Of a stretch of 64,000 nucleotides of DNA, positions 1-64,000 are shown one piece after another. The notes under the pieces are model-generated. The model was not told the origin of the DNA and made no database searches. It saw only the letters and a program-made list of their open reading frames with translations. Every line of letters starts with the position of its first letter. The first letter of the stretch is position 1. Position numbers and translations under genes: made by a program. Location of the stretch: assembly GCF_033126985.1 (NCBI RefSeq), contig NZ_AP024714.1, positions 1,178,001 to 1,242,000 on the forward strand, read 5' to 3'. The stretch is from Methylomarinovum caldicuralii. GTDB taxonomy: Bacteria > Pseudomonadota > Gammaproteobacteria > Methylococcales > Methylothermaceae.

Positions 1-1
1 G

Positions 2-253
2 TGTGCCGCAGGTCTGCAGGTCGATGCCCGTCTGGCCCGTTTGGAACGGATGCTGGCGGAAACCCGCGAATGGCTGCAGGCCGCCGGTCCGGCGGAGGGA
101 ACCGGCGGGGCGGTCGCCTATCAGACCGCGATTGAGCGGATCCGGGAAGGGGCCGGCGTTGAGGAACTGGTGAGCGAGTGCGGTTTCACCCGCGAGGAGG
201 CCAACCTGCTGATCCGCCTGCACCGCGACGAAACCGGCGCCGGTTTCTCCTGA
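2..253 (+). CDS. DUF2802 family protein, C-terminal part (5' end outside window)
   Basis: The reading frame is open from base 2 and ends with a stop at 253, so only the last ~83 residues are visible. The tail carries the DUF2802 pattern: a helix with YQTAIERIREGA, then VEELVSECGFTREEANLLIRLH, which looks like a small helix-turn-helix. In many gammaproteobacteria such proteins sit at the end of a chemotaxis/flagellar cluster, after cheW-type genes, and the FlhB-like and FliK-like genes next door fit that setting. The molecular function of DUF2802 is not established. The start lies outside the window, and the internal ATG at 50 is not a credible start because coding-like sequence continues upstream. 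Confidence 0.75.
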   Translation, partial: CAAGLQVDARLARLERMLAETREWLQAAGPAEGTGGAVAYQTAIERIREGAGVEELVSECGFTREEANLLIRLHRDETGAGFS

Positions 254-261
254 CGCCCGCC

Positions 262-558
262 TCAGTCCGCCTCCGGGCCTGACTTGCCGCTGAGCCAGTA
301 AGCGAAGGCGATCACCTCGGCGACGGCCACGTACAGCTCCCTTGGAATCTCCTCGCCTAGCGGCACCCGCGATAAGACCTTGGCCAGCTGTGGATCGTGG
401 TGCACTGGCACCTGGTGGTCTTCCCCGGTGGCGATGATGCGCCCGGCGGTTTCCCCGTGGCCTTTGGCGACGATGCGGGGAGCCGAGGTGCCGTCGTATT
501 TGAGGGCCACGGCCAAGTCCGGCGGATTGACGGTCGTGGTGTCGGGTTTGCGGCTCAT
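262..558 (-). CDS. FlhB C-terminal-like protein (EscU/YscU/HrcU family)
   Basis: A 98-residue protein matching only the cytoplasmic, post-cleavage part of FlhB, the export-gate switch of flagellar type III secretion. It shows PPDLAVALKYD near residue 14, ARG-type IVAKGHGE, then VPVHHDPQLAKVL and a C-terminal IPRELYVAVAEVIAF helix. These are hallmarks of the FlhB_C fold. The autocleavage motif NPTH of full FlhB is replaced by NPPD, so self-cleavage is not expected. The membrane domain is absent. Stand-alone proteins of this kind can partly replace the FlhB C-domain in some bacteria (family knowledge). The ATG at 558 overlaps the end of the upstream FliK-like gene by 4 bases, so the two are probably co-translated. 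A role in substrate-specificity switching is inferred. Confidence 0.85.
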   Translation of the reverse strand: MSRKPDTTTVNPPDLAVALKYDGTSAPRIVAKGHGETAGRIIATGEDHQVPVHHDPQLAKVLSRVPLGEEIPRELYVAVAEVIAFAYWLSGKSGPEAD

Positions 559-1703
559 GCTTCCTCGTTCAGCAAGGGTCCTGCGGCGGCCGGTTCCGGG
601 GTCGGGGGCGGCAGCGGCCGTTCCGTCACCTGCAAGCGGGCCGGCGTCAGCCCCGCCAGGGACAGGCGTCGTTCCAGTTGTTCCAGATGCTGCGCGAACA
701 GGCGCCGGGTGTCCGGCCGCTCCCCCCAGAAGTAACTGCTGATCTGCCGCCCGCTCAGGACGATGCGGGCCCGGATCGTGCCCAGGGATGCCGGCTGCAG
801 TTCCAGGTCCACCGACCACAGCGGCCGGGAAGCTTCCGCATCAGCGCCGTTTCTTTCCTGTTCCCTTTTGATGACCAGGGTCAGCACCTCCAGGCTTTGG
901 TCATCGTGATAGGGGATCTCTAGATGCCAGACGGTTTCGGGGCGGTCCGGTTGCGGCAGTGAGGCCAGCTGGTCGACGGTGATCCGGGCCAGCGCCGCGG
1001 TGACTTTCCGGCTCAGGGAATCGAGCAGGGTTTCCAGCGTCCGGGAGTGGGCCTCCCTTGACGGGAGTGTATCGGATGGGGAGGATGCGTGCTCTGGAGA
1101 CGGATGCAGCGGCAGGGCTGGGCGCTCGCGAAGGGCGTCCGCCAATTGCCGGAGCTGGTGTTTGAGATCCGGCGGCCGGGAGGCGGCGGACGCCTCCGCC
1201 GGGATATCGGCAAACAGCCCGCTGCGGCGGACGGCCTGGCGCAGACGGTCGGGGGAAACCAGCTCGGTCTGCCGTGGCAGTGCCTGCCGCAATTGTTCGA
1301 GCTGACGGCGTACCGGTTCGGGTATTCGGGGGTCGCCGGCCAGTTGCAGCAGGGCCGGCAGGCTCTGGGTCAGCGGCTGTTGCTGCGGCAGGACATTGCG
1401 GAGCAGTTGGGCGGGGGCGTCGCCACTGGAAGCCGGTTGCAGCACCCGCAGCTGGGGTTGCGGGCCGCCCTGGACGACCTCCAGCCGGACCTGTCCCCCG
1501 GCGGGCAGGGAAACCTGCGTGTCGGCGATCACCCGGCTGCCGAGCATTTCCAGCATCACCTGGTTGGGACCGGTCTGGGCCAGCACCCGGGCCTGGATGC
1601 GCTGTCCCGGCTGCAATACCTGCAACGGGGGAACCGGTTGGGAAGGGGCGCTGCTGCGCCCGAGCACCGGAATCAGCGCTTGCAGGGCCCGGCGGATTTC
1701 CAT
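555..1703 (-). CDS. FliK-like flagellar hook-length control protein (first of two)
   Basis: A 382-residue protein with a Gln/Pro/Leu-rich N-terminal half and a C-terminal domain resembling Flg_hook: WSVDLELQPASLGTIRARIVL, close to the family's 'L.LhP..LG.v.v.l' pattern, then a helical RRLFAQHLEQLERRL segment. FliK measures hook length during export and, through FlhB, switches the apparatus from hook to filament substrates. Here the next gene downstream encodes a FlhB C-domain homologue, a telling pairing. A second FliK gene lies in the fliE operon at 45151. This copy may serve another stage or be a paralogue that works with the FlhB-like protein. The ATG at 1703 sits 3 bases after the HDOD gene, suggesting one transcript. 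Longer upstream reading frame is only a shadow of that gene. Confidence 0.8.
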   Translation of the reverse strand: MEIRRALQALIPVLGRSSAPSQPVPPLQVLQPGQRIQARVLAQTGPNQVMLEMLGSRVIADTQVSLPAGGQVRLEVVQGGPQPQLRVLQPASSGDAPAQLLRNVLPQQQPLTQSLPALLQLAGDPRIPEPVRRQLEQLRQALPRQTELVSPDRLRQAVRRSGLFADIPAEASAASRPPDLKHQLRQLADALRERPALPLHPSPEHASSPSDTLPSREAHSRTLETLLDSLSRKVTAALARITVDQLASLPQPDRPETVWHLEIPYHDDQSLEVLTLVIKREQERNGADAEASRPLWSVDLELQPASLGTIRARIVLSGRQISSYFWGERPDTRRLFAQHLEQLERRLSLAGLTPARLQVTERPLPPPTPEPAAAGPLLNEEA

Positions 1704-1705
1704 GT

Positions 1706-2596
1706 TCAGAAGGCCAGCATCTTCTGAATCTGCCAGATTTCCTCCCGCGCGGTTTCCAGCACGTTCATGCTGGTGTCGGCGTCCAGCCGTCCGGCGAGCA
1801 GTTTGCGGTAGGCGGGCACGGTGTCGATCCGGGGAACCTGGCGGATCTCCGGGGAACCGATGAAACTGTGCAGCTGCGACACCAGGACGATGTCGAGATA
1901 GTCCGGTTCCGGGCCTGCGTCGTGGAACCAGTCCTCGGCTTTGCGGGCGATGACGGCGAAGTCCTCGGGGAAGTCCCAGCGCCGCATGATGGCCGCCCCC
2001 ACCGGCCCCCGCAGTCTGGCGATGGTGTGCTCCAGTTCCGCAGGATCGCTGAGCAGGTCCATGTGGGCATCGGCGAAGGTCAGTACCGGCACCGCGCCGA
2101 TGTCGTGGATCAGACCGATGAGCATGGCCCGGTCCGGATCGAAGCCGGGGGTCTTGTGGGCCAGCACGGCGCAGATGGCGGCCACGTAGCTGCTGTGCCG
2201 CCAGAGGGCGTTCATGCGTTTCCGGATCCGGTGGGACTTGGCCTGGAACACCGCCTTGAGCGCCAGGGTGGTGATGATGTGCTGTGCCGCCTTGAGGCCC
2301 AGGCGGGTGAGGGCCTGGGGGCAGCTTTCGATGCGGCGTCGCCCCCGGTACAGGGGGCTGTTGGCGATCTGGATCAGGCGGGCGGTGATGACCGGGTCCA
2401 TCTGCACCACCTTGGCGATTTTGGTGTTGCTGGCCTTGGGATCGTTGATGGCGCGGCGAATCTTGAGGGAAATGTCGGGAATGGTGGGGAGGGAGAGCTT
2501 GTTTTCCTTCAGGGCCCGGCAGCACTCCCGGAAGAAGGGACCGGCGTGTTCCAGCGCTTCGGGAGTATCAGTCTCGGTCTGGGAGGGCGCGGGCAT
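1706..2596 (-). CDS. HDOD domain signalling protein
   Basis: A 296-residue soluble protein. The HDOD core starts with LPTIPDISLKIRRAINDP near residue 36, followed by ITARLIQIANSPLY and a conserved ALTRLGLKAAQHII segment. A remnant of the HD signature is seen in GLIHDIGAVPVL. HDOD proteins are HD-fold relatives thought to act as regulatory or scaffold modules in signalling, often tied to motility, and most lack enzymatic activity. It begins a short minus-strand operon with the FliK-like and FlhB-like genes, so a flagellar or chemotactic role is likely but inferred. The start is the first ATG after an ~95-base gap that carries the lysS terminator. Confidence 0.88.
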   Translation of the reverse strand: MPAPSQTETDTPEALEHAGPFFRECCRALKENKLSLPTIPDISLKIRRAINDPKASNTKIAKVVQMDPVITARLIQIANSPLYRGRRRIESCPQALTRLGLKAAQHIITTLALKAVFQAKSHRIRKRMNALWRHSSYVAAICAVLAHKTPGFDPDRAMLIGLIHDIGAVPVLTFADAHMDLLSDPAELEHTIARLRGPVGAAIMRRWDFPEDFAVIARKAEDWFHDAGPEPDYLDIVLVSQLHSFIGSPEIRQVPRIDTVPAYRKLLAGRLDADTSMNVLETAREEIWQIQKMLAF

Positions 2597-2652
2597 AAGC
2601 GGGTGTTTTTGTCGGCGTTGTCCTCATCAAGTCTAGCCGTTTTCGCAACAAA

Positions 2653-2689
2653 CGGCAGGGCGGTGGTGCGGGAAACCACCGCCCTGCCG
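2653..2689 (-). terminator. Rho-independent terminator of lysS
   Basis: A perfect 15-base-pair stem (CGGCAGGGCGGTGGT pairing with its complement) with a 7-base loop lies 3 bases after the lysS stop. On the minus strand it is followed by TTTGTTG, a short U-rich tail. Confidence 0.75.
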
Positions 2690-2691
2690 GT

Positions 2692-4215
2692 TCACTCCGA
2701 TGGGCCGGCATTGTCCGCCTTGTCCCGCCGCGGCCGCAGATGGGGGAACAGCAGCACGTCGCGGATCGACGGCGAATCGGTCAGCAGCATTACCAGCCGG
2801 TCGATGCCGATGCCTTCGCCGGCGGTTGGCGGCATGCCGTGTTCCAGGGCGATGATGTAGTCCTCGTCGAAGTGCATCGCCTCCTCGTCGCCGGCATCCT
2901 TGGCTTCCACCTGTTTGCGGAAGCGTTCGGCCTGGTCCTCAGGGTCGTTGAGCTCGGTGAAGCCGTTGGCGATCTCGCGCCCGGCGATGAAGAGCTCGAA
3001 GCGGTCGGTGACCTCCGGGTTTTGGTCGTTGCGCCGCGCCAGGGGGGAGACTTCCACCGGATATTCGGTGATGAAGGTGGGGTCGAGCAGCTTGGGTTCG
3101 ACGCTCTTTTCGAAGATCTCGGTCTGCACCTTTCCCAGCCCCCAGGTAGGCAGCACCGGAATCTCCAGCCTTTCCGCCACCCGGCGGGCGCTTTCCAGGT
3201 TGTCCACGTCCTCGGCCGCCAGCCCCGGGTTGAACTTCAGCAGCGACTCGAACAGGGTGTAGCGCTGGAACGGCCGGCCGAAGTCGTACTCGCGTCCCTG
3301 GTAGGTGACGGTCGCGCTGCCGAGGACCGATTCGGCCAGCTCCCGCAGCAGGGTTTCGGTCAGGTCCATCAGCTCCGGGTATTCGGCGTAGGCCTGGTAG
3401 AACTCCAGCATGGTGAATTCCGGATTGTGCTGGGTCGAGAGGCCCTCGTTGCGGAAGTTGCGGTTGATTTCGAAGACCCGCTCGAAGCCGCCCACCACCA
3501 GGCGTTTAAGATACAGCTCCGGGGCGATGCGCAGGTACAGCTGCATGTCGAGGGCGTTGTGGTAGGTGATGAAGGGGCGGGCGGCGGCGCCGCCGGGGAT
3601 CACCTGCATCATCGGGGTTTCGACTTCGAGGAAGTCGCGGTCGATGAGGAACTGGCGGATGCGCTGCACCATCTGGGAGCGGATGATGAAGGTGCGGCGG
3701 CTGACCTCGTTCATGATCAGGTCGAGGTAGCGCTGGCGGTAGCGGGCCTCGCGGTCGGTGAGGCCGTGATATTTCTCCGGCAGGGGGCGCAGGCACTTGG
3801 CCAGCAGGCGGATTTCGTCCACCTTCACCGACAGCTCGCCGGTCTTGGTCTTGAACAGCACGCCCTCGGCGCCGAGGATGTCGCCCACATCCCATTTCTT
3901 GAATTCCTGATACAGGCCGTCGGGCAAATTGTCGCGGGTGACGAACAGCTGGATGCGCCCGGAATAGTCCTGGATGTGGCAGAAGCTGGCCTTGCCCATG
4001 ATCCGCCGGGTCATCATCCGCCCGGCGACCCGCACCCGCAGCGGGGTTTGCTCGAAGAACTCGGCCGGTTTGTCGTCATAGCGGGCGTGGAGCTCGGCGG
4101 CGACGCTGTCGCGGCGGAAATCGGTGGGATAGGAGAAGCCGGCCTCGCGCAGGGCCGCGAGCTTGGCCCTGCGCTGGGCGATGAGGTCTTGTTCGGTATT
4201 GGTTTTCGTGTTCAT
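2692..4215 (-). CDS. lysS: Lysine--tRNA ligase, class II
   Basis: A 507-residue class II lysyl-tRNA synthetase that activates lysine with ATP and charges tRNA-Lys in the cytoplasm. The N-terminal OB-fold anticodon-binding domain covers about residues 60-150 ([24 protein letters not shown]). The catalytic core shows motif 1 ([16 protein letters not shown]), motif 2 ([11 protein letters not shown]) and motif 3 ([13 protein letters not shown]). Its length is typical (E. coli 505). It follows prfB by 24 bases, the conserved gammaproteobacterial prfB-lysS operon, and a strong terminator follows it. The ATG at 4215 starts [19 protein letters not shown], matching family N-termini. Confidence 0.97.
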
Positions 4216-4239
4216 TGATGTCTGGTGTGGGTTGAAAGA

Positions 4240-5344
<1,105 letters not shown>

Positions 5345-5437
5345 CGTCTCCTCGCGTTGGATAGAAATCGGATAATTTTACCTTAATTGACGTTTGTCGC
5401 CGCGTTAAGTTGACCGCCCTTAGACCGGGAGGATGCC

Positions 5438-6292
5438 ATGACACTGGAAACCGCGCTCCGGGATTATCTGGCCCAACAGCTTCGGGTGGTGGAGGCGGAG
5501 GAAGCCGGGATCGTTCAGGACACCGATCCGGAGCCGCTGCACCGTTTCCGGGTCGCCCTGCGCCGCAGCCGCGCCGTGCTGGGGGAGATGCAGGCGGAGG
5601 TGGTGCCGAAACTGGCCGGCCTGCGCCGGCAGATGGCCGCCGTCATGCGCCGGACCAACGCCCGCCGCGATGCCGACGTCTTCCTGGCGCTGCTGCCGAC
5701 GTGGCGCGGGCAGGTGCTGGATTTTCTCGCCGACGGCATCGAGGGGCTGGAACGGCCGCTGAGGCGGCAGCGCGAGGAAGCCCACCGGCAGGTGCTCGCG
5801 CTGCTCGGAAGCGAGGAATACAGGAAGCTGAAGAACGACTGGCACGCCTGGCTGACGGCCCCGCCGGGGGCGTGGCTGGCGGCGGAGCAGACCGAACCGC
5901 CGGCGGAGATTCTGCAGCGCCACATTGCAAGGCGGCGTAAGAAGGTCAAAAAGCGGCTGCGGACGCTGGCGCGCGATGCGGCGCCGGAAGCGGTGCACCG
6001 CCTGCGGATTGCGGTGAAGAAGCTGCGTTACCTGCTGGAGTTCGCCGCCGCCAGCGGGGAAATCGCAGGTGCGAAGCAGGCCATCGCCCGTCTCAAGGAA
6101 TTGCAGGACTGGCTCGGCGCCCATCACGATGCAGCGGTCCAGTCTGCCTGGCTGGGGCGGATATTGACCGAAGCGCCGCGCCTGTCCCGCCACACCGCAG
6201 CCGTCATCGGTTGGCTGCTGGCAGAGCGCCAGCGGTGTCAGGCGCGGGCGCTGCGCAAACTGTCCAGGCTGTCCGGGCGTTGGGGCGACTAG
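5438..6292 (+). CDS. CHAD domain protein
   Basis: A 284-residue alpha-helical, His/Arg-rich protein made of two CHAD half-repeats. Each holds the family's conserved basic signature: LHRFRVALRRSRAVLGEM near residue 32, and VHRLRIAVKKLRYLLEF near residue 187. CHAD domains bind polyphosphate through conserved His/Lys/Arg residues (family knowledge) and often accompany CYTH triphosphate-tunnel enzymes, but no CYTH partner is visible here. The ATG at 5438 is preceded by a strong GGGAGG site. The gene is divergent from prfB and converges on the Rieske ferredoxin gene with a 2-base gap. Binding to polyphosphate granules is inferred. Confidence 0.9.
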   Translation: MTLETALRDYLAQQLRVVEAEEAGIVQDTDPEPLHRFRVALRRSRAVLGEMQAEVVPKLAGLRRQMAAVMRRTNARRDADVFLALLPTWRGQVLDFLADGIEGLERPLRRQREEAHRQVLALLGSEEYRKLKNDWHAWLTAPPGAWLAAEQTEPPAEILQRHIARRRKKVKKRLRTLARDAAPEAVHRLRIAVKKLRYLLEFAAASGEIAGAKQAIARLKELQDWLGAHHDAAVQSAWLGRILTEAPRLSRHTAAVIGWLLAERQRCQARALRKLSRLSGRWGD

Positions 6293-6294
6293 TC

Positions 6295-6609
6295 CTAGCG
6301 GTCGTCGCGCACCTGAACCATCCCGTCCTTCACCCGCACCGGGAACACGTGCAAATCCTCGTAGGCCGGAGGGCTGAGGACCTCGCCGGTCTTGATGCAG
6401 AAGCGGGCGCCGTGGCGGGGACAGACGATCACGTCGCCTTCCACCTCGCCGCTGGCGATTTCCGCCCCATCGTGGGTGCAGACGTCCTCGATGGCGTAGA
6501 ATCCGCCGTCGAGATTGAACACCGCCACCTCGGTGCCGTCGACCTCGACGACCACGTGCTGGCCCGGCTTCAGATCCTCGACCTTACAGACTTCGATCCA
6601 GTCGGACAT
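6295..6609 (-). CDS. Rieske [2Fe-2S] ferredoxin, SUF-linked
   Basis: A 104-residue soluble ferredoxin with both Rieske cluster loops: C44-T-H46 (DVCTHDGAE) and C63-P-R-H66 (VCPRHGARF), giving two Cys and two His ligands. It resembles the small ferredoxin subunits of non-heme-iron oxygenases, but no oxygenase lies nearby. Instead it is the last gene of the minus-strand suf run, ~155 bases beyond sufU. Such Rieske genes are attached to suf operons in several gammaproteobacteria, so an electron-transfer role in cluster assembly or simple co-regulation of a client protein is plausible. The gap to sufU holds a hairpin repeat, so it may have its own expression level. Confidence 0.9.
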   Translation of the reverse strand: MSDWIEVCKVEDLKPGQHVVVEVDGTEVAVFNLDGGFYAIEDVCTHDGAEIASGEVEGDVIVCPRHGARFCIKTGEVLSPPAYEDLHVFPVRVKDGMVQVRDDR

Positions 6610-6699
6610 GGGTTGAATCCCTCGTGAAGTTGTGAATTCAGGCGTCGCAGGGGACGGGTGGAAGGGCGTACCCGGCCCGGACGGGCGGGTTTCGAGCCC

Positions 6700-6726
6700 C
6701 CAGGGAAGGGTTTACGGCGTCCCTGG
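6700..6726. repeat. REP-like hairpin repeat, copy 1
   Basis: CCAGGGA, 13 bases ending in TTTACGGCG, then TCCCTGG, a 7-base-pair hairpin. It lies in the 155-base gap between sufU and the Rieske gene. The same layout with loop ending TTCACGGCG recurs at 61393, so this appears to be a dispersed repeat family. Confidence 0.55.
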
Positions 6727-6764
6727 AACCCGTTCCCTGCGGCGATCCCCAAGCTGGCATTTGC

Positions 6765-7217
6765 CTATTCGGTGCTCACCGCCTCCTGTTCGCCCTTGAT
6801 CGCCGCCTCCAGCGAATGCCAGGGCAGGGTGGCGCACTTGATCCGGGACGGATACTGGCGCACTCCGGCCAGCACCGCCAGCTTGCCCAGTTCCTCCCGC
6901 TTCAGGTCATCGTCCTGACCGGTGACGATCTTGTGGAAAACATCGAACAGTTTTTCCGCCTCCGCCAGGGTCTTGCCTTTGACGATTTCGGTCATCAGCG
7001 AGGCCGAGGCGGTGGAGATGGCGCAGCCCTGGCCCTGGAAGCTGACGTCGGCGATACGGTCGCCGTCGAGCTTCAGGTACAGGGTGATGCGGTCGCCGCA
7101 GAGGGGGTTGTGGCCCTCGATGATCCGGTCGGCGTCCTCCATGGGGCGGAAATTGCGGGGATTGCGATTGTGGTCGAAGACCACCTCCTGGTACAGATCT
7201 CTGAGATCGTCGAGCAT
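6765..7217 (-). CDS. sufU: SufU-type iron-sulfur cluster assembly protein
   Basis: A 150-residue IscU-fold protein of the SufU type. The three conserved cysteines are C40 (NPLCGD, with Asp42), C65 (GQGCAIS) and C128 (RIKCATLPW). SufU carries the insert between the second and third cysteine that separates it from IscU. In Bacillus it is a zinc-dependent sulfurtransferase taking persulfide sulfur from SufS (family knowledge), and that role is likely here since no sufE is seen. Its ATG overlaps the sufS stop by one base, so it is translated with sufS. The longer reading frame to 7349 lies inside sufS and is not used. Confidence 0.93.
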   Translation of the reverse strand: MLDDLRDLYQEVVFDHNRNPRNFRPMEDADRIIEGHNPLCGDRITLYLKLDGDRIADVSFQGQGCAISTASASLMTEIVKGKTLAEAEKLFDVFHKIVTGQDDDLKREELGKLAVLAGVRQYPSRIKCATLPWHSLEAAIKGEQEAVSTE

Positions 7218-8440
7218 CAGCTGAACACCTTGATGATTTCCTTGAGTGCATAGATGAGCAGATCCACCTCCTCGCGGGTGTTGTACATCCCGAAGGAGGC
7301 GCGGGCGGTGGCGGGCACCCGGAAGAAGTCCATCACCGGCATGGCACAATGGTGGCCAGCCCGGACCGCGATGCCGTAATGATCGAGGAAGGTGCCCAAG
7401 TCGTGGGGATGGACCCGGTCTACCACGAACGACAGAATCGCCCCCTTGTGCCGGGCGGTGCCGATCAGGCGCAGACCCGGCACTTCAGCGGCGCGCTCGG
7501 TGGCGTATTGAATGAGGTCGTGCTCGTGGGCGGCGATGGCCTCCAGGCCGATTCCCTGCACGTACTCGATGGCCGCCGCCAGCCCGACCGCCTCGGCGAT
7601 GGCCGGGGTGCCGGCTTCGAATTTGTAGGGCGGATCGGCGTATTCGGTCTTCTCGAAGGTGACGGTGCGGATCATTTCCCCGCCCCCCTGCCACGGCGGC
7701 ATCGCCTCGAGCAGCCCGCGCCGGCCGTAGAGGGCGCCGATGCCGGTGGGGCCGTAAACCTTGTGGCCGGAGAAGGCGTAGAAGTCGCAGCCGAGCGCCT
7801 GCACGTCCACCGCCAGGTGAGGGACCGCCTGGGCGCCGTCCACCAGCACTTTGGCCCCGTGGGCGTGGGCCATGTCGATCAGCCGTTCGACCGGATTGAT
7901 GGTGCCGAGAGCGTTGGACATATGGGTCACCGCCACCAGCTTGGTGCGGGCCGTCAGCAGCCGTTCGAATGCTTCCAGCAGCAGTTCGCCATGGGTGTCG
8001 ATGGGGGCCACCTTCAGCACCGCCCCGGTCTGCTGGCATACCAGCTGCCAGGGAACGATGTTGGAGTGGTGCTCCATGGCGGTGATGAGGATTTCGTCGC
8101 CTTCCTTGAGGTTGGAGTGCCCCCAGCTCTGGGCCACCAGATTGATGGCTTCGGTGGTGCCGCGGACGAAGACGATTTCCTCCACCGCCTCGGCATTCAG
8201 GAACTGGCGCACAGTCTCGCGGGCGGCCTCGTACCTGGCGGTGGCGCGCTCGCCCAGGGTGTGGACGCTGCGGTGGATGTTGGCAAAGTCGCGGCGGTAG
8301 AAGTCCGCCAGGGTGTCGATGACGGCATTGGGCTTCTGGGCGCTGGCGGCGTTGTCCAGGTACACCAGCGGCTTGCCGCGCACCTGCTGCGCCAGGATGG
8401 GGAAATCGGCACGGATGCGATCGATGGGGTAAGCGCTCAT
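7217..8440 (-). CDS. sufS: Cysteine desulfurase SufS
   Basis: A 407-residue PLP enzyme (class V aminotransferase fold, group II desulfurase) that removes sulfur from cysteine as an enzyme-bound persulfide. The PLP lysine lies in FSGHKVYGPTG. The catalytic Cys is in RAGHHCAMPVMDFF near residue 367. YLDNAASAQKP at residue 27 and THMSNALGTINPV are further family signatures. It overlaps the sufD end by 4 bases and sufU by 1, so the genes form a tightly coupled operon. MSAYPIDRIRADFP at ATG 8440 is the start, and the longer open frame upstream is inside sufD. Confidence 0.96.
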   Translation of the reverse strand: MSAYPIDRIRADFPILAQQVRGKPLVYLDNAASAQKPNAVIDTLADFYRRDFANIHRSVHTLGERATARYEAARETVRQFLNAEAVEEIVFVRGTTEAINLVAQSWGHSNLKEGDEILITAMEHHSNIVPWQLVCQQTGAVLKVAPIDTHGELLLEAFERLLTARTKLVAVTHMSNALGTINPVERLIDMAHAHGAKVLVDGAQAVPHLAVDVQALGCDFYAFSGHKVYGPTGIGALYGRRGLLEAMPPWQGGGEMIRTVTFEKTEYADPPYKFEAGTPAIAEAVGLAAAIEYVQGIGLEAIAAHEHDLIQYATERAAEVPGLRLIGTARHKGAILSFVVDRVHPHDLGTFLDHYGIAVRAGHHCAMPVMDFFRVPATARASFGMYNTREEVDLLIYALKEIIKVFS

Positions 8441-9732
8441 GATTCCTCGTCCAGTTCGATGGCGTCGAAGCGATCGTCCAGTCGCCGGTGCAGATAGGCC
8501 CGCAGCGGGACGATCCCGACCTGCTCGATCAGTTCGTTGACGAAGCCGTAGAGCAGCAGCTGGCGCGCGGCCGCCTGATCGATGCCGCGGGTTTCCAGGT
8601 AGAACAGGGCGTCGGGATCGAGCTGGCCGACGGTGACGCCGTGGGCGCACTTGACGTCGTCGGCGTAGATCTCCAGCTGCGGCTTGGTGTCGATCTCGGC
8701 GTCGTCCGACAGCAGCAGGTTGCGGTTGTTCATTTCCGCATCGGTGCGCTGGGCGCCGGGTTCGACGACGATGCGGCCCTGGAACACGCTGCGGCCGCGC
8801 TGCTCGGCGATGGCCTTGTAGGCTTCGCGGCTGACGCTGTCCGGGCGGGCGTGGATCAGCCGGGTGTGGCTGTCCAGATGACGGCGGCCGTCGGCCCAGT
8901 GGAGGCCGTCGAAGCGGGTCTCACAGCCCTGCCCCAGGCGGGCGTGGATGTCGCTGCGGGCCAAGAGGGCACCGAGGGCGAAGTGGGTCTGGCGGCAGCG
9001 GGCGCCGTCGGCCTGATCGACGTAGAAGCCGCCGAAGTGGAAGGCGCGATCGTGTTCCTCCTGAATCTTGACGTGATCCAGCGCCGCGTTCTCCGCCAGC
9101 ACCACTTCGGTGACGTGGGCGGTCAGGCCGGCCTCGACGCCGGCGTAGGACTCGATCACCGTCGCCCTGGCGCCCGCTTCCAGGCGGATCAGATGGCGGG
9201 TGAGGGCGGCGGCGGGCTGGGTCTGGATGTGAAGGATCTGGACCGGGTGTTCCAGTTCGACGCCGCTTTGCAGCCACAGCAGCATCCCGCCGTGGAACAG
9301 GGCGGTGTTGTAGGCGATGAAACCGTGGTCTTCGTCCACCGCCTGGCCGAGAATCCGGCTCACCTGATCGGGATGGCGGCGCAGGGCGCTGTCCAGATCA
9401 CACAGGATTACGTCGCCGGCCAGGGCCGGATGGGACAGGTCACGGTGGAAATGACCGTCGATGAAGACCAGGTGCCAGCAGTCGGCCAACAGGCGCTGCT
9501 GAACCCAGGCCACGTCCACCTGGCCGGATTCGGCGGCGACGGGAAAGCGTTTGCGCGCGATCGGGGTGACGTTGGTGTAGCGCCATTCCTCCTCGCGGGG
9601 GGAGGGGAAACCGCAGGCAACGAAACGTTCCAGGGCCTTGCGGCGCAGGCCGGCGAGCCAGGCCGGGGCGTTTTCCGCCAGCACGTCGGTGTGCCGGCGC
9701 AGCGGTTCGATCACTTCGGCAGGGAGCGTCAT
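8437..9732 (-). CDS. sufD: SUF complex scaffold subunit SufD
   Basis: A 431-residue beta-helix protein of the SufB/SufD family. The C-terminal core shows GRSVFQGRIVVEPGAQRTDA, NNRNLLLSDDAEIDTKPQLE and CAHGVTVGQLD, the conserved SufD signature including the His of KCAHG. SufD pairs with SufB and SufC to make SufBC2D, where nascent clusters are built. EEEWRYTNVTPI at residue 48 is the usual N-terminal motif. Its ATG at 9732 overlaps the sufC stop (ATGA). Length is close to E. coli SufD (423). Confidence 0.95.
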   Translation of the reverse strand: MTLPAEVIEPLRRHTDVLAENAPAWLAGLRRKALERFVACGFPSPREEEWRYTNVTPIARKRFPVAAESGQVDVAWVQQRLLADCWHLVFIDGHFHRDLSHPALAGDVILCDLDSALRRHPDQVSRILGQAVDEDHGFIAYNTALFHGGMLLWLQSGVELEHPVQILHIQTQPAAALTRHLIRLEAGARATVIESYAGVEAGLTAHVTEVVLAENAALDHVKIQEEHDRAFHFGGFYVDQADGARCRQTHFALGALLARSDIHARLGQGCETRFDGLHWADGRRHLDSHTRLIHARPDSVSREAYKAIAEQRGRSVFQGRIVVEPGAQRTDAEMNNRNLLLSDDAEIDTKPQLEIYADDVKCAHGVTVGQLDPDALFYLETRGIDQAAARQLLLYGFVNELIEQVGIVPLRAYLHRRLDDRFDAIELDEES

Positions 9733-10502
9733 CGGGCCTGGGCCTCCAGGTGGGCTTCGATCCAGCCGTAGCCTTTGGCTTCCAGCTCCTTGGCCAATTC
9801 CGGGCCGCCGGACTTGACGATGCGACCGCCGGCGAACACGTGGACCACGTCCGGCACCACGTAGTCGAGCAGGCGCTGGTAGTGGGTCACCATCAGGAAA
9901 CCGCGCTGTGGGCCGCGCAGGGCGTTGATGCCCTTGGCGACTATCTTGAGGGCGTCGATGTCCAGCCCCGAGTCGATCTCGTCGAGGATGCACAGGGTCG
10001 GTTCCAGCACCAGCATCTGCAGGATCTCGTTGCGTTTCTTCTCGCCTCCGGAGAAGCCCTCGTTGATGGCGCGGTAGAGGAACTGCTCGTCCATTTCCAT
10101 CAGTTTCATCTTGTCCTTGACCAGGGCGATGAAGTCCATGGCGTCCACTTCCGGCTCGCCCCGGGACTTGCGGATGGCGTTGAGGGCTGCCTTGAGGAAA
10201 TAGATGTTGCTGACGCCGGGGATTTCCACCGGATACTGGAAGGCCAGAAACACCCCTGCGCGGGCGCGTTCCTCCGGCTTCAGCGCCAGCAGGTCCTGAC
10301 CCCGATACCAGACTTTGCCTTCGGTGACCTCGTAGCCTTCGCGGCCGGCCAGCACGTTGGCCAGGGTGCTCTTGCCGGAGCCGTTGGGGCCCATGATGGC
10401 GTGGACCTGGCCGTAGTCGAGGGTCAGATCCACCCCAAAGAGGATGGGTTTGTCCTCCACCCTGGCGTGGAGGTTTTCGATTTTGAGCAGGGGTTCGGTC
10501 AT
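9729..10502 (-). CDS. sufC: SUF complex ATPase SufC
   Basis: A 257-residue ABC-type ATPase. Walker A is GPNGSGKSTL near residue 39, the signature is FSGGEKKRNE, and Walker B is LCILDEIDSGLD. No membrane segments are present, as expected for this cytosolic subunit. It powers conformational change of the SufBC2D scaffold. ATGA overlap with sufD and a 57-base gap from sufB. Confidence 0.97.
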   Translation of the reverse strand: MTEPLLKIENLHARVEDKPILFGVDLTLDYGQVHAIMGPNGSGKSTLANVLAGREGYEVTEGKVWYRGQDLLALKPEERARAGVFLAFQYPVEIPGVSNIYFLKAALNAIRKSRGEPEVDAMDFIALVKDKMKLMEMDEQFLYRAINEGFSGGEKKRNEILQMLVLEPTLCILDEIDSGLDIDALKIVAKGINALRGPQRGFLMVTHYQRLLDYVVPDVVHVFAGGRIVKSGGPELAKELEAKGYGWIEAHLEAQAR

Positions 10503-10559
10503 GACGGTTGATCTATCCTCAAGTCTTTGCAGATTTGTCGTGCCAGCAGGTCTTTGATT

Positions 10560-12008
<1,449 letters not shown>

Positions 12009-12025
12009 GGGTTTTCTCCGCGCTG

Positions 12026-12478
12026 TCAGCCCGCCGTCTCGTGCAGGCGGGTCAGGGAAATGGGATGTTCTCGGGAAACGGGCCGGACCATGTCCGCCAG
12101 GGTGACCGTCTCCAGGGCGGCCTGGATCGCCCGGTTGATCAGCGCCCAGTTGCCGCGGATGTCGCAGCCGTCCGCCTGCCGGCACTGGTTCTCCGCCAGG
12201 CTGCATTCGGTCAGGCCGATGGGGCCTTCCATCGCGGCGATGAGTTCGGCCACGTTGATCCGTTCCGGCGTTCGCGCCAGCCGGTAACCGCCGCGGGCGC
12301 CGCGTTCGGAATGAAAAATGCCCGCCTGGCTCAGGCGCTTGAGCACCTTCTGCACCGTGGGCAGCGCGATGCCGACGGCGTCCGCGATCTCGGTGGCGCT
12401 GTGCATTTCGTGCGGCCGCCGGGCGCTGTGGCAGGCGATGACGATGGCGTAGTCGGTCAGTTTGCTGAGGCGTAGCAT
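12026..12478 (-). CDS. Rrf2-family SUF regulator (IscR-like)
   Basis: A 150-residue winged-helix regulator of the Rrf2 family. The DNA-binding part starts [16 protein letters not shown], with recognition region [15 protein letters not shown] and wing [11 protein letters not shown]. Three cysteines, C92, C99 and C105 ([15 protein letters not shown]), sit almost where IscR places its [2Fe-2S] ligands (C92, C98, C104). The protein therefore probably binds a cluster and senses Fe-S status. It leads the suf operon and a near-perfect IscR type-1 site lies 18 bases before its ATG, so autorepression of the whole operon is strongly suggested. It fits the 'SUF system regulator' subfamily known from xanthomonads rather than cyanobacterial SufR. 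Confidence 0.93.
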
Positions 12479-12496
12479 GGCGGTTCCACTTGAATG

Positions 12497-12511
12497 GGAC
12501 TATTTTAGTCC
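12497..12511. promoter_or_regulatory. IscR type-1-like operator upstream of suf operon
   Basis: A perfect palindrome GGACTATTTTAGTCC (6-base arms, TTT spacer). It contains GACTA-TTT-TAGTC, the core of the published E. coli IscR type-1 consensus GACTRwwwYAGTC. It lies 18 bases before the regulator ATG, where it would overlap the promoter or transcription start, so it would serve as a repressor site. Confidence 0.85.
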
Positions 12512-12727
12512 TGAATGTATCTCCAAGTAAAGTGCTCGGTTTTTGCGAGGGAGATCAGGAATTGAGTCTACAATTTAAGGGAGGAGCGGGGCAAGCATCC
12601 GGCTTGTGCCCAGGGCAATCGCATGAACGCTACGTCCATCCAAGCAACTGAGCCCGATAATGGTCACTGGAGGCGGCCAGGAGCCGTCTTGCCTTGATAC
12701 CCCCGCGGCGTTTGGTGGAGTCGAGGC
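12512..12727. other. Non-coding gap between suf operator and IS element
   Basis: About 216 bases between the suf operator and the IS21 end. No credible gene is seen. The bases up to ~12560 are AT-richer and probably hold the suf promoter. The remainder is GC-rich with no recognised repeat or RNA. It may be remnant sequence of whatever the IS interrupted. Confidence 0.4.
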
Positions 12728-12777
12728 TGTCAAGCGACACCAGAAATTGACCCTCTTGCGACACTTGGAACTGGCCC
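12728..12777 (+). repeat. IS21 terminal repeat block, istB side
   Basis: Begins TGTCAA and has units at 12734-12753 (GCGACACCAGAAATTGACCC) and 12758-12777 (GCGACACTTGGAACTGGCCC), period 24. These are expected transposase binding sites. Confidence 0.75.
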
Positions 12778-12785
12778 CCCCTGGT

Positions 12786-13592
12786 TTACAAGGTTGTTGC
12801 GTTGGATTTCCCGGCTTGCTCAGTCCCGGGGAGGTGGGAAGCGGGCCTGATAAGGCCGGCCCGCCGTTTCTCCCGCAGGCGATAGCTTTCGCCGCGGATG
12901 GTGATGACATGGCTGTGATGTAACAGCCGGTCCAGGATGGCGGTGGCGACCACCGCGTCTCCGAAGACTTCTCCCCCTTCGCCGACACTGCGGTTGCTCG
13001 TAATCAGCAGGCTGCCCCGCTCATAGCGCCTCGAGACCAGTTGGAAGAACAGGTGGGCTGCCTGGGATTCGAAAGGCAGATACCCCAGTTCATCGACAAT
13101 GAGCAGCTTGGGTTTGCTGTAGTGCGTGAGACGTTCCTCCAGCCTGCCCTGGGCTTGTGCCTGGGTGAGGGTGGTCATCAGGGCTGTGGCGGTGGTAAAC
13201 AGCACCGAATAACCTTTGTGGATGGCCTCACGGCCTAAGGCGACGGCCAGGTGGGTTTTGCCGACTCCCGGGGGACCGAGCAGCAGGAGTGCGTCGCCGT
13301 TGGCGATCCAGCGTCCTGTGGCCAGTTCCCGGATCGGTTTGGGATCGACCGACGGCTGGGCCTGGAAGTCGAACCCCTCCAGGGTGCGCACGTAGGGGAA
13401 TTTGGCAATGCTGGTGGCCATGTGAACCCGGCGCTGGTCCTTCCTGGCGATTTCGGCTTCGCACAGGAAGGTGAGGGCCTCCCGCAGGTTGAGGTCTCTT
13501 CGGGCGGCCTCGTCGAGCAGGGTGTCGAGGCCGTCGCGAATGGCAGTGAGCTTGAGCCGGGTGAGCATGGCGTCGAGGCGGTCGTTGTTCAC
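12786..13592 (-). CDS. istB: IS21 helper ATPase IstB
   Basis: A 268-residue AAA+ ATPase of the IstB/DnaC type that assists IstA in target capture and strand transfer. Walker A is LLLGPPGVGKTHLAVALG near residue 104, Walker B is KLLIVDELGYLPF, and a sensor region is LLITSNRSVGE. Its ATG overlaps the istA stop by 4 bases. The length is normal for the family (~250 residues), with a slightly long C-terminal tail. Confidence 0.95.
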   Translation of the reverse strand: MNNDRLDAMLTRLKLTAIRDGLDTLLDEAARRDLNLREALTFLCEAEIARKDQRRVHMATSIAKFPYVRTLEGFDFQAQPSVDPKPIRELATGRWIANGDALLLLGPPGVGKTHLAVALGREAIHKGYSVLFTTATALMTTLTQAQAQGRLEERLTHYSKPKLLIVDELGYLPFESQAAHLFFQLVSRRYERGSLLITSNRSVGEGGEVFGDAVVATAILDRLLHHSHVITIRGESYRLREKRRAGLIRPASHLPGTEQAGKSNATTL

Positions 13593-14881
13593 CAGGCACC
13601 TCCTGCGATCTGCTCATACTCGGCCAGGGGGCGTAACAGCTCGGAAGTGGCGGGCTCGACCGACGGGGATGGGGCCGGATGCGGGGAGCTGATCACGCCC
13701 TTGAGGTGGGCCGGATCGAGACGGCGCTGACGTTTGCCGACCGCTTCGGCATGGCAGGCGACCAGCACGCCGCCGTGGTAGATCTTCACCTGGCCGGTTT
13801 CGATCTGGACCTGGGTTTGCTGGCCGATCAGCCGCCAGGGAACGCTGTAGCGGTTGGTGTCGGCTTCGACGCAGGCATCGGCGTGGACCTTGCGGCTCAA
13901 CTCCCGGATCTGCTGGAAGGGCGCCCGGTCTTTCAAGGACCCAAGCGCCTGCCGCGCTTGTGCCTGGAAGCGGTCGATGGGACGCTCACCGGTGGTGCCA
14001 TGGATGCGCACGTCGGCCACGGCCGCCATCCAGTGTTCCAGATGGGCCTGGAGCTCGGCAAACGAGCCAAACTCACGTCCGGCAATGGCATTGCGCTTGA
14101 CATAGCCGACACCATTCTCGCATTTGCCCTTGGTGCGGGCTCGGTAGGGGGCGCAGGCCTTGGGCGTCACATCCCAGTAACGGCAGAAGGCGTGGAAGCG
14201 CTCGTTGAAGCTGACTTCCCGGGTCACCGGATCATGCCGATCCACCAACGCCCGGGCATTGTCGAGCAAAAGCTGCTCGACGACCCCGCCAAAATGCCGG
14301 AAGGCCGCCTCGATCCCCGCCAGCCAGGCAGACTGGCGTTGATGGGTAAAGGCCATCACAAAGCTCCGCCGGCTGTAACCCAAGGTCGCCACAAACAGAT
14401 GCACTCGCACCTTCTCCCCGGCAATCACCACCACACATTGACCAAAGTCGATCTGCATCTGTTTGCCGGGCGGCGTCTCGAACCGCACCGTCGCCCTGCC
14501 CTCCGCTTCCAGGCTCCGGCGAAGACCTGCCACAGCCCGCTCCACCGTCCGCAAGGAAACCCCAACCCCATGCACCCGTTTCAATTCCTGGCGCACCACC
14601 TCGGCATTGCCGCGATGACGGCGGAACTGCTCCTCCACAAAGGCCTCCAACCCCTCCAACTTGCAGGATCGTTTGGGCTTGGCAGATGGTTTCCAACCCC
14701 CCTGGCGTACATAACGCCTGACCGTGTTGCGGCTCATGCCAAGTTCTTTGGCTATCCGCCGGCTCCCCCATCCCTTGGCATGTAAGCTCATCACCGCCGC
14801 TACCTCCTCTGGCAGCTTCATCTCTTCCCTCCTTTTTGCTACCGGGCAAAAAGGCAGGACCGTATCACTTTCTCTCTTCAT
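13589..14881 (-). CDS. istA: IS21 transposase IstA
   Basis: A 430-residue DDE transposase. The N-terminal helix-turn-helix shows VMSLHAKGWGSRRIAKELG followed by MSRNTVRRYV. The catalytic core has D in MQIDFGQCVVV, D in LLLDNARALVDRHDP and E in KGKCENGVGYVKRNA. A C-terminal beta-barrel segment follows (NRYSVPWRLIGQ). The likely start is MKLPEEVAAVMSLHAKG at about 14821, since a GAGAGGA-like site precedes it, whereas the first 20 residues from 14881 are not typical. The frame is intact. Confidence 0.93.
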   Translation of the reverse strand: MKRESDTVLPFCPVAKRREEMKLPEEVAAVMSLHAKGWGSRRIAKELGMSRNTVRRYVRQGGWKPSAKPKRSCKLEGLEAFVEEQFRRHRGNAEVVRQELKRVHGVGVSLRTVERAVAGLRRSLEAEGRATVRFETPPGKQMQIDFGQCVVVIAGEKVRVHLFVATLGYSRRSFVMAFTHQRQSAWLAGIEAAFRHFGGVVEQLLLDNARALVDRHDPVTREVSFNERFHAFCRYWDVTPKACAPYRARTKGKCENGVGYVKRNAIAGREFGSFAELQAHLEHWMAAVADVRIHGTTGERPIDRFQAQARQALGSLKDRAPFQQIRELSRKVHADACVEADTNRYSVPWRLIGQQTQVQIETGQVKIYHGGVLVACHAEAVGKRQRRLDPAHLKGVISSPHPAPSPSVEPATSELLRPLAEYEQIAGGAW

Positions 14882-14908
14882 TGACCTCTCCTCTGTCTCT
14901 TCAAGGGA

Positions 14909-14958
14909 GGGTCAATTCTTCATGTCGTTATAGGGTCATTTTTGCATGTCGCCTCACA
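14909..14958 (-). repeat. IS21 terminal repeat block, istA side
   Basis: On the minus strand it starts TGTGAG and contains GCGACATGCAAAAATGACCC and ACGACATGAAGAATTGACCC with period 24, matching the opposite end as an inverted repeat. Confidence 0.75.
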
Positions 14959-15143
14959 TCGGGGAAAGCCGGCCGGTGGCGCCGAACACCCATCCGGACG
15001 GTTCCGACAATCCCGCAGGACGGCAGAAGAACCGTCGGGTGGAAATCTTCGTGCAAACGGCTGGGCCTCAATGATACCGCAGGGCGGGCCGGCCCGAAGT
15101 ATTCATCCCTGGATTAATAACCCCTGTTTGGAGGAAGGTGGCT

Positions 15144-17567
15144 ATGAAAACCTTTGTGATGCGAAGCGTATTGGCACTGGCAATCCTGTTTTGGGGGATG
15201 GCCGGTGCCGAAACTCTGGTGCCCGATGCGGTTTACGGGCAGACAGATTCGGGAATCGAATATGTCACCATCCCGGTCACCGATTGCGCCAATCTGACAG
15301 CCACGCCGATTGTCGTCGGTGACTGGCTGGTCTATCCCATGCACGAGCATTCCAGCAATTGTTCCGGGCCCGGACCTTATCGGCATACTTTGTTCGGTTA
15401 CCGGTTGAGTGACGGCAGGCTCTATCAGCTGCGGGACGACGGGGCGGGGGAGGCGCCGCTGAATTATTGGCAGGATCAGGACCTCCTGCTGTGGAACACC
15501 ACATTCGGCGGGACCGTGTTCCTCCTGGATCCCGGAACCTTCGATCTCCGCAGGAAGCTCAGCGTCCAGACCACCAGCGACAGCGGCGGGGTGGTCCTCG
15601 ACGGCCTCTACTATTTCTGCACCATCAACAGTCCGGACCATACCTGCCAAAATCCCACCAATCCCAATTGCGGCGCTCTGTTCGCCATCGATGCCGAGGG
15701 TAACGTGGTCCATTCCCTGAACCTGGATGGCGGCTTTCTGGCCTGGATCGGGACCAGTCCCACCAGCGACGGCCAGTATCTCTATTGGAGCACCGCAGCC
15801 CAGACGGTGGGGGAGAAGAGCGGTGACGAGACCACTTACACCTATGGCTGTTCGGTGGTCAAGACCGACAAGGAGCTCAATGTCCTTGCCAGCTTCGATC
15901 CGGGAGATCCGGCCTGTTACATGCTGCCTTTCACCGGTGCCAACATGGACTCGGTCAGCGGTGAGGTGGTTCCCGACGGGACCGGGCTGTGGGTGCAATA
16001 CGTGCGTCCCAACGAGGCGGCAGGCGCTGGTGGACAGTTCAAAAGCGTCCTGTATCGTCTCGACCTGAATCTGCAGGAGCAATGCCGGCTGACGTTCGAT
16101 TTCGAGCCGCAGACCCAGGCGGCCGGGTTCTATGCCGCCCCGACGGTGGATGCCGACGGCAACGCCTACGTGCCGGTCAGCGTGCCCGATGCCGACCATA
16201 CCCGCAGGGGGCAGCTGTGGAAAGTGACCCCGGCGTGCGAGGCCACGCTGCTGGCCGAGGTTCCCGGGAGCTTCGCCCATGCCTCGCCGACCCTGGCGGA
16301 CGACCGCTACGTGCTGTTCGCTACCGACGGCCGGCTGCAGGTGCTTACGCTGACCGGGGAACAAGTGCGCGATTATACGTTGGCTTCCCAGGCGCCGGTG
16401 TTGACCAGTCCTGTCATTCACGAGGGGACCATCTATGTGGTTCAGGAGGATGGCACCCTGAACCGGATAGAAGGCAGCGGCGTGGCAGGCTACGGCAGCG
16501 CCATCTGGCCCCGCTACCGGCGCGATAATCGGGGATCGGCGGCTTTGTCCTCCTCCAAGGGGGCAAGCGCTCAGGTGAGGGGCGCCTTCATCGCCTTCCA
16601 TCTGGAGGTCAAGGATCTACCGGGGATCAGGAGCTTGTGGCCCCGGCTGGAAGACTTCATGGCTCTGGCGGACCGGTACGGCCACAAGATCACCCTACAG
16701 TTTTCCGCCCCCTGGGTGGATTATGTGGTCCAGAGCGGTCTGACGGACAAGGTGCTGGCCTGGGAGGCCGAGGGTCACGAGATAGCCCTCCATCACCACG
16801 GTCCGACCCACAAATTTTTCGACGGCTATACCGACGCGCCGGATCTCATCCGCACCGATGCTTGGTACGGTAACGGCAAAAATGTCGCTTGGCAGGGGGG
16901 GATGGACGCCCTGATGGAAAAACTGGCGCCACTGACTCGCCGCGGGATTCTCTCCGCCGGCATGTCCGACGAGGACACCGACTGGCCCGAGGGGGTGCTG
17001 TTCTATGCTACCGATTCGGGATTAGAGCCTTCCAGGGACGACCTGCTCAGCACGCCGGTGGTGAAATGGCACAACGGCCAGCCGGTGGTGGAAATTTACA
17101 ACACCGGCTATCTGATCAGCCATCTGGGGGATGCGGCGGTCACCCTGTCGGACATCGAATCTGCCCTGCAAAGCGCGACTGAAGCCCAGTACATGGGCAT
17201 CGTCTTCAACGACGAGACCATCAGCGAGGATTTTGCTGAGATCGAGCCGCTGTTCCAGTTGCTGCAACGTTATGGCGTGCAGGTGCGGACAGTGAGTGAC
17301 CTGCTGGGCAAACTGGACGGGGCCGGGGTCCGGGAGGCGGAAGCGGTCATGGACGCCGGGGAAGCTCAGTATCCGCAGTATTTTCCCTCCCACGAAACCA
17401 CGCGCTGGTTCGATCCGTATCTCTACCGTTTCTATCCGGAGACTGGTGTCTATCTCGGCATCAATGAGGATGAAAAGGCTGTTTATTTGCTCGGAGGCGT
17501 TTTCGGCGACACCCTTTACCGTGTGGGGAGTGTGTCGGAAGTGAAAGCGTTGCTGGGTTTGGATTGA
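15144..17567 (+). CDS. Exported beta-propeller / deacetylase-like two-domain protein
   Basis: An 807-residue exported protein. Residues 1-22 (MKTFVMRSVLALAILFWG, cleavage after AGA) form a signal peptide. Residues ~30-440 hold repeated strands of a PQQ-like propeller: GDWLVYPMH, LYYFCTINS, GNAYVPVSV, DRYVLFATDGRL and EGTIYVVQEDGTLNRIEG. Residues ~475-720 resemble a NodB-type deacetylase fold: GAFIAFHLEVKDLPGI, a metal-site-like HEIALHHHGPTH, and a late segment on whether a file date is overdue is absent. The catalytic TFDD motif is degenerate, so activity is uncertain. The ATG at 15144 has GGAGGAAGG at good spacing, and the GTG at 15138 is less likely. It lies just beyond the IS21 element and may be co-transcribed with the next gene (15-base gap). 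The substrate is unknown. Confidence 0.7.
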   Translation: MKTFVMRSVLALAILFWGMAGAETLVPDAVYGQTDSGIEYVTIPVTDCANLTATPIVVGDWLVYPMHEHSSNCSGPGPYRHTLFGYRLSDGRLYQLRDDGAGEAPLNYWQDQDLLLWNTTFGGTVFLLDPGTFDLRRKLSVQTTSDSGGVVLDGLYYFCTINSPDHTCQNPTNPNCGALFAIDAEGNVVHSLNLDGGFLAWIGTSPTSDGQYLYWSTAAQTVGEKSGDETTYTYGCSVVKTDKELNVLASFDPGDPACYMLPFTGANMDSVSGEVVPDGTGLWVQYVRPNEAAGAGGQFKSVLYRLDLNLQEQCRLTFDFEPQTQAAGFYAAPTVDADGNAYVPVSVPDADHTRRGQLWKVTPACEATLLAEVPGSFAHASPTLADDRYVLFATDGRLQVLTLTGEQVRDYTLASQAPVLTSPVIHEGTIYVVQEDGTLNRIEGSGVAGYGSAIWPRYRRDNRGSAALSSSKGASAQVRGAFIAFHLEVKDLPGIRSLWPRLEDFMALADRYGHKITLQFSAPWVDYVVQSGLTDKVLAWEAEGHEIALHHHGPTHKFFDGYTDAPDLIRTDAWYGNGKNVAWQGGMDALMEKLAPLTRRGILSAGMSDEDTDWPEGVLFYATDSGLEPSRDDLLSTPVVKWHNGQPVVEIYNTGYLISHLGDAAVTLSDIESALQSATEAQYMGIVFNDETISEDFAEIEPLFQLLQRYGVQVRTVSDLLGKLDGAGVREAEAVMDAGEAQYPQYFPSHETTRWFDPYLYRFYPETGVYLGINEDEKAVYLLGGVFGDTLYRVGSVSEVKALLGLD

Positions 17568-17582
17568 TGGGGGGGTGATTTG

Positions 17583-18062
17583 ATGAATGAGGCTGAGGCG
17601 TTGTCGCGGCTGTTCACGGCCTATGGCCTAAAGGATGGTGACCTGTATTTTCTTGATCTGATTCCGCTGGTGGAGATGGTCTGGGCCGAGGGCCACAATC
17701 AAGAGGCGGAACTGCGGATACTTGAGGCGTTCGCCCGTCGTCACATGGAGGAACTCAACGGGTTGCTGGGCTATCAGGCCGTAACTGAGCGGGATCTGGA
17801 GAATTTCATGGATCGATTTGCCCGCCGCAGACCGCCCCAAGCGTTGCTGGCGAAGTTGCGCACCATTGCCTGCCACCGGGTGCGGCGCCGCTCCAGTGGG
17901 GAGATGGCAGACAAGGCCGGGCGGATTTTGGAATACTGTATCGACATTGCCGCCGCCTGCGTCACCCGTTATCCATATAGTCTGCGTGAACGCATCATGG
18001 AAGGTGAGCGCAGGCTTTTGGGGGAATTGTTGCCCTTGCTGCAGGGACAATCCGGCTCTTGA
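17583..18062 (+). CDS. Conserved-looking alpha-helical protein of unknown function
   Basis: A 159-residue, mainly helical cytoplasmic protein without a signal peptide or membrane segment. I do not recognise the family with confidence. The segment LYFLDLIPLVEMVWAEGHNQEAELRILEAF resembles the acidic helix pair of TerB-like domains, and C-terminal helices carry clustered Arg (RVRRRSSGEMADKAGRILEYC). Its ATG lies 15 bases after the exported propeller protein and follows a GGGGGG-type site, suggesting one operon. The TerB resemblance is tentative. Confidence 0.7.
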   Translation: MNEAEALSRLFTAYGLKDGDLYFLDLIPLVEMVWAEGHNQEAELRILEAFARRHMEELNGLLGYQAVTERDLENFMDRFARRRPPQALLAKLRTIACHRVRRRSSGEMADKAGRILEYCIDIAAACVTRYPYSLRERIMEGERRLLGELLPLLQGQSGS

Positions 18063-18127
18063 CAGGCCGGAACCGTTGTGTAGGTTTGTTATCCAGACGG
18101 GTAGGTGAAGAAACTGCGGAGAATGCC

Positions 18128-18316
18128 ATGTTCGGGCGGGTGTTGACCTCGATCCTGTTGCTGGTGGCCACTTGGATCCTCATCGTCCTCACCGACGAGA
18201 CACCGGGCTGGGTGGGCTGGCAGGAGGCGCTCATCACCCCGGTGGTGATCTTCGCCGGCTGGCGGGCGATGAGGGATCTTTGGGAATGGTACCGGCAGAT
18301 GACGGGGGAGGAGTAA
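18128..18316 (+). CDS. Small membrane protein, unknown
   Basis: A 62-residue protein with one clear membrane helix near the N-terminus (VLTSILLLVATWILIVL) and a second weaker hydrophobic stretch (ALITPVVIFAGW), ending in a charged tail. The start at ATG 18128 has GGAG at 6-base spacing, and a longer frame reaching 18059 lacks such support. It follows the 159-residue gene by 65 bases. No function can be assigned. Confidence 0.6.
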   Translation: MFGRVLTSILLLVATWILIVLTDETPGWVGWQEALITPVVIFAGWRAMRDLWEWYRQMTGEE

Positions 18317-18320
18317 GGGA

Positions 18321-18351
18321 GCGCAGGGCAGCCCTGTAAGCCGCCCTGCGC
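18321..18351. terminator. Possible bidirectional stem-loop between small membrane gene and metE
   Basis: GCGCAGGGC pairs with GCCCTGCGC across a 13-base loop in the 50-base convergent gap. No T-run is obvious, so terminator activity is uncertain. Confidence 0.4.
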
Positions 18352-18366
18352 CTCTGCGTGCTGAGG

Positions 18367-20649
18367 TCAGATCCCGTAACGCTCGCGCAGCAGTCTGGCC
18401 GCTGCCACCATCCGGGTCAGGGCTTCATCCACCTCGGGCCAGCGGCGGGTTTTGAGGCCGCAGTCGGGGTTGACCCACAGGCGCGCGACCGGAATCTTCT
18501 CCGCTGCCTTCTCCAGCAGCGCGACCATCTCCTCGACCGTCGGGATGTTGGGGGAATGGATGTCATAGACGCCCGGGCCGATCTCATTGGGGTATTCGAA
18601 GTCGGCGAAGGCGTCGAGCAGCTCCATCTTCGAGCGCGAGGTTTCGATGGTGATGACGTCGGCATCCAGGGCGGCGATGTGCTCGATGATGTCGTTGAAC
18701 TCGGCGTAGCACATGTGGGTGTGGATCTGGGTCTCGTCGCGGACGCCGGCGGCGGCGATGCGGAAGCTGCGCACCGCCCAGTCCAGATAGGCGTCCCAGT
18801 CCCCCCGGCGCAGGGGCAGCCCCTCGCGCAGGGCCGGCTCGTCGATCTGGATCACGCCGATGCCGGCCTGTTCCAGATCCAGCACCTCGTCGCGAAGCGC
18901 CAAGGCGATCTGCAGGCAGGTGTCGCGGCGCGGTTGGTCGTCGCGCACGAAGGACCACTGCAGCATGGTAACAGGACCGGTTAGCATCCCCTTCATGGGC
19001 CTGGTGGTGAGCGACTGGGCATAGGTGATCCAGTCCACCGTCATCGCCCTGGGACGGGCGACGTCGCCGTAGATGATCGGCGGCTTGACACAGCGCGAGC
19101 CGTAGGACTGGACCCAGCCGTTTTCGGTGAAGGCGAAGCCGTCGAGCTGTTCGCCGAAGTATTCCACCATGTCGTTGCGCTCCGGTTCGCCGTGGACCAG
19201 CACGTCCAGGCCGTAGCCTTCCTGCTTCTCCACCACGAAGGCGATCTGGCGGCGCATGAAATCGACGTATTCGGCCTCCCCGATGTCGCCGTTTTTGAAG
19301 GCGCGGCGGGTGCGGCGGATCTCCGGCGTCTGGGGAAAGGAGCCGATGGTGGTGGTGGGCAGAAGCGGCAGCTGCAACCGGGCACGCTGGGCCTGGCGCC
19401 GCACCGGATAGGGGTTGGCGCGCTGGTCGGCGGGCAGGTTCTGCAGCCGCTCGCGCACCTCTGGCCGGGTCACCCGCGCGGATTTCCGGCGCGAGGCCAG
19501 CGCCCGGCGGCTGGTTTCCAGGACTTCGGCGACGGCATCGCGGCCTTCGCTCAGGGCGCGTTTGAGGGTGACGGTTTCTTCGATCTTCTGCACCGCAAAC
19601 GCAAGCCAGCTTTTCAGTTCCCCGTCCAGCTTGGATTCCACCGCCAGGTCCACCGGCACGTGGAGCAGGGAACAGGAGGGGGCGACCCACAGCGCATCGC
19701 CGCGACGTTGCCGCAGCGGTTCGAGGATTTCCAGCGCCCGGTCCAGATCGGTGCGCCAGATGTTGCGGCCGTCGATGATCCCCACCGACAGCACCTTGTG
19801 GGCCGGCAGCCAGTCGGCCACCAGGTTCAATTCCCCCGCCGCCCGCACTGCATCCACGTGGAGGCCGGCCACCGGCAGGTCGCAGGCGGTCCTGAGATTG
19901 TCCGCCAGGGGGCCGAAGTAGCTCGCCAGCAGCAACTTCAGCCCCGGCACTTGCAGGGTGTGGTAGGCGCGGGAGAAGGCGGCGCGCCAGGCTGTGGGCA
20001 GGTCCAGGGCGAGAATCGGCTCGTCGATCTGCACCCAGGCGGCCCCCTGGGTCTGGAGGCGCTGGAGGATCTCACCGTAGACCGGCAGCAGCCGGTCGAG
20101 AAGGGTCAGTTTGTCGAATGTTTCCCCCTGACACTTTCCCAGCCACAGCCACGAAAGCGGCCCGAGCAACACCGGCCGGGCCTTGTCGCCGACGATTGCG
20201 CGGGCTTCCGCCAGTTCGTCGAACAGTTTGGCCGAGGAGACGGCGAAAGCCATGTCCGGGTGCAGTTCCGGGACCAGGTAGTGGTAGTTGGTGTCGAACC
20301 ACTTGGTCATTTCGCAGGCCGGCTGCGGACTGCCTGTGGGGGCGCGGCCACGGGCCATGCGGAAGTAGGTGTCCAGGTCCACCTCGCCGCCGGGATGTTC
20401 GAAGCGAGGCGGCACCGCTCCCAGCAGGGCGGTGGTGTCGAGGACGTGGTCGTACCAGCTGAAGTCGCCTACGGGGATAAAGTCGAGGCCGGTGTCCTGC
20501 TGGAGCTGCCAGTGGCGGCGGCGCAGCCCGGTGCCGGTGCGCTGCAGTTCGGCGCGGTCGATGTCGCCATTCCAATAGGCCTCGACCGCCTGTTTCATCT
20601 CCCGACGCAGGCCGATGCGGGGAAAACCGAGAATGTGGGCGCAGGTCAT
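18367..20649 (-). CDS. metE: Cobalamin-independent methionine synthase
   Basis: A 760-residue enzyme that transfers the methyl group of 5-methyltetrahydropteroyl-triglutamate to homocysteine. Its length is typical (E. coli 753). It consists of two related TIM-barrel halves. Zinc ligands sit in the C-terminal half: His and Cys in THMCYAEF, and a Cys in [11 protein letters not shown] near the end. The N-terminus [19 protein letters not shown] is the family start, with conserved basic residues for folate binding. It is divergently transcribed from the LysR regulator at 20746 across 96 bases, the classical metE/metR arrangement, so homocysteine-responsive activation is expected. Confidence 0.97.
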
Positions 20650-20745
20650 GGGTGTATCCTAGTCGTATTGAAACCGGCCAACAGTATCGCCCCTTCGGTT
20701 TATGAGTACAATTGATGATTTCTCAGATTTAAGTGAGACGGATTC

Positions 20746-21669
20746 ATGTATCTGGAGCTCAAGCACCTGCGCACCCTCAAGACCCTGCAGCAGACCGGCA
20801 GCCTGGTGGCCGCCGCCCGCCGCCTGCATCTGACCCAGTCGGCCCTGTCCCATCAGCTCCGGGTGCTGGAGGCGCGCTTCGGCGTGGCGCTGGTGATCCG
20901 CAAGAGCCGGCCCGTGACCTTCACCCCGGCCGGCCGCCGCCTGCTGGATCTGGCCGAACAGGTGTTGCCCCAGGTCGAGGCGGCCGAGCGCGACCTGGCG
21001 CGCCTGGGCGGCGGACAGGCGGGACGGCTGTTCATCGTCATCGAGTGTCACAGCTGTTTCGAATGGCTGCTGCCCACCATGGATGCCTACCGGACCGAGT
21101 GGCCGGAGGTGGAGATGGACCTGACCCTGGGGTTCAGCTTCGAGCCGCTGCCGGCGCTGCTGCGCGGCGACGTGGACTGGGTGGTGACCTCCGACCCGCA
21201 GCCTCTGGCCGGCATCGCCTATGAGCCGCTGTTCGCCTTCCAGGCCCTGCTGGCGGTGGCCAAGGACCACCCTTTGGCCCGCAAGGACTGGATCGCGCCC
21301 GAGGACTTGGCGTACCAGACCCTCATCACCTATCCGGTGGAACGCCAGCGCCTCGACGTGTTCCGCAATTTCCTCGACCCGGCCGGGGTGCAGCCGGCGG
21401 CCCAGCGCACCTGCGAGCTGACGGCGATGATGCTGCAGCTGGTGGCCAGTCGCCGCGGGGTTTGCGTACTGCCCAACTGGGCCCTGGCGGAATACCTGGC
21501 GCGCGACTACGTTGCCGCCCGGCCCCTGGGACCGCAGCCGCTGTGGGGAACGCTGTACGCGGCGGTGCGCGAAAGCGAGAGGGAACTGGCCTATGTGAAG
21601 GGATTTCTGGAGACGGCCAGGCGGGTGTCGTTCGAGACGCTGCGGGGGATTCGGGCGGTTGGGGATTAG
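20746..21669 (+). CDS. metR: LysR-type regulator MetR
   Basis: A 307-residue LysR-family activator. The N-terminal helix-turn-helix has LKHLRTLKTLQQTGSLVAAA and LTQSALSHQLRVLEARFG, and a periplasmic-binding-like effector domain follows (VIECHSCFEWLLPTMDAY, which matches MetR proteins). Divergence from metE supports MetR, which uses homocysteine as co-activator. I looked for the TGAA-N5-TTCA MetR box in the 96-base gap and found no clean copy. The start follows typical MetR N-termini (MYLELKHLRTL). Confidence 0.92.
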   Translation: MYLELKHLRTLKTLQQTGSLVAAARRLHLTQSALSHQLRVLEARFGVALVIRKSRPVTFTPAGRRLLDLAEQVLPQVEAAERDLARLGGGQAGRLFIVIECHSCFEWLLPTMDAYRTEWPEVEMDLTLGFSFEPLPALLRGDVDWVVTSDPQPLAGIAYEPLFAFQALLAVAKDHPLARKDWIAPEDLAYQTLITYPVERQRLDVFRNFLDPAGVQPAAQRTCELTAMMLQLVASRRGVCVLPNWALAEYLARDYVAARPLGPQPLWGTLYAAVRESERELAYVKGFLETARRVSFETLRGIRAVGD

Positions 21670-21724
21670 CCGTTATGGAAATATGCAAGGCTCAGTCTGG
21701 TTGCAGTAAACAGTCGTAATACGT

Positions 21725-21748
21725 ATTATCCATTACATAATGGATAAT
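21725..21748. promoter_or_regulatory. Perfect palindrome, candidate antitoxin operator
   Basis: ATTATCCATTA, spacer CA, then TAATGGATAAT: an 11-base perfect inverted repeat ending 14 bases before the toxin ATG. AT-rich palindromes at this place are typical binding sites of HigA-type antitoxins, which repress their own operon. Confidence 0.7.
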
Positions 21749-21762
21749 GAAATGGCCCGCAC

Positions 21763-22044
21763 ATGATTCGCAGCTTCCGGGACAAGAAGACGGCAGCAAT
21801 CTTTCAGGGATATTTCGTCGCCGGTCTGCCGCGATCGATACAATCCCGAGCCTTGGACAAATTGAGGCTGATTCACAGCGCGGCATCCTTGGATGACTTG
21901 CGGATTCCGCCTGGCAACCGACTGGAAGCGTTACAGGGCGAACGCGCGGGTCAGCACAGTATCCGGATTAATCGTCAGTGGCGCATCTGTTTCCGGTGGG
22001 AGGCAGGTCATGCCTGGGATGTGGAAATCACCGATTACCATTGA
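21763..22044 (+). CDS. higB: HigB-type toxin (RelE/ParE superfamily)
   Basis: A 93-residue basic protein of the plasmid-maintenance killer family. Signatures are RALDKLRLIHSAASLDDLR, PPGNRLEALQGERAGQHSI and RINRQWRICFRW near the C-terminus, the conserved HigB pattern. HigB toxins cut mRNA on translating ribosomes. The toxin precedes the antitoxin (9-base gap), the usual higBA order, and the palindrome upstream supports autoregulation. Unlike its neighbours, the promoter region is AT-rich, hinting at acquisition by transfer. Confidence 0.9.
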   Translation: MIRSFRDKKTAAIFQGYFVAGLPRSIQSRALDKLRLIHSAASLDDLRIPPGNRLEALQGERAGQHSIRINRQWRICFRWEAGHAWDVEITDYH

Positions 22045-22053
22045 GGTTCAACG

Positions 22054-22407
22054 ATGAGCATTTCGCTTGAGGAACTTTCCAAGACCGACTTTTCCGAGGT
22101 GACGACCGGGGAAGAGATTTCGCTCAGCACGCCCGGTGACATATTGCGTCGGGAATTCATGGAGCCGTTGGGATTGTCGGCCAATGCCCTGGCCCGCGCC
22201 ATCCGGGTTCCCCCCAACCGGATCACCGCCATTCTCAAAGGGACCCGCTCGATCACCGCCGACACCGCGCTGCGCCTGGGGCGGTATTTCGGCACGACTG
22301 CGGAATTCTGGCTCAATCTGCAGAAAGACTACGAGCTGCGGGTGGCGCGGCGCAAGTCGGCACGGCGGATCGAGGCCGAGGTCGAGCCGTTGTCTTCGGT
22401 CGGCTGA
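22054..22407 (+). CDS. higA: HigA-type antitoxin (XRE family)
   Basis: A 117-residue DNA-binding antitoxin. The helix-turn-helix is GLSANALARAIRVPPNRITAILKG, followed by ITADTALRLGRYFGTTAEFW, a strong HigA/VapI signature. The ~30-residue N-terminal lead (SISLEELSKTDFSEVTTGEE) is longer than in many HigA proteins and could interact with the toxin; alternatively the real start is internal, at about 22159. The gene ends at a strong bidirectional terminator. Confidence 0.9.
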   Translation: MSISLEELSKTDFSEVTTGEEISLSTPGDILRREFMEPLGLSANALARAIRVPPNRITAILKGTRSITADTALRLGRYFGTTAEFWLNLQKDYELRVARRKSARRIEAEVEPLSSVG

Positions 22408-22438
22408 AAAGATCCCGCCGCTATGCGGCGGGATCTTT
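22408..22438. terminator. Bidirectional terminator between higA and hsp20
   Basis: A perfect 14-base-pair stem AAAGATCCCGCCGC / GCGGCGGGATCTTT with a 3-base TAT loop. A run of A on the left and T on the right serves both converging genes. Confidence 0.85.
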
Positions 22439-22443
22439 GCGCT

Positions 22444-22938
22444 TTACGCCGTCCGGATCGGAATTCGGCGGCTGAGATGGCCGCTGGCCTTGGGCAGCAC
22501 CAGGGTCAGCACCCCGTTGCGGTAGCGGGCCTCGGCGCGGTTTTCGTCCACCGGCACCGGCAGGGGGATGGCGCGTTCGAAGGCGCCGTAGGCGCGTTCC
22601 AGCAGATAATAGTGGCCGCCGCTTTCCTCCCGTTCCGCCAGTTTCTCGCCGCGCACCACCAGGGTGTCGCCGACGATCTGAATGTCGAACTGATCCGGCT
22701 CCATGCCGGGGATTTCCATCCGTACGATCAATTTGTCCTTTTCTTCCTTCACCTCCGCAGGGATCAGGCCCCAGCGGGAAGCATCGGCCATCAGCTGCTG
22801 CTCGGGGCCGTCGCCCCGGCGGTGGTGAGCAAAGCGGGTCAGGGCGTGGCCGGCGCGCTCCTTCAGTTGCTGCCAGCCTTCGGCAAGGGATGCCACGGCG
22901 TGCTGGATGCCGTGACGCAGCTGTTCCAGGGTGCTCAT
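22444..22938 (-). CDS. Hsp20/alpha-crystallin small heat-shock protein
   Basis: A 164-residue chaperone that binds unfolding proteins and keeps them soluble. The alpha-crystallin domain runs from about residue 60 ([17 protein letters not shown]) through DTLVVRGEK to [13 protein letters not shown], the A-x-x-x-n-GVL signature. A C-terminal IPI (RRIPIRTA) matches the I-x-I oligomerisation motif. The N-terminal 50 residues are helical. Its ATG at 22938 has GGAGAATG upstream. The gene converges on higA with a shared terminator. Confidence 0.93.
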
Positions 22939-23063
22939 CTGTCATTCTCCTCAAGTTCGTTGATGGATGGCCGAGAGATTGTACCGGTATGGCCGGAAAT
23001 CTGCCGGGTTTTGACTATGCTTGTTGTCATAGCGAGATTGAACTTCCCAACGAGGTAAAAAAG

Positions 23064-24803
23064 ATGAACTGGAATTCCGTCGGCATGCGCCTGGTGTTCG
23101 TGGTCTTTGGACTGATCCTCACGGTATCGGTGGTGTTGTTATGGATGTATGCCAGACAGCAGCGCGAGGCGGCCATCGCATCCGAGGTGCGCATGGCCCA
23201 GAACGTGATCGAGACGGCGGAGGCGGCCACGGATCAGATCGCCAGGCAGTGGGAAATGGGGATTTTCAGCCCGGAAATGCTGCGCCAGTTTACCGCCCTG
23301 CCCGGGGACGAGGCCAAACAGAAAATTCTTGCCACTGTGCCCATCGTCAACGCCTGGGAGATGATTCGCAAAAACTCCGCTGCCAACGGCTACCGCCTGC
23401 GCACCCCGCGCCACAACCCCCGCAACCCCGCCAACGCGCCTGACGCCCTGGAGGCCGAGGCGCTGGCCTATTTCAAGCAGCACCCGGAGGCTCAGGCTTA
23501 TCAGGTGGTGGACGAGAAAACCAACACCCTGCATTATTTCCGCCCGGTGCGGCTGCAACAGCAATGTCTGGTCTGCCACGGGGATCCGCGCAATTCCCTG
23601 GCGCTGTGGGGGCGCGACGACGGCAAGGACGTTCTCGGTTATCCGATGGAAGGCAAAAGGGCCGGCGATCTGCACGGCGCTTTCGAGATCATCTCTCCCC
23701 TTGACGACAGTGATGCCGTCATCGCCGCCAACCTCTGGAAGGCAATCGGCCTGATCGGGCTGGCGGCGCTGCTGGTGGGCGGCAGCCTGTTTTTCACCGC
23801 CAAACGCATGGTTGTCGAGCCTCTCACCCAGCTGGGGCTGAAGCTTCAGGATATCGCCGGCGGCAGCGGCGATCTCACCGCCCGCCTGGAGGTCAAGGGC
23901 AACACCGAGTTCGCCTGGATCGCACACAGCTTCAATCAGTTCGTCAAGAAGCTGCGCAACACAGTGTTGACGGTGCAGGACTCGGCCCATAATCTGGCCC
24001 AGGAAAGCGAGAATCTTCATAAAGTGTCGGCCGAAACCGGCGAGCGGGCAACCTGCCAGCGCGGGGAGATCCAGCACCTGGTGACGATGATGGAGCAGAT
24101 GTCGGCCGCGGTTCAGGAGATCGCCGAGAATACCGCGAAGGCGGCGGAAAACGCGCAGGCGACCGACCAGGAAACCCAGGCTGGCCGGCAGGTGGTGCTG
24201 GCGGCGATCGAGAAGATCGACCGGCTGGCCGTGGAGGTGGACAAGGCAGCCCAGGTGCTCAAGGAGCTGGAGAAGGACAGCGACAGCATCGGCGAGGTGC
24301 TGAAGATCATCGGCGACATCGCCGATCAGACCAACCTGCTGGCGCTGAACGCCGCCATCGAAGCGGCCCGGGCCGGGGAGCAGGGCCGGGGCTTTGCAGT
24401 GGTGGCCGAGGAGGTCCGCACCCTGGCGAGCCGGACCCAAGAATCCACCGCCGAGATCCAAAGCACCATCGAACGCCTGCGCAACCGCGCCCGTCAGGCG
24501 GTGGGCGTCATCGACCAGAGCAAGGAACAGGCCCAGGCCAGCAAGGAGGAAGCCCACGGTGTCAACACCGTGCTGGAAAGCATCACCCGGATGATGAACG
24601 ATGTGCGGGAGATGAACACCCAGATCGCCAGCGCCGTCGAAGAGCAGAGCATGGTGAGCGCTGAGGTCAGCCGGAACGTCGCCGGCATCAGCGAAGGCGT
24701 GGAGGAAACCTGCGCCCGGATGGAGGAAACCCGCCAGGCGGTCGCTTCCCTGCGGGAAGACGCCGAAAATCTCAATCAGGCGGTCAATCAGTTCCGTACC
24801 TGA
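23064..24803 (+). CDS. Methyl-accepting chemotaxis protein with heme-c motif (DUF3365/Tll0287-like sensor)
   Basis: A 579-residue transmembrane receptor. Membrane helices are at ~8-28 ([17 protein letters not shown]) and ~225-245 ([17 protein letters not shown]). The periplasmic sensor carries CLVCHGDP with Cys168, Cys171 and His172, a classic CxxCH c-type heme site in a DUF3365-like fold. A HAMP domain follows at ~246-300. The signalling tip is [20 protein letters not shown] (about 418-437), with flanking helical heptads and candidate methylation sites. It probably senses redox, oxygen or a gas through heme and signals to CheA/CheW. The ATG at 23064 has GAGGT 7 bases upstream, and the longer frame from 22890 is not needed. 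Confidence 0.92.
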
Positions 24804-24825
24804 GACGCGGAACGATCCGAAGCGG

Positions 24826-24852
24826 AAAGGCCGGGGGTTCCCCGGCCTTTTT
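24826..24852. terminator. Rho-independent terminator between MCP and cbpM
   Basis: An 11-base-pair stem AAAGGCCGGGG / CCCCGGCCTTT with a GTT loop and following TT. It can serve both the receptor gene and, reading the other way, the cbpM transcript. Confidence 0.8.
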
Positions 24853-24854
24853 CG

Positions 24855-25145
24855 TCAGCGCCGGGTGCGGCGCAGTTCCTCCAGCAGATCCAGCACCAGG
24901 GCGGCGCCGGGAGGATTGACCCCCAGGTCCTGCGCCAGCCGCAGAGCGGTGCGCAGGCGCTCGAAGGCGACGGCGTCGAACCACCACTGGGTCGGTTCCG
25001 GTCCGCCCTGGGGTTCGAGCACGCCCTGATCCACCAGCTCGATCACGCGTTCGGCGCTGACCTCGAAGATCCGGCACACCTCCACCAGGGTGATGCGGAA
25101 GTTCTCGTCCAGGATCACGCCCGTGAAAACCTTTTCCTGCAGCAT
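24855..25145 (-). CDS. cbpM: CbpM-type chaperone modulator
   Basis: A 96-residue MerR-fold-like helical protein. FRITLVEVCRIFEVSAERVIELVDQGVLEP is the signature, followed by WWFDAVAFERLRTALRLAQDL. CbpM binds the J-domain of CbpA and restrains its co-chaperone activity. It lies 3 bases after cbpA on the same strand, the standard pair. It ends at the stem-loop at 24826. Confidence 0.9.
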   Translation of the reverse strand: MLQEKVFTGVILDENFRITLVEVCRIFEVSAERVIELVDQGVLEPQGGPEPTQWWFDAVAFERLRTALRLAQDLGVNPPGAALVLDLLEELRRTRR

Positions 25146-25148
25146 CGC

Positions 25149-26099
25149 TTACACCCCCATGCCTTGACGCGGGTTGAACGGCATCTTGCGGGCCATCTCC
25201 TCGTAGAAGCGCTTCTTGTCCTCGGTGTCCGCCGGCGGGGTGTGGATCTTGAGGATCACGTACTGATCCCCCGCAGGCGTCCCCGGAAGCCCCTTGCCCT
25301 TGAGGCGCAGTTTGCGGTCGGTCTGGGAACCGGGCGGAATCCTCAATTCCACTTTGCCTTCCAGGGTCGGCACCGGCACCTTGGCGCCCAACGCCGCCTC
25401 CCAGGGGGTGACGGGCAGGTCCAGGTAAATGTCCTTGCCCTCCACCTTGAACCAGCGGTGGGGCTTGAAGTGGACCTCCAGATACAGATCCCCGGCAGGT
25501 CCTCCGCCCATGCCCGGGGCGCCCTGGCCGGCGAGGCGGATCTTCTGGCCCTCGCGGATGCCTTTGGGGATTTTGACCTGCAGACGCTTCTGCTTGTCCA
25601 CCAGGCGGCCGGTGGCCGGATCGACCTCCGGCACGCTCAGGGTCAGGGTCTGGGTGGCGCCGCGATAGGCATCCTCAAGATCGATGTAAACCTTGGCGTG
25701 CAAGTCTTCCCCCCGCATGCGGAATCCGCTCCGGGCCCGGCCGCGGCGAAAGCCACCGCCCCCGAAGAGCGCCTCGAAGAATTCGCTGAAGTCGGCGGTC
25801 CGGCCCCCCTCGGTGTAGCCCCCGCCGCCGAAGCCGAACTGTTCCTCCCAGCCCGGCGGCGGCTGGAACCCCTGACCTTCCTTCCAGTGGGCGCCGAACT
25901 GGTCGTAAGCCTTGCGTTTTTCCGGGTCCTTGAGGACTTCGTAGGCTTCGTTGACTTCCTTGAACTTCTCCTCGGCGTCCGGCTCCTTGCTCACGTCCGG
26001 ATGGTACTTGCGCGCCAGCTTGCGGTAGGCGCGCTTGATCTCGTCCTGGGAGGCATCCCGGGAAACCCCCAGGATTTTGTAATAGTCCTTGTATTCCAT
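25149..26099 (-). CDS. cbpA: CbpA-type DnaJ co-chaperone
   Basis: A 316-residue DnaJ-class protein. The J domain covers residues 1-70 ([28 protein letters not shown] with the essential HPD tripeptide). A Gly/Phe-rich linker ([17 protein letters not shown]) follows, then two C-terminal substrate-binding domains ([31 protein letters not shown]). There is no zinc-finger cysteine cluster, which separates CbpA from DnaJ. It works with DnaK, and in E. coli also binds curved DNA. The operon with cbpM confirms the assignment. Confidence 0.95.
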
Positions 26100-26105
26100 A
26101 AATTT

Positions 26106-26351
26106 TTACAGCCCTTCGCTTGAAAACAGCACCACCTGATCGCCGATGAAACGTACCGTGATCTTCCGTTCGCCTTCCTGCCAGGTGCAGCTTTTGGCGT
26201 TGAGGACCGCCTCGCACCGGTCCGGTTCCCCGAGCAACTGTACGACTTCCTGCCAGGTCATGCCCAGCTCGAGCTTGTCGTAATTTTCCGGCGTCACCTT
26301 GCTGCAGGCGGCCAAGGTCAGCAGCAGGAAGGCAAGGATGGCGATACGCAT
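26106..26351 (-). CDS. Small lipoprotein, SmpA/OmlA-like
   Basis: An 81-residue protein with a lipoprotein signal: MRIAILAFLLLTLAAC, lipobox LAAC with Cys16 as the lipid-modified residue. The mature part (LELGMTWQEVVQLLGEPDRCE) carries the 'LxxGMTxxxVxxLLGxP' helix pattern of the SmpA/BamE and DUF3862 folds. It is expected in the outer or inner membrane facing the periplasm. Two further cysteines (DRC and KSC) might form a disulfide. The role is unknown; it lies between cbpA and tamB with a 6-base gap to cbpA. Confidence 0.85.
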   Translation of the reverse strand: MRIAILAFLLLTLAACSKVTPENYDKLELGMTWQEVVQLLGEPDRCEAVLNAKSCTWQEGERKITVRFIGDQVVLFSSEGL

Positions 26352-26380
26352 GGCGAACCTCTCTATAGATTGTGGTCGGA

Positions 26381-29300
26381 TCAGTCGGTTTCAAGGGTGT
26401 AGAAAAGATCGACGCTCCGGGTCTGGCCGGCGCGTCCCTCCAGGAGCAGGTTGCGCCACAGGCGGTAACGCACCAGCATTTCCCCGGCACCGGAGAACAC
26501 GTCGAAAGCATAACCCAGGTACAGGGTCGGTGTCAGATATCGGCCCAGGGTCAAAAATCCTTCTTCGAATTCCACCTGGGCGATCTGTCCCAGCCCCAGA
26601 TCCTGGAGATAGCCAAGACCCAGGGAGGCGGCCGCCTGGACCAGGGCCTGGCGGCCGCTGCCGCCGTTCTGCTGCCTGAGCCTTTTGAGGGATCTGCCGG
26701 TGAGCAGCCAGGCCAGGGCCTCTTCCTCCTTAATGGGCGGATCGCTGGCGATGCGGATTCTGGGCTCGCGGGCGAAACCTGTCACCTCCAGGGTGACGGT
26801 GATGCCTTCACGCCGGATCCGGCGGCGGACGCGGAGGTCGATGGCCGGGTTGTCGATGGGTCCGGAAAAGATGATGCGGCCCGAGTCGATGGCCAGCTTC
26901 TGGCCGTAGGCGGCGAATTTCCCGTCCACCAGCCGGATCGTGCCCTCGGCCCGGGGCAATGGAGGGCGGTAGGTGAGCAGCAGCTCCCCGCTAAGGCGGC
27001 TGTCGATGCCATACCCTTCGAAGAACACGGCCTCTCCCAGAACCAGGCGGACGCGGGCGGTCAGGTTCAGGGGCGGGCGTTTGGCGGGCGGGGGGCGGCC
27101 GAGGATCACCTCGTCACCGGAAACCGTCACCATCTCCGGTTCCTGGCCCGGCAGCAGGGTCTTTTGCATCACCAGCCGGGCCTCGGGGACGCGCACCAGG
27201 CCGGTTATTTCCATCTTGCCGCCTTTGGCGTGCAGGCGCAGATCCGGGGAGATCCGGACCTTGGCCTGGGGGAGGTCGGCGGCCAGAAAGCGTTCCCCCT
27301 GCAGGTTCAGATTCGCCAGGCTGTCCTGCGGATTCCAGATGCCTGTCAGCCGCAGGCTGCCGCCGCCGGAGGTTGCGCCGCCCCGGATCGCGATGCGCTC
27401 TCCGGTGCCGGTGGCGTGGATTTCCACCTGTTCCAGACGGATGCCGGCATCGGCGACGGTGGTGGCGGCGTCGGTGAGATCCAGCCGGCCGCGCAGCCGG
27501 GGGTGTTCCCAGGTGCCGGCGATCCAGGTTTCGCCCTGCAGGCGGCCCTCAAGGGATTCCAGCCGGGGAACGAGTGCCTGAAGCGGGGCCAGGCTGCCGA
27601 CTCGCACCCCGACCCGGCCTTCCAGATCGTGGGTGTCGAGGCGGGTTTCGATGTGGGCTTCGAGGCCGCCTTGGGGCAGGGGCAGCACCATGTCAGCCTG
27701 CAGAAACGGGTCTTCAAGCGCCGCCTCGCCCTTGCCGCTGGAAAGATCCAGGCGCAGAGGGGCGCCGGTGCTGGTGGCGGTTTCCAGGACGGCCTCCTCC
27801 AGCTGCCAGGCTAGGGTGGCGCGGCGTTTTTCCCCGCTCTGACGAAAGCTGAACCGCCCGGTCAGAGCGCCCCGGATTTTGGTTTCCGGCAGCAGGGGTT
27901 GGAGCAGACTCAAGGGAACATGCTCGATGGTTCCGTCCCAGGCGGCAGCGCCGGGACGCCAGCCGCCCCGGGCGGTGATGACGGCAAACCCCTGGGGATT
28001 TCGGGCCTCGAGCCGCAGCCGGTGGGCGGCCGGGCTGCCGCTGCCGGTGAGTGAGATCGCTTGCCAGGTCAGGTTGTCGAGCCTGAGCTGCTGCATTTCT
28101 AGGCGGAGGTGGCCGGCCGGGTCGTCAGGGTGGCCTGCAGCCTCCAGGTTCAGGACGGCGATGCGGAGGCTGCGGTCCCAGGACAGATTTTGCCCCTTCA
28201 GTTGCGCCGTCAGCCGGGGGCGGCGGCGCTCCCCCTCGAGACGGCCTCGGCCGCTCACCCGGCCGCGCAGGCGGGGGTCGAGGCGATCGAGGCGGGGGGC
28301 GTCCAGTTGCAGGCCCAGGTCCAAGCGGTCGCCGGCCCGGCCCTCCAGGTGCAGGCGGTTGCCGCCCCACTCGAGCTGGAACGCCTTGGCCTCGAGGTCG
28401 CCTTTCCGGTAGCGGATCCGCCCTTTGGCCTCCAGGGGCTGGCGGCGCAGGGTGCCCCTGAGGGTTTCGATGTCCGCCTCCACGGCCAGAACCGGGGCCA
28501 GGGCGCCCTGGACGGCGGCGGTCAGGGACAGCCGGCCGGGCCAGTCCTGGCGCCAGACGCCCGGGTCCAGGTCCCGGCCTTCCAGGGTCAGCTGCCAGGC
28601 AAGCGCCGGCTGCCAGGCCACTTTTCCCCGGATGGTCAGGTGTCCTGATTTTCCTTCCGCCGTCAGGGGATCGAAGGTCAGGGATTCCAGATTGCCGCGG
28701 CCGCTCAGGTCGATGCGGGTGGGGGGGAGCTGTTTGCCGCGCACCTGGGTCTGCAGACTCAGGCGGTAGTCCTCCAGGGTGCCCGTGAGCCGGTAGCGGC
28801 CGGCGCCGGCGCGCCATTCCCCGCCATCAGGCGGCCAGGCGAGCTGTTCCCAGCCGCCGGCAAGGTCCAGCTGCGGCGTTTCCAACGGATTCTGAATGCT
28901 TCCTGCGGTGGTGACGGCGAAGGGGGCCTGGAAGCGGTGGTCCAGTTCCAGCCGCCGCAGGTTTCCCCGTAGGATGGCCCGGCCCTGGAAGCTGGGTTCT
29001 CCAGCGTAGGTCCAGTCCGCTACCATATTTAGGGGGTAGTCGTCCTCGAGGCGCAGCCGCCCGCCGCCCGCCAAGGTCAGTGCGCCCATTTGTCCCTCGA
29101 GACGGGTCAGATCCAGGCGGCTGCCCTCCAAAGTGGCGGCCAGGGAGAGCCGCTCCAGCACGGTGCGGCTTTCTCCCTGCTGCACGACAAATCCGGTGAC
29201 ATCCAGGGCGCGGAGCTCGATCCTCAGGGGCAGGGTCACCGCCGGCAGGGTGATTGCGGCCGCTTCCCCGCTCTCCGGCAGCACGATTTCCGGGTCGGTC

Positions 29301-29587
29301 AGGGTCAGGCGCTCGATGGTGAGGCAGCGCCGGCGCAGATCCAGGGGCCGCCAGGAAAGCGCCAGCCGCCGGCTGCGGGCCTGAATCTCCGGGGTGTGGT
29401 AGGTCACTTCCTCCAGGGTGAGGGTCTTTAGCAGGATGCCTTCGATCCGCCCGATTTCCACAGCCGGGAGCAGCCGGTCCGCCAGTCGCAGCAGCGCCCG
29501 GGTGCCCCCTTCGGTGGCCGCAAGGCCCAGGAATGCCGCCGGCAGCCCCAGAACCAGCAACAGCAGGCTGAATAGCAGTCGTCTCAC
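26381..29587 (-). CDS. tamB: TamB, translocation and assembly module subunit
   Basis: A 1068-residue protein anchored in the inner membrane by an N-terminal helix (LLFSLLLLVLGLPAAFLGLA, residues 4-23). A long beta-helical, AsmA-like periplasmic region follows, and the TamB/DUF490 C-terminal domain has TIRLVDGKFAAYGQ, SGRIIFSGPIDNPAID and VGYAFDVFSG-like strands. With TamA it forms a bridge across the periplasm that helps insert certain outer-membrane proteins and/or carries phospholipid. It is shorter than E. coli TamB (1259). The ATG overlaps the tamA stop by 4 bases. The last ~80 residues carry EEEALAWLLTGRSL, a strong TamB signature. Confidence 0.95.
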   Translation of the reverse strand: MRRLLFSLLLLVLGLPAAFLGLAATEGGTRALLRLADRLLPAVEIGRIEGILLKTLTLEEVTYHTPEIQARSRRLALSWRPLDLRRRCLTIERLTLTDPEIVLPESGEAAAITLPAVTLPLRIELRALDVTGFVVQQGESRTVLERLSLAATLEGSRLDLTRLEGQMGALTLAGGGRLRLEDDYPLNMVADWTYAGEPSFQGRAILRGNLRRLELDHRFQAPFAVTTAGSIQNPLETPQLDLAGGWEQLAWPPDGGEWRAGAGRYRLTGTLEDYRLSLQTQVRGKQLPPTRIDLSGRGNLESLTFDPLTAEGKSGHLTIRGKVAWQPALAWQLTLEGRDLDPGVWRQDWPGRLSLTAAVQGALAPVLAVEADIETLRGTLRRQPLEAKGRIRYRKGDLEAKAFQLEWGGNRLHLEGRAGDRLDLGLQLDAPRLDRLDPRLRGRVSGRGRLEGERRRPRLTAQLKGQNLSWDRSLRIAVLNLEAAGHPDDPAGHLRLEMQQLRLDNLTWQAISLTGSGSPAAHRLRLEARNPQGFAVITARGGWRPGAAAWDGTIEHVPLSLLQPLLPETKIRGALTGRFSFRQSGEKRRATLAWQLEEAVLETATSTGAPLRLDLSSGKGEAALEDPFLQADMVLPLPQGGLEAHIETRLDTHDLEGRVGVRVGSLAPLQALVPRLESLEGRLQGETWIAGTWEHPRLRGRLDLTDAATTVADAGIRLEQVEIHATGTGERIAIRGGATSGGGSLRLTGIWNPQDSLANLNLQGERFLAADLPQAKVRISPDLRLHAKGGKMEITGLVRVPEARLVMQKTLLPGQEPEMVTVSGDEVILGRPPPAKRPPLNLTARVRLVLGEAVFFEGYGIDSRLSGELLLTYRPPLPRAEGTIRLVDGKFAAYGQKLAIDSGRIIFSGPIDNPAIDLRVRRRIRREGITVTLEVTGFAREPRIRIASDPPIKEEEALAWLLTGRSLKRLRQQNGGSGRQALVQAAASLGLGYLQDLGLGQIAQVEFEEGFLTLGRYLTPTLYLGYAFDVFSGAGEMLVRYRLWRNLLLEGRAGQTRSVDLFYTLETD

Positions 29588-31314
29588 AGCAGCGCCCCGA
29601 AGGTGAAGTGGATACGCAGGTCCGCTTCATCATGGATCACCGGCGTGGCCAGATCCAGACGCAGCAGCCCCACCGGAGAGAACCAGCGCAGCCCCACCCC
29701 GGCGCCGAAGCGGGTGGCGCGCCCCAGCCCGCTGAAACCATCGTAGGCGTTGCCGGCGTCGAAAAAGGCCGCCACCCCCCAGTTGCCCCAGACCATTTGC
29801 TCGTATTCCCAGCTGATGACGCCCAGATAACGCCCCCCGACCACCTTGCCTTCCGCATTCCTGGGTCCCAGGCGCTGGTAGCCGTAGCCGCGGATGCTGT
29901 CGTCGCCCCCGGCGAAGAAGCGGAAGCTGGCGGGCACGTTGGCAAAGCGGGTCGACTTCAGCGCTCCCATCTCCCAGCGGTGCACCAGGCGCGCCCGCCA
30001 GGGCAGCGGCCAGACGTATTTGCCCCACAACCGCAGGCGGCCGAACTGGACCGCGTTCCCGCTCAGCGTGGCGCCTCCCTGGACAGTGAAATCGAATTTG
30101 AAGCCGCGGGTGATGCGGCCGTTCACCTCCTTGGCCTGCCTTCGGCTCCAGCTGGCCTGGGGCAGCAGCAGCAGGGACTGGACCGGATCCTCGCCGCCGG
30201 TCCGCGAACGTTCGTAGTTGAGTTTCAGGGACAAGGTCTCGTTCCAGCGGTCGCGGGGATGGACGTAAGCGGCGTTGAGGGCGGCCTGATGCGAGGTGAA
30301 AGTGTCCAGATTCTGACGCCGCAGGCCGGCGTCCAGCTGCAGGTGTTCCCGCAGGGGATCGGCCAGGGGGATGCGGTAGCCGGCGCGCAGGCTGGCGTCG
30401 ATGAAGGAGAGCCGCAGGTCGCTGTTCCATCTGTGGCCGCGGCGATTGAGGTAGCGGTCCTGGTAGCTGAAGGTCAGGCGGGGGCCGGTGTTGGTGTCGA
30501 AGCCGAGGCCGAAGCGGTACTGGCGGCGCTTTTGCGGTTCCAGGGTGACGGTCACCGGCACCTCCGGCCTTGGTTGCGGCCGGGGGTGGGTTTTGACCCG
30601 CACGGCGGTGAAATAACCGCTGTCGCTCAGGCGACGGTGCAACAGGGCCAGGCGTTCTGCCTCGTAGGGATCGCCTGGTTTCACGTTGAGATAGCGGCGC
30701 ACGAAGTCCGGGTCGAGGATGTCCTGCCGGATTTCGATGGCGCCGATGCGGTAGCGGGGGCCCGAATCGAAAACCAGACGGATGAAGGCGCGGTTGCTGC
30801 GGGGGTCCACCTCAAGCCGGTGTACCCGGAAGCGGGCGTCGAAATAGCCCCGCCGCAGCGCCAGGTTCTGGAAAGTCAGCTTCAGCGCTTCGTAGCGGTC
30901 GTGGCGGAGCGGATCGCCGGGGCGCAGGGGCAGGTTGCGGCGTAGGCGTTCGAACTCCGGATCTTCGGCCGCCTCTCCTTCGATCTGGAGATCGACGGCG
31001 GCGATGTGGACCCGGGGGCCGGGATCGACCTGCAGCAGTAGTTCCCAGCACTCGCCGCTGCGCTGGAATGCCAGCTTTTCGATGCGGGCGTGGTAGTAGC
31101 CCAGGGCCCGGGCGGCGGCATCCACCTCCTTGGCGATGCGCTTTCGCAGCCGCTGCCGCCCCGCCGGGGGCAGGTTGCAGGGTTGGTCGGAAAGGTTGAG
31201 ATGGGCCCGGATGTTTTCCCGCAGCGCTTCCGTGCCGCCCTGGATGTGGATCCGGGGCTGGGGGCTTGCGGCGCAGCAGGCGGCAAAGGCCAGCAGCAAC
31301 AAAAACCGTCGCAT
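29584..31314 (-). CDS. tamA: TamA, outer-membrane BamA-family assembly protein
   Basis: A 576-residue outer-membrane protein (E. coli TamA 577). A signal peptide is present (MRRFLLLLAFAACCAAS). Three POTRA-type repeats lie at ~25-265 (ALGYYHARIEKLAF, RRGYFDARFRVHRLEV, DSGYFTAVRV). The C-terminal BamA-type 16-strand barrel contains the ADDSIRGY-like element (GGDDSIRGYGYQ) and ends in FTFGALL. The first ATG in good context is at 31314; the frame continues upstream to 31383 without a credible start. It is directly followed by tamB. Confidence 0.95.
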   Translation of the reverse strand: MRRFLLLLAFAACCAASPQPRIHIQGGTEALRENIRAHLNLSDQPCNLPPAGRQRLRKRIAKEVDAAARALGYYHARIEKLAFQRSGECWELLLQVDPGPRVHIAAVDLQIEGEAAEDPEFERLRRNLPLRPGDPLRHDRYEALKLTFQNLALRRGYFDARFRVHRLEVDPRSNRAFIRLVFDSGPRYRIGAIEIRQDILDPDFVRRYLNVKPGDPYEAERLALLHRRLSDSGYFTAVRVKTHPRPQPRPEVPVTVTLEPQKRRQYRFGLGFDTNTGPRLTFSYQDRYLNRRGHRWNSDLRLSFIDASLRAGYRIPLADPLREHLQLDAGLRRQNLDTFTSHQAALNAAYVHPRDRWNETLSLKLNYERSRTGGEDPVQSLLLLPQASWSRRQAKEVNGRITRGFKFDFTVQGGATLSGNAVQFGRLRLWGKYVWPLPWRARLVHRWEMGALKSTRFANVPASFRFFAGGDDSIRGYGYQRLGPRNAEGKVVGGRYLGVISWEYEQMVWGNWGVAAFFDAGNAYDGFSGLGRATRFGAGVGLRWFSPVGLLRLDLATPVIHDEADLRIHFTFGALL

Positions 31315-31319
31315 CCGTT

Positions 31320-31529
31320 TCAGGTGTTTCGGTAGGCTTCCAGCAACCTGCGCGCCTGCTCGCTTTCCTCGTCCTCGACCCACAGGCGCACCAGACCGCT
31401 GACCGGCAGCTGACCGATGCCACCCTGAAGGTAGTAGCCGCTGACATGGACGGTCAGGCCGTGCTGTTCCAGATAGTCTTTGACGATGTGGGCGTCGAGG
31501 ATGTCGTCGGCCTCGTAGACGGGCTGCAT
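31320..31529 (-). CDS. DUF2007 family small protein
   Basis: A 69-residue soluble protein. The N-terminus MQPVYEADDILDAHIVKDYLE and the later VSGYYLQGGIGQLPVSGLVR fit the DUF2007 ('putative signal transducing protein') fold. The function is not established. It lies 5 bases before tamA on the minus strand and so may be co-transcribed. An ATG at 31562 would add 11 residues ([11 protein letters not shown]), but family members usually start near the MQ and no better ribosome site is seen for the longer form. It is divergent from cca. Confidence 0.82.
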   Translation of the reverse strand: MQPVYEADDILDAHIVKDYLEQHGLTVHVSGYYLQGGIGQLPVSGLVRLWVEDEESEQARRLLEAYRNT

Positions 31530-31581
31530 GAGGTCACGGATGGGTGGGTTAAAATAATGCATTCTATCAAGCAGGAACAGG

Positions 31582-32859
31582 ATGATGCAGGTCTATCTGG
31601 TCGGGGGGGCGGTGCGCGACAAGCTTTTGGGGCTGCCGGTGAAGGAACGCGACTGGGTGGTCGTCGGCGAGACCCCGGAAAGCATGGAAAGACGCGGCTT
31701 CAAGCGGGTCGGCCGGGATTTTCCCGTCTTCCTCCATCCCGAAACCCACGAGGAGTACGCCCTGGCCCGGACCGAGCGCAAGGTGGCCCCGGGCCACCGC
31801 GGCTTTGTGGTCCACGCCTCGCCGGAGGTGCCCCTGGAGGAGGATCTAAGGCGCCGCGATCTGACCATCAACGCCATGGCGATGACGCCGGACGGCCGCC
31901 TCATCGATCCTTACGGCGGGCTTCGGGACCTGAAGGACCGGGTATTGCGCCACGTGTCCGAGGCGTTCGTGGAAGATCCTCTGCGGGTGCTGCGGGTGGC
32001 GCGCTTTGCCGCCAAGCTGGCCCATCTGGGATTCCAGGTGGCGCCGGAAACCCTGGCGCTGATGCGGCAAATGGTGGCTGCCGGCGAGGTCGACGCCCTG
32101 ACCCCGGAGCGGGTCTGGCAGGAGCTGGTCAAGGCGCTGGCGGAAAGGACACCGGCCCGGTTTTTCGAGGTGCTGCGCGAGTGCGGCGCCAACGCCCGCC
32201 TGTTTCCCGAGATCGAGCGGCTTTTCGGGGTGCCGCAGCCAGTGCAGTGGCATCCGGAGATCGACACCGGCATCCATACCCTGATGGCCTTGACCGCGGC
32301 GGCGCGGTTGACACCCGACACCGTCACCCGTTTCGCCGCTCTGACCCACGATCTGGGCAAGGGGCTGACCCCGCCGGAGATGTGGCCCAGTCACCGCGGC
32401 CACGAACAGCGCGGTCTCGAACCGCTGGCACAACTGTGCCAGCGCCTGAAGGCACCGCGCGCCTACCACCGTCTCGCCCGCAAGGTCATGCAGTATCACG
32501 GGCTGTGCCACCGGGTCTTCGAGCTCAAGCCTGCCACCATCGTCGAGGTGCTCTACCAGCTCGACGTCCTGCACGAGGACCGGGATTTCGAGCCGTTTCT
32601 CAAGGCCTGCGAGGCAGACGTGCGCGGCCGCAAGGGCTGGGAGGACAAGCCCTATCCCCAGGCCGACTGGTGGCGGGCGCTGCGGCGGGCGGCGCTGGCG
32701 GTCCGGGCCGGCGAGCTGGTGGCCAAGGGGCTCAGGGGGGAAGCGCTGGGAATCGAGCTGCGCCAGGCGCGTATCCGGGCGGTGGCGGCGGAAAAACGGC
32801 GGTTGCAGGCGAGCCGCCGGGATGATGTGCTCACCCAGGTGCCGGACAAAGCGCCTTGA
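31582..32859 (+). CDS. cca: CCA tRNA nucleotidyltransferase
   Basis: A 425-residue class II nucleotidyltransferase that adds or repairs the 3' CCA of tRNA. The nucleotidyltransferase head has [15 protein letters not shown] and [10 protein letters not shown], and a metal site follows. [12 protein letters not shown] and [15 protein letters not shown] are further signatures. An HD phosphohydrolase domain appears at ~210-330 ([14 protein letters not shown], with HRGHEQRG), as in E. coli Cca (412 residues). The start (MMQVYLVGG) has AGGAACAGG upstream. The last 29 bases overlap the convergent PilZ gene. Confidence 0.96.
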
Positions 32860-33187
32860 AGTCGCGCTCCAGCAGCGCGCTGTCGCCGAGATTCAGTTCC
32901 ACCAGGCGGCGCAGCTCGCTCAGATCCTCCAGGCTGATATGCTCGCAGGCGAAACCGGCCCGCTCGCCCTGGTGGTGAACCCGGCGCAGGTGCAGGGTGA
33001 TGCAGTGGCCGGGCGTCAGCTCGATTTCCAGACGCCCGCGTGGAGGGAGGGGGGCGTCGGCCTGCAGCAGGCAGCCCTGCAGGGAAAGATCGACGATCCT
33101 GCAGGTGAACGCCCGTCCGTCGCCGTGGAAGCGGGCGGGAGCCTGGAACAGAATGCGGTGATAACGCCGTTTGTCCTCAGATGACAT
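32831..33187 (-). CDS. PilZ domain protein, putative c-di-GMP receptor
   Basis: A 118-residue protein made of one PilZ domain. The N-terminal RRYHRILF has the RxxxR-type arginines, and [14 protein letters not shown] matches the D/NxSxxG motif, so cyclic-di-GMP binding is likely. It follows the FHA gene with an 11-base overlap, so the two are translated together, and it overlaps the 3' end of cca on the opposite strand. A gammaproteobacterial protein of this size often regulates motility or surface functions. Its target here is unknown. Confidence 0.88.
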
Positions 33188-33755
33188 CGAACAGCAGCCG
33201 GTTGCCGTTGATCTCGATGATGTCGCCCGGTTTCAGGGAGACGGTCCGGTCTCCCAGCGGTTCGCCGTTGAGGCGGATGGCATCGCCCTGCTCCAGGCTG
33301 GAGAGATAGAAGCCCTGTTTGCGGCGGGCGACCACGGCGATGCTGTCGCCGGCCTTGCCGAGACGGGTGAGGGCGCGTTTCAGGGGGACGATGCGGCCGA
33401 TGTTCTTGCCGTTGAGAAACTGCAGGGTAGCCTCCGGCGGTTTGGGGGCATGGGTGTCCGCTGGGCTGTCGTCGTGGAACAGCAGTGTGTGTTCGCCCAG
33501 CTGGATGCGGTCGCCGTCACGGAGGGCGTGCTGATCGACGACATGGCCGTTGACCGTGACTGGCTGAGGGCTCGCCTCGCAGAACAGCCGCGGACCGGAA
33601 GGGTGTTCCAGGTCGATGATGATCTGTTTGCCGGCCACTGCCGGGCTGTCGATGCGGATGGTGTTGTCGGGATCCCGGCCGACGGTCAGGATGCCCTCGT
33701 GGCAATGATGAATCTCGAGCGGATTGCCGTGGAAACTGACGGTCAGCTTCGCCAT
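33177..33755 (-). CDS. Double FHA domain protein
   Basis: A 192-residue soluble protein. The first FHA domain (residues 1-90) shows LTVGRDPDNTIRIDSP, and a second FHA-like domain (about 105-190) shows LTRLGKAGDSIAVVARRK and later IRLNGEPLGDR, GDIIEINGNRLLF. FHA domains bind phosphothreonine peptides, so a Ser/Thr kinase partner would be expected, but none is seen in this window. MAKLTVSFHG at ATG 33755 follows an AAGGGG site. The overlap with the PilZ gene suggests a joint signalling role, which is inferred. Confidence 0.85.
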   Translation of the reverse strand: MAKLTVSFHGNPLEIHHCHEGILTVGRDPDNTIRIDSPAVAGKQIIIDLEHPSGPRLFCEASPQPVTVNGHVVDQHALRDGDRIQLGEHTLLFHDDSPADTHAPKPPEATLQFLNGKNIGRIVPLKRALTRLGKAGDSIAVVARRKQGFYLSSLEQGDAIRLNGEPLGDRTVSLKPGDIIEINGNRLLFDVI

Positions 33756-33831
33756 GCGCGCCCCTTGACTGACAGGTGTTGGGTTTTTCTGAAAAGTATA
33801 GACCATGCCGGCGGCGCAGGCCGCTATCCGC

Positions 33832-35091
33832 TCATTTCTGCGGGTAGATTCTCACTTTGCCGACCACGTTGCCTTCCATTTCCAGGATTTCGACCTTGAA
33901 GCCGTTCAGGCGCAGGCTGGTGCCGGGGCTGGGGATGGTTTCCAGATGTTCCATGATCAGACCGTTGAGGGTCTTGGGGCCGGCGGTGGGCAGCTCCCAG
34001 CCGGTGACGCGGTTGAGCTCCCGGATCGAGATGCCGGCATCGACGATGTAGCTGCCGTCCTTCTGCGGTTGCACCAGACTCTCATCCTCGGTCAGCTCGC
34101 CCACCAGCTCCTGGATGATGTCGGTCAGGGTCACCAGGCCGATGACGTCGCCGTACTCGTCCACCACCAGGGCGAAGCGCTTGTGGTGCTTCTTGAAATC
34201 CACCAGCAGCTGGTGCAGGGGCGTGTTTTCCGGCACGAAGTGGATCTCGTCCAGGTTCTGGCGCAGGGTTTCCTTGTCGAAGGCGTCGGCCGGAATCTTC
34301 GGCAGCAGTTTGCGGAGATGAAGCAGGCCGATGACGTTGTCGATGCTTTTTTTGAAGACCGGCAGGCGGGTGTGGCGGCTGTTTTTGATCTGTTCGATGA
34401 TGGTTTCGATGGGGTCGTCGAGATCGATGCCGCAGATTTCCTGGCGCGGTATCATCACGTCCTCCACCGTGGCGCTTTCCAGGTCCAGGATGGTCAGGAG
34501 CATGTTGTGATAGCGCTCCGGCAGGCGGGCGCCGGCCTCGGCGACCACGGTGCGCAGCTCCTCCGCCGACAGCACGTTGGCCGGGGATTGCTTCAGGCGG
34601 ATCCCCAGCAGGCGCAGGAAGAGGTTGGTGATCAGGTTGACCAGCCACACCAGGGGATACAACAGCCGCAGCAGCGGCAGCAGGATCCAGACCGCGGTGA
34701 AGGCCACTTTTTCCGGGTGGGTGGCGGCCAGGGTCTTGGGGGCCACCTCGGCGAAGATCAGGATCACCAGGGTCAAAATTCCGGCAGCGATGGCGATGCC
34801 GGCCTCGCCGTAGAGACGTAGGGCGATCACCGTGGTCAGCGAGGAGGCGAGAATGTTGACGAAATTGTTGCCCAGCAGGATCAGCCCGATCAGACGGTCG
34901 GGGCGTTGCAGCAGTTTCTGGGCGCGCAGGGCGCTGGGATGCTTCTGCTTGGCCAGATGCTGCAGGCGGTAGCGGTTGAGGGCCATCAGGGCGGTTTCCG
35001 AACCGGAAAAGAAGGCAGAAAGCAGGATCAGAACCCCCAGGGCGCTGAACAATAGGCTCAAAGGGAGGTCGTTCAACAAAGGCGGGATCAC
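33832..35091 (-). CDS. CNNM/CorC-type transporter with CBS pair (HlyC/CorC family)
   Basis: A 419-residue inner-membrane protein. The N-terminal DUF21/CNNM domain has several membrane helices (LLFSALGVLILLSAFFSGSE, NNFVNILASSLTTVIAL, AGILTLVILIFAEVAPK). A tandem CBS pair follows (MIPRQEICGIDLDD, VVDEYGDVIGLVTLTDIIQE), then a C-terminal CorC/HlyC domain. CNNM-family proteins are implicated in magnesium or cobalt efflux and resistance; the substrate here is not shown. The ATG at 35091 has a very short, AT-rich leader. Confidence 0.92.
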   Translation of the reverse strand: MIPPLLNDLPLSLLFSALGVLILLSAFFSGSETALMALNRYRLQHLAKQKHPSALRAQKLLQRPDRLIGLILLGNNFVNILASSLTTVIALRLYGEAGIAIAAGILTLVILIFAEVAPKTLAATHPEKVAFTAVWILLPLLRLLYPLVWLVNLITNLFLRLLGIRLKQSPANVLSAEELRTVVAEAGARLPERYHNMLLTILDLESATVEDVMIPRQEICGIDLDDPIETIIEQIKNSRHTRLPVFKKSIDNVIGLLHLRKLLPKIPADAFDKETLRQNLDEIHFVPENTPLHQLLVDFKKHHKRFALVVDEYGDVIGLVTLTDIIQELVGELTEDESLVQPQKDGSYIVDAGISIRELNRVTGWELPTAGPKTLNGLIMEHLETIPSPGTSLRLNGFKVEILEMEGNVVGKVRIYPQK

Positions 35092-35179
35092 TCCATAAAA
35101 TAAAAAACTAAGGGAATCTGTTTTCTAAGGCCCGGGGGGTGTGATGTCAAGTTTTGCCGTGTGAGCGGGTGACGGATTT

Positions 35180-35208
35180 TTGACTTTCCCGGCGCGGGAT
35201 GCTTTACT
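35180..35208 (+). promoter_or_regulatory. Possible sigma-70 promoter of fleQ
   Basis: TTGACT (-35) and TTTACT (-10) with a 17-base spacer, ending 36 bases before the fleQ ATG. Only the general pattern supports it. Confidence 0.35.
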
Positions 35209-35244
35209 TTGCCCGCTGCGAACGAGTCATTCTGTTAGCCAGCC

Positions 35245-36645
35245 ATGAATTTGCAATCGCTACTGCTGGTGGCTCCCGAGACGGAGGACCGCCGCCAGAT
35301 CCAGGCTGTCCTTGAGTTTTGCGAATACCCGGTGGTCACCGCGGCTCCCGACGAGCTCGAGCAAATCCTGCCCGAGGCCGGGGACTTCCGTACCGCCATC
35401 ATCGCCGCCTCCCAGGGGCTGGCCAGGACGGTCCAGACCCTGAAACGCCACAGTCCCGCCACCCCGCTGGTGGTGCTGCGCCGCCGCGGGGAGGGGGGGA
35501 GTCTGCCGACCGGGGTGGTGGCAGACGTGACCGCGACGCTGGACTGGCCCACCACGTATCCGCTCCTGACCGAACTGCTGCAGCGCCTGCTGCGCGAGCG
35601 GGAAACGAAAAAACCGCGCCGGCCGATGGAACTGTTCCGCAGCCTCTCCGGCGACAGTCCTGCCATCCGCCAGACCCGGCGTCTCATCGAGCAGGTGGCC
35701 GACACCGACGTGACGGTGCTGATCTTGGGGGAGTCGGGCACCGGCAAGGAAGTGGTCGCGCGCAACCTGCACTATCACTCCTCACGGCGCAACAAGCCCT
35801 TCGTCCCCGTCAACTGCGGGGCCATCCCGGCGGAACTGCTGGAAAGCGAGTTGTTCGGTCACGAGAAGGGGGCCTTCACCGGCGCCCTCAGCGCCCGCCA
35901 GGGGCGTTTCGAGATGGCCGAAGGCGGCACCCTGTTCCTAGACGAGATCGGCGACATGCCGCTCAACATGCAGGTCAAGCTGTTGCGGGTGTTGCAGGAG
36001 CGCTGTTTTGAACGGGTCGGCAGCAACCGCAGCATCCAGTGCGACGTGCGCGTGATCGCCGCCACCCACCGCAATCTTGAGGAGGAAATCCGCGCCGGCC
36101 GTTTCCGCGAGGACCTTTATTACCGTCTCAACGTCTTCCCCATCGAGGTGCCGGCCTTGCGTGAGCGGGGCGAGGACATTCCGGCGCTGGTTGCCGATCT
36201 CATCGCCCGGATCGAAAACGAAAAGCGCGGTTCGGTGCGCCTCACCGCCGCGGCCCTGGAAGTCCTCAAACGCTACGACTGGCCCGGCAACGTCCGCGAA
36301 CTGGCCAATCTGATCGAGCGCCTGGCGGTTCTCTATCCCTACGGCGTGGTCGATGTCTCCGACCTGCCGGAGAAGATCCTGCGCAAAGTCGACGCTGCGC
36401 CGCCACCGAAGCCGCCGACGGAGGCCCCGTTGCCGTCCGCCGCACCTGCAGCGACGCTGCCGGAGGAAGGGCTCGATCTCAAGCAGCATATCAGCAGTCT
36501 GGAGAAGGAACTGATCCGTCAGGCCCTGGAGGAGACCGGCGGTGTCGTCGCCCACGCCGCCAAGCGCCTGAAAATGCGTCGCACCACCCTGGTGGAGAAG
36601 CTGCGCAAATACGGCCTCCGCGGCGAGGATGCGGCGGAAATTTGA
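35245..36645 (+). CDS. fleQ: Sigma-54-dependent flagellar master regulator FleQ
   Basis: A 466-residue enhancer-binding protein. The N-terminal 115 residues form a degenerate receiver without the usual acceptor aspartate. The AAA+ domain (~130-360) has Walker [11 protein letters not shown], the sigma-54 contact loop GAFTGA ([13 protein letters not shown]) and Walker [13 protein letters not shown] Fis-type helix-turn-helix lies at the C-terminus ([21 protein letters not shown]). FleQ/FlrA proteins start the flagellar gene cascade and bind cyclic-di-GMP. Position directly before fleS/fleR, and sigma-54 sites before fleS and fliE, support this assignment. Confidence 0.94.
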
Positions 36646-36688
36646 CGCCCCCTTCCGTAACCGCCTGATGCGACAGGCAGTTATTTTT

Positions 36689-36704
36689 TGGCATCACTCC
36701 TGCA
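36689..36704 (+). promoter_or_regulatory. Sigma-54 promoter of fleS-fleR
   Basis: TGGCATCACTCCTGCA matches the -24/-12 consensus TGGCACG-N4-TTGCW with invariant GG and GC and exact spacing. It lies 41 bases before the fleS start and fits activation by FleQ. Confidence 0.8.
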
Positions 36705-36744
36705 TTCATCCCGGTGGAAACGGATGAACCGCTGTGAGTGAGCC

Positions 36745-37959
36745 GTGATCGATCTTGACACCCTGGACAGTCCGGAAAAGCTCAAACAGGCCTTCGAGGT
36801 CTTCAACCAGCTGTCCCAAACCCTGACGGACTCCTACCGTGAACTGGAGAACCAGGTCGCGCGCCTGAACCGGGAGCTGGCCGCCGCCCGTAGCGAGCGC
36901 CTCAAGACCCTGACCGAGAAGGAGCAGCTCGCCAACAAGCTGCAGCGTCTGCTGGAGGCCCTGCCCGGCGGAGTGGTGGTGGTCGACGACGAGGGCGTGG
37001 TGGTCGAGTGCAACCCGGCCGCGGTGCAGTTGCTGGGGGAGCCGTTGCTGGGGGAACGCTGGGACGACATCGTCGCCCGCAGCTTCGCCGCCGGCTGCGA
37101 CAATCCCCACGAGCGCCGTCTGCGCAACGGTCGTATCGTCAGCATCTCGGCGCGTTCCCTGGGGGAGACGCCGGGACAGATCCTGCTGCTTGCCGACATC
37201 AGCGAGATGCGCGCCCTCCAGGATCTGGTGGATCAGCACAAGCGGCTGTCGGCGATGGGAGAAATGGTGGCGAGCATGGCCCATCAGGTCCGCACCCCCC
37301 TGGCGGCGGCGATACTGTACGCCTCGCAATTGGGCAGTCCCCATCTGGAGGAAAACCAGCGTAAGCGTTTCAGTCAGCGGATTCTGGAACGGCTGCGCCA
37401 TCTGGAACGCCAAGTCAACGACATGCTGATCTTCGCCCGCGAGGGGCGCTTCGTCACCGACCGGATCCGGGTGGGGGATTTCTTGTGCCGCCTGCGTGAG
37501 GCCGCAGAACCCCATTTCGCCACCACCGACGCGCGTCTGGAAAGCGTCAGCGACTGCGACGACGAAGTGTTCCTCGGCAACGCCGAAGCGCTGTCGGGCG
37601 CCTGCCTCAACCTGCTCACCAACGCCCTGGAGGCGCTCAGGGGGCGGGGGCGGGTCCAGATCAAAGCCGAACCAGCCGGCGTGGACGGGTGGTGTCTCAG
37701 CGTCAGTGACGACGGGCCCGGGATCGAACCTGCGGTCAGGACGCGGATCTTCGAGCCATTCTACACCACCCGCCCCAACGGCACCGGTCTGGGGCTGGCG
37801 GTGGTCGACGGCATCGTCAAGGCCCATGGCGGGCGGGTGAGCTGCGACAGCGAACCGGGCAGGGGCACGACCTTCCGCATTTATCTGCCGCTGGCCTCGC
37901 AGGCGGTGCCGCTGGCCAGCGGTGGGGATTTCCAAAGCCGGCCGCTGCCGATGCTGTGA
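36745..37959 (+). CDS. fleS: Flagellar sensor histidine kinase FleS
   Basis: A 404-residue soluble two-component kinase (FlrB type). A coiled coil at ~15-65 is followed by a PAS domain (~70-165; GVVVVDDEGVVVECNPAAVQ). The phosphoacceptor His is in the H box SMAHQVRTPLAAA, and the HATPase domain has the N box (LLTNALEAL), DDGPGIEP, then GTGLGLAVVDGIVKAHGG. It phosphorylates FleR to turn on later flagellar genes. It starts with GTG at 36745 (MIDLDTLDSPEKL). No membrane segment is seen, typical of FleS. Confidence 0.94.
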   Translation: MIDLDTLDSPEKLKQAFEVFNQLSQTLTDSYRELENQVARLNRELAAARSERLKTLTEKEQLANKLQRLLEALPGGVVVVDDEGVVVECNPAAVQLLGEPLLGERWDDIVARSFAAGCDNPHERRLRNGRIVSISARSLGETPGQILLLADISEMRALQDLVDQHKRLSAMGEMVASMAHQVRTPLAAAILYASQLGSPHLEENQRKRFSQRILERLRHLERQVNDMLIFAREGRFVTDRIRVGDFLCRLREAAEPHFATTDARLESVSDCDDEVFLGNAEALSGACLNLLTNALEALRGRGRVQIKAEPAGVDGWCLSVSDDGPGIEPAVRTRIFEPFYTTRPNGTGLGLAVVDGIVKAHGGRVSCDSEPGRGTTFRIYLPLASQAVPLASGGDFQSRPLPML

Positions 37960-37979
37960 CGATGACAGGAGAAGGCAAG

Positions 37980-39308
37980 ATGTCTAGCTGGGATGTATTG
38001 ATTGTCGAAGACGACCGGGCGCTGTGCGAAGCCCTGCGGGAAACCCTGACGCTCTCCGGCTGGCGGGTCGCCACCGCTGCGGACGGCGTCGAGGCTCTGG
38101 CGCGGCTGGAACGCGGGCCGGTGCGTCTGGTGATCAGCGACATCAAAATGGCGCGCATGGACGGCCGCGCCCTGCTGGAGAACATCCGCCGCCGCTGGCC
38201 GGACCTGCCGGTGCTGCTGATGACCGCCTACGGCACCATCGAGCAGGCGGTGGAGGTGATCCGCGCCGGGGCCAACGATTACCTGGTCAAGCCGTTCGAG
38301 GCCTCGGTGTTGGTGGAGCAGGTCAAACGTTACCTGGCCCTGGCGACCCACGCCCATCAGGAGGCGGTGAAATCGCCGGCCATGCGCCGGGTCTACGAAC
38401 TGGCCCAGCGGGTCGCGCCCACCGACGCCAGCGTCCTCATTCTCGGGGAATCCGGCAGCGGCAAGGAGGTCATCGCCCGGTATCTGCACCGCCATTCCCG
38501 GCGCAGCCGCGGACCTTTCGTCGCCATCAACTGCGCCGCGATTCCGGAGCAGATGCTGGAGGCGGAGCTGTTCGGTTACGAGAAGGGCGCTTTCACCGGC
38601 GCGGTCCAGGCCACCCCGGGCAAGTTCGAGCTGGCCCAGGGCGGGACCCTGCTTTTGGACGAGATCTCCGAGATGGCCCCGGCGCTGCAGGCCAAGCTCC
38701 TGCGGGTATTGCAGGAGCGTGAGGTGATGCGTCTCGGCGGCCGCCGCACCCTGAAGCTCGACGTGCGCATCCTCGCCACCAGCAACCGCAATCTGCGCGA
38801 GGAGGTCAACGCCGGCCGCTTCCGGGAGGATCTGTTCTACCGCATCAACGTCTTTCCTCTGTCGCTGCCGCCGCTGCGGGAGCGCCGTGAGGACATCCCG
38901 GCGCTGGCACAGACGCTGCTGGCGCGCCACGCTGGCGGCAAATCCCTGCCGCAGCTGAACGCCGCAGCCCTGGCCAAGCTGCAGCATTATCACTGGCCCG
39001 GCAACGTCCGTGAGCTGGAGAACGTGATCCAGCGGGCGCTGATTTTGATGACTGGCGAGGAAATCGGCCCGGAAGCCTTGGTATTCGACGACGCCGAAGT
39101 TCCGACGCCGCTGCCGCCGGTGTCGGATTCCCGTCCCGCACGCCTGAACGAAGGGCTGCGCTCGATGGAAGAGCAGATCATCCTCGAGACCCTGAAGCAG
39201 GAAAACGGCAGCCGGGCTTCCGCCGCCAGGCGCCTGGGGATCAGCCCCCGGACGCTGCGGTACAAGCTGGCCAAGATGCGTGAAGCGGGAATCGCACTGC
39301 CTTGCTGA
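37980..39308 (+). CDS. fleR: Sigma-54-dependent response regulator FleR
   Basis: A 442-residue NtrC-type regulator. The receiver has acidic DD (IVEDDRAL) and acceptor Asp in LVISDIKMARMDG, with KPFE lysine. The AAA+ module contains [19 protein letters not shown] and TLLLDEISEM. The C-terminal Fis-type helix-turn-helix is GSRASAARRLGISPRTLRYK. FleR (FlrC) activates hook-basal-body and filament genes. The ATG at 37980 has AGGAGAAGG at ideal spacing; a GTG at 37956 is in frame but poor. The start region overlaps no other gene, lying 20 bases beyond fleS. Confidence 0.94.
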   Translation: MSSWDVLIVEDDRALCEALRETLTLSGWRVATAADGVEALARLERGPVRLVISDIKMARMDGRALLENIRRRWPDLPVLLMTAYGTIEQAVEVIRAGANDYLVKPFEASVLVEQVKRYLALATHAHQEAVKSPAMRRVYELAQRVAPTDASVLILGESGSGKEVIARYLHRHSRRSRGPFVAINCAAIPEQMLEAELFGYEKGAFTGAVQATPGKFELAQGGTLLLDEISEMAPALQAKLLRVLQEREVMRLGGRRTLKLDVRILATSNRNLREEVNAGRFREDLFYRINVFPLSLPPLRERREDIPALAQTLLARHAGGKSLPQLNAAALAKLQHYHWPGNVRELENVIQRALILMTGEEIGPEALVFDDAEVPTPLPPVSDSRPARLNEGLRSMEEQIILETLKQENGSRASAARRLGISPRTLRYKLAKMREAGIALPC

Positions 39309-39312
39309 AAAC

Positions 39313-39328
39313 TGGCGTGAATATTGCT
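39313..39328 (+). promoter_or_regulatory. Sigma-54 promoter of the fliE operon
   Basis: TGGCGTGAATATTGCT matches TGGCACG-N4-TTGCW, with the invariant GG and GC correctly spaced. It is 79 bases before the fliE start and gives an operon control point for the fliE-fliK genes, by FleQ and/or FleR. Confidence 0.85.
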
Positions 39329-39407
39329 ATAAACCCATGCGGGTGATCCGTCGATTGCCGCCCGGCAGACGGAGAACGATTCAAGTGCAGCGACGAGGTA
39401 GTGAGCA

Positions 39408-39719
39408 ATGACTCAGATGAACGTCAACGAAGTGCTGGCGCAGCTGCGGGTGCAGCAGGGGCAGGCCACCCAGCGGCAGGAAGACGAGGCCACGACCACC
39501 GATTTTGCCGCCTTGCTGAAGAATTCCATCGACACCGTCAACGAAACCCAGCAGCAGGCCAGCGAACTGGCCAGGGCCTTCGAAACCGGGGAGACCGATG
39601 TGCCTCTGGCCGAGGTGATGGTGTCGTTGCAGAAGGCGAGCGTTTCCTTCCAGGCGATGGTGGAAGTGCGCAACAAGCTGGTGGAGGCCTACAAAGACAT
39701 CATGAACATGCAGATGTGA
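39408..39719 (+). CDS. fliE: Flagellar MS-ring/rod junction protein FliE
   Basis: A 103-residue FliE. The C-terminus FQAMVEVRNKLVEAYKDIMNMQM is the family hallmark. FliE joins the MS ring to the rod and is exported by the flagellar apparatus. It opens the fliEFGHIJK operon. A weaker Gly-lacking N-terminus (MTQMNVNEVLAQLRVQQ) is usual. Confidence 0.95.
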   Translation: MTQMNVNEVLAQLRVQQGQATQRQEDEATTTDFAALLKNSIDTVNETQQQASELARAFETGETDVPLAEVMVSLQKASVSFQAMVEVRNKLVEAYKDIMNMQM

Positions 39720-39748
39720 TCCTCTGGACGAGCTGAAGGCGAGAATCC

Positions 39749-41509
39749 ATGGAACTGGCACAGACAGGCGATGGCGGGGTACCGGAACCGGCCCGGGATC
39801 GGGAGTTGACGCCCGCCGGCGGGCGGGATCTGGCACCGGCGGAAACGGAGACGGGCCTTAAGGAAGCCAATCCGGTCATCCGCACCTGGCGGGAATTGTC
39901 GTGGGGAAGGCGCATCGGCCTCTTGAGCGTGCTGGCGTTGGTATTCGCCCTCGGGGTGGCGGTACTGCTCTGGACCCAGCGGCCGGAGTACAAGCCCCTC
40001 TATCTGGATCTGGACGAGGCCCAGGCCGGTGAGGTTCTCGAGGCCATCGAGCGTCTCCAGGCCGATTACCGCATCGACCGCCGCCGTGGCACCATCATGG
40101 TTCCGGCCGAAGAGGTCCACGAGCTGCGGCTGCGTTTGGCGGCCCAGGGATTGCCGCACCGGGACGAGGGCGGTTTCGAAATCCTGGAGAAGGATCCGGG
40201 ATTCGGCGTCAGCCGGGCGCTGGAACGGGCCCGGTTTCAGCACGCGCTGGAGAACGAGATCGCCCGTTCCATCATGACCCTGGATGGGGTGCGGGCGGCG
40301 CGGGTGCACCTGGCCCTGCCCAAGGAATCGGTGTTCGTGCGCCAGCGCAAGCCGCCGAGCGCCTCGGTGTTGCTGGAGCTGGCTCCCCACCACGAGGTGG
40401 GGCCGGAGCAGATCAAGGCCATCGTCCATCTGGTTTCCTCCAGCGTGCCGCGGCTGGATCCGCAGCGGGTGACGGTGGTGGACCAGTACGGCCATCTGCT
40501 CAACTCGCCGGAGAAGAAGAAGGACGACCTGTCCCTGCCGGAGAAACAGTTCGAATACAAGAAAAAGGTCGAGGATCACCTGCTCGAGCGCCTCGAAACT
40601 CTGCTGATCCCCCTGGTGGGCCGGGATGCGATGCGGGCCCAGGTGTCCGCTGACATCGACTTTACCGCTGTGGAACGCACCGAAGAACTCTACAACCCCG
40701 ATCTGCCGGCCCTGCGCAGCGAGCAGCGGGAACAGAAGCGCGAGCGCTACGATGCGGCTCAGGGGGTGCCGGGTGCGCTCACCAACCAGCCTCCGGCCGC
40801 CGGCACCTCGCCGGAAGTTGCCAAAGGCTCGGGGAACGGGGAGGAAAAGCAGCCGGTGGAGGTTCAGGACAAGCTGGTGCGCAACTACGAGCTGGACCGC
40901 ACCGTCAGCCATGTGCAGCAGGCGATGGGGGAAATCCGCCGCCTGACGGTGGCGGTGGCGGTGGACAACATCCCCGTCACCCAGCCGGACGGCAGTGTGG
41001 TCTACCGGCCCTACACCCAGGAAGAGCTCAACAGCCTCACCGCACTGGTGAAACAGGCGGTGGGTTACGACGCCAGCCGGGGCGACCGGGTGACGGTGAC
41101 CAATATCGCCTTCCACGGCAAGTCCGAAATCGCACCGCCGCCGGTGCCCTTGTGGCAGCAGCCCTGGGTCTGGCAGTTGGGCAAGTATCTGCTGGCCTTG
41201 CTGGTGATCCTGATTCTGGTGTTCGCGGTGCTGCGTCCCCTGCTGCGGGCCCTGTTGCCGCCCGAGCCGGAGGAGGAAAAAGCCGGGGAAGGCATGGAAG
41301 GGGAGGCAGCGGAAGGTGACGGGGAGACCGCTTCCGGCCAGGATGACGAGCCGCTGTCCCTGGAAGCGGAAAGCGAGGCCCTGCTGCTGTTGGAGGGTCC
41401 CCAGAGCTATGAGAAACGCCTCAAATTCGTGCGCCGCCTGATTGACGAGGACCCGGAACGGGTGGTGCAGGTCATCAAAAACTGGATCGCGGAAGATGGC
41501 GGAAATTGA
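39749..41509 (+). CDS. fliF: Flagellar MS-ring protein FliF
   Basis: A 586-residue ring protein. Membrane helices lie at ~52-72 (IGLLSVLALVFALGVAVLLW) and ~478-497 (YLLALLVILILVFAVLRPLL). The periplasmic ring-building domains include YKPLYLDLDEAQAGEVLEAI, the conserved VRAARVHLALPKESVFVR and a long ring segment before residue 300. The C-terminal acidic tail binds FliG. The stop lies 14 bases inside fliG, so translation is coupled. Length fits the family (E. coli 552, Pseudomonas ~598). Confidence 0.96.
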   Translation: MELAQTGDGGVPEPARDRELTPAGGRDLAPAETETGLKEANPVIRTWRELSWGRRIGLLSVLALVFALGVAVLLWTQRPEYKPLYLDLDEAQAGEVLEAIERLQADYRIDRRRGTIMVPAEEVHELRLRLAAQGLPHRDEGGFEILEKDPGFGVSRALERARFQHALENEIARSIMTLDGVRAARVHLALPKESVFVRQRKPPSASVLLELAPHHEVGPEQIKAIVHLVSSSVPRLDPQRVTVVDQYGHLLNSPEKKKDDLSLPEKQFEYKKKVEDHLLERLETLLIPLVGRDAMRAQVSADIDFTAVERTEELYNPDLPALRSEQREQKRERYDAAQGVPGALTNQPPAAGTSPEVAKGSGNGEEKQPVEVQDKLVRNYELDRTVSHVQQAMGEIRRLTVAVAVDNIPVTQPDGSVVYRPYTQEELNSLTALVKQAVGYDASRGDRVTVTNIAFHGKSEIAPPPVPLWQQPWVWQLGKYLLALLVILILVFAVLRPLLRALLPPEPEEEKAGEGMEGEAAEGDGETASGQDDEPLSLEAESEALLLLEGPQSYEKRLKFVRRLIDEDPERVVQVIKNWIAEDGGN

Positions 41510-42497
41510 CGAACTTAGCGGTACCGATCGCGCCGGTCTGCTGCTGCTGGCTGTGGGACAAAAGCACGCTGCGGCGGTATTCAAACACCTGGAGCCCAAG
41601 GAAGTGCAATTGCTGGGGATGTCCATGGCGAGTCTGGAGAACATCCGCAGTGAGATGGTCGAGGTGGTGGTCGAGCAGTTCCTGGAGCAGATCCGCGACC
41701 AGACCGCCCTGGGTCTCAATTCCGATGCCTATATCCGCCAGGTGATGACCGAGGCGCTGGGCGAGGACCGGGCTTCAGCCGTCATCGACCGGATTCTCCT
41801 CAGTCGCAACAGCCGCGGTATCGAACAGATCAAATGGATGGAACCCCGCGCCATCGCTGAGCTGGTCCGTCTGGAGCATCCGCAGATTATCGCCATCATT
41901 CTGTCGCTGCTCGATGCGCCCCTGGCGGCGGCGGTGCTCGGGTTTCTGCCGGAAATGATGCGTCCCGACATCGTCATGCGCATCGCCTCGCTGGAGACAG
42001 TGCAGCCGGATGCGCTCAGAGAGCTGGATGCGATCATGGAAAGGCAACTGTCGGGCAAGAGCATGAAGTCTTCCAACATCGGCGGGATCGAGCGGGCCGC
42101 TGAAATCCTCAATATGACCGAGAGCGCGGTCGAGGCCCAGATCATCGATCAGATGGAAGAAAAGGCCCCGGATCTGGCCCAGCTGATTCAGGACAAGATG
42201 TTTGTCTTCGACGATCTCGACAAACTCGACGACCGCAGCATGCAGACCCTGTTGCGTGAGGTTTCCACCGACACCCTGCTGTTGGCCCTGCGCGGCGCCG
42301 ACGAGGCGCTCAAGGAAAAGATCTTCTCCAATATGTCGCGGCGGGCGGCGGAAATGCTGCGTGACGATCTGGAAGCGGCGCCGCCGGCCAAGCTCAGCGA
42401 AGTGGAGGCGGCCCAGAAGGAAATCCTGCAGATCGCCCGGCGCCTGGCCGACGCGGGTGAAATTGCTTTAGGCGGAGGCGGTGATGAACTCATCTAA
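41496..42497 (+). CDS. fliG: Flagellar motor switch protein FliG
   Basis: A 333-residue switch and torque protein. The EHPQ motif is in LVRLEHPQIIAIIL, and the C-terminal torque helix has RGADEALKEKIFSNMSRRA with the charged residues that meet MotA. MAEIDELSGTDRAGLLLLA begins at ATG 41496, overlapping fliF by 14 bases; the longer frame from 41442 is inside fliF. It works with FliM and FliN (not in this window). Confidence 0.96.
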   Translation: MAEIDELSGTDRAGLLLLAVGQKHAAAVFKHLEPKEVQLLGMSMASLENIRSEMVEVVVEQFLEQIRDQTALGLNSDAYIRQVMTEALGEDRASAVIDRILLSRNSRGIEQIKWMEPRAIAELVRLEHPQIIAIILSLLDAPLAAAVLGFLPEMMRPDIVMRIASLETVQPDALRELDAIMERQLSGKSMKSSNIGGIERAAEILNMTESAVEAQIIDQMEEKAPDLAQLIQDKMFVFDDLDKLDDRSMQTLLREVSTDTLLLALRGADEALKEKIFSNMSRRAAEMLRDDLEAAPPAKLSEVEAAQKEILQIARRLADAGEIALGGGGDELI

Positions 42498-43305
42498 TAC
42501 CGAGGGCTTCTCTCCGGAAGAGTTGAAGCGGGCATCCCCCTGGCGGCTGCCGGAGGTGGACAACGAAGGCGATTTCGCCGAGGCGCTGGCCAAGGATTTG
42601 GCCGCCGAACCCGAGGAAAGCGCCGATCCGGCGGCGCCCTTGCCGACCGCCGAGGAACTGGAATCGATGCAGCGCCAGGCGTTCGAGGAGGCCGCCGCGG
42701 CCGGGCGCGAGGCCGGCTACCGCGAAGGTTTCGACAAGGGCAGCCAGGAAGGCTACAAGGAAGGCTACGACAAGGGGTTTCAGCAAGGTTACCGGGAAGG
42801 GCGGGAGAAGGGAGAGCGCGAAGGCCGGGAGGCCGCCCGCGCCGAGATGGAAAAGATCCTGGCAGAGGAAGCCGGCCACCTGAAAGCTGTGATGGATTGT
42901 CTGAGCCAGCCGCTGGCGCAACTGGACGAGGAGGTGGAACGGGAACTGGTCGCCCTGGCGATGGCGGTAGCCAAACAGCTGGTGCGCCGCGAGTTGAAGA
43001 CCGATCCGGGCCAGATCGTCGCCGTGGTGCGCGAGGCGCTGTCCCTGTTGCCGTTGTCACAGCGCACCGTCACCCTGGCGATGCATCCCGACGATGCCGA
43101 ACGGGTGCGCCAGGCGCTGCGTCTTGACCAGGTGCGAGTACCGTGGGAGATCGTCGAGGACCCGCTGATTACCCGTGGCGGGTGCCGGGTGGAGACGGAT
43201 GTTTCCCGCATCGACGCCACCGTGGAAACCCGCCTGGCGGCGGCCATCGCCACCGCCCTGGGCGGGGAGCGGGCCGAGGATCAGGCCGAGGAGAAGCAGG
43301 AATGA
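42484..43305 (+). CDS. fliH: Flagellar export regulator FliH
   Basis: A 273-residue FliH. A glycine-zipper-like helix around residues 75-110 ([20 protein letters not shown]) is typical of FliH. The C-terminal part ([20 protein letters not shown]) forms the dimer core that binds FliI. FliH holds the FliI ATPase in the export complex. It overlaps fliG by 14 bases. A GTG at 42481 precedes the ATG directly. Confidence 0.93.
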
Positions 43306-44654
43306 GCCGCCTCACCGTCGATCGCAACGGTATTTGGCAGCAGGGCCTGAATCGCTATCGCCAGCGTCTGGGGCAGCCGCCGCCGTTGCAGGTGGAAGGC
43401 CGTCTGGCACGCATGGTGGGGCTGACCCTGGAGGCAGTCGGCTGCCAGGCGCCGGTGGGGGGCAAATGCTGGGTGGAAACCAGCGGCCGCGAGCGGATCG
43501 AGGCCGAGGTGGTGGGCTTCGCCCAGGAACATCTGTACCTGATGCCGGTGGGGGACGTTTACGGGCTGGAACCCGGCTGCCGGGTCATTCCCACCGGCGG
43601 GGTCAGCGCCGCCCGGGTCGGTGAGGGATTGCTGGGGCGGGTTCTGGACGGGGCCGGCCGGCCCATCGACGGCAAGGGGCCGATCACCTGCGAGACTACC
43701 CGGCCACTGCAGGGGCGTCCTCTCAATCCGTTGCTGCGCCAGCCGGTGGTCGAGCCGCTCGATGTCGGCGTGCGGGCCATCAACGCCCTGCTCACCATCG
43801 GCTGCGGCCAGCGCATGGGGCTGTTCGCCGGCACCGGGGTGGGCAAGAGCGTGCTTTTGGGAATGATGACCCGCTACACCAACGCCGACGTGGTGGTGGT
43901 CGGCCTGATCGGCGAACGGGGCCGGGAGGTCAACGATTTCGTCCACAAGATCCTGGGACCCGACGGCCTGGCGCGGGCGGTGGTGGTGGCGGCGCCGGCG
44001 GACCAGCCGCCGCTGACGCGGCTTCACGGGGCGATGCTGGCGACCACCATCGCCGAGCATTTCCGCGACCGGGGCATGAACGTGCTGCTGCTGATGGATT
44101 CGTTGACCCGCTACGCTCAGGCCCAGCGGGAAATCGCCCTGGCCATCGACGAACCACCGGCCACCAAGGGGTATCCGCCATCGGTGTTCGCCAAACTGCC
44201 GCGGCTGGTGGAACGGGCCGGTTGCGGCGAGCAGGGAACCGGCTCCATTACCGCCTTTTATACCGTACTCGCCGAGGGCGACGACACCAACGATCCTGTC
44301 GCCGACGCCGCCCGGGGGGTCCTCGACGGCCATATCGTCCTGTCGCGGGAGCTGGCCGAGGCCGGCCATTATCCCGCCATCGACATTGAAAGCTCCATCA
44401 GCCGAGTGATGGCCGACATCGTGCCGGAGCGCCAGCTGGCACTGGCCCGCCGCCTCAAGCAGATCTATTCCCTGTATCAGCGCAATCGCGATTTGATTAC
44501 CCTGGGTGCCTACCAGGCCGGTTCCGATCCCCGCATCGACCAGGCCATCGCCCTGCAGCCGAAGATCGCCGAATTTCTCCAGCAGGGGATGAACGAGGCG
44601 GTGGACCTCCAAACCAGCGTCCAGAGCCTGGAAGCCCTCATGGGTGAAGCATGA
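43302..44654 (+). CDS. fliI: Flagellum-specific ATPase FliI
   Basis: A 450-residue F1-beta-like ATPase that loads export substrates. Walker A is [15 protein letters not shown] (about residue 176), and Walker B is [19 protein letters not shown], with [20 protein letters not shown] as the type III ATPase signature. The ATG overlaps the fliH stop (ATGA), and the gene overlaps fliJ similarly. Confidence 0.96.
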
Positions 44655-45094
44655 GCCGTAGCCAGCGCCTGCAACCGGTCAAGGAGTTCATCCGCCGCCA
44701 GGAAGATGAAGTGGCCAAGGCCATGAACCGGGCGGCTGAGGAACTGCGTCAGGCCCAGGCCCAGCTGGAGGCGTTGCAGCAGTTCCGGCGCCAGTACAGC
44801 GGCGAGCTGCCCCGCCAGGGTGGGGCCGTGCGGGGAGCGCTGTTGCACGAGTACCGCGCCTTCCTGGCCAATCTCGGGCGCGCAATCCAGGAACAGGAGG
44901 AAAAACTGGTCCGCCTGCGGCAACAGCATGCCGAACTGGAACGCAACTGGCGCCAGGTGCATTGCCGCCACCGGGGCGTCGAGAAGTTTCAGCACAAACT
45001 CGAACGCCAGGAAATCCACGCGCTGGAGCGGCGGTTGCAGAACGAATTGGATGACCGGAGCGCCAGCCGGTTTCGCAAACCAAAGCCGAAATGA
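44651..45094 (+). CDS. fliJ: Flagellar export chaperone FliJ
   Basis: A 147-residue protein that is almost entirely a charged coiled coil ([20 protein letters not shown] and later [15 protein letters not shown]). FliJ binds FliI and cycles export chaperones. It fits the family in length (E. coli 147) and position. The ATGA overlap with fliI confirms the start. Confidence 0.92.
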
Positions 45095-45150
45095 TGATGG
45101 CGCGTATGTTGCTTGATTTTGAGTGACAGTATTTTCGATGAGGGGCTCCT

Positions 45151-46590
45151 ATGCTACAGCTTGACGCAAACGGTCTGCTGGCTTCCCTGGTTTCCGGCCT
45201 GAAGCCGGAGACGGGTGACCTTGCAGCCGGGGGAGCGGAGACGCCGGCGGACGGGTTCCGGCAATTGCTGCTGGACCGTCTCGAAGGCGTTATCGCTTCG
45301 GTGCAGGAAGGTCGCACGGGGCTGGACAGCCCGGACCTGCAATCCCTGCAATCGTGGTGGCAGGAATTGGGCGGGAAATTGCCGCAGGATGATTTCCTTT
45401 CCCGGCTCGATGCGCTGAAGGGTTATCTGGAGTCCCAGGGGGAGGGAGACGGCATTGGCGCTTCCGATGCGCTCCAGAGCTCGGGGCAGGCGGATTTTCT
45501 TTCCCGGCTCGATGCGCTGAAGGGTTATCTGGAGTCCCAGGGGGAGGGAGACGGCATTGGCGCTTCCGATGCGCTCCAAAACCCGGGGCAGGCGGATTTC
45601 CTTTCCCGGATCGACGAAATCAGGGCCTATCTGGCATCTTTGGCGCAAGTTGTGGAAGCGGTTTCGGGTCCGCCCGCTATCGCTCCGCCACTCGGGGGGG
45701 ATGCGGAGGCGGTGGCTGAAGGCGGGGACGAGACCCGAGACCGGGAGGTCGGTGGTTTGCTGGGGGAAGGGATTTCAGGTCCGTTGTTCGCGCCGCTGCA
45801 TCCGGGTGATGAAGCGGATGCGCCAGTCCCCGCAGACACGGAAACGGCGGGCCTAGTGGCAAGCGCCGCTGCATCGGGGAACGCAGCAGCATCCGCCGAG
45901 CCGAAAACCGAGGTCGTCCCTTCGGCAGCCAAGGTAAACGACACTCCCCTGCCGGCCGGTAATGAAGAAAGGGCATCTTTTTCCTTGCCGGGTAATGATG
46001 CGGACGCCGGAAGTCACGAGGCTTCACCGCTTCCGGACGGGGTGGAGGTGGACGCTGCGCCGCTTCGTCCGATGCCGGAGACGGCACCGTTTCGCCCCCT
46101 GCCGCCGCACGTCAGGCCACCTGCCGCTGCGGCCAGCGTCACCGTCGAACGGCCGGTGGGCCATACAGGCTGGGGGGACGAACTGGGCGAGCGGCTGGTA
46201 TGGATGGCGGACCGTTCCCTGCAGGTCGCTGAGCTTCGGGTTCATCCCCAGCATCTGGGGCCGGTGGAGGTCAGGATTCGGATCCAGGATGACCAGACCC
46301 ACATTCAGTTCAACGCCCAACATGGCGTCGTCCGCGAGGCCATCGAGGCGGCCCTGCCGCGCCTGCGGGAGGTGTTCGCCGCCCAGCAGCTGACCTTGGG
46401 GCAGGTGGAAGTGAACGCCGATGCCTGGCAGGGCCAGGGACAGTCGCAGAGGCAGCAGGATTCCTCCCGTCATCAGCGCCAAGCCCCTTCGGGGGAAGCT
46501 GCGGGAGATGCCGTTGATCTGCTGCGCCAGACGGCGGACGAGCCGGCGTCACCCGCATCAGGAAACCGGCTCGTCAGTCTCTATGCCTGA
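45151..46590 (+). CDS. fliK: Flagellar hook-length control protein FliK, with internal tandem repeat
   Basis: A 479-residue FliK. The C-terminal Flg_hook domain has LQVAELRVHPQHLGPVEVRI near residue 352, followed by the family 'FNAQHGVVREAIEAALPRLR' helix. The N-terminal and middle regions are low-complexity Ala/Gly/Pro/Glu sequence, as is normal. A 34-residue repeat (DFLSRLDALKGYLESQGEGD and 14 more residues) is present twice in tandem, residues ~81-148, followed by a partial third. It follows fliJ by 56 bases, and its ATG at 45151 has AGGGG 5 bases upstream. It ends 7 bases from the convergent rne stop. A second FliK-like gene is at 555. Confidence 0.93.
   Translation: MLQLDANGLLASLVSGLKPETGDLAAGGAETPADGFRQLLLDRLEGVIASVQEGRTGLDSPDLQSLQSWWQELGGKLPQDDFLSRLDALKGYLESQGEGDGIGASDALQSSGQADFLSRLDALKGYLESQGEGDGIGASDALQNPGQADFLSRIDEIRAYLASLAQVVEAVSGPPAIAPPLGGDAEAVAEGGDETRDREVGGLLGEGISGPLFAPLHPGDEADAPVPADTETAGLVASAAASGNAAASAEPKTEVVPSAAKVNDTPLPAGNEERASFSLPGNDADAGSHEASPLPDGVEVDAAPLRPMPETAPFRPLPPHVRPPAAAASVTVERPVGHTGWGDELGERLVWMADRSLQVAELRVHPQHLGPVEVRIRIQDDQTHIQFNAQHGVVREAIEAALPRLREVFAAQQLTLGQVEVNADAWQGQGQSQRQQDSSRHQRQAPSGEAAGDAVDLLRQTADEPASPASGNRLVSLYA
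45391..45594 (+). repeat. 102-base tandem repeat within fliK, two copies
   Basis: Copies at 45391-45492 and 45493-45594 differ at only a few bases; a diverged partial third copy starts at 45595. The unit is 34 codons, so copy-number change keeps frame and changes FliK length. Confidence 0.9.
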
Positions 46591-46597
46591 AGGCACG

Positions 46598-48739
46598 TCA
46601 GTTCGCCTCGTCGCTGTCGTTCCGTTCTTCCGTTTTGGTAACCGGTTTCTCCGGCTTTTCCGCCTTCCCGGAATCCGGGGCCGGCGCAGGCAGAAGGTGA
46701 TCGGCCGATACTGGCTGGGATGCCGTGCCCTGTTCCGGTTGTTCGGTTGTTTCCGCCGCTGTGTCACCGCCCTCCAGCTGTTGGGGTTTGGCGGTTTGGG
46801 GGGTACCGCTGGCGCGGCGTCCCCGACGCCGCCGGCCGCCGCCGCGGCGGTTGCTGCGGCGGCGTGACGGCGCCGGGGTGGGTTCTTCTTCCGCAGGCGG
46901 ATTTTCCGCTGCCGTGGTTTCCACCGGCGTCGGGGTTGCCGGTGTGGCGCTGCGGTTTGCGGTGCCGCGGCGCCGCCGCGGGCGGCGCGGCCGCTGGGTT
47001 TCTGCGGTTTCGGCAGTCTGGGGTTCGGCAGGTTCAGAGGGGCGCTCCTGCGGTTCTGCGCTGCGGGCGCCGCCGACCAGCTTTTGCCAGAAGCGTTTGA
47101 TGAGCTCGGCGGAGGAGGTCTTGCTGCGGATCGGTGCCGGCGTCGAGGGGAGGAAATCCTTGACCGCCGGTTCCTCTGCCCTGCGGCCCTCGGCGGTGGC
47201 GTATTCCGGCAGTTTCCGTTCTTCCTCCGCGATGCGTTCGTAACTGACGGTTTCCTCTTCTCCCTCGCTGGCCTTGATGCGCTGGATCTCGTAGGCGGGG
47301 GTCTCCAGGTGGCGCGCCGGGACGATGACGATGCCGACCTGGTGGCGTTTTTCGATCTGCCCGAGCACTTCGCGTTTCTCGTTGAGCAGGTAGGTGGCCG
47401 GCTCGACGGGCAGTTGCACCACGATCTTGCCGGTCTGAGGCTTGAGCGCCTCCTCCTCGATGATGCGCAGAACCGACAGCGCCAGGGATTCGGTGCTGCG
47501 GATGGTGCCCTGGCCCTGGCAGCGGGGACAGGGCACCAGGCTGGATTCACCCAGGGAGGGACGCAGGCGCTGGCGGGACATTTCCAGCAGGCCGAAGCGG
47601 GAGATGCGGCCGATCTGGATCCGGGCCCGGTCGCTCTTGACCGCCTCGCGCAGTTTGGCTTCCACCGCCCGCTGGTGGCGCATGGAGGTCATGTCGATGA
47701 AGTCGATGACGAACAACCCCCCCAGGTCGCGCAACCGCAGTTGGCGGGCAATTTCCTCGGCTGCCTCCAGATTGGTGTTGAAGGCGGTTTCCTCAATGTC
47801 GCCGCCCTTGGTGGCCCGGGCCGAGTTGATGTCGATGGTGGTCAGGGCCTCGGTGTGGTCGATGACGATGGCCCCGCCGGACGGTAATGGCACCTCGCGC
47901 CGGTAGGCCAGCTCTATCTGGCTTTCGATCTGGAAACGGCTGAACAGGGGAACGGAATCCTCGTACAGCTTGGCCTTGTTGATGAAATGCGGCATCACCT
48001 GCTGGAGGAAGTTGCGCACCATGCGGTAGGTGGCCGGGTTGTCGATGAGGATCTCGTCGATGTCGGCGCGCAGGTGGTCGCGCAGGGCGCGGATGATGAC
48101 GTTGCTTTCCTGGAAGATCAGAAACGGGGCCTTGCGCTGGGTGGCGGAGCGTTCGATGGCCTCCCACAACTGCAGCAGGTAGTTGAGGTCCCACTGCAGT
48201 TCCTCAGCGCTTTTGCCGCCGGCGGCGGTGCGGACGATCAGTCCCATGCCCTCCGGAATGTCCAGGGAAGCGAGGATTTCCTTCAGATCGCCCCGGGCCT
48301 CGCCCTCGATGCGGCGGGAGATGCCGCCGGCGCGGGGATTGTTGGGCATCAGCACCAGATAGCTGCCGGCCAGGGCGATGTAGGTGGTCAGGGCCGCACC
48401 TTTGGTGCCGCGCTCTTCCTTCTCGATCTGGACCACGACCTCGTGGCCCTCCCGGATCAGGTCCTTGATGTCGGAGCGGCTCTGCTGGGGTCCGAGGGGC
48501 TGGGAGAAATAGGTCGGGGCGATCTCCTTGAACGGCAGAAAGCCGTGGCGCTCGGCGCCGTAGTTGACGAAGGCGGCTTCCAGGCTGGGTTCGATGCGGG
48601 TGATGATGCCCTTGTAGATGTTGGATTTTTTCTGTTCGCGGGAGGGAACCTCGATGTCAAAGTCGTAAAGTTTCTGCCCTTCCACCAGGGCGACCCGCAG
48701 CTCTTCCGGCTGCGTGGCGTTGATGAGCATTCTTTTCAT
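46598..48739 (-). CDS. rne: Ribonuclease E
   Basis: A 713-residue endoribonuclease that starts most mRNA decay and processes rRNA and tRNA. The N-terminal S1 domain is at ~36-120 ([34 protein letters not shown]). Catalytic aspartates lie in [15 protein letters not shown] and [14 protein letters not shown]. The zinc-link motif CPRC is at about residues 404-407, needed for the tetramer. The tail from ~510 is Arg/Pro-rich and shorter than in E. coli (1061 residues), so the degradosome scaffold region is reduced. The gene is divergent from rluC, as in E. coli. Confidence 0.95.
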
Positions 48740-49087
48740 TGCGATAGTCCTTTTGGCATGGGGCGAATGCGCGCGCGGCGGGACCGGACCGGAACGTGAC
48801 GTCGGTCTTGAGGGTGGCGCTCTCCGGGAAGCGGGAGCTGCGTTCCTGCTGCGGCAGGGGACGATCCCGGTGAATGGGCTGCTGCATTCGCGTCCTGTGA
48901 TTTAAACCAATTGATTTACAATGGGTCTTTTGTGGATGATTTTGTTTCTTCTAAGACTCCGTGGCCGGCGCTTGGTTCGGGGAAGGCGCAGGTAGGCGGT
49001 TTCCCGGCCGGCGTGTCCCCGGCTGGATGCCTGTCAGGCAAAGGAGGGGAGCAAACATCGGACAGAGCATTATAAACAGGCCATGCC
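48740..49087. other. 348-base gap between rne and rluC
   Basis: This divergent gap holds the promoters and leaders of rne and rluC. In E. coli the long rne leader is a structured site for RNase E autoregulation, so a similar leader is expected here. I see no coding frame; the AT-richer block near 48903-48955 (TTTAAACCAATTGATTTACA) is the likely promoter core. Confidence 0.5.
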
Positions 49088-50059
49088 ATGAAATCCATGA
49101 AAGGACAAGTTTCTGATTCGGCGCGGAAAATACCGCCGCGCCAGATCGAGATCGACGCCGACGAAGCCGGTCAGCGCATCGACAATTTCCTCTTCGCCCG
49201 TCTCAAGGGAGTGCCCAAGAGCCGCATCTACCGGATGCTGCGTACCGGCGAGGTGCGGGTCAACAGGGGGCGGGTCAAGGCCCCTTACCGCCTGCAGGCC
49301 GGGGACATGGTCCGGCTGCCGCCGGTCCAGGTCGCCGCGGCCGGTCCCCCGGCGCCGCCGGGGAACCGGCCGCGGCGACTGGAAACGCGGATCGTGTACG
49401 AAGACGAAGACCTGCTGGTGCTCGACAAGCCGGCGGGGATGGCGGTCCACGGCGGCAGCGGATTAGCGGGCGGGGTGATCGAGGCGCTGCGGGCGGTCCG
49501 CCCCCAGGCCCGCTTCCTGGAACTGGTGCACCGCCTCGACCGCGACACCTCCGGCTGTCTGCTGATCGCCAAACGCCGTTCCGTGCTGCGGGCGTTGCAC
49601 GCGCAATTGCGTTCCGGCCGGGTGGAAAAGCGCTATCTGGCCCTCCTGGAAGGTGAGTGGCGCGGTCGATTCCAGCGGGTGGACGTGCCGCTGCGCAAAT
49701 TCGTGCTGCAGGGCGGAGAGCGACTGGTGAAGGCGGCCGAAGACGGCAAGCCGTCGCAGACGCTGTTCCGCCGCCTTGAGGCTTTTCCCCAGGCCACCCT
49801 GGTGGAGGCCGAACTGCTGACCGGCCGCACCCATCAGATCCGGGTCCACGCCGCCTGGCTGGGACACCCCCTCGCCGGGGACGAGCGCTACGGTGACAAG
49901 GCGGCCAACCGCCGCTGGCGCCGCCTGGGCCTCAAGCGCTTGTTTCTGCACGCCTGGCAGGTGGCGTTCCGTCATCCACGCCGGGACGTTATGATACGTC
50001 TCGAAGCCCCGCTGGACGGGGAACTGGAGGCTCTTCTCGATCATTTAAGGCAGCCATGA
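49088..50059 (+). CDS. rluC: 23S rRNA pseudouridine synthase RluC
   Basis: A 323-residue pseudouridine synthase (E. coli RluC 319). An S4 RNA-binding domain covers ~15-75 (QRIDNFLFARLKGVPKSRIY, YRMLRTGEVRVNRGRVKAPY). The catalytic aspartate is in VHRLDRDTSGCLL near residue 150. TGRTHQIRVHAAWLGHPLAG is a further signature. The divergent position from rne is conserved. It modifies U955, U2504 and U2580 in E. coli. Confidence 0.95.
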   Translation: MKSMKGQVSDSARKIPPRQIEIDADEAGQRIDNFLFARLKGVPKSRIYRMLRTGEVRVNRGRVKAPYRLQAGDMVRLPPVQVAAAGPPAPPGNRPRRLETRIVYEDEDLLVLDKPAGMAVHGGSGLAGGVIEALRAVRPQARFLELVHRLDRDTSGCLLIAKRRSVLRALHAQLRSGRVEKRYLALLEGEWRGRFQRVDVPLRKFVLQGGERLVKAAEDGKPSQTLFRRLEAFPQATLVEAELLTGRTHQIRVHAAWLGHPLAGDERYGDKAANRRWRRLGLKRLFLHAWQVAFRHPRRDVMIRLEAPLDGELEALLDHLRQP

Positions 50060-50433
50060 ACAGCATCCGAGACTTCGTCGATATTCCGGCCGATCTCAGT
50101 TGCAGCGTCCGGGTGAAGGAATTTCGCCTTCCCGCCGTTCCCGACGTACTGGTGCTGGGACGGCGTGCGGCGGTGGGTTGTCACGCCTTGCGCAAGGCGC
50201 TCCATTTGTTGGCGCCGGTTTCCCTGGTGCATCTTGAACTGGACGATGAGATGGTCAGCGACCTGTTGGTTCGCGAGACGCTTCTGGCCCAGCTCGCTCC
50301 AGACTGGTTAGAGCGCCTGGTCTTGCAGTATGTGCGTCCGCGCATGTGCGGCGACGAGATCCTGCAGCTGACGCTGGATTTCGAGTGGCGGCTGCAAACG
50401 CTCGAGCCTCATGATACCGTTGTACGCCCGTGA
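50056..50433 (+). CDS. Protein of unknown function
   Basis: A 125-residue soluble protein that I do not recognise. It overlaps rluC by 4 bases and the following kinase gene by 23, so it is likely translated with both. It has no signal peptide or membrane segment. Two blocks stand out: VLVLGRRAAVGCHALRKALHLLAPV and DEILQLTLDFEWRLQTLEP near the end. Its position at the head of a sensory cluster hints at a signalling role, but nothing in the sequence shows one. Confidence 0.7.
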   Translation: MNSIRDFVDIPADLSCSVRVKEFRLPAVPDVLVLGRRAAVGCHALRKALHLLAPVSLVHLELDDEMVSDLLVRETLLAQLAPDWLERLVLQYVRPRMCGDEILQLTLDFEWRLQTLEPHDTVVRP

Positions 50434-51487
50434 CGCCCTGCTGCCCCGCATCCGTCAGGTCAGTGCGGAAGCGCGCCCCTGTGCCGATGGCGATCCGTGC
50501 ACCGGTCTCTACGCGGTGTTCAGCTCTGATCAGCCGCAACATTTCTTGGGAGTGGTCAGCGCCAAGCAGGTCGCCGAGCGGCCTCATCGTATCTTCGCCG
50601 ACCTGATGTCCCGACGCTTTCCCTGCGTCGTGGCCGCCGATACACCCCTGGAGGCAATCCTGGATTGCATGGATATGACAGAACACTGGTATTTTCCGGT
50701 GTTGGACGATTTGGGCGGCTTTCTCGGCGTGGTCACCCGAGCCAGGATTCTCGAGGTGTTGCTGCGTTCCCATAATAGTCTATTGGCGCAGAACCGTTCT
50801 CTTATGCGGCAGATGTTCGCCGTTCAGGAGCAGGAACGCCGTTATCTGGCCCGTGAGCTTCACGACGAAATGGGACAGTACCTGTCCGCATTGCAGACGG
50901 ATCTGGGCTGCCTGCGGCAGTTGGGGCGGGGGCAACAGCGGTTGGAACGTCAGATCGAAGTCATTACGGAAGAACTGGTCCATTTGCAACAAACGGTGCG
51001 GCGAATCATGCAGCGCCTTCGTCCCGAGCCGCTGGATCAATTGGGGTTGGAAGCTACTTTGCGGGAGCTGGTGACGGAGTATCAGAACCGCCATCCTGAT
51101 GTGAATTTAACGCTGGAGATTGCCGGCGATCTCCAGAATCTGCCGGACGAGTACGCCATCACCCTCTACCGGGTGGTGCAGGAGGGACTCACCAATGTCA
51201 TCCGTCATGCAGGGGCGCATTCGGTACGGGTGTGTCTGTGCCGGCGCCAGCGCTGTTCCCATCCCGTCTGTCAGGCATACTTTGCCGCCTCGGGCTGGAA
51301 GCGGGAACAGGTTCACCTGCTGCTTTGTGACGATGGTTGTGGATTTCGGCAGCCACAGGGCGGTGGGTTGGGGATTTTGGGAATGCAGGAACGGGTGGAA
51401 GTGCTGGGCGGCCGTTTCCGCATCCGCGGCCGTCCGGGGGGAGGAACCCATGTCGTCGTCGAACTGCCGTTGCCGGAGGGAGAATGA
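50411..51487 (+). CDS. Histidine kinase with N-terminal CBS-type sensory domain
   Basis: A 358-residue soluble NarL-class kinase. Residues ~30-120 resemble a CBS pair (YAVFSSDQPQHFLGVVSAKQ, ERPHRIFADLM, FLGVVTRARILEVLL), followed by a coiled-coil linker. The HisKA_3 box is ARELHDEMGQYLSAL with the phosphoacceptor His. The HATPase domain has N box VQEGLTNVIRHAGA, DDGCGF and GLGILGMQERVEVLGG. The N-terminal domain resembles that of the GGDEF-EAL protein at 53756 (shared RIFADL and FLG[VL]V[ST]AxQV). It overlaps the response regulator start by 4 bases, forming a pair. The ligand is unknown; adenine nucleotides are a common CBS ligand. Confidence 0.88.
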   Translation: MIPLYARDALLPRIRQVSAEARPCADGDPCTGLYAVFSSDQPQHFLGVVSAKQVAERPHRIFADLMSRRFPCVVAADTPLEAILDCMDMTEHWYFPVLDDLGGFLGVVTRARILEVLLRSHNSLLAQNRSLMRQMFAVQEQERRYLARELHDEMGQYLSALQTDLGCLRQLGRGQQRLERQIEVITEELVHLQQTVRRIMQRLRPEPLDQLGLEATLRELVTEYQNRHPDVNLTLEIAGDLQNLPDEYAITLYRVVQEGLTNVIRHAGAHSVRVCLCRRQRCSHPVCQAYFAASGWKREQVHLLLCDDGCGFRQPQGGGLGILGMQERVEVLGGRFRIRGRPGGGTHVVVELPLPEGE

Positions 51488-52110
51488 AGCCGGTTCGCAT
51501 TCTGCTCGTGGACGATCATCCGGTGGTACGCAGCGGTTTGCGGCGTTATCTGGAGATGCACCCCGATCTGGTGCTGGTGGGAGAGGCGAATCAGGGGAAG
51601 AGTGGCTATCACGCGTTCGTATCTTTGCAACCGGATGTCACGCTTCTCGATATCGCCTTGCCGGATGTCAGTGGTTTGGAAATCCTGCGGCGCATCTGCC
51701 AACGCGATCCCCAGGCCCGGATATTGCTGCTGAGCATGTATGAGAATTCGTTGCTGATGGAACGCGCCCTGCAGAACGGGGCCTGTGGTTATCTCAGCAA
51801 ACGTCACGGTCCTGAGTTTCTGGTGACGGCGATCCGCCGGATCGCTGCCGGGGAGACAGTCCTCGATCCCGAGTTGGAACACCCGCGCGTCCGGGAGCAT
51901 TGTGCTGCATTGAGTCTCCTGACTCAAAGGGAGTTCGAGGTGTTCCGCCAGCTGGCGGAGGGACGATCGGTGAAAGAGATCGCCCAGCGTCTGCATCTGA
52001 GCGAGAAGACGGTCGGCGTCCACCGGACCCGGATTTTCAAGAAGCTCAAATTGGAAAACGTCGCTCAGCTGACCCTGCTGGCAGTCCGTTGTCAGGTGAT
52101 CGTTCCCTGA
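51484..52110 (+). CDS. NarL/FixJ-family response regulator
   Basis: A 208-residue regulator. The receiver has the acidic pair in LLVDDHPVVRSG, acceptor Asp in VTLLDIALPDVSGLE and the switch Lys in YLSKRHGP. The LuxR-type DNA-binding domain is LTQREFEVFRQLAEGRSVKE, then SEKTVGVHRTRI. It forms an overlapping pair with the kinase and probably controls the neighbouring signalling genes, though the regulon is not shown. Confidence 0.93.
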   Translation: MKPVRILLVDDHPVVRSGLRRYLEMHPDLVLVGEANQGKSGYHAFVSLQPDVTLLDIALPDVSGLEILRRICQRDPQARILLLSMYENSLLMERALQNGACGYLSKRHGPEFLVTAIRRIAAGETVLDPELEHPRVREHCAALSLLTQREFEVFRQLAEGRSVKEIAQRLHLSEKTVGVHRTRIFKKLKLENVAQLTLLAVRCQVIVP

Positions 52111-52197
52111 CATTTAAGCATTTTCCTTATAGGCGCTTCCTTCAGGGGGATTAATAATTCCATTACAACCATGCAGGTTAAATGGAAGGAGATCCCT

Positions 52198-53751
52198 ATG
52201 CGCGTCAATTTGCCTGTAACCGGCCGGGAAGTGGCTCTTCCGGAGAAAGATTTGGTGTCCGCCACCGACCTCAAGGGCCGGATCACCTATGCCAACGCCG
52301 CCTTTGTCGAAGTTTCCGGTTTCGAAAAGGAGGAGCTGCTCGGCAAGGCGCACAATATCGTGCGCCATCCCGACATGCCGCCAGCCGCTTTCAAGCAAAT
52401 GTGGGATCATCTCAAGGCAGGGCGTCCCTGGATGGGTATCGTCAAGAACCGCTGTAAGAACGGGGATCATTACTGGGTGGACGCTTTCGTCGCCCCGGTG
52501 GTGGAGAATGGCCAGCTGGTTGGTTACGAGTCGGTACGTACCCATCCCAAGCCGGAATGGCGCGAGCGGGCCGAGCGTCTGTATACGCTCATGCAGGCAG
52601 GGCGTTTCCGCAACCGCCGGCGTCTGGCGCTGGCCGATCGATTGACTTTGGCTGTCGCCGCCGCTTTGCTGCCGGTCAGTGCAGCTTTGCAGTGGGGCAG
52701 CCCCGTCTGGGGCTGGAGTGCGTTGGTGGGATCGATCTTGACGGTACACCTGCTGTGTCGGCGCCTGCTTGATCCCTTGGTTCGGGTAGTGGAGTGGTCC
52801 CGCCGCTTCAGTGATGATCCGGTCGCCAATCTGGTTTATGCCGGACGGGCGGATGAAGCCGGCCAATTACAGACCGCCTTGCTGTCACTCGAAGCCAGAC
52901 TCCGGACGCTGCAAAGCCGTTTCGAGGACATGGCGGAAGCGGTGGCGGACCGCGCAGGCCGGAACCATCGGGTGGCAGAGGAAACCACACAGGTCCTGGA
53001 CAAACAGCAGGAAGACACGGAAGCACTGGCCCGGGCGATCGAGGAACTCAACCAGACGATTCATAGTATCGCCGCCAGTGCCACCCAGACGTCCGATTCG
53101 GCAGATGACGCCAGTGCAGCCGCACGTGACGGAATGCAGACCAGTCAGGATACCGCCCAGGAGATTACCGCCCTGGCAGACAGTGTGGCGCAGGCGGCGG
53201 AGGTGATTCAGACGGTCAAGAAGGAGGGGGATGATATCGGCATGGTCGTGGGAGTCATCCGCGACATTGCCGACCAGACCAATCTACTGGCGCTCAATGC
53301 CGCAATCGAAGCGGCGCGGGCTGGGGAACAGGGGCGCGGGTTTGCCGTGGTGGCTGAGGAGGTGCGCAAGTTAGCTTCTAGCACCCAGGAATCCACTCAC
53401 CGAATTCAGCAATTGGTGGAGAACCTCCAGCAAGGCATTCAGGAAGCCGTCGAGGTCATGGAATCCGGTTGCGAACGGGCCCGCGGCAGTGTTACCCGGG
53501 CAGAAAGTGCCGGTGACCGTTTGAGCCAGGTGGCTGACCGTATCGATCTCATCAAGACCATGAGCTTGGAAGTGGCCGGAGCTGTGGAGCAGCAATCCTG
53601 TGTGACCGACGAGATCCGCCACAGTGTCGAGCGCATCAGTACGACCGCCGACCGGGTGGCCCGGGATTCGGGCATGGCAGCCGCTGCCGCCAATGAACTG
53701 CTGCAGCTGGCCAGTGGATTGCGCGATCTCGCCCGTCGCTTCGCCGCCTGA
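52198..53751 (+). CDS. PAS-containing chemoreceptor, Aer-like
   Basis: A 517-residue receptor. The PAS domain (residues ~10-120) has the Aer/BdlA pattern: [36 protein letters not shown] and [15 protein letters not shown], the common PAS with FAD or heme. Hydrophobic segments at ~155-190 ([18 protein letters not shown]) anchor it, as in Aer. The MCP tip is [20 protein letters not shown] (about 355). It has no large periplasmic domain. Likely an energy- or redox-sensing receptor; FAD binding is inferred. [12 protein letters not shown] at 52198 has AAGGAG upstream; the longer frame from 52171 is not needed. Confidence 0.92.
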
Positions 53752-53755
53752 AGCC

Positions 53756-56434
53756 ATGGAAGGAAGCAACCCTCTTTTTTCCCTGCAGCGCCCCTTACGT
53801 ATCATGGAGGCGTTGAGTGATCGGGTCGTGCGGGTCGCTCCTGACGAGCGGCCGTCTCTGGATGAACTTTCTGGACAGACGGTGTTTGCGGTTTTCGAGC
53901 AGGCGAGCGGTTGCGAAATTTTCCTGGGGTTGGTGACGGCGGCGCAGGTGAGCGCTCGTCCCGGGCGAATCTTCGCTGACCTGTTATTGCAGCCTCCACC
54001 GCCACCGCTGTCGGCGGATGCCCCGCTTGAAGAGGGTTGGCGCCGTCTGCAAAAGGAACAGGGCGGTGCCTTGGCGGTGATCGATAGCGATGGTCGTTTC
54101 GTCGGTGCGGTGACGCCATTTAGTTTGTTGGGTGCGGCATTGCGCGAAACACGGCGGCTGCAGGCGGGGATCGAGCGTCAAAGTGCGCGTTTTCGCCAGC
54201 GTCTGGACCGGTTGGCGGAGCATACCGCCCGCTTGCGGCGGTTGCGGGAGGAATCAAAACAACTGCTGAGCCAGGCGGCCGAAACCGGATTGGAGCAGCA
54301 GCTATTGCAGTCCGCCCTGGAACACCTGGTGTCCCTGGTTGGCGCCCGTTACGGTGCCTTGATTCTGTTAGATGCTGACGGGAAGATCAGCGACTTCCTC
54401 TATACCGGAATCGATCCTGAGACCGCCGCGGCCATCGGGCGCCTGCCTACCGGAAAGGGGTTGTTGGGGGATTTCCTGCTGGAAAAAGGGGTCATCCGGT
54501 TGACGGATATGGAACGGCATCCACGGGCGGCAGGGTTCCCGCCCGGCCATCCACCGATGCATTCCTTGCTCGCGGCGTTAATCCGGTGTGATGGCAAAGT
54601 CCAAGGGCGGGTATACCTGTGTGACCGCGAAGACGGCGAACCCTTCGACTGCGGCGACCAGCGGCTGGTGGAGGAATTCGCCGACATCATGGGCATGGCG
54701 GTGTTCCTCCTCCGTCAGCGCCTGCTCAGTCACCAACAGGCGGTGGAATTGAAAGTGGCCACCCGGGTCTTCGAGAACAGTGCCGAGGGTATCCTGGTGA
54801 CCGATGCGGACAAACGGATCATTCTGGTCAATCGGGCGCTGATTACGATCACCGGTTACAGCCGCGAGGAACTGATCGGCCAAACACCGCGCATTTTCAG
54901 CTCCGGCCATCACGGTGAGGATTTCTATCGCCAAATGTGGCAGAGCATCAATGCAACCGGCCAGTGGCAGGGGGAAATCTGGAACCGGCGCAAGAACGGC
55001 TCCGTTTATCCGGAATGGCTGCGGATCACCGCGATTTCCGATGCGGAAGGCGAGGTGACCCATTACGTGGCGGTCTTTTCCGATCTGTCGGAGTACGCAG
55101 TGCGACGCCAGGGAATGGAGCGCCTGATCCATTACGATCATCTGACCGAACTGCCCAACCGCCTCATGTTCCGTACCGAATTGAGGCAGGCGATACGGCG
55201 TTGCCACTTCAACGGCAGGCAAATGGCTTTGCTGATGCTGGATCTGGACCGTTTCAAAGTCATCAACGACACCCTGGGACATCAGGTGGGCGACCGCCTG
55301 TTGCAGCAGGTGTCGCGGCGGTTGCAGCATTGTTTGCGAAAGCGTGAGGCGCCACGTATGGGAGATACCGTAGCCCGTCTCTCCGGTGACGAATTCACCA
55401 TCATTCTCAATGATCTGGAAATGCCGGAGGATGCCATCACCGTCGCCGAAAAGATCCTGGCGCGTTTCCGCCGGCCTTTCGTCCTCGGAGAAATCGAACG
55501 CTCGGTCACCGTCAGCATCGGAATGGTACTTTATCCCGCCCAGGCCGAAACCCTTGACGAGCTCATCAGCCGTGCGGACATGGCCATGTATCATGCCAAA
55601 CAGGCAGGACGCAATCGTTTCTGTCTCTATGATCCGGCTTTGCACGAGGGCATACAACGGCGGCAAATGCTGGAAAATTATCTTTACAACGCCCTCGAAC
55701 GGCGGCAGTTCGAGATTCATTACCAGCCTCAGGTTTCCCTGCGGGACGGCCGTATCGTGGGGCTGGAGGCGTTGCTGCGTTGGCGTCATCCGGAGCATGG
55801 GCTGATCAACCCGGCGGAGTTCATTCCTCTGCTGGAGGAAACCGGTCTGATCGAACCGGTTGGCGTTTGGGTGTTGCAGCAGGTGGGCCGGGACTATCGG
55901 CAGTGTCTTGGGGCGCTGGGGGAAACGGATTTTCCGGTTGCGGTCAACGTTTCCGCCCGTCAGCTGGCGCCATCCCTGATCGGACAAGTGGCGGCGGTGC
56001 TGAAGGACAACGCTCTGGAACCGCATTGCCTCAAGCTGGAACTGACCGAATCGGCAGCCATGGATGATCCAGCCAGGACGCTGTCTCTGTTCGATTCCTT
56101 GCAGGAATTGGGCGTGGGCGTCTGCATCGACGATTTCGGCACCGGCTACTCGTCGTTGGCCTATCTGGCCCGGCTGCCGATTGCAGCTTTGAAGATCGAC
56201 CGTTCCTTCATCGGCAACATGATGACGCATACCGAGGACCGTGAGGTGGTCAGCGCCATTGTCGCCCTGGCCCACAACCTCGGAATCCAGGTCATCGCTG
56301 AAGGCGTAGAGACACCGAGCCAGTGGCGCGCCCTCCGGGAAATGGGGTGTGATGTGGCGCAGGGATATCTTTGCAGCCGTCCGGTTCCTTTGGCGCAATT
56401 GGCCGATATCGACCGGACCGTATGGGAGGTCTGA
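53756..56434 (+). CDS. CBS-type/GAF/PAS/GGDEF/EAL cyclic-di-GMP protein
   Basis: An 892-residue soluble enzyme. Order: CBS-like sensor (~25-140; FLGLVTAAQVSARPGRIFADL), coiled coil, GAF (~185-320), PAS (~340-460; FENSAEGILVTDADKRIILV), GGDEF (~475-630) and EAL (~645-885). The GGDEF motif reads SGDEF (RLSGDEFTII), often still active, and an RxxD inhibition site (RMGD) lies five residues before it. The EAL domain has GLEALLRW, VNVSARQL, LELTES, DDFGTGYSSL and LKIDRSF, the residues needed for phosphodiesterase activity. It probably degrades c-di-GMP under control of its sensors. The start fits its alignment with the kinase at 50411; 53804 is an alternative. Confidence 0.9.
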   Translation: MEGSNPLFSLQRPLRIMEALSDRVVRVAPDERPSLDELSGQTVFAVFEQASGCEIFLGLVTAAQVSARPGRIFADLLLQPPPPPLSADAPLEEGWRRLQKEQGGALAVIDSDGRFVGAVTPFSLLGAALRETRRLQAGIERQSARFRQRLDRLAEHTARLRRLREESKQLLSQAAETGLEQQLLQSALEHLVSLVGARYGALILLDADGKISDFLYTGIDPETAAAIGRLPTGKGLLGDFLLEKGVIRLTDMERHPRAAGFPPGHPPMHSLLAALIRCDGKVQGRVYLCDREDGEPFDCGDQRLVEEFADIMGMAVFLLRQRLLSHQQAVELKVATRVFENSAEGILVTDADKRIILVNRALITITGYSREELIGQTPRIFSSGHHGEDFYRQMWQSINATGQWQGEIWNRRKNGSVYPEWLRITAISDAEGEVTHYVAVFSDLSEYAVRRQGMERLIHYDHLTELPNRLMFRTELRQAIRRCHFNGRQMALLMLDLDRFKVINDTLGHQVGDRLLQQVSRRLQHCLRKREAPRMGDTVARLSGDEFTIILNDLEMPEDAITVAEKILARFRRPFVLGEIERSVTVSIGMVLYPAQAETLDELISRADMAMYHAKQAGRNRFCLYDPALHEGIQRRQMLENYLYNALERRQFEIHYQPQVSLRDGRIVGLEALLRWRHPEHGLINPAEFIPLLEETGLIEPVGVWVLQQVGRDYRQCLGALGETDFPVAVNVSARQLAPSLIGQVAAVLKDNALEPHCLKLELTESAAMDDPARTLSLFDSLQELGVGVCIDDFGTGYSSLAYLARLPIAALKIDRSFIGNMMTHTEDREVVSAIVALAHNLGIQVIAEGVETPSQWRALREMGCDVAQGYLCSRPVPLAQLADIDRTVWEV

Positions 56435-56586
56435 ATCTCTGGCGGCCAAGGGTCGCAATCGCCAGAGCAGCATCATGATGGCGGCGAACTAGCTGAGCCA
56501 GAACAGACAGAGGTGGTCTAGCGGATTGCTCGAGGGGTTTTTGCTGCTAAGCTGGTGTACAGGTTTCAGACTTTTGCGGAGGCCCC
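56435..56586. other. Short intergenic gap, nothing recognised
   Basis: About 152 bases with a probable promoter for the SPFH gene. No hairpin, RNA or operator could be recognised. Confidence 0.4.
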
Positions 56587-57567
56587 ATGAAAACAGACAT
56601 CGATCCCACCGGCGATAAGCTCTTTCCCCGCACGGCTTTCAAGGCCGGTGCGGCCGGCCTGCTGATTCCCAGCCTTGTCATCGTCGCGCTCGCTTTCATG
56701 ACGGTGTACACCATCGAAAGCGGCACCGTCGGCGTGCTCAGCACCTTCGGAAAGTACGACCCGGAGGAGAAGGAACCGGGCCTCCATTTCAAACTGCCCC
56801 TGGTCCAGCGGGTGCACGTGTTCGATGTCCGGCTGCAGACGGTCAACTACAAGAGCGTCAAGGATCAGCCCGACAAGGGCGGTGTCGTCAACAAGCCGGC
56901 CATTGAGGTGCTCGACAACAAGAATCTTCCCATCGGCGTCGAGCTGACGGTGCAGTTCACCCCGATGGCCAGCGAGGCCGCGGAAATCCTGACCCGCTAC
57001 GGCGACAACTACTTCGAGAAGCTCATCAACCCCATCGTCCGGGACGTGGTGCGCGATGTCATCGGCAAGTACCAGGCCGAGAAGATCGCCGCCGACCGCG
57101 CGGTCATCGCCAGGGAGATCCGCGCTGTCCTCGGGGAAAAGTTCAAGGCCCTGCCCTTTCAGCTTCAGGATGTGGCGCTGCGCAACATCCGCCTGCCGCA
57201 GATCGTGCTCAAGAAGGTCGAGGAGGTGCAGCTGGCCAAACAGGAAGAACAGCGTCTGGAAATGGTGGAAAAACAAGCGGAAAAAAACCAGCGGATCAAG
57301 ACCATCGAGGCCAACACCAAGCTGATCGAGGTCACCACCCAGGCCAAGGCCGAGGCCGAACGCCAGCGCATCGAGGCCGACGCCAAGGCCTATCAGATCA
57401 TGAAGGAGGCGGAAGCTGTCGCCAAGGCCAACCAGCTGGTTGCCGCCTCCATCACCGACCGCCTTATCCGTTACAAGGCGGTAGAGAAATGGAACGGCAC
57501 CTATCCCTCGACCCTGATGCAGGGCGAGGGCAAAGGATTGATGTTCCAGTTGCCCCCGGCCCGTTGA
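56587..57567 (+). CDS. SPFH/prohibitin-family membrane protein
   Basis: A 326-residue protein with an N-terminal membrane anchor (AAGLLIPSLVIVALAFMTVY, ~22-41). An SPFH domain follows (~42-220; VGVLSTFGKYDPEEKEPGLH, VRDVVRDVIGKY), then a long charged coiled coil (KQEEQRLEMVEKQAEKNQRI). Such proteins form ring or cage scaffolds in the inner membrane that hold proteases or membrane proteins. No FtsH-type partner is next to it. Function inferred by family only. Confidence 0.9.
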   Translation: MKTDIDPTGDKLFPRTAFKAGAAGLLIPSLVIVALAFMTVYTIESGTVGVLSTFGKYDPEEKEPGLHFKLPLVQRVHVFDVRLQTVNYKSVKDQPDKGGVVNKPAIEVLDNKNLPIGVELTVQFTPMASEAAEILTRYGDNYFEKLINPIVRDVVRDVIGKYQAEKIAADRAVIAREIRAVLGEKFKALPFQLQDVALRNIRLPQIVLKKVEEVQLAKQEEQRLEMVEKQAEKNQRIKTIEANTKLIEVTTQAKAEAERQRIEADAKAYQIMKEAEAVAKANQLVAASITDRLIRYKAVEKWNGTYPSTLMQGEGKGLMFQLPPAR

Positions 57568-57573
57568 TCCTGC

Positions 57574-58038
57574 TTACCAGTCGTATCTTCCCGCTTCCGG
57601 GCGGTACCGCGGCCACGGTCCGGGTTGGTACAGGCGACCGCCGGGAGGCAGAGGATGCGGGTGCCAGCGGTCATAGGTGTCGTATGCGTAAGGTCTTGGG
57701 CCCTGGTGGCTCTTTTTGCGGATTTTGCCGTTGAGTTTGCGGATCTTGTGGTGCAGAACCCGCATTTCCTTGCGGGACAGCCAGCCGTCGCGGCTGAAGC
57801 GGTCTTCCAGTTCTACGATCCTCAGGTGTTTGCGCATCAGCTTGCGGTATTGCCGCTCGCTCAGCCGGCCGCTGGCGGTACTCCACTCGATGCGGGCATG
57901 CTGGCGTTCCAGCAAGGCGTGGATATCCGGCCGCGGCGCATGCCCGGAGCGCCAGTAAGGGTGTGGTTCGCTGGCCGCTGCGGTACCGAAGATTCCCCAG
58001 ACGATGAGGACGGCAAGGGATGTCTTGAGATGGCTCAT
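57574..58038 (-). CDS. Small exported basic protein with degenerate EF-hand-like segments
   Basis: A 154-residue exported protein with signal peptide MSHLKTSLAVLIVWGIFGT (cleavage near AAAS). The mature part has two short motifs, SGRLSERQYRKL and RDGWLSRKEMRVL, that look like degenerate EF-hand loops (SxDGxLxxxE), in a basic helical region. The tail is rich in His, Tyr, Pro and Arg. Similar exported families of unknown function exist with repeated 'G-L-T-x-x-E' loops. Its ATG is directly after a 15-base-pair hairpin, with no clear Shine-Dalgarno. Calcium binding is speculative. It lies 49 bases beyond the RND permease on the same strand. Confidence 0.7.
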   Translation of the reverse strand: MSHLKTSLAVLIVWGIFGTAAASEPHPYWRSGHAPRPDIHALLERQHARIEWSTASGRLSERQYRKLMRKHLRIVELEDRFSRDGWLSRKEMRVLHHKIRKLNGKIRKKSHQGPRPYAYDTYDRWHPHPLPPGGRLYQPGPWPRYRPEAGRYDW

Positions 58039-58081
58039 GGGATTAACCTGCAGCTCACATTGGGAACTGCAGGTTAATCCC
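58039..58081. other. Perfect inverted repeat abutting a start codon
   Basis: GGGATTAACCTGCAG, a 13-base loop, then CTGCAGGTTAATCCC: a perfect 15-base-pair stem. On the minus strand it ends exactly before the ATG at 58038 and follows the RND permease stop at 58088 by 6 bases. There is no T-run. It could attenuate readthrough or occlude the ribosome site of the next gene; AGG, the only Shine-Dalgarno-like element, lies in the stem. Confidence 0.65.
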
Positions 58082-58087
58082 GGGCGG

Positions 58088-61000
58088 TTAAATCGACCCT
58101 GAACGGATTTCGTGGTTCAGCAGGTAATAGACCACCGGCACCACCAGAAGGGTGAAGCTGGTGGAGGCGAAGATGCCGAAGATGAAGCTCCAGGCGAGCC
58201 CTGAGAAGATTGGGTCGAGGGTGATGACGAAGGAGCCGAACATTGCCGCCCCGGCGGTGAGGAAGATCGGCCTGAGACGCACCGCGCCCGCCTCGATCAG
58301 CGCCTCGGTCAGGGATTTGCCCTGATCCTCGAGGCGCTGGATGAAGTCGATGAGAATGATGGAGTTGCGTACCACGATCCCGGCCAGGGCGATCATGCCG
58401 ATCATGGCGGTGGCGGTGAAGAACAACACCGGATTGGGATAAGGGCCGATGGGCTCCGGCAGCAGGTTCAGTAGCCAGAAACCGGGCATGATGCCGATGA
58501 TGGTCAGGGGGATGGACATCATGATGACCAGCGGCATTCCCAGCGAATCGGTCTGCATCACCAGCAGAATGTAGATCATCACCAGGGCGGCGGCGAAGGC
58601 TAGCCCCAGGTCGCGGAACACGTCCACCGTGATCTTCCATTCCCCCTCGCCGCGCAGGGTAAAGTCGTAGCCTTTGGGCAGGGGGTCTTCCTCGAACATC
58701 CGGGTGAGGGCGATGACGGCCTCCACCGGCGCGTGGCCGGCCATTTCGGCGGTCACGTAGCCTACCGGCTTGAGATTCTTGTGGTAGCGGCTCACCGGTA
58801 CCGGTTCCTCGACGAAATGCCCCAGCTCGCTCAGGGGAATCAGTTTGCCGTCGCTGCCGTGCACCCGCAGGCTGGTGAGGATTTCCGGATGGGAGCGCAA
58901 GGGCCGTTCGATACGGACGATCGCCGGGGCTGGCTGGCGTTCGTGGGGAGCGTGCAGCAGGCCGACCCGGGCCCCGCCCAGGGCGGCGGCGACGGTGCGG
59001 GAAATATGCCCGACGCTGATGCCGTGCAATGCCGCCTTGGCCTGATCGACGTGGAAATCCAGCCGGGTCTGGGGTTCGTCCACGAAGTCGTCCACGTCCA
59101 CCAGGATGTCGAGCTTCTCGAAGCCTTCGCGCATCTTCAGCGTGGCGGCGGCCAGATCGTCGTAAGATCCTCCTGGCGGGCCGTAAACCTCGGCCACTAC
59201 GGTGGAAAGCACCGGCGGCCCGGGGGGAATCTCGACGATCTTGACGCTGGCGCCGTGACGGGCGGCGATGGCCTCGATGTCGGGGCGGATCCTGAGGGCG
59301 ATCTCGTGGGATTGGTGCTCGCGCTGATGTTTGTGGATCAGGTTGATGCGGATATCACCCTGATAGCTGGCGCGGCGCAGATAGTAGTGGCGCACCAGGC
59401 CGTTGAAGTCCATGGGTGAGGCGTGGCCGATGTAGGTCTCGAAATCGGTGACCTCGTTGACCGTGGCGAGATAGGCCTCTAGGTCCCGGGCCACGGCGTC
59501 GGTTTCCTCCAGGGTGGTGCCGCGGGGCATGTCGATCACCAGCTGCAGCTCGTTCTTGTTGTCGAAGGGCAGCAGTTTCAGGGGAATGCCGAACACCGCC
59601 AGCAGGCACGAGAGCACGAACAGCAGTGCCACCACCCCCAGAAAAACGCGCGCGCGCCAGGGGTAGGCGATCAGCGGCCCCAGCGCTCTGCGGTACCCGC
59701 GGTAAATGGGGCTTTCGTGCAAACGATAAGGCTTTTCCCCCGGCTTGCCGTATTCGGCCTTGAGCAGGTGATAGCTGGCCCAGGGGGTGACAGTAAAGGC
59801 CACCAGCAGCGACATCAGCATCGCCACCGGCACGTTGAAGGCCATCGGCGCCATGTAAGGGCCCATCATGCCGGTGATGAAGAACATCGGCAGGAAGGAG
59901 ACGATGACGGTGAAAGTTGCATAGATGGTGGGCGGCCGCACCTCGTCCACCGCGGTCAGGGCCGCCTGCAGCGGCGGCTGCCTGCGCAGCTTGAAGTGGC
60001 GGTAGATGTTTTCCACGTCCACGATGGGGTCGTCCACCAGCAGCTCCAGAGACAGGATCAGGGCGAACAGGGTCACGCGGTTGATGGTATAGCCGAACAC
60101 CAGGTCGCAGAACAGGGTCACCCCCAGGGTCATGGGCACGGCGATGGCGACGATGAAGGCCTCGCGCACCCCCAGGGCCAGGGCCAGGAGGACGATGACG
60201 GTGGCGATGGCGATGAAAAGATGCTCGACCAGTTCGTTGACCTTGTCGTTGGCGGTCTCGCCGTAGTCGCGAGTGACGGTGACGGTGACGTCGGAGGGAA
60301 TCACGCTGCCGTGCAGGGAGCGGATCTTCTCGATCACCTCACGGGCCACGGTGACGGCGTTGGCGCCGCGGCGCTTGGGGATGGCGATGGTGACTGCCGG
60401 CCGGCCGTCGCCGGTCCGCGTCTCGGGGCCGGCGATGTGTTTGCTGTGTTCCGCCTGGGTGCCGAAGCCGATGCGGGTGAGGGTTTCCACCTCGGCAGGG
60501 CCGTCCTCGAGACGGGCCACTTCGCGCAGATAGACCGGCCGTCCCCGGTACTGGCCGACCACGGTGGCGGCGGCCTGCTCCAGAGTCTGCCAGAAGGGAC
60601 CGGCCTCCAGGCGCAGGCGACGGTTGCGGTGGTCGAATTCCCCGGCCTGAAGGTTGAAGTCCGCCTGCTGCAGCGCCTGCATCAGCTGCAACAGGCTCAG
60701 GTGATGGGCCGCCAGTTTGGCGGGATCGGGATAGATGCGCAGGGTGCGGCGCTCGCCGCCGGCGATCCACAGCTTGCCGGTGTTCTTCACCTGGCCGACC
60801 TTGTCCAGCAGTTCCTCGGCGATGCGGCGCAGCTCGTAGGTGCCGTAGGCCGGATCGGGCGAGGACAGGGTCAGGAGAACGATGGGGACGTCGTCGATCT
60901 CCACCGGCTTGACCGTCCAGGAGGTGACAAACGGCGGGATCAGTTCGCGGTTGGACATCAGCTTGCTCCAGGTCTTGAGCAGGCTGTCCTCGCGGTCCTC

Positions 61001-61318
61001 ACCCACGTAATAACGCACCGTGGCGATGGCCCGGCCCGGCATCGACATGGAATAGACGTATTCCACCCCGGGAATCTCCCACAGCTTCTGCTCCAGGGGG
61101 GTGGCCACCAGCTTCTCCACCTCGTCCACCGAGGTGCCGGGAGCCTCGACGAACACGTCCATCACCGGCACCACGATCTGTGGTTCCTCCTCGCGCGGCG
61201 TCAGCAGCAGCGCCGTCAGGCCCATGAGCAGCGAACCGATCAGAATCAGCGGCGACAGGCGCGATTCGATGAAGAGCTTGACGATGCGGGTGGTAAAGCC
61301 CAGTTTTGTCTCCGCCAT
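58088..61318 (-). CDS. RND efflux transporter, inner-membrane permease
   Basis: A 1076-residue RND pump (12 predicted membrane helices). The N-terminal helix begins RIVKLFIESRLSPLILIGSL. Large periplasmic porter loops follow (APGTSVDEVEKLVATPLE, VYSMSMPGRAIATVRYY). The helix-4 region carries LLVDDPIVDVENIYRHF, with proton-relay-type aspartates. It fits the hydrophobe/amphiphile rather than the metal branch, though the substrate is not shown. MAETKLGFTTRIVKL at ATG 61318 has AGGAG upstream. It lies 1 base after the adaptor gene; the TolC-type gene is upstream on the same strand. Confidence 0.93.
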   Translation of the reverse strand: MAETKLGFTTRIVKLFIESRLSPLILIGSLLMGLTALLLTPREEEPQIVVPVMDVFVEAPGTSVDEVEKLVATPLEQKLWEIPGVEYVYSMSMPGRAIATVRYYVGEDREDSLLKTWSKLMSNRELIPPFVTSWTVKPVEIDDVPIVLLTLSSPDPAYGTYELRRIAEELLDKVGQVKNTGKLWIAGGERRTLRIYPDPAKLAAHHLSLLQLMQALQQADFNLQAGEFDHRNRRLRLEAGPFWQTLEQAAATVVGQYRGRPVYLREVARLEDGPAEVETLTRIGFGTQAEHSKHIAGPETRTGDGRPAVTIAIPKRRGANAVTVAREVIEKIRSLHGSVIPSDVTVTVTRDYGETANDKVNELVEHLFIAIATVIVLLALALGVREAFIVAIAVPMTLGVTLFCDLVFGYTINRVTLFALILSLELLVDDPIVDVENIYRHFKLRRQPPLQAALTAVDEVRPPTIYATFTVIVSFLPMFFITGMMGPYMAPMAFNVPVAMLMSLLVAFTVTPWASYHLLKAEYGKPGEKPYRLHESPIYRGYRRALGPLIAYPWRARVFLGVVALLFVLSCLLAVFGIPLKLLPFDNKNELQLVIDMPRGTTLEETDAVARDLEAYLATVNEVTDFETYIGHASPMDFNGLVRHYYLRRASYQGDIRINLIHKHQREHQSHEIALRIRPDIEAIAARHGASVKIVEIPPGPPVLSTVVAEVYGPPGGSYDDLAAATLKMREGFEKLDILVDVDDFVDEPQTRLDFHVDQAKAALHGISVGHISRTVAAALGGARVGLLHAPHERQPAPAIVRIERPLRSHPEILTSLRVHGSDGKLIPLSELGHFVEEPVPVSRYHKNLKPVGYVTAEMAGHAPVEAVIALTRMFEEDPLPKGYDFTLRGEGEWKITVDVFRDLGLAFAAALVMIYILLVMQTDSLGMPLVIMMSIPLTIIGIMPGFWLLNLLPEPIGPYPNPVLFFTATAMIGMIALAGIVVRNSIILIDFIQRLEDQGKSLTEALIEAGAVRLRPIFLTAGAAMFGSFVITLDPIFSGLAWSFIFGIFASTSFTLLVVPVVYYLLNHEIRSGSI

Positions 61319-61319
61319 C

Positions 61320-62486
61320 TCAGCTCCTGGGGGTAGGGGATGGGGGGGACGGTGAGCGGGGTCTCCGCGGCAGGGAGGCCGCGGTGAAGCCTCCAGGGAG
61401 GGATTCACGGCGTCCCCGCGAAGCGTTTCCCCCATCCCCGGGGAGTTGCACCCGCTCGCCCGCCTTCAGCCCGGAAAGGATCTCCACCTGGCCGTCGATG
61501 CGGCGGCCGGTGCGCACCAGGCGGGTCTGGACCCGGCCCTCGCGCACCAAGTCCACTTCCTCCAGCTGACCCACCCGGCGTACGGTCTGCTGCGGCAGCA
61601 GCAGGACCGTCTCCTCACCGCAGCTCTGGCCGACCCATGCGAAGGCGCCGGGCAGGATGTCCTGTCCGGCCGGCAGCGCCGCCTTGACCTCGATGGTGTG
61701 GGTGAAGGGATCGGCGGCGGCGGCCGTTTCCGTCACGGTCGCCATAAGCTGTAAGCGCCGGCCGGGAATCTCGATCCGTACCCCGGTGCCCGGACGCAAA
61801 TAGACGGCACAGCTTTCCGGTACGTGGGTATAGACCTCCAGCCGGTGGGGGTTCTGCAGCACCAGGATCGGCTGTCCGGGCATTCCCATGTCGCCGGGAT
61901 CGGCCAGCCGTTCGATGACGCTGCCGGCGAAAGGGGCATACAGACGGGTTTCCTTGAGCTGGGAGCGGATGGCCTGGATTTGCTGGCGTGCTTGTTCCAC
62001 CTGCGCCTTGGCGGTGCGTTCGGCGGCGACGGCGGCATCGAGATCACGCTGGGTGGCGGCCTGTTGTCTGAACAGATTGCGGATGCGCCGGGCATCGGCG
62101 GCCGCCCGTTGCGCCTGGGCCTGGGCGGCGGCCAGCGCGGCCTGCGCCGCCTTGAGACGGGCGCGGATTTCGCTGTCTTCAAGGCGGGCCAGCAGTTGTC
62201 CCTGTTCGACCCTGCTGCCGATATCGACGCCGATTTCCAAAATCCGCCCGGGAATCTTGGGGGCGATGTGGGCCACGGTGTCGGCGCTGACGGTGCCGGG
62301 CCAGCGCAGCCGCCGCGGCAGGGGGGTCTCCGCCACCGCCACCGTCGGCCCGGAGACGGTTTTCCCAGGTCGCCCCGTATTCCCCGGCGGCACCTTGGTG
62401 GCAAAGGCCCCCTGGACCCAGGCCAGCAGCAGCACCAGTCCCAGAAAAGCGAGCGGTCCCCAGACGAGTTTGCTGGTGAGTTTCAT
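61320..62486 (-). CDS. RND efflux periplasmic adaptor (membrane fusion protein)
   Basis: A 388-residue adaptor. The N-terminal anchor is LVWGPLAFLGLVLLLAWV. The lipoyl-like domain shows VDIGSRVEQGQLLARLEDSE, a coiled coil follows (AQAAALAAAQAQ-type helix), then beta-barrel strands (RLVRTGRRIDGQVEILSGLK). It bridges the permease and TolC. The last ~38 residues (from about GDGGNASRGRR) are Arg/Ser/Pro-rich and fall on the hairpin repeat at 61393, unlike family tails. So the end of the gene seems remodelled by a repeat insertion. It overlaps nothing, and lies 1 base before the permease start. Confidence 0.92.
   Translation of the reverse strand: MKLTSKLVWGPLAFLGLVLLLAWVQGAFATKVPPGNTGRPGKTVSGPTVAVAETPLPRRLRWPGTVSADTVAHIAPKIPGRILEIGVDIGSRVEQGQLLARLEDSEIRARLKAAQAALAAAQAQAQRAAADARRIRNLFRQQAATQRDLDAAVAAERTAKAQVEQARQQIQAIRSQLKETRLYAPFAGSVIERLADPGDMGMPGQPILVLQNPHRLEVYTHVPESCAVYLRPGTGVRIEIPGRRLQLMATVTETAAAADPFTHTIEVKAALPAGQDILPGAFAWVGQSCGEETVLLLPQQTVRRVGQLEEVDLVREGRVQTRLVRTGRRIDGQVEILSGLKAGERVQLPGDGGNASRGRRESLPGGFTAASLPRRPRSPSPPSPTPRS
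61393..61419. repeat. REP-like hairpin repeat, copy 2, inside the adaptor gene tail
   Basis: CCAGGGA, then 13 bases ending TTCACGGCG, then TCCCCGC. Left arm, loop length and loop ending match copy 1 at 6700; the right arm is degraded. It lies inside the last codons of the adaptor gene. Confidence 0.55.
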
Positions 62487-62517
62487 AGTATGATGTTCTT
62501 ACCGTAATACAGTATGA
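62487..62517. promoter_or_regulatory. Possible operator: AGTATGA direct repeats before the toxin-antitoxin pair
   Basis: AGTATGA occurs at 62487-62493 and again at 62511-62517, 24 bases apart, in the gap between the adaptor ATG and the antitoxin ATG. Spaced repeats like this could be bound by the AbrB-type antitoxin. Only pattern supports it. Confidence 0.35.
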
Positions 62518-62526
62518 GGGGTGATA

Positions 62527-62757
62527 ATGACGCATGTGGTGAAAGTGACCAGCAAGGGGCAGGCCACCATTCCGGCGGAAATCCGCAAGGCCCTGGGTAT
62601 CCGTCCCGGGGATCGGATCGTCTGGGAGATCGACGCCGAAGGGGCGGTTCGGATACGGCGGGCCACACCGCTGGACCTGGAATATCTGAAAGCGGTCGAA
62701 TCGACCCTGGAAGAATGGCATTCGGAAGCGGACGAAGCCGCCTACCATGACCTTTGA
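62527..62757 (+). CDS. AbrB/MazE-type antitoxin
   Basis: A 76-residue antitoxin with a swapped-hairpin AbrB DNA-binding fold: VVKVTSKGQATIPAEIRKAL and LGIRPGDRIVWEIDAEG. The C-terminal half (LKAVESTLEEWHSEADEAAY) binds the toxin. The ATG at 62527 has GAGGGG upstream; a GTG at 62521 is less likely. The gene overlaps the toxin start by 11 bases, so both are translated together. It is divergent from the efflux adaptor. Confidence 0.9.
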   Translation: MTHVVKVTSKGQATIPAEIRKALGIRPGDRIVWEIDAEGAVRIRRATPLDLEYLKAVESTLEEWHSEADEAAYHDL

Positions 62758-63085
62758 GCGCTTCACGGTCGTCCGGGTGCCGTTTCCGTTCACCGATCGC
62801 CAGACCCGGAAACGGCGCCCGGCCCTGGTCTTGTCTTCGGCGTCGGCTTTCAACGATCTCGTCGGTCATTCGGTGATGGCGATGATTACCTCGGCTTATC
62901 ATCGGCCTTGGCCGTTGGACTGTGCGATCCAGGACCTGCAACCTGCCGGCTTGCCGGCACCGTCCAAAGTGCGTTTCAAACTCTTCACCCTGGACCACCG
63001 TCTGATCGACGGGCGTTTGGGGCGATTGTCCGAGCGGGATACGGTGACGGTGAGCGCGGCTTTGGAGCGCTTGTTCGGAGGTTGA
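62747..63085 (+). CDS. MazF/PemK-type mRNA interferase toxin
   Basis: A 112-residue toxin of the PemK family. VVRVPFPFTDRQTRKRRPAL is the conserved first strand pair, with the KRRPALVLS catalytic-arginine motif, followed by MAMITSAYHR and later VRFKLFTLDHRLI. MazF-type toxins cut RNA at short specific sequences. Overlap with the antitoxin confirms the module. The stop at 63085 lies 5 bases before the end of the TolC-type gene on the other strand. Confidence 0.9.
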   Translation: MTFERFTVVRVPFPFTDRQTRKRRPALVLSSASAFNDLVGHSVMAMITSAYHRPWPLDCAIQDLQPAGLPAPSKVRFKLFTLDHRLIDGRLGRLSERDTVTVSAALERLFGG

Positions 63086-63090
63086 ACGCC

Positions 63091-64000
63091 TCATCGTGGC
63101 TCCTCCAGCGACCACATCCCTGTCGCCCGTTTCAATTCCGCTTCCGCCACCAGGGCCCCGAACCGGGCGGAGATCAGTTGCAGGCGGGCGCCGGCGGCGT
63201 CGGTTTCGGCTTCGAGAAAGCGGGTCACGGTGGCGGTGCCGCCGCGGTACTGGGCCCGCACCAGTTTGAGCGCCTCCTCGGCGGCGGCCAACCCTCGTCT
63301 GGCGACTTCGACCCGGGCCAGGGCGTCGCGCAGGTCGAGCCAGGCGCTTCGGACTTCCTTTTCCACCCGCAGGCGGGTGCTTTCCGCCAGCCGTTCGGCC
63401 TCTTCCAGGCGCCGGCGGGCCTGACGAACCCGGGCGTTGACGGCGCCGCCGGAGAACAGGTCGATTTCGGCCTTCAGCCCCATGGTCCAGTTGTCCCTGG
63501 AGGTGGGAAAGCGCGGGTTCCTGCTGTTCATGCCGTAGACCACGAAGGCGTCCACCCGCGGCAGATGCCCGCCCCAGGCGGCTTTGAGCGCCTTCTCCCG
63601 CATTGCCACCTGTTTGCGGGCAGCGAGCCATTCGGGGCGGTGGGCCAGGGCCTGCCGGAGCCAGGATTCAAACTTCCCTTCGCTGGAGGGCAGGCGGCGG
63701 GATTCGTCGCGAACCTGAAGGCGGGCGTCCGAAGGCAGGGCCAGCAGGGTGGCCAGTGCGGTGCGGGCCGCCTGCTCGGCGTTCTCGGCGCGGATGCGGT
63801 CGTGGCGGGCCTGGGCCAGACGTACCTCCAGCGACAGCACGTCGGACTTGAGGGCGGTGCCTTCACGCTGGCGGGCGCGCATCAGTTCCAGTTCCTTGCG
63901 GACGGTCGTCAGGGTCTTGTCGGCCACCTCCACCCGCTTCGGGGCCTCCAACAGGGCGTAAAAGGCCCGGCTGGCGGCGGCGGCGAGCAGGTTGTGCAGT
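63091..64000 (-). CDS. TolC-family outer-membrane efflux protein, N-terminus outside window
   Basis: The frame enters from the right edge, so at least ~303 C-terminal residues are visible. Coiled-coil outer-membrane factor features are clear: KELELMRARQREGTALKSDV, repeats of 'ARLQLISARFGALVAEAELK', and RSAWLDLRDALARVEVARRG. It is the outer-membrane duct of a tripartite system with the adaptor and permease downstream on the same strand. The TTG near 63951 is not a start because coding continues beyond it. Confidence 0.88.
   Translation of the reverse strand, partial: LHNLLAAAASRAFYALLEAPKRVEVADKTLTTVRKELELMRARQREGTALKSDVLSLEVRLAQARHDRIRAENAEQAARTALATLLALPSDARLQVRDESRRLPSSEGKFESWLRQALAHRPEWLAARKQVAMREKALKAAWGGHLPRVDAFVVYGMNSRNPRFPTSRDNWTMGLKAEIDLFSGGAVNARVRQARRRLEEAERLAESTRLRVEKEVRSAWLDLRDALARVEVARRGLAAAEEALKLVRAQYRGGTATVTRFLEAETDAAGARLQLISARFGALVAEAELKRATGMWSLEEPR

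Follow-up and report, generated by a model that had tools for sequence, protein, structure and literature searches.

A probable heme-c Cache chemoreceptor of Methylomarinovum caldicuralii and a methionine loop that marks its branch of the family

We found that the methanotroph Methylomarinovum caldicuralii encoded a chemoreceptor that belonged to the published c-heme Cache family, so that the heme reading of this protein was not new, and that the sensor domain of such receptors carried a methionine-containing loop (Met loop) that went beyond the openly readable literature on heme-Cache proteins. Good confidence could be placed in the explanation that accounted best for the material as a whole, namely a single-Cache heme-c receptor in which a redox change or NO would cause ligand exchange at the heme and act through the HAMP domain on CheA. 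The observations behind this explanation were the domains of the receptor, its heme-attachment motif, conservation and predicted fold, and the heme-attachment, CheA and flagellin genes of the host. The sequence analysed (the window) was a stretch of 64,000 nucleotides (contig NZ_AP024714.1, positions 1,178,001 to 1,242,000), to which the coordinates below refer unless a locus is named.

The receptor gene occupied positions 23064..24803 (+ strand), and its translated frame comprised 579 aa with recognizable Pfam domains. A Shine-Dalgarno-like GAGG was read in the sequence 8 bases upstream of the ATG at 23064 (23052..23055, +). The program-made list of open reading frames began this frame at ATG 22890, but the Pfam domains started at residue 36 of the shorter, 579-aa form. 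The gene was flanked by a diverging Hsp20 gene (22444-22938, -) and a converging CbpM-like/DnaJ pair (24855-26099, -), and a G+C-rich inverted repeat with a T run (24827..24853) was probably a terminator common to the receptor and the converging CbpM-like gene. Around the closest orthologue (L007 of genome G009; 88% identical, 508/579), the Hsp20 and CbpM-like genes kept their flanking places and DnaJ lay outside that locus.

The protein had the layout of a methyl-accepting chemotaxis protein, with two transmembrane segments and with HAMP and MCPsignal matches above their cut-offs. Hydropathy placed the first transmembrane helix at about residues 9-28 (23088..23147, +; hydrophobic stretch of about residues 3-32) and the second at about residues 218-246 (23715..23801, +; hydrophobic stretch of about residues 218-247). 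Between them, Pfam, AlphaFold, Foldseek and VIA pointed to a Tll0287-like or sCache_heme sensor domain, formerly DUF3365, at residues 36-212 (23169..23699, +), and its match to PF11845 (Tll0287-like) reached 100 bits against a cut-off of 24.1. Pfam further assigned a HAMP domain to residues 248-298 (23805..23957, +) and an MCPsignal domain to residues 388-543 (24225..24692, +; 141 bits). Since hydrophobic stretches flanked it on both sides, the sensor domain would be periplasmic in the usual receptor topology.

The sensor contained the heme-c attachment motif CLVCH at residues 168-172 (23565..23579, +), with His172 as the putative proximal ligand, and the translation agreed exactly with the numbering Cys168, Cys171 and His172 given in an earlier note on this DNA. 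The note had set the motif next to DUF3365-type sequence; that domain was indeed present, but the CxxCH lay inside it as its defining motif. Any CxxCH at all appeared in 49 of 100,000 shuffles of the receptor protein, and the real motif fell inside the Pfam Tll0287-like match. A scan of named genomes, whose query was an alignment of 16 receptor sensors and whose patterns did not contain CxxCH, yielded 105 relatives, and each of the best 80 of them kept the motif (80/80 loci); 76 of these loci had no other Cys in the sensor domain and 4 had one. The earlier note would have given up covalent heme if CxxCH were missing from most close homologues; this was not the case, all 80 loci retaining it. 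Moreover, the motif was present in the matched frame of 31 of the 32 loci from the own and related genomes, the exception (L028) stopping at a contig end, and in 59 of 59 additional rows of a phylum sample. PF11845 was matched in 8 of the 9 other genomes of the genus, and no relative was found in the plasmid collection.

The only other Cys residues of the receptor, 331 and 550, were both cytoplasmic. Three Cytochrom_C_asm matches were identified in the genome, CcmF and CcmC among them; CcmC, CcmE and CcmF all scored over their cut-offs, and CcmE was located between CcmF and CcmC. Given the strictly kept CxxCH and these host genes, it was very likely, judging from sequence, that the periplasmic sensor carried covalently bound heme c, as the earlier note had proposed. 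No published spectrum or heme stain was found for this receptor or a close relative.

The AlphaFold model of the sensor domain (55 aligned sequences) had a mean pLDDT of 96.6, and its predicted fold was of the Cache type seen in 5b82, the solved heme protein Tll0287 of Thermosynechococcus. This entry was the best Foldseek match (E 5.8e-8), and VIA-align gave it Z 14.7 with an rmsd of 3.1 over 151 residues, the next entry reaching Z 8.3. Tll0287 shared the CxxCH as well, but it is a stand-alone protein with Cys/His ligation according to the available text of a 2026 preprint (PMC12889525), whereas the receptor was a membrane protein with Pro93 at the Cys column. As far as the accessible part of that preprint goes, it describes the DUF3365 family under the names sCache_heme and heme-Cache and reports CxxCH conservation of at least 99%, receptor fusions included. 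One signalling-type protein of the family that lacks the axial Cys bound NO tightly and formed no stable oxygen complex, a stand-alone member with Cys/His ligation behaved as a redox protein, and the authors assigned the signalling-fused members to NO sensing (PMC12889525). The receptor resembled this family in its Pfam match to PF11845, its CxxCH, its predicted periplasmic domain, its HAMP and MCPsignal domains and its lack of the axial Cys; it differed from the kinase, GGDEF and soluble stand-alone rows by carrying the extra Met loop.

GSU0582 and GSU0935 of Geobacter sulfurreducens (3b47, 3b42) likewise combine a heme-c sensor with two transmembrane segments, a HAMP domain and an MCP part, according to the accessible text of PMC8396549, but they were far from the receptor in sequence. 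A PDB search with a clade profile, allowing E values of up to 10, did not recover their structures, and Foldseek placed 3b42 at E 0.02 against the sensor model. Both proteins bind CO and NO, and their spin state and sixth ligand change with the redox state (PMC8396549). DcrA of Desulfovibrio vulgaris (1994), the first c-heme receptor by the available accounts (PMC8396549, PMC13401364) and compared here by its description, is also a periplasmic heme-c chemoreceptor but additionally has a cytoplasmic PAS domain (PMC8396549). Thus, a heme chemoreceptor was not the unusual find that the earlier note had taken it for, being preceded by DcrA, by solved c-heme chemoreceptor sensor structures since 2008 (3b42) and by the heme-Cache preprint.

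The Met loop was located downstream of the CxxCH, with the pattern D189...G192...M195 (23628..23648, +), and its conservation made Met195 a candidate sixth ligand. All 81 aligned rows of the close set had Met at the Met195 column; conservation in this set was partly selected because one of the two scan patterns contained Met. In searches that did not select for anything after the CxxCH, a D...M-E/D loop was present in all 37 receptor rows and in none of 30 kinase or 7 GGDEF rows, the architecture of each row having been assigned by short motifs rather than full domain scans. These rows came from the 32 loci of the own and related genomes and from 109 phylum rows among the matches listed (29 loci, 20 hand-picked mainly by open-frame length and 60 further); L189, whose segment showed no domain, and L028, which had no CxxCH frame, were left out. 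The loop also occurred in 3 of 39 short frames (L188, L216, L235) and in 4 of 25 unclassified rows, two of which (L006, L156) were cut before any output domain, while the other two (L173, L196) ended at a stop.

A tree built with the sequence only up to the CxxCH placed the Met-loop rows (71 rows) on one side of a single branch with support of 99/92; it covered 107 of 111 rows, L003, L029, L031 and L032 having been dropped, and did not include L188, L196, L216 and L235. One origin of the loop was therefore sufficient. By the same relatedness, the 37 of 37 receptor rows counted as one evolutionary event and not as 37. The five short proteins (L173, L188, L196, L216 and L235) were membrane proteins of 261-363 aa in which a Met-loop heme domain lay between two hydrophobic helices; their frames stopped soon after the second helix and contained no MCP or signalling domain. 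L173 grouped among the receptors in a tree, which suggested that short loop proteins of this type might be derived or shortened receptors. The loop thus marked the receptor branch, yet it was not confined to full receptors, and the five short proteins weakened the wording "receptor-specific" but not the proposal of Met195 as a ligand. No mention of the Met loop was found in the openly readable literature, which covered the main text of the preprint PMC12889525 and the titles listed by literature searches.

The candidate sixth ligands differed by architecture class. In stand-alone relatives, the column of Pro93 (23340..23342, +) was Cys in 8 of 10 rows, and by analogy with Tll0287 this Cys was likely their distal ligand; in Met-loop rows it was Pro in 71 of 72 cases, the remaining row having a gap. 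We counted distal Cys by alignment, not by a positional window, because the spacing varied. With Pro93 at this place and no further Cys in its periplasmic part, the receptor fell outside the stand-alone Tll0287 redox subclass. A Met three residues beyond the Pro93 column (NPAYM-like) was found in 8 of 18 HK/GGDEF rows and was invariant in the 10 GGDEF/kinase rows chosen for alignment A4. Two other residues of the receptor were considered and rejected: His204 was kept in 77 of 81 rows of the close set but was replaced by Arg in nearly all phylum-sample receptor rows and was thus no general ligand, and an upstream Met ligand of the kind used by GSU0935 would have to be one of Met44, 65, 72 and 100, none of which reached 90% conservation among the close relatives.

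It may be that the heme-Cache classes take their sixth ligand from different places, namely from a helix Cys in the soluble stand-alones, from the nearby NPAYM Met in the GGDEF/kinase group and from the Met of a separate loop, gained once on their branch, in the chemoreceptors and a few short two-helix membrane proteins. The loop Met would then be a purpose-built, displaceable ligand by which a heme redox protein became a switch for chemotaxis; we offer this scheme tentatively and regard it as rather doubtful. The loop Met offers a single-residue handle on what sets receptors apart from the stand-alone and kinase members of the family, a question not taken up in the available text of PMC12889525, with its one stand-alone protein and one HAMP protein, or in that of PMC8396549, with the two Geobacter domains.

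Separately, kinase-type and related Tll0287 domains (L133, L137, L140 and L142; L128-L130, L134-L136, L138 and L139) varied at the distal column, which was either PAHA, in 3 of the first 4 rows, or S-rich with neither Cys nor Met. These columns hinted at further variants of the sixth ligand.

In the preferred mechanism of ligand exchange, the periplasmic single-Cache domain would hold one heme c through Cys168, Cys171 and His172. With no Cys available for the sixth heme site, ligands could be exchanged there, and a change in heme oxidation or the binding of NO would alter the sixth ligand and thereby the fold around the heme. The signal would then travel via the second transmembrane helix and the HAMP domain to the signalling hairpin and to the activity of CheA, which was encoded once in the genome, about 5.7 kb before the start of the window. 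CheA activity would set flagellar switching, with a swimming response to a stimulus that we take to be heme redox state or NO. Two flagellin matches were present in the genome, and both Methylomarinovum species are described as motile by a polar flagellum in the available text of PMC10950024.

The reading of the stimulus that survived best was a redox switch, although we rate it somewhat below an even chance. Namely, Met195 would bind the reduced iron opposite His172, oxidation or NO would displace it, and the resulting loop movement would be the signal. The distribution of the loop over the architectures, its position on one side of one branch of a tree built without it, and the lack of any upstream Met with 90% conservation among the close relatives are consistent with such a role. 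A similar device is described in the accessible text on GSU0935, where Met60 is a ligand of the reduced heme and gives way to NO, to CO or upon oxidation (PMC8396549). However, Met60 lies upstream of the CxxCH and Met195 after it, so that the two positions are not homologous; moreover, the conserved Met may be structural, and the loop also occurred in the five short frames of 261-363 aa.

A structural role of Met195 is what the next reading assumes. Here the receptor would be an NO sensor whose sixth site was occupied by water or was empty, as in the Pseudomonas azotoformans protein of the preprint. The missing axial Cys and the published assignment of signalling-fused members to NO sensing (PMC12889525, available text) favour this possible but unlikely alternative; on the other hand, a single signalling-type protein was tested in the preprint, and the words "Met" and "methionine" did not occur in its main text. 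The genome also contained a PF13447 match of 507 bits, which we took as hydroxylamine dehydrogenase. Hydroxylamine dehydrogenase yields NO, and an enzyme of this type is a possible endogenous source of it. The gene is reported for both species, M. caldicuralii IT-9 and M. tepidoasis IN45, and nirK and norBC are reported for IN45, in the available text of PMC10950024. Denitrification genes were not evident in the genome of M. caldicuralii. For NirK, none of three partial matches scored above 45 bits, the cut-off being 296. PF02239 (NirS type) was matched in part five times (two ~323-aa frames), with scores no higher than 37 bits; four of these matches exceeded the cut-off of 25.5, and every one was shorter than the full profile. 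Neither of the two COX1-type proteins of the genome had a NorB model among its NCBIfam matches.

It was improbable that the receptor served as an oxygen sensor for aerotaxis. For DcrA, oxygen or redox potential has been proposed as the stimulus (PMC13401364, PMC8396549, as far as available), and an aerobic methanotroph would profit from positioning itself with respect to oxygen; on the other hand, the tested family members formed no stable oxygen complex in the accessible text of PMC12889525, and the genome encoded a separate Aer-like receptor. Finally, although the fold class also includes cofactor-free ligand-binding receptor domains, it is very improbable that the CxxCH is not hemylated and that a small ligand is bound instead, as in ordinary Cache domains, given the strict CxxCH conservation, the heme protein as top structural match and the heme-attachment genes.

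The Aer-like receptor was found where the earlier note had placed it (52198-53751), with an N-terminal PAS_3 domain and MCPsignal. The best NCBIfam model for its PAS region was NifL, below the cut-off of that model. The note had counted two distinct energy-type sensors in the cell; the two kinds, heme and Aer-like, were both present, but the number was too low. Namely, the genome encoded five MCPs: two with heme-Cache sensors, one Aer-like with PAS, one with CZB and one without a Pfam sensor over the cut-off. The second heme-Cache chemoreceptor (L002 1396-3135, G000:C1 ~2245602-2247341) had the motif CMICH and was 48.5% identical to the first overall and 54% in the sensor. Thus, this methanotroph devoted two of its five chemoreceptors to putative periplasmic heme sensing, which recalls the two Geobacter receptors, whose potentials differ (PMC8396549, available text).

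Two further loci of the same genome deserve mention. A second heme-copper oxidase subunit I (L122 603-3389, G000:C1) scored far under the cut-offs of all matched NCBIfam models and was adjoined by a CuA-type subunit II-like protein and a cytochrome c; it could be an unusual oxidase or perhaps an sNOR-like NO reductase. A stand-alone Tll0287-type gene (L003 ~1150-1788, G000:C1 ~2690450-2691090) was split over two frames, the distal-Cys motif being in one and the CxxCH part in another, so that either the gene was broken or the split reflected a sequencing error.
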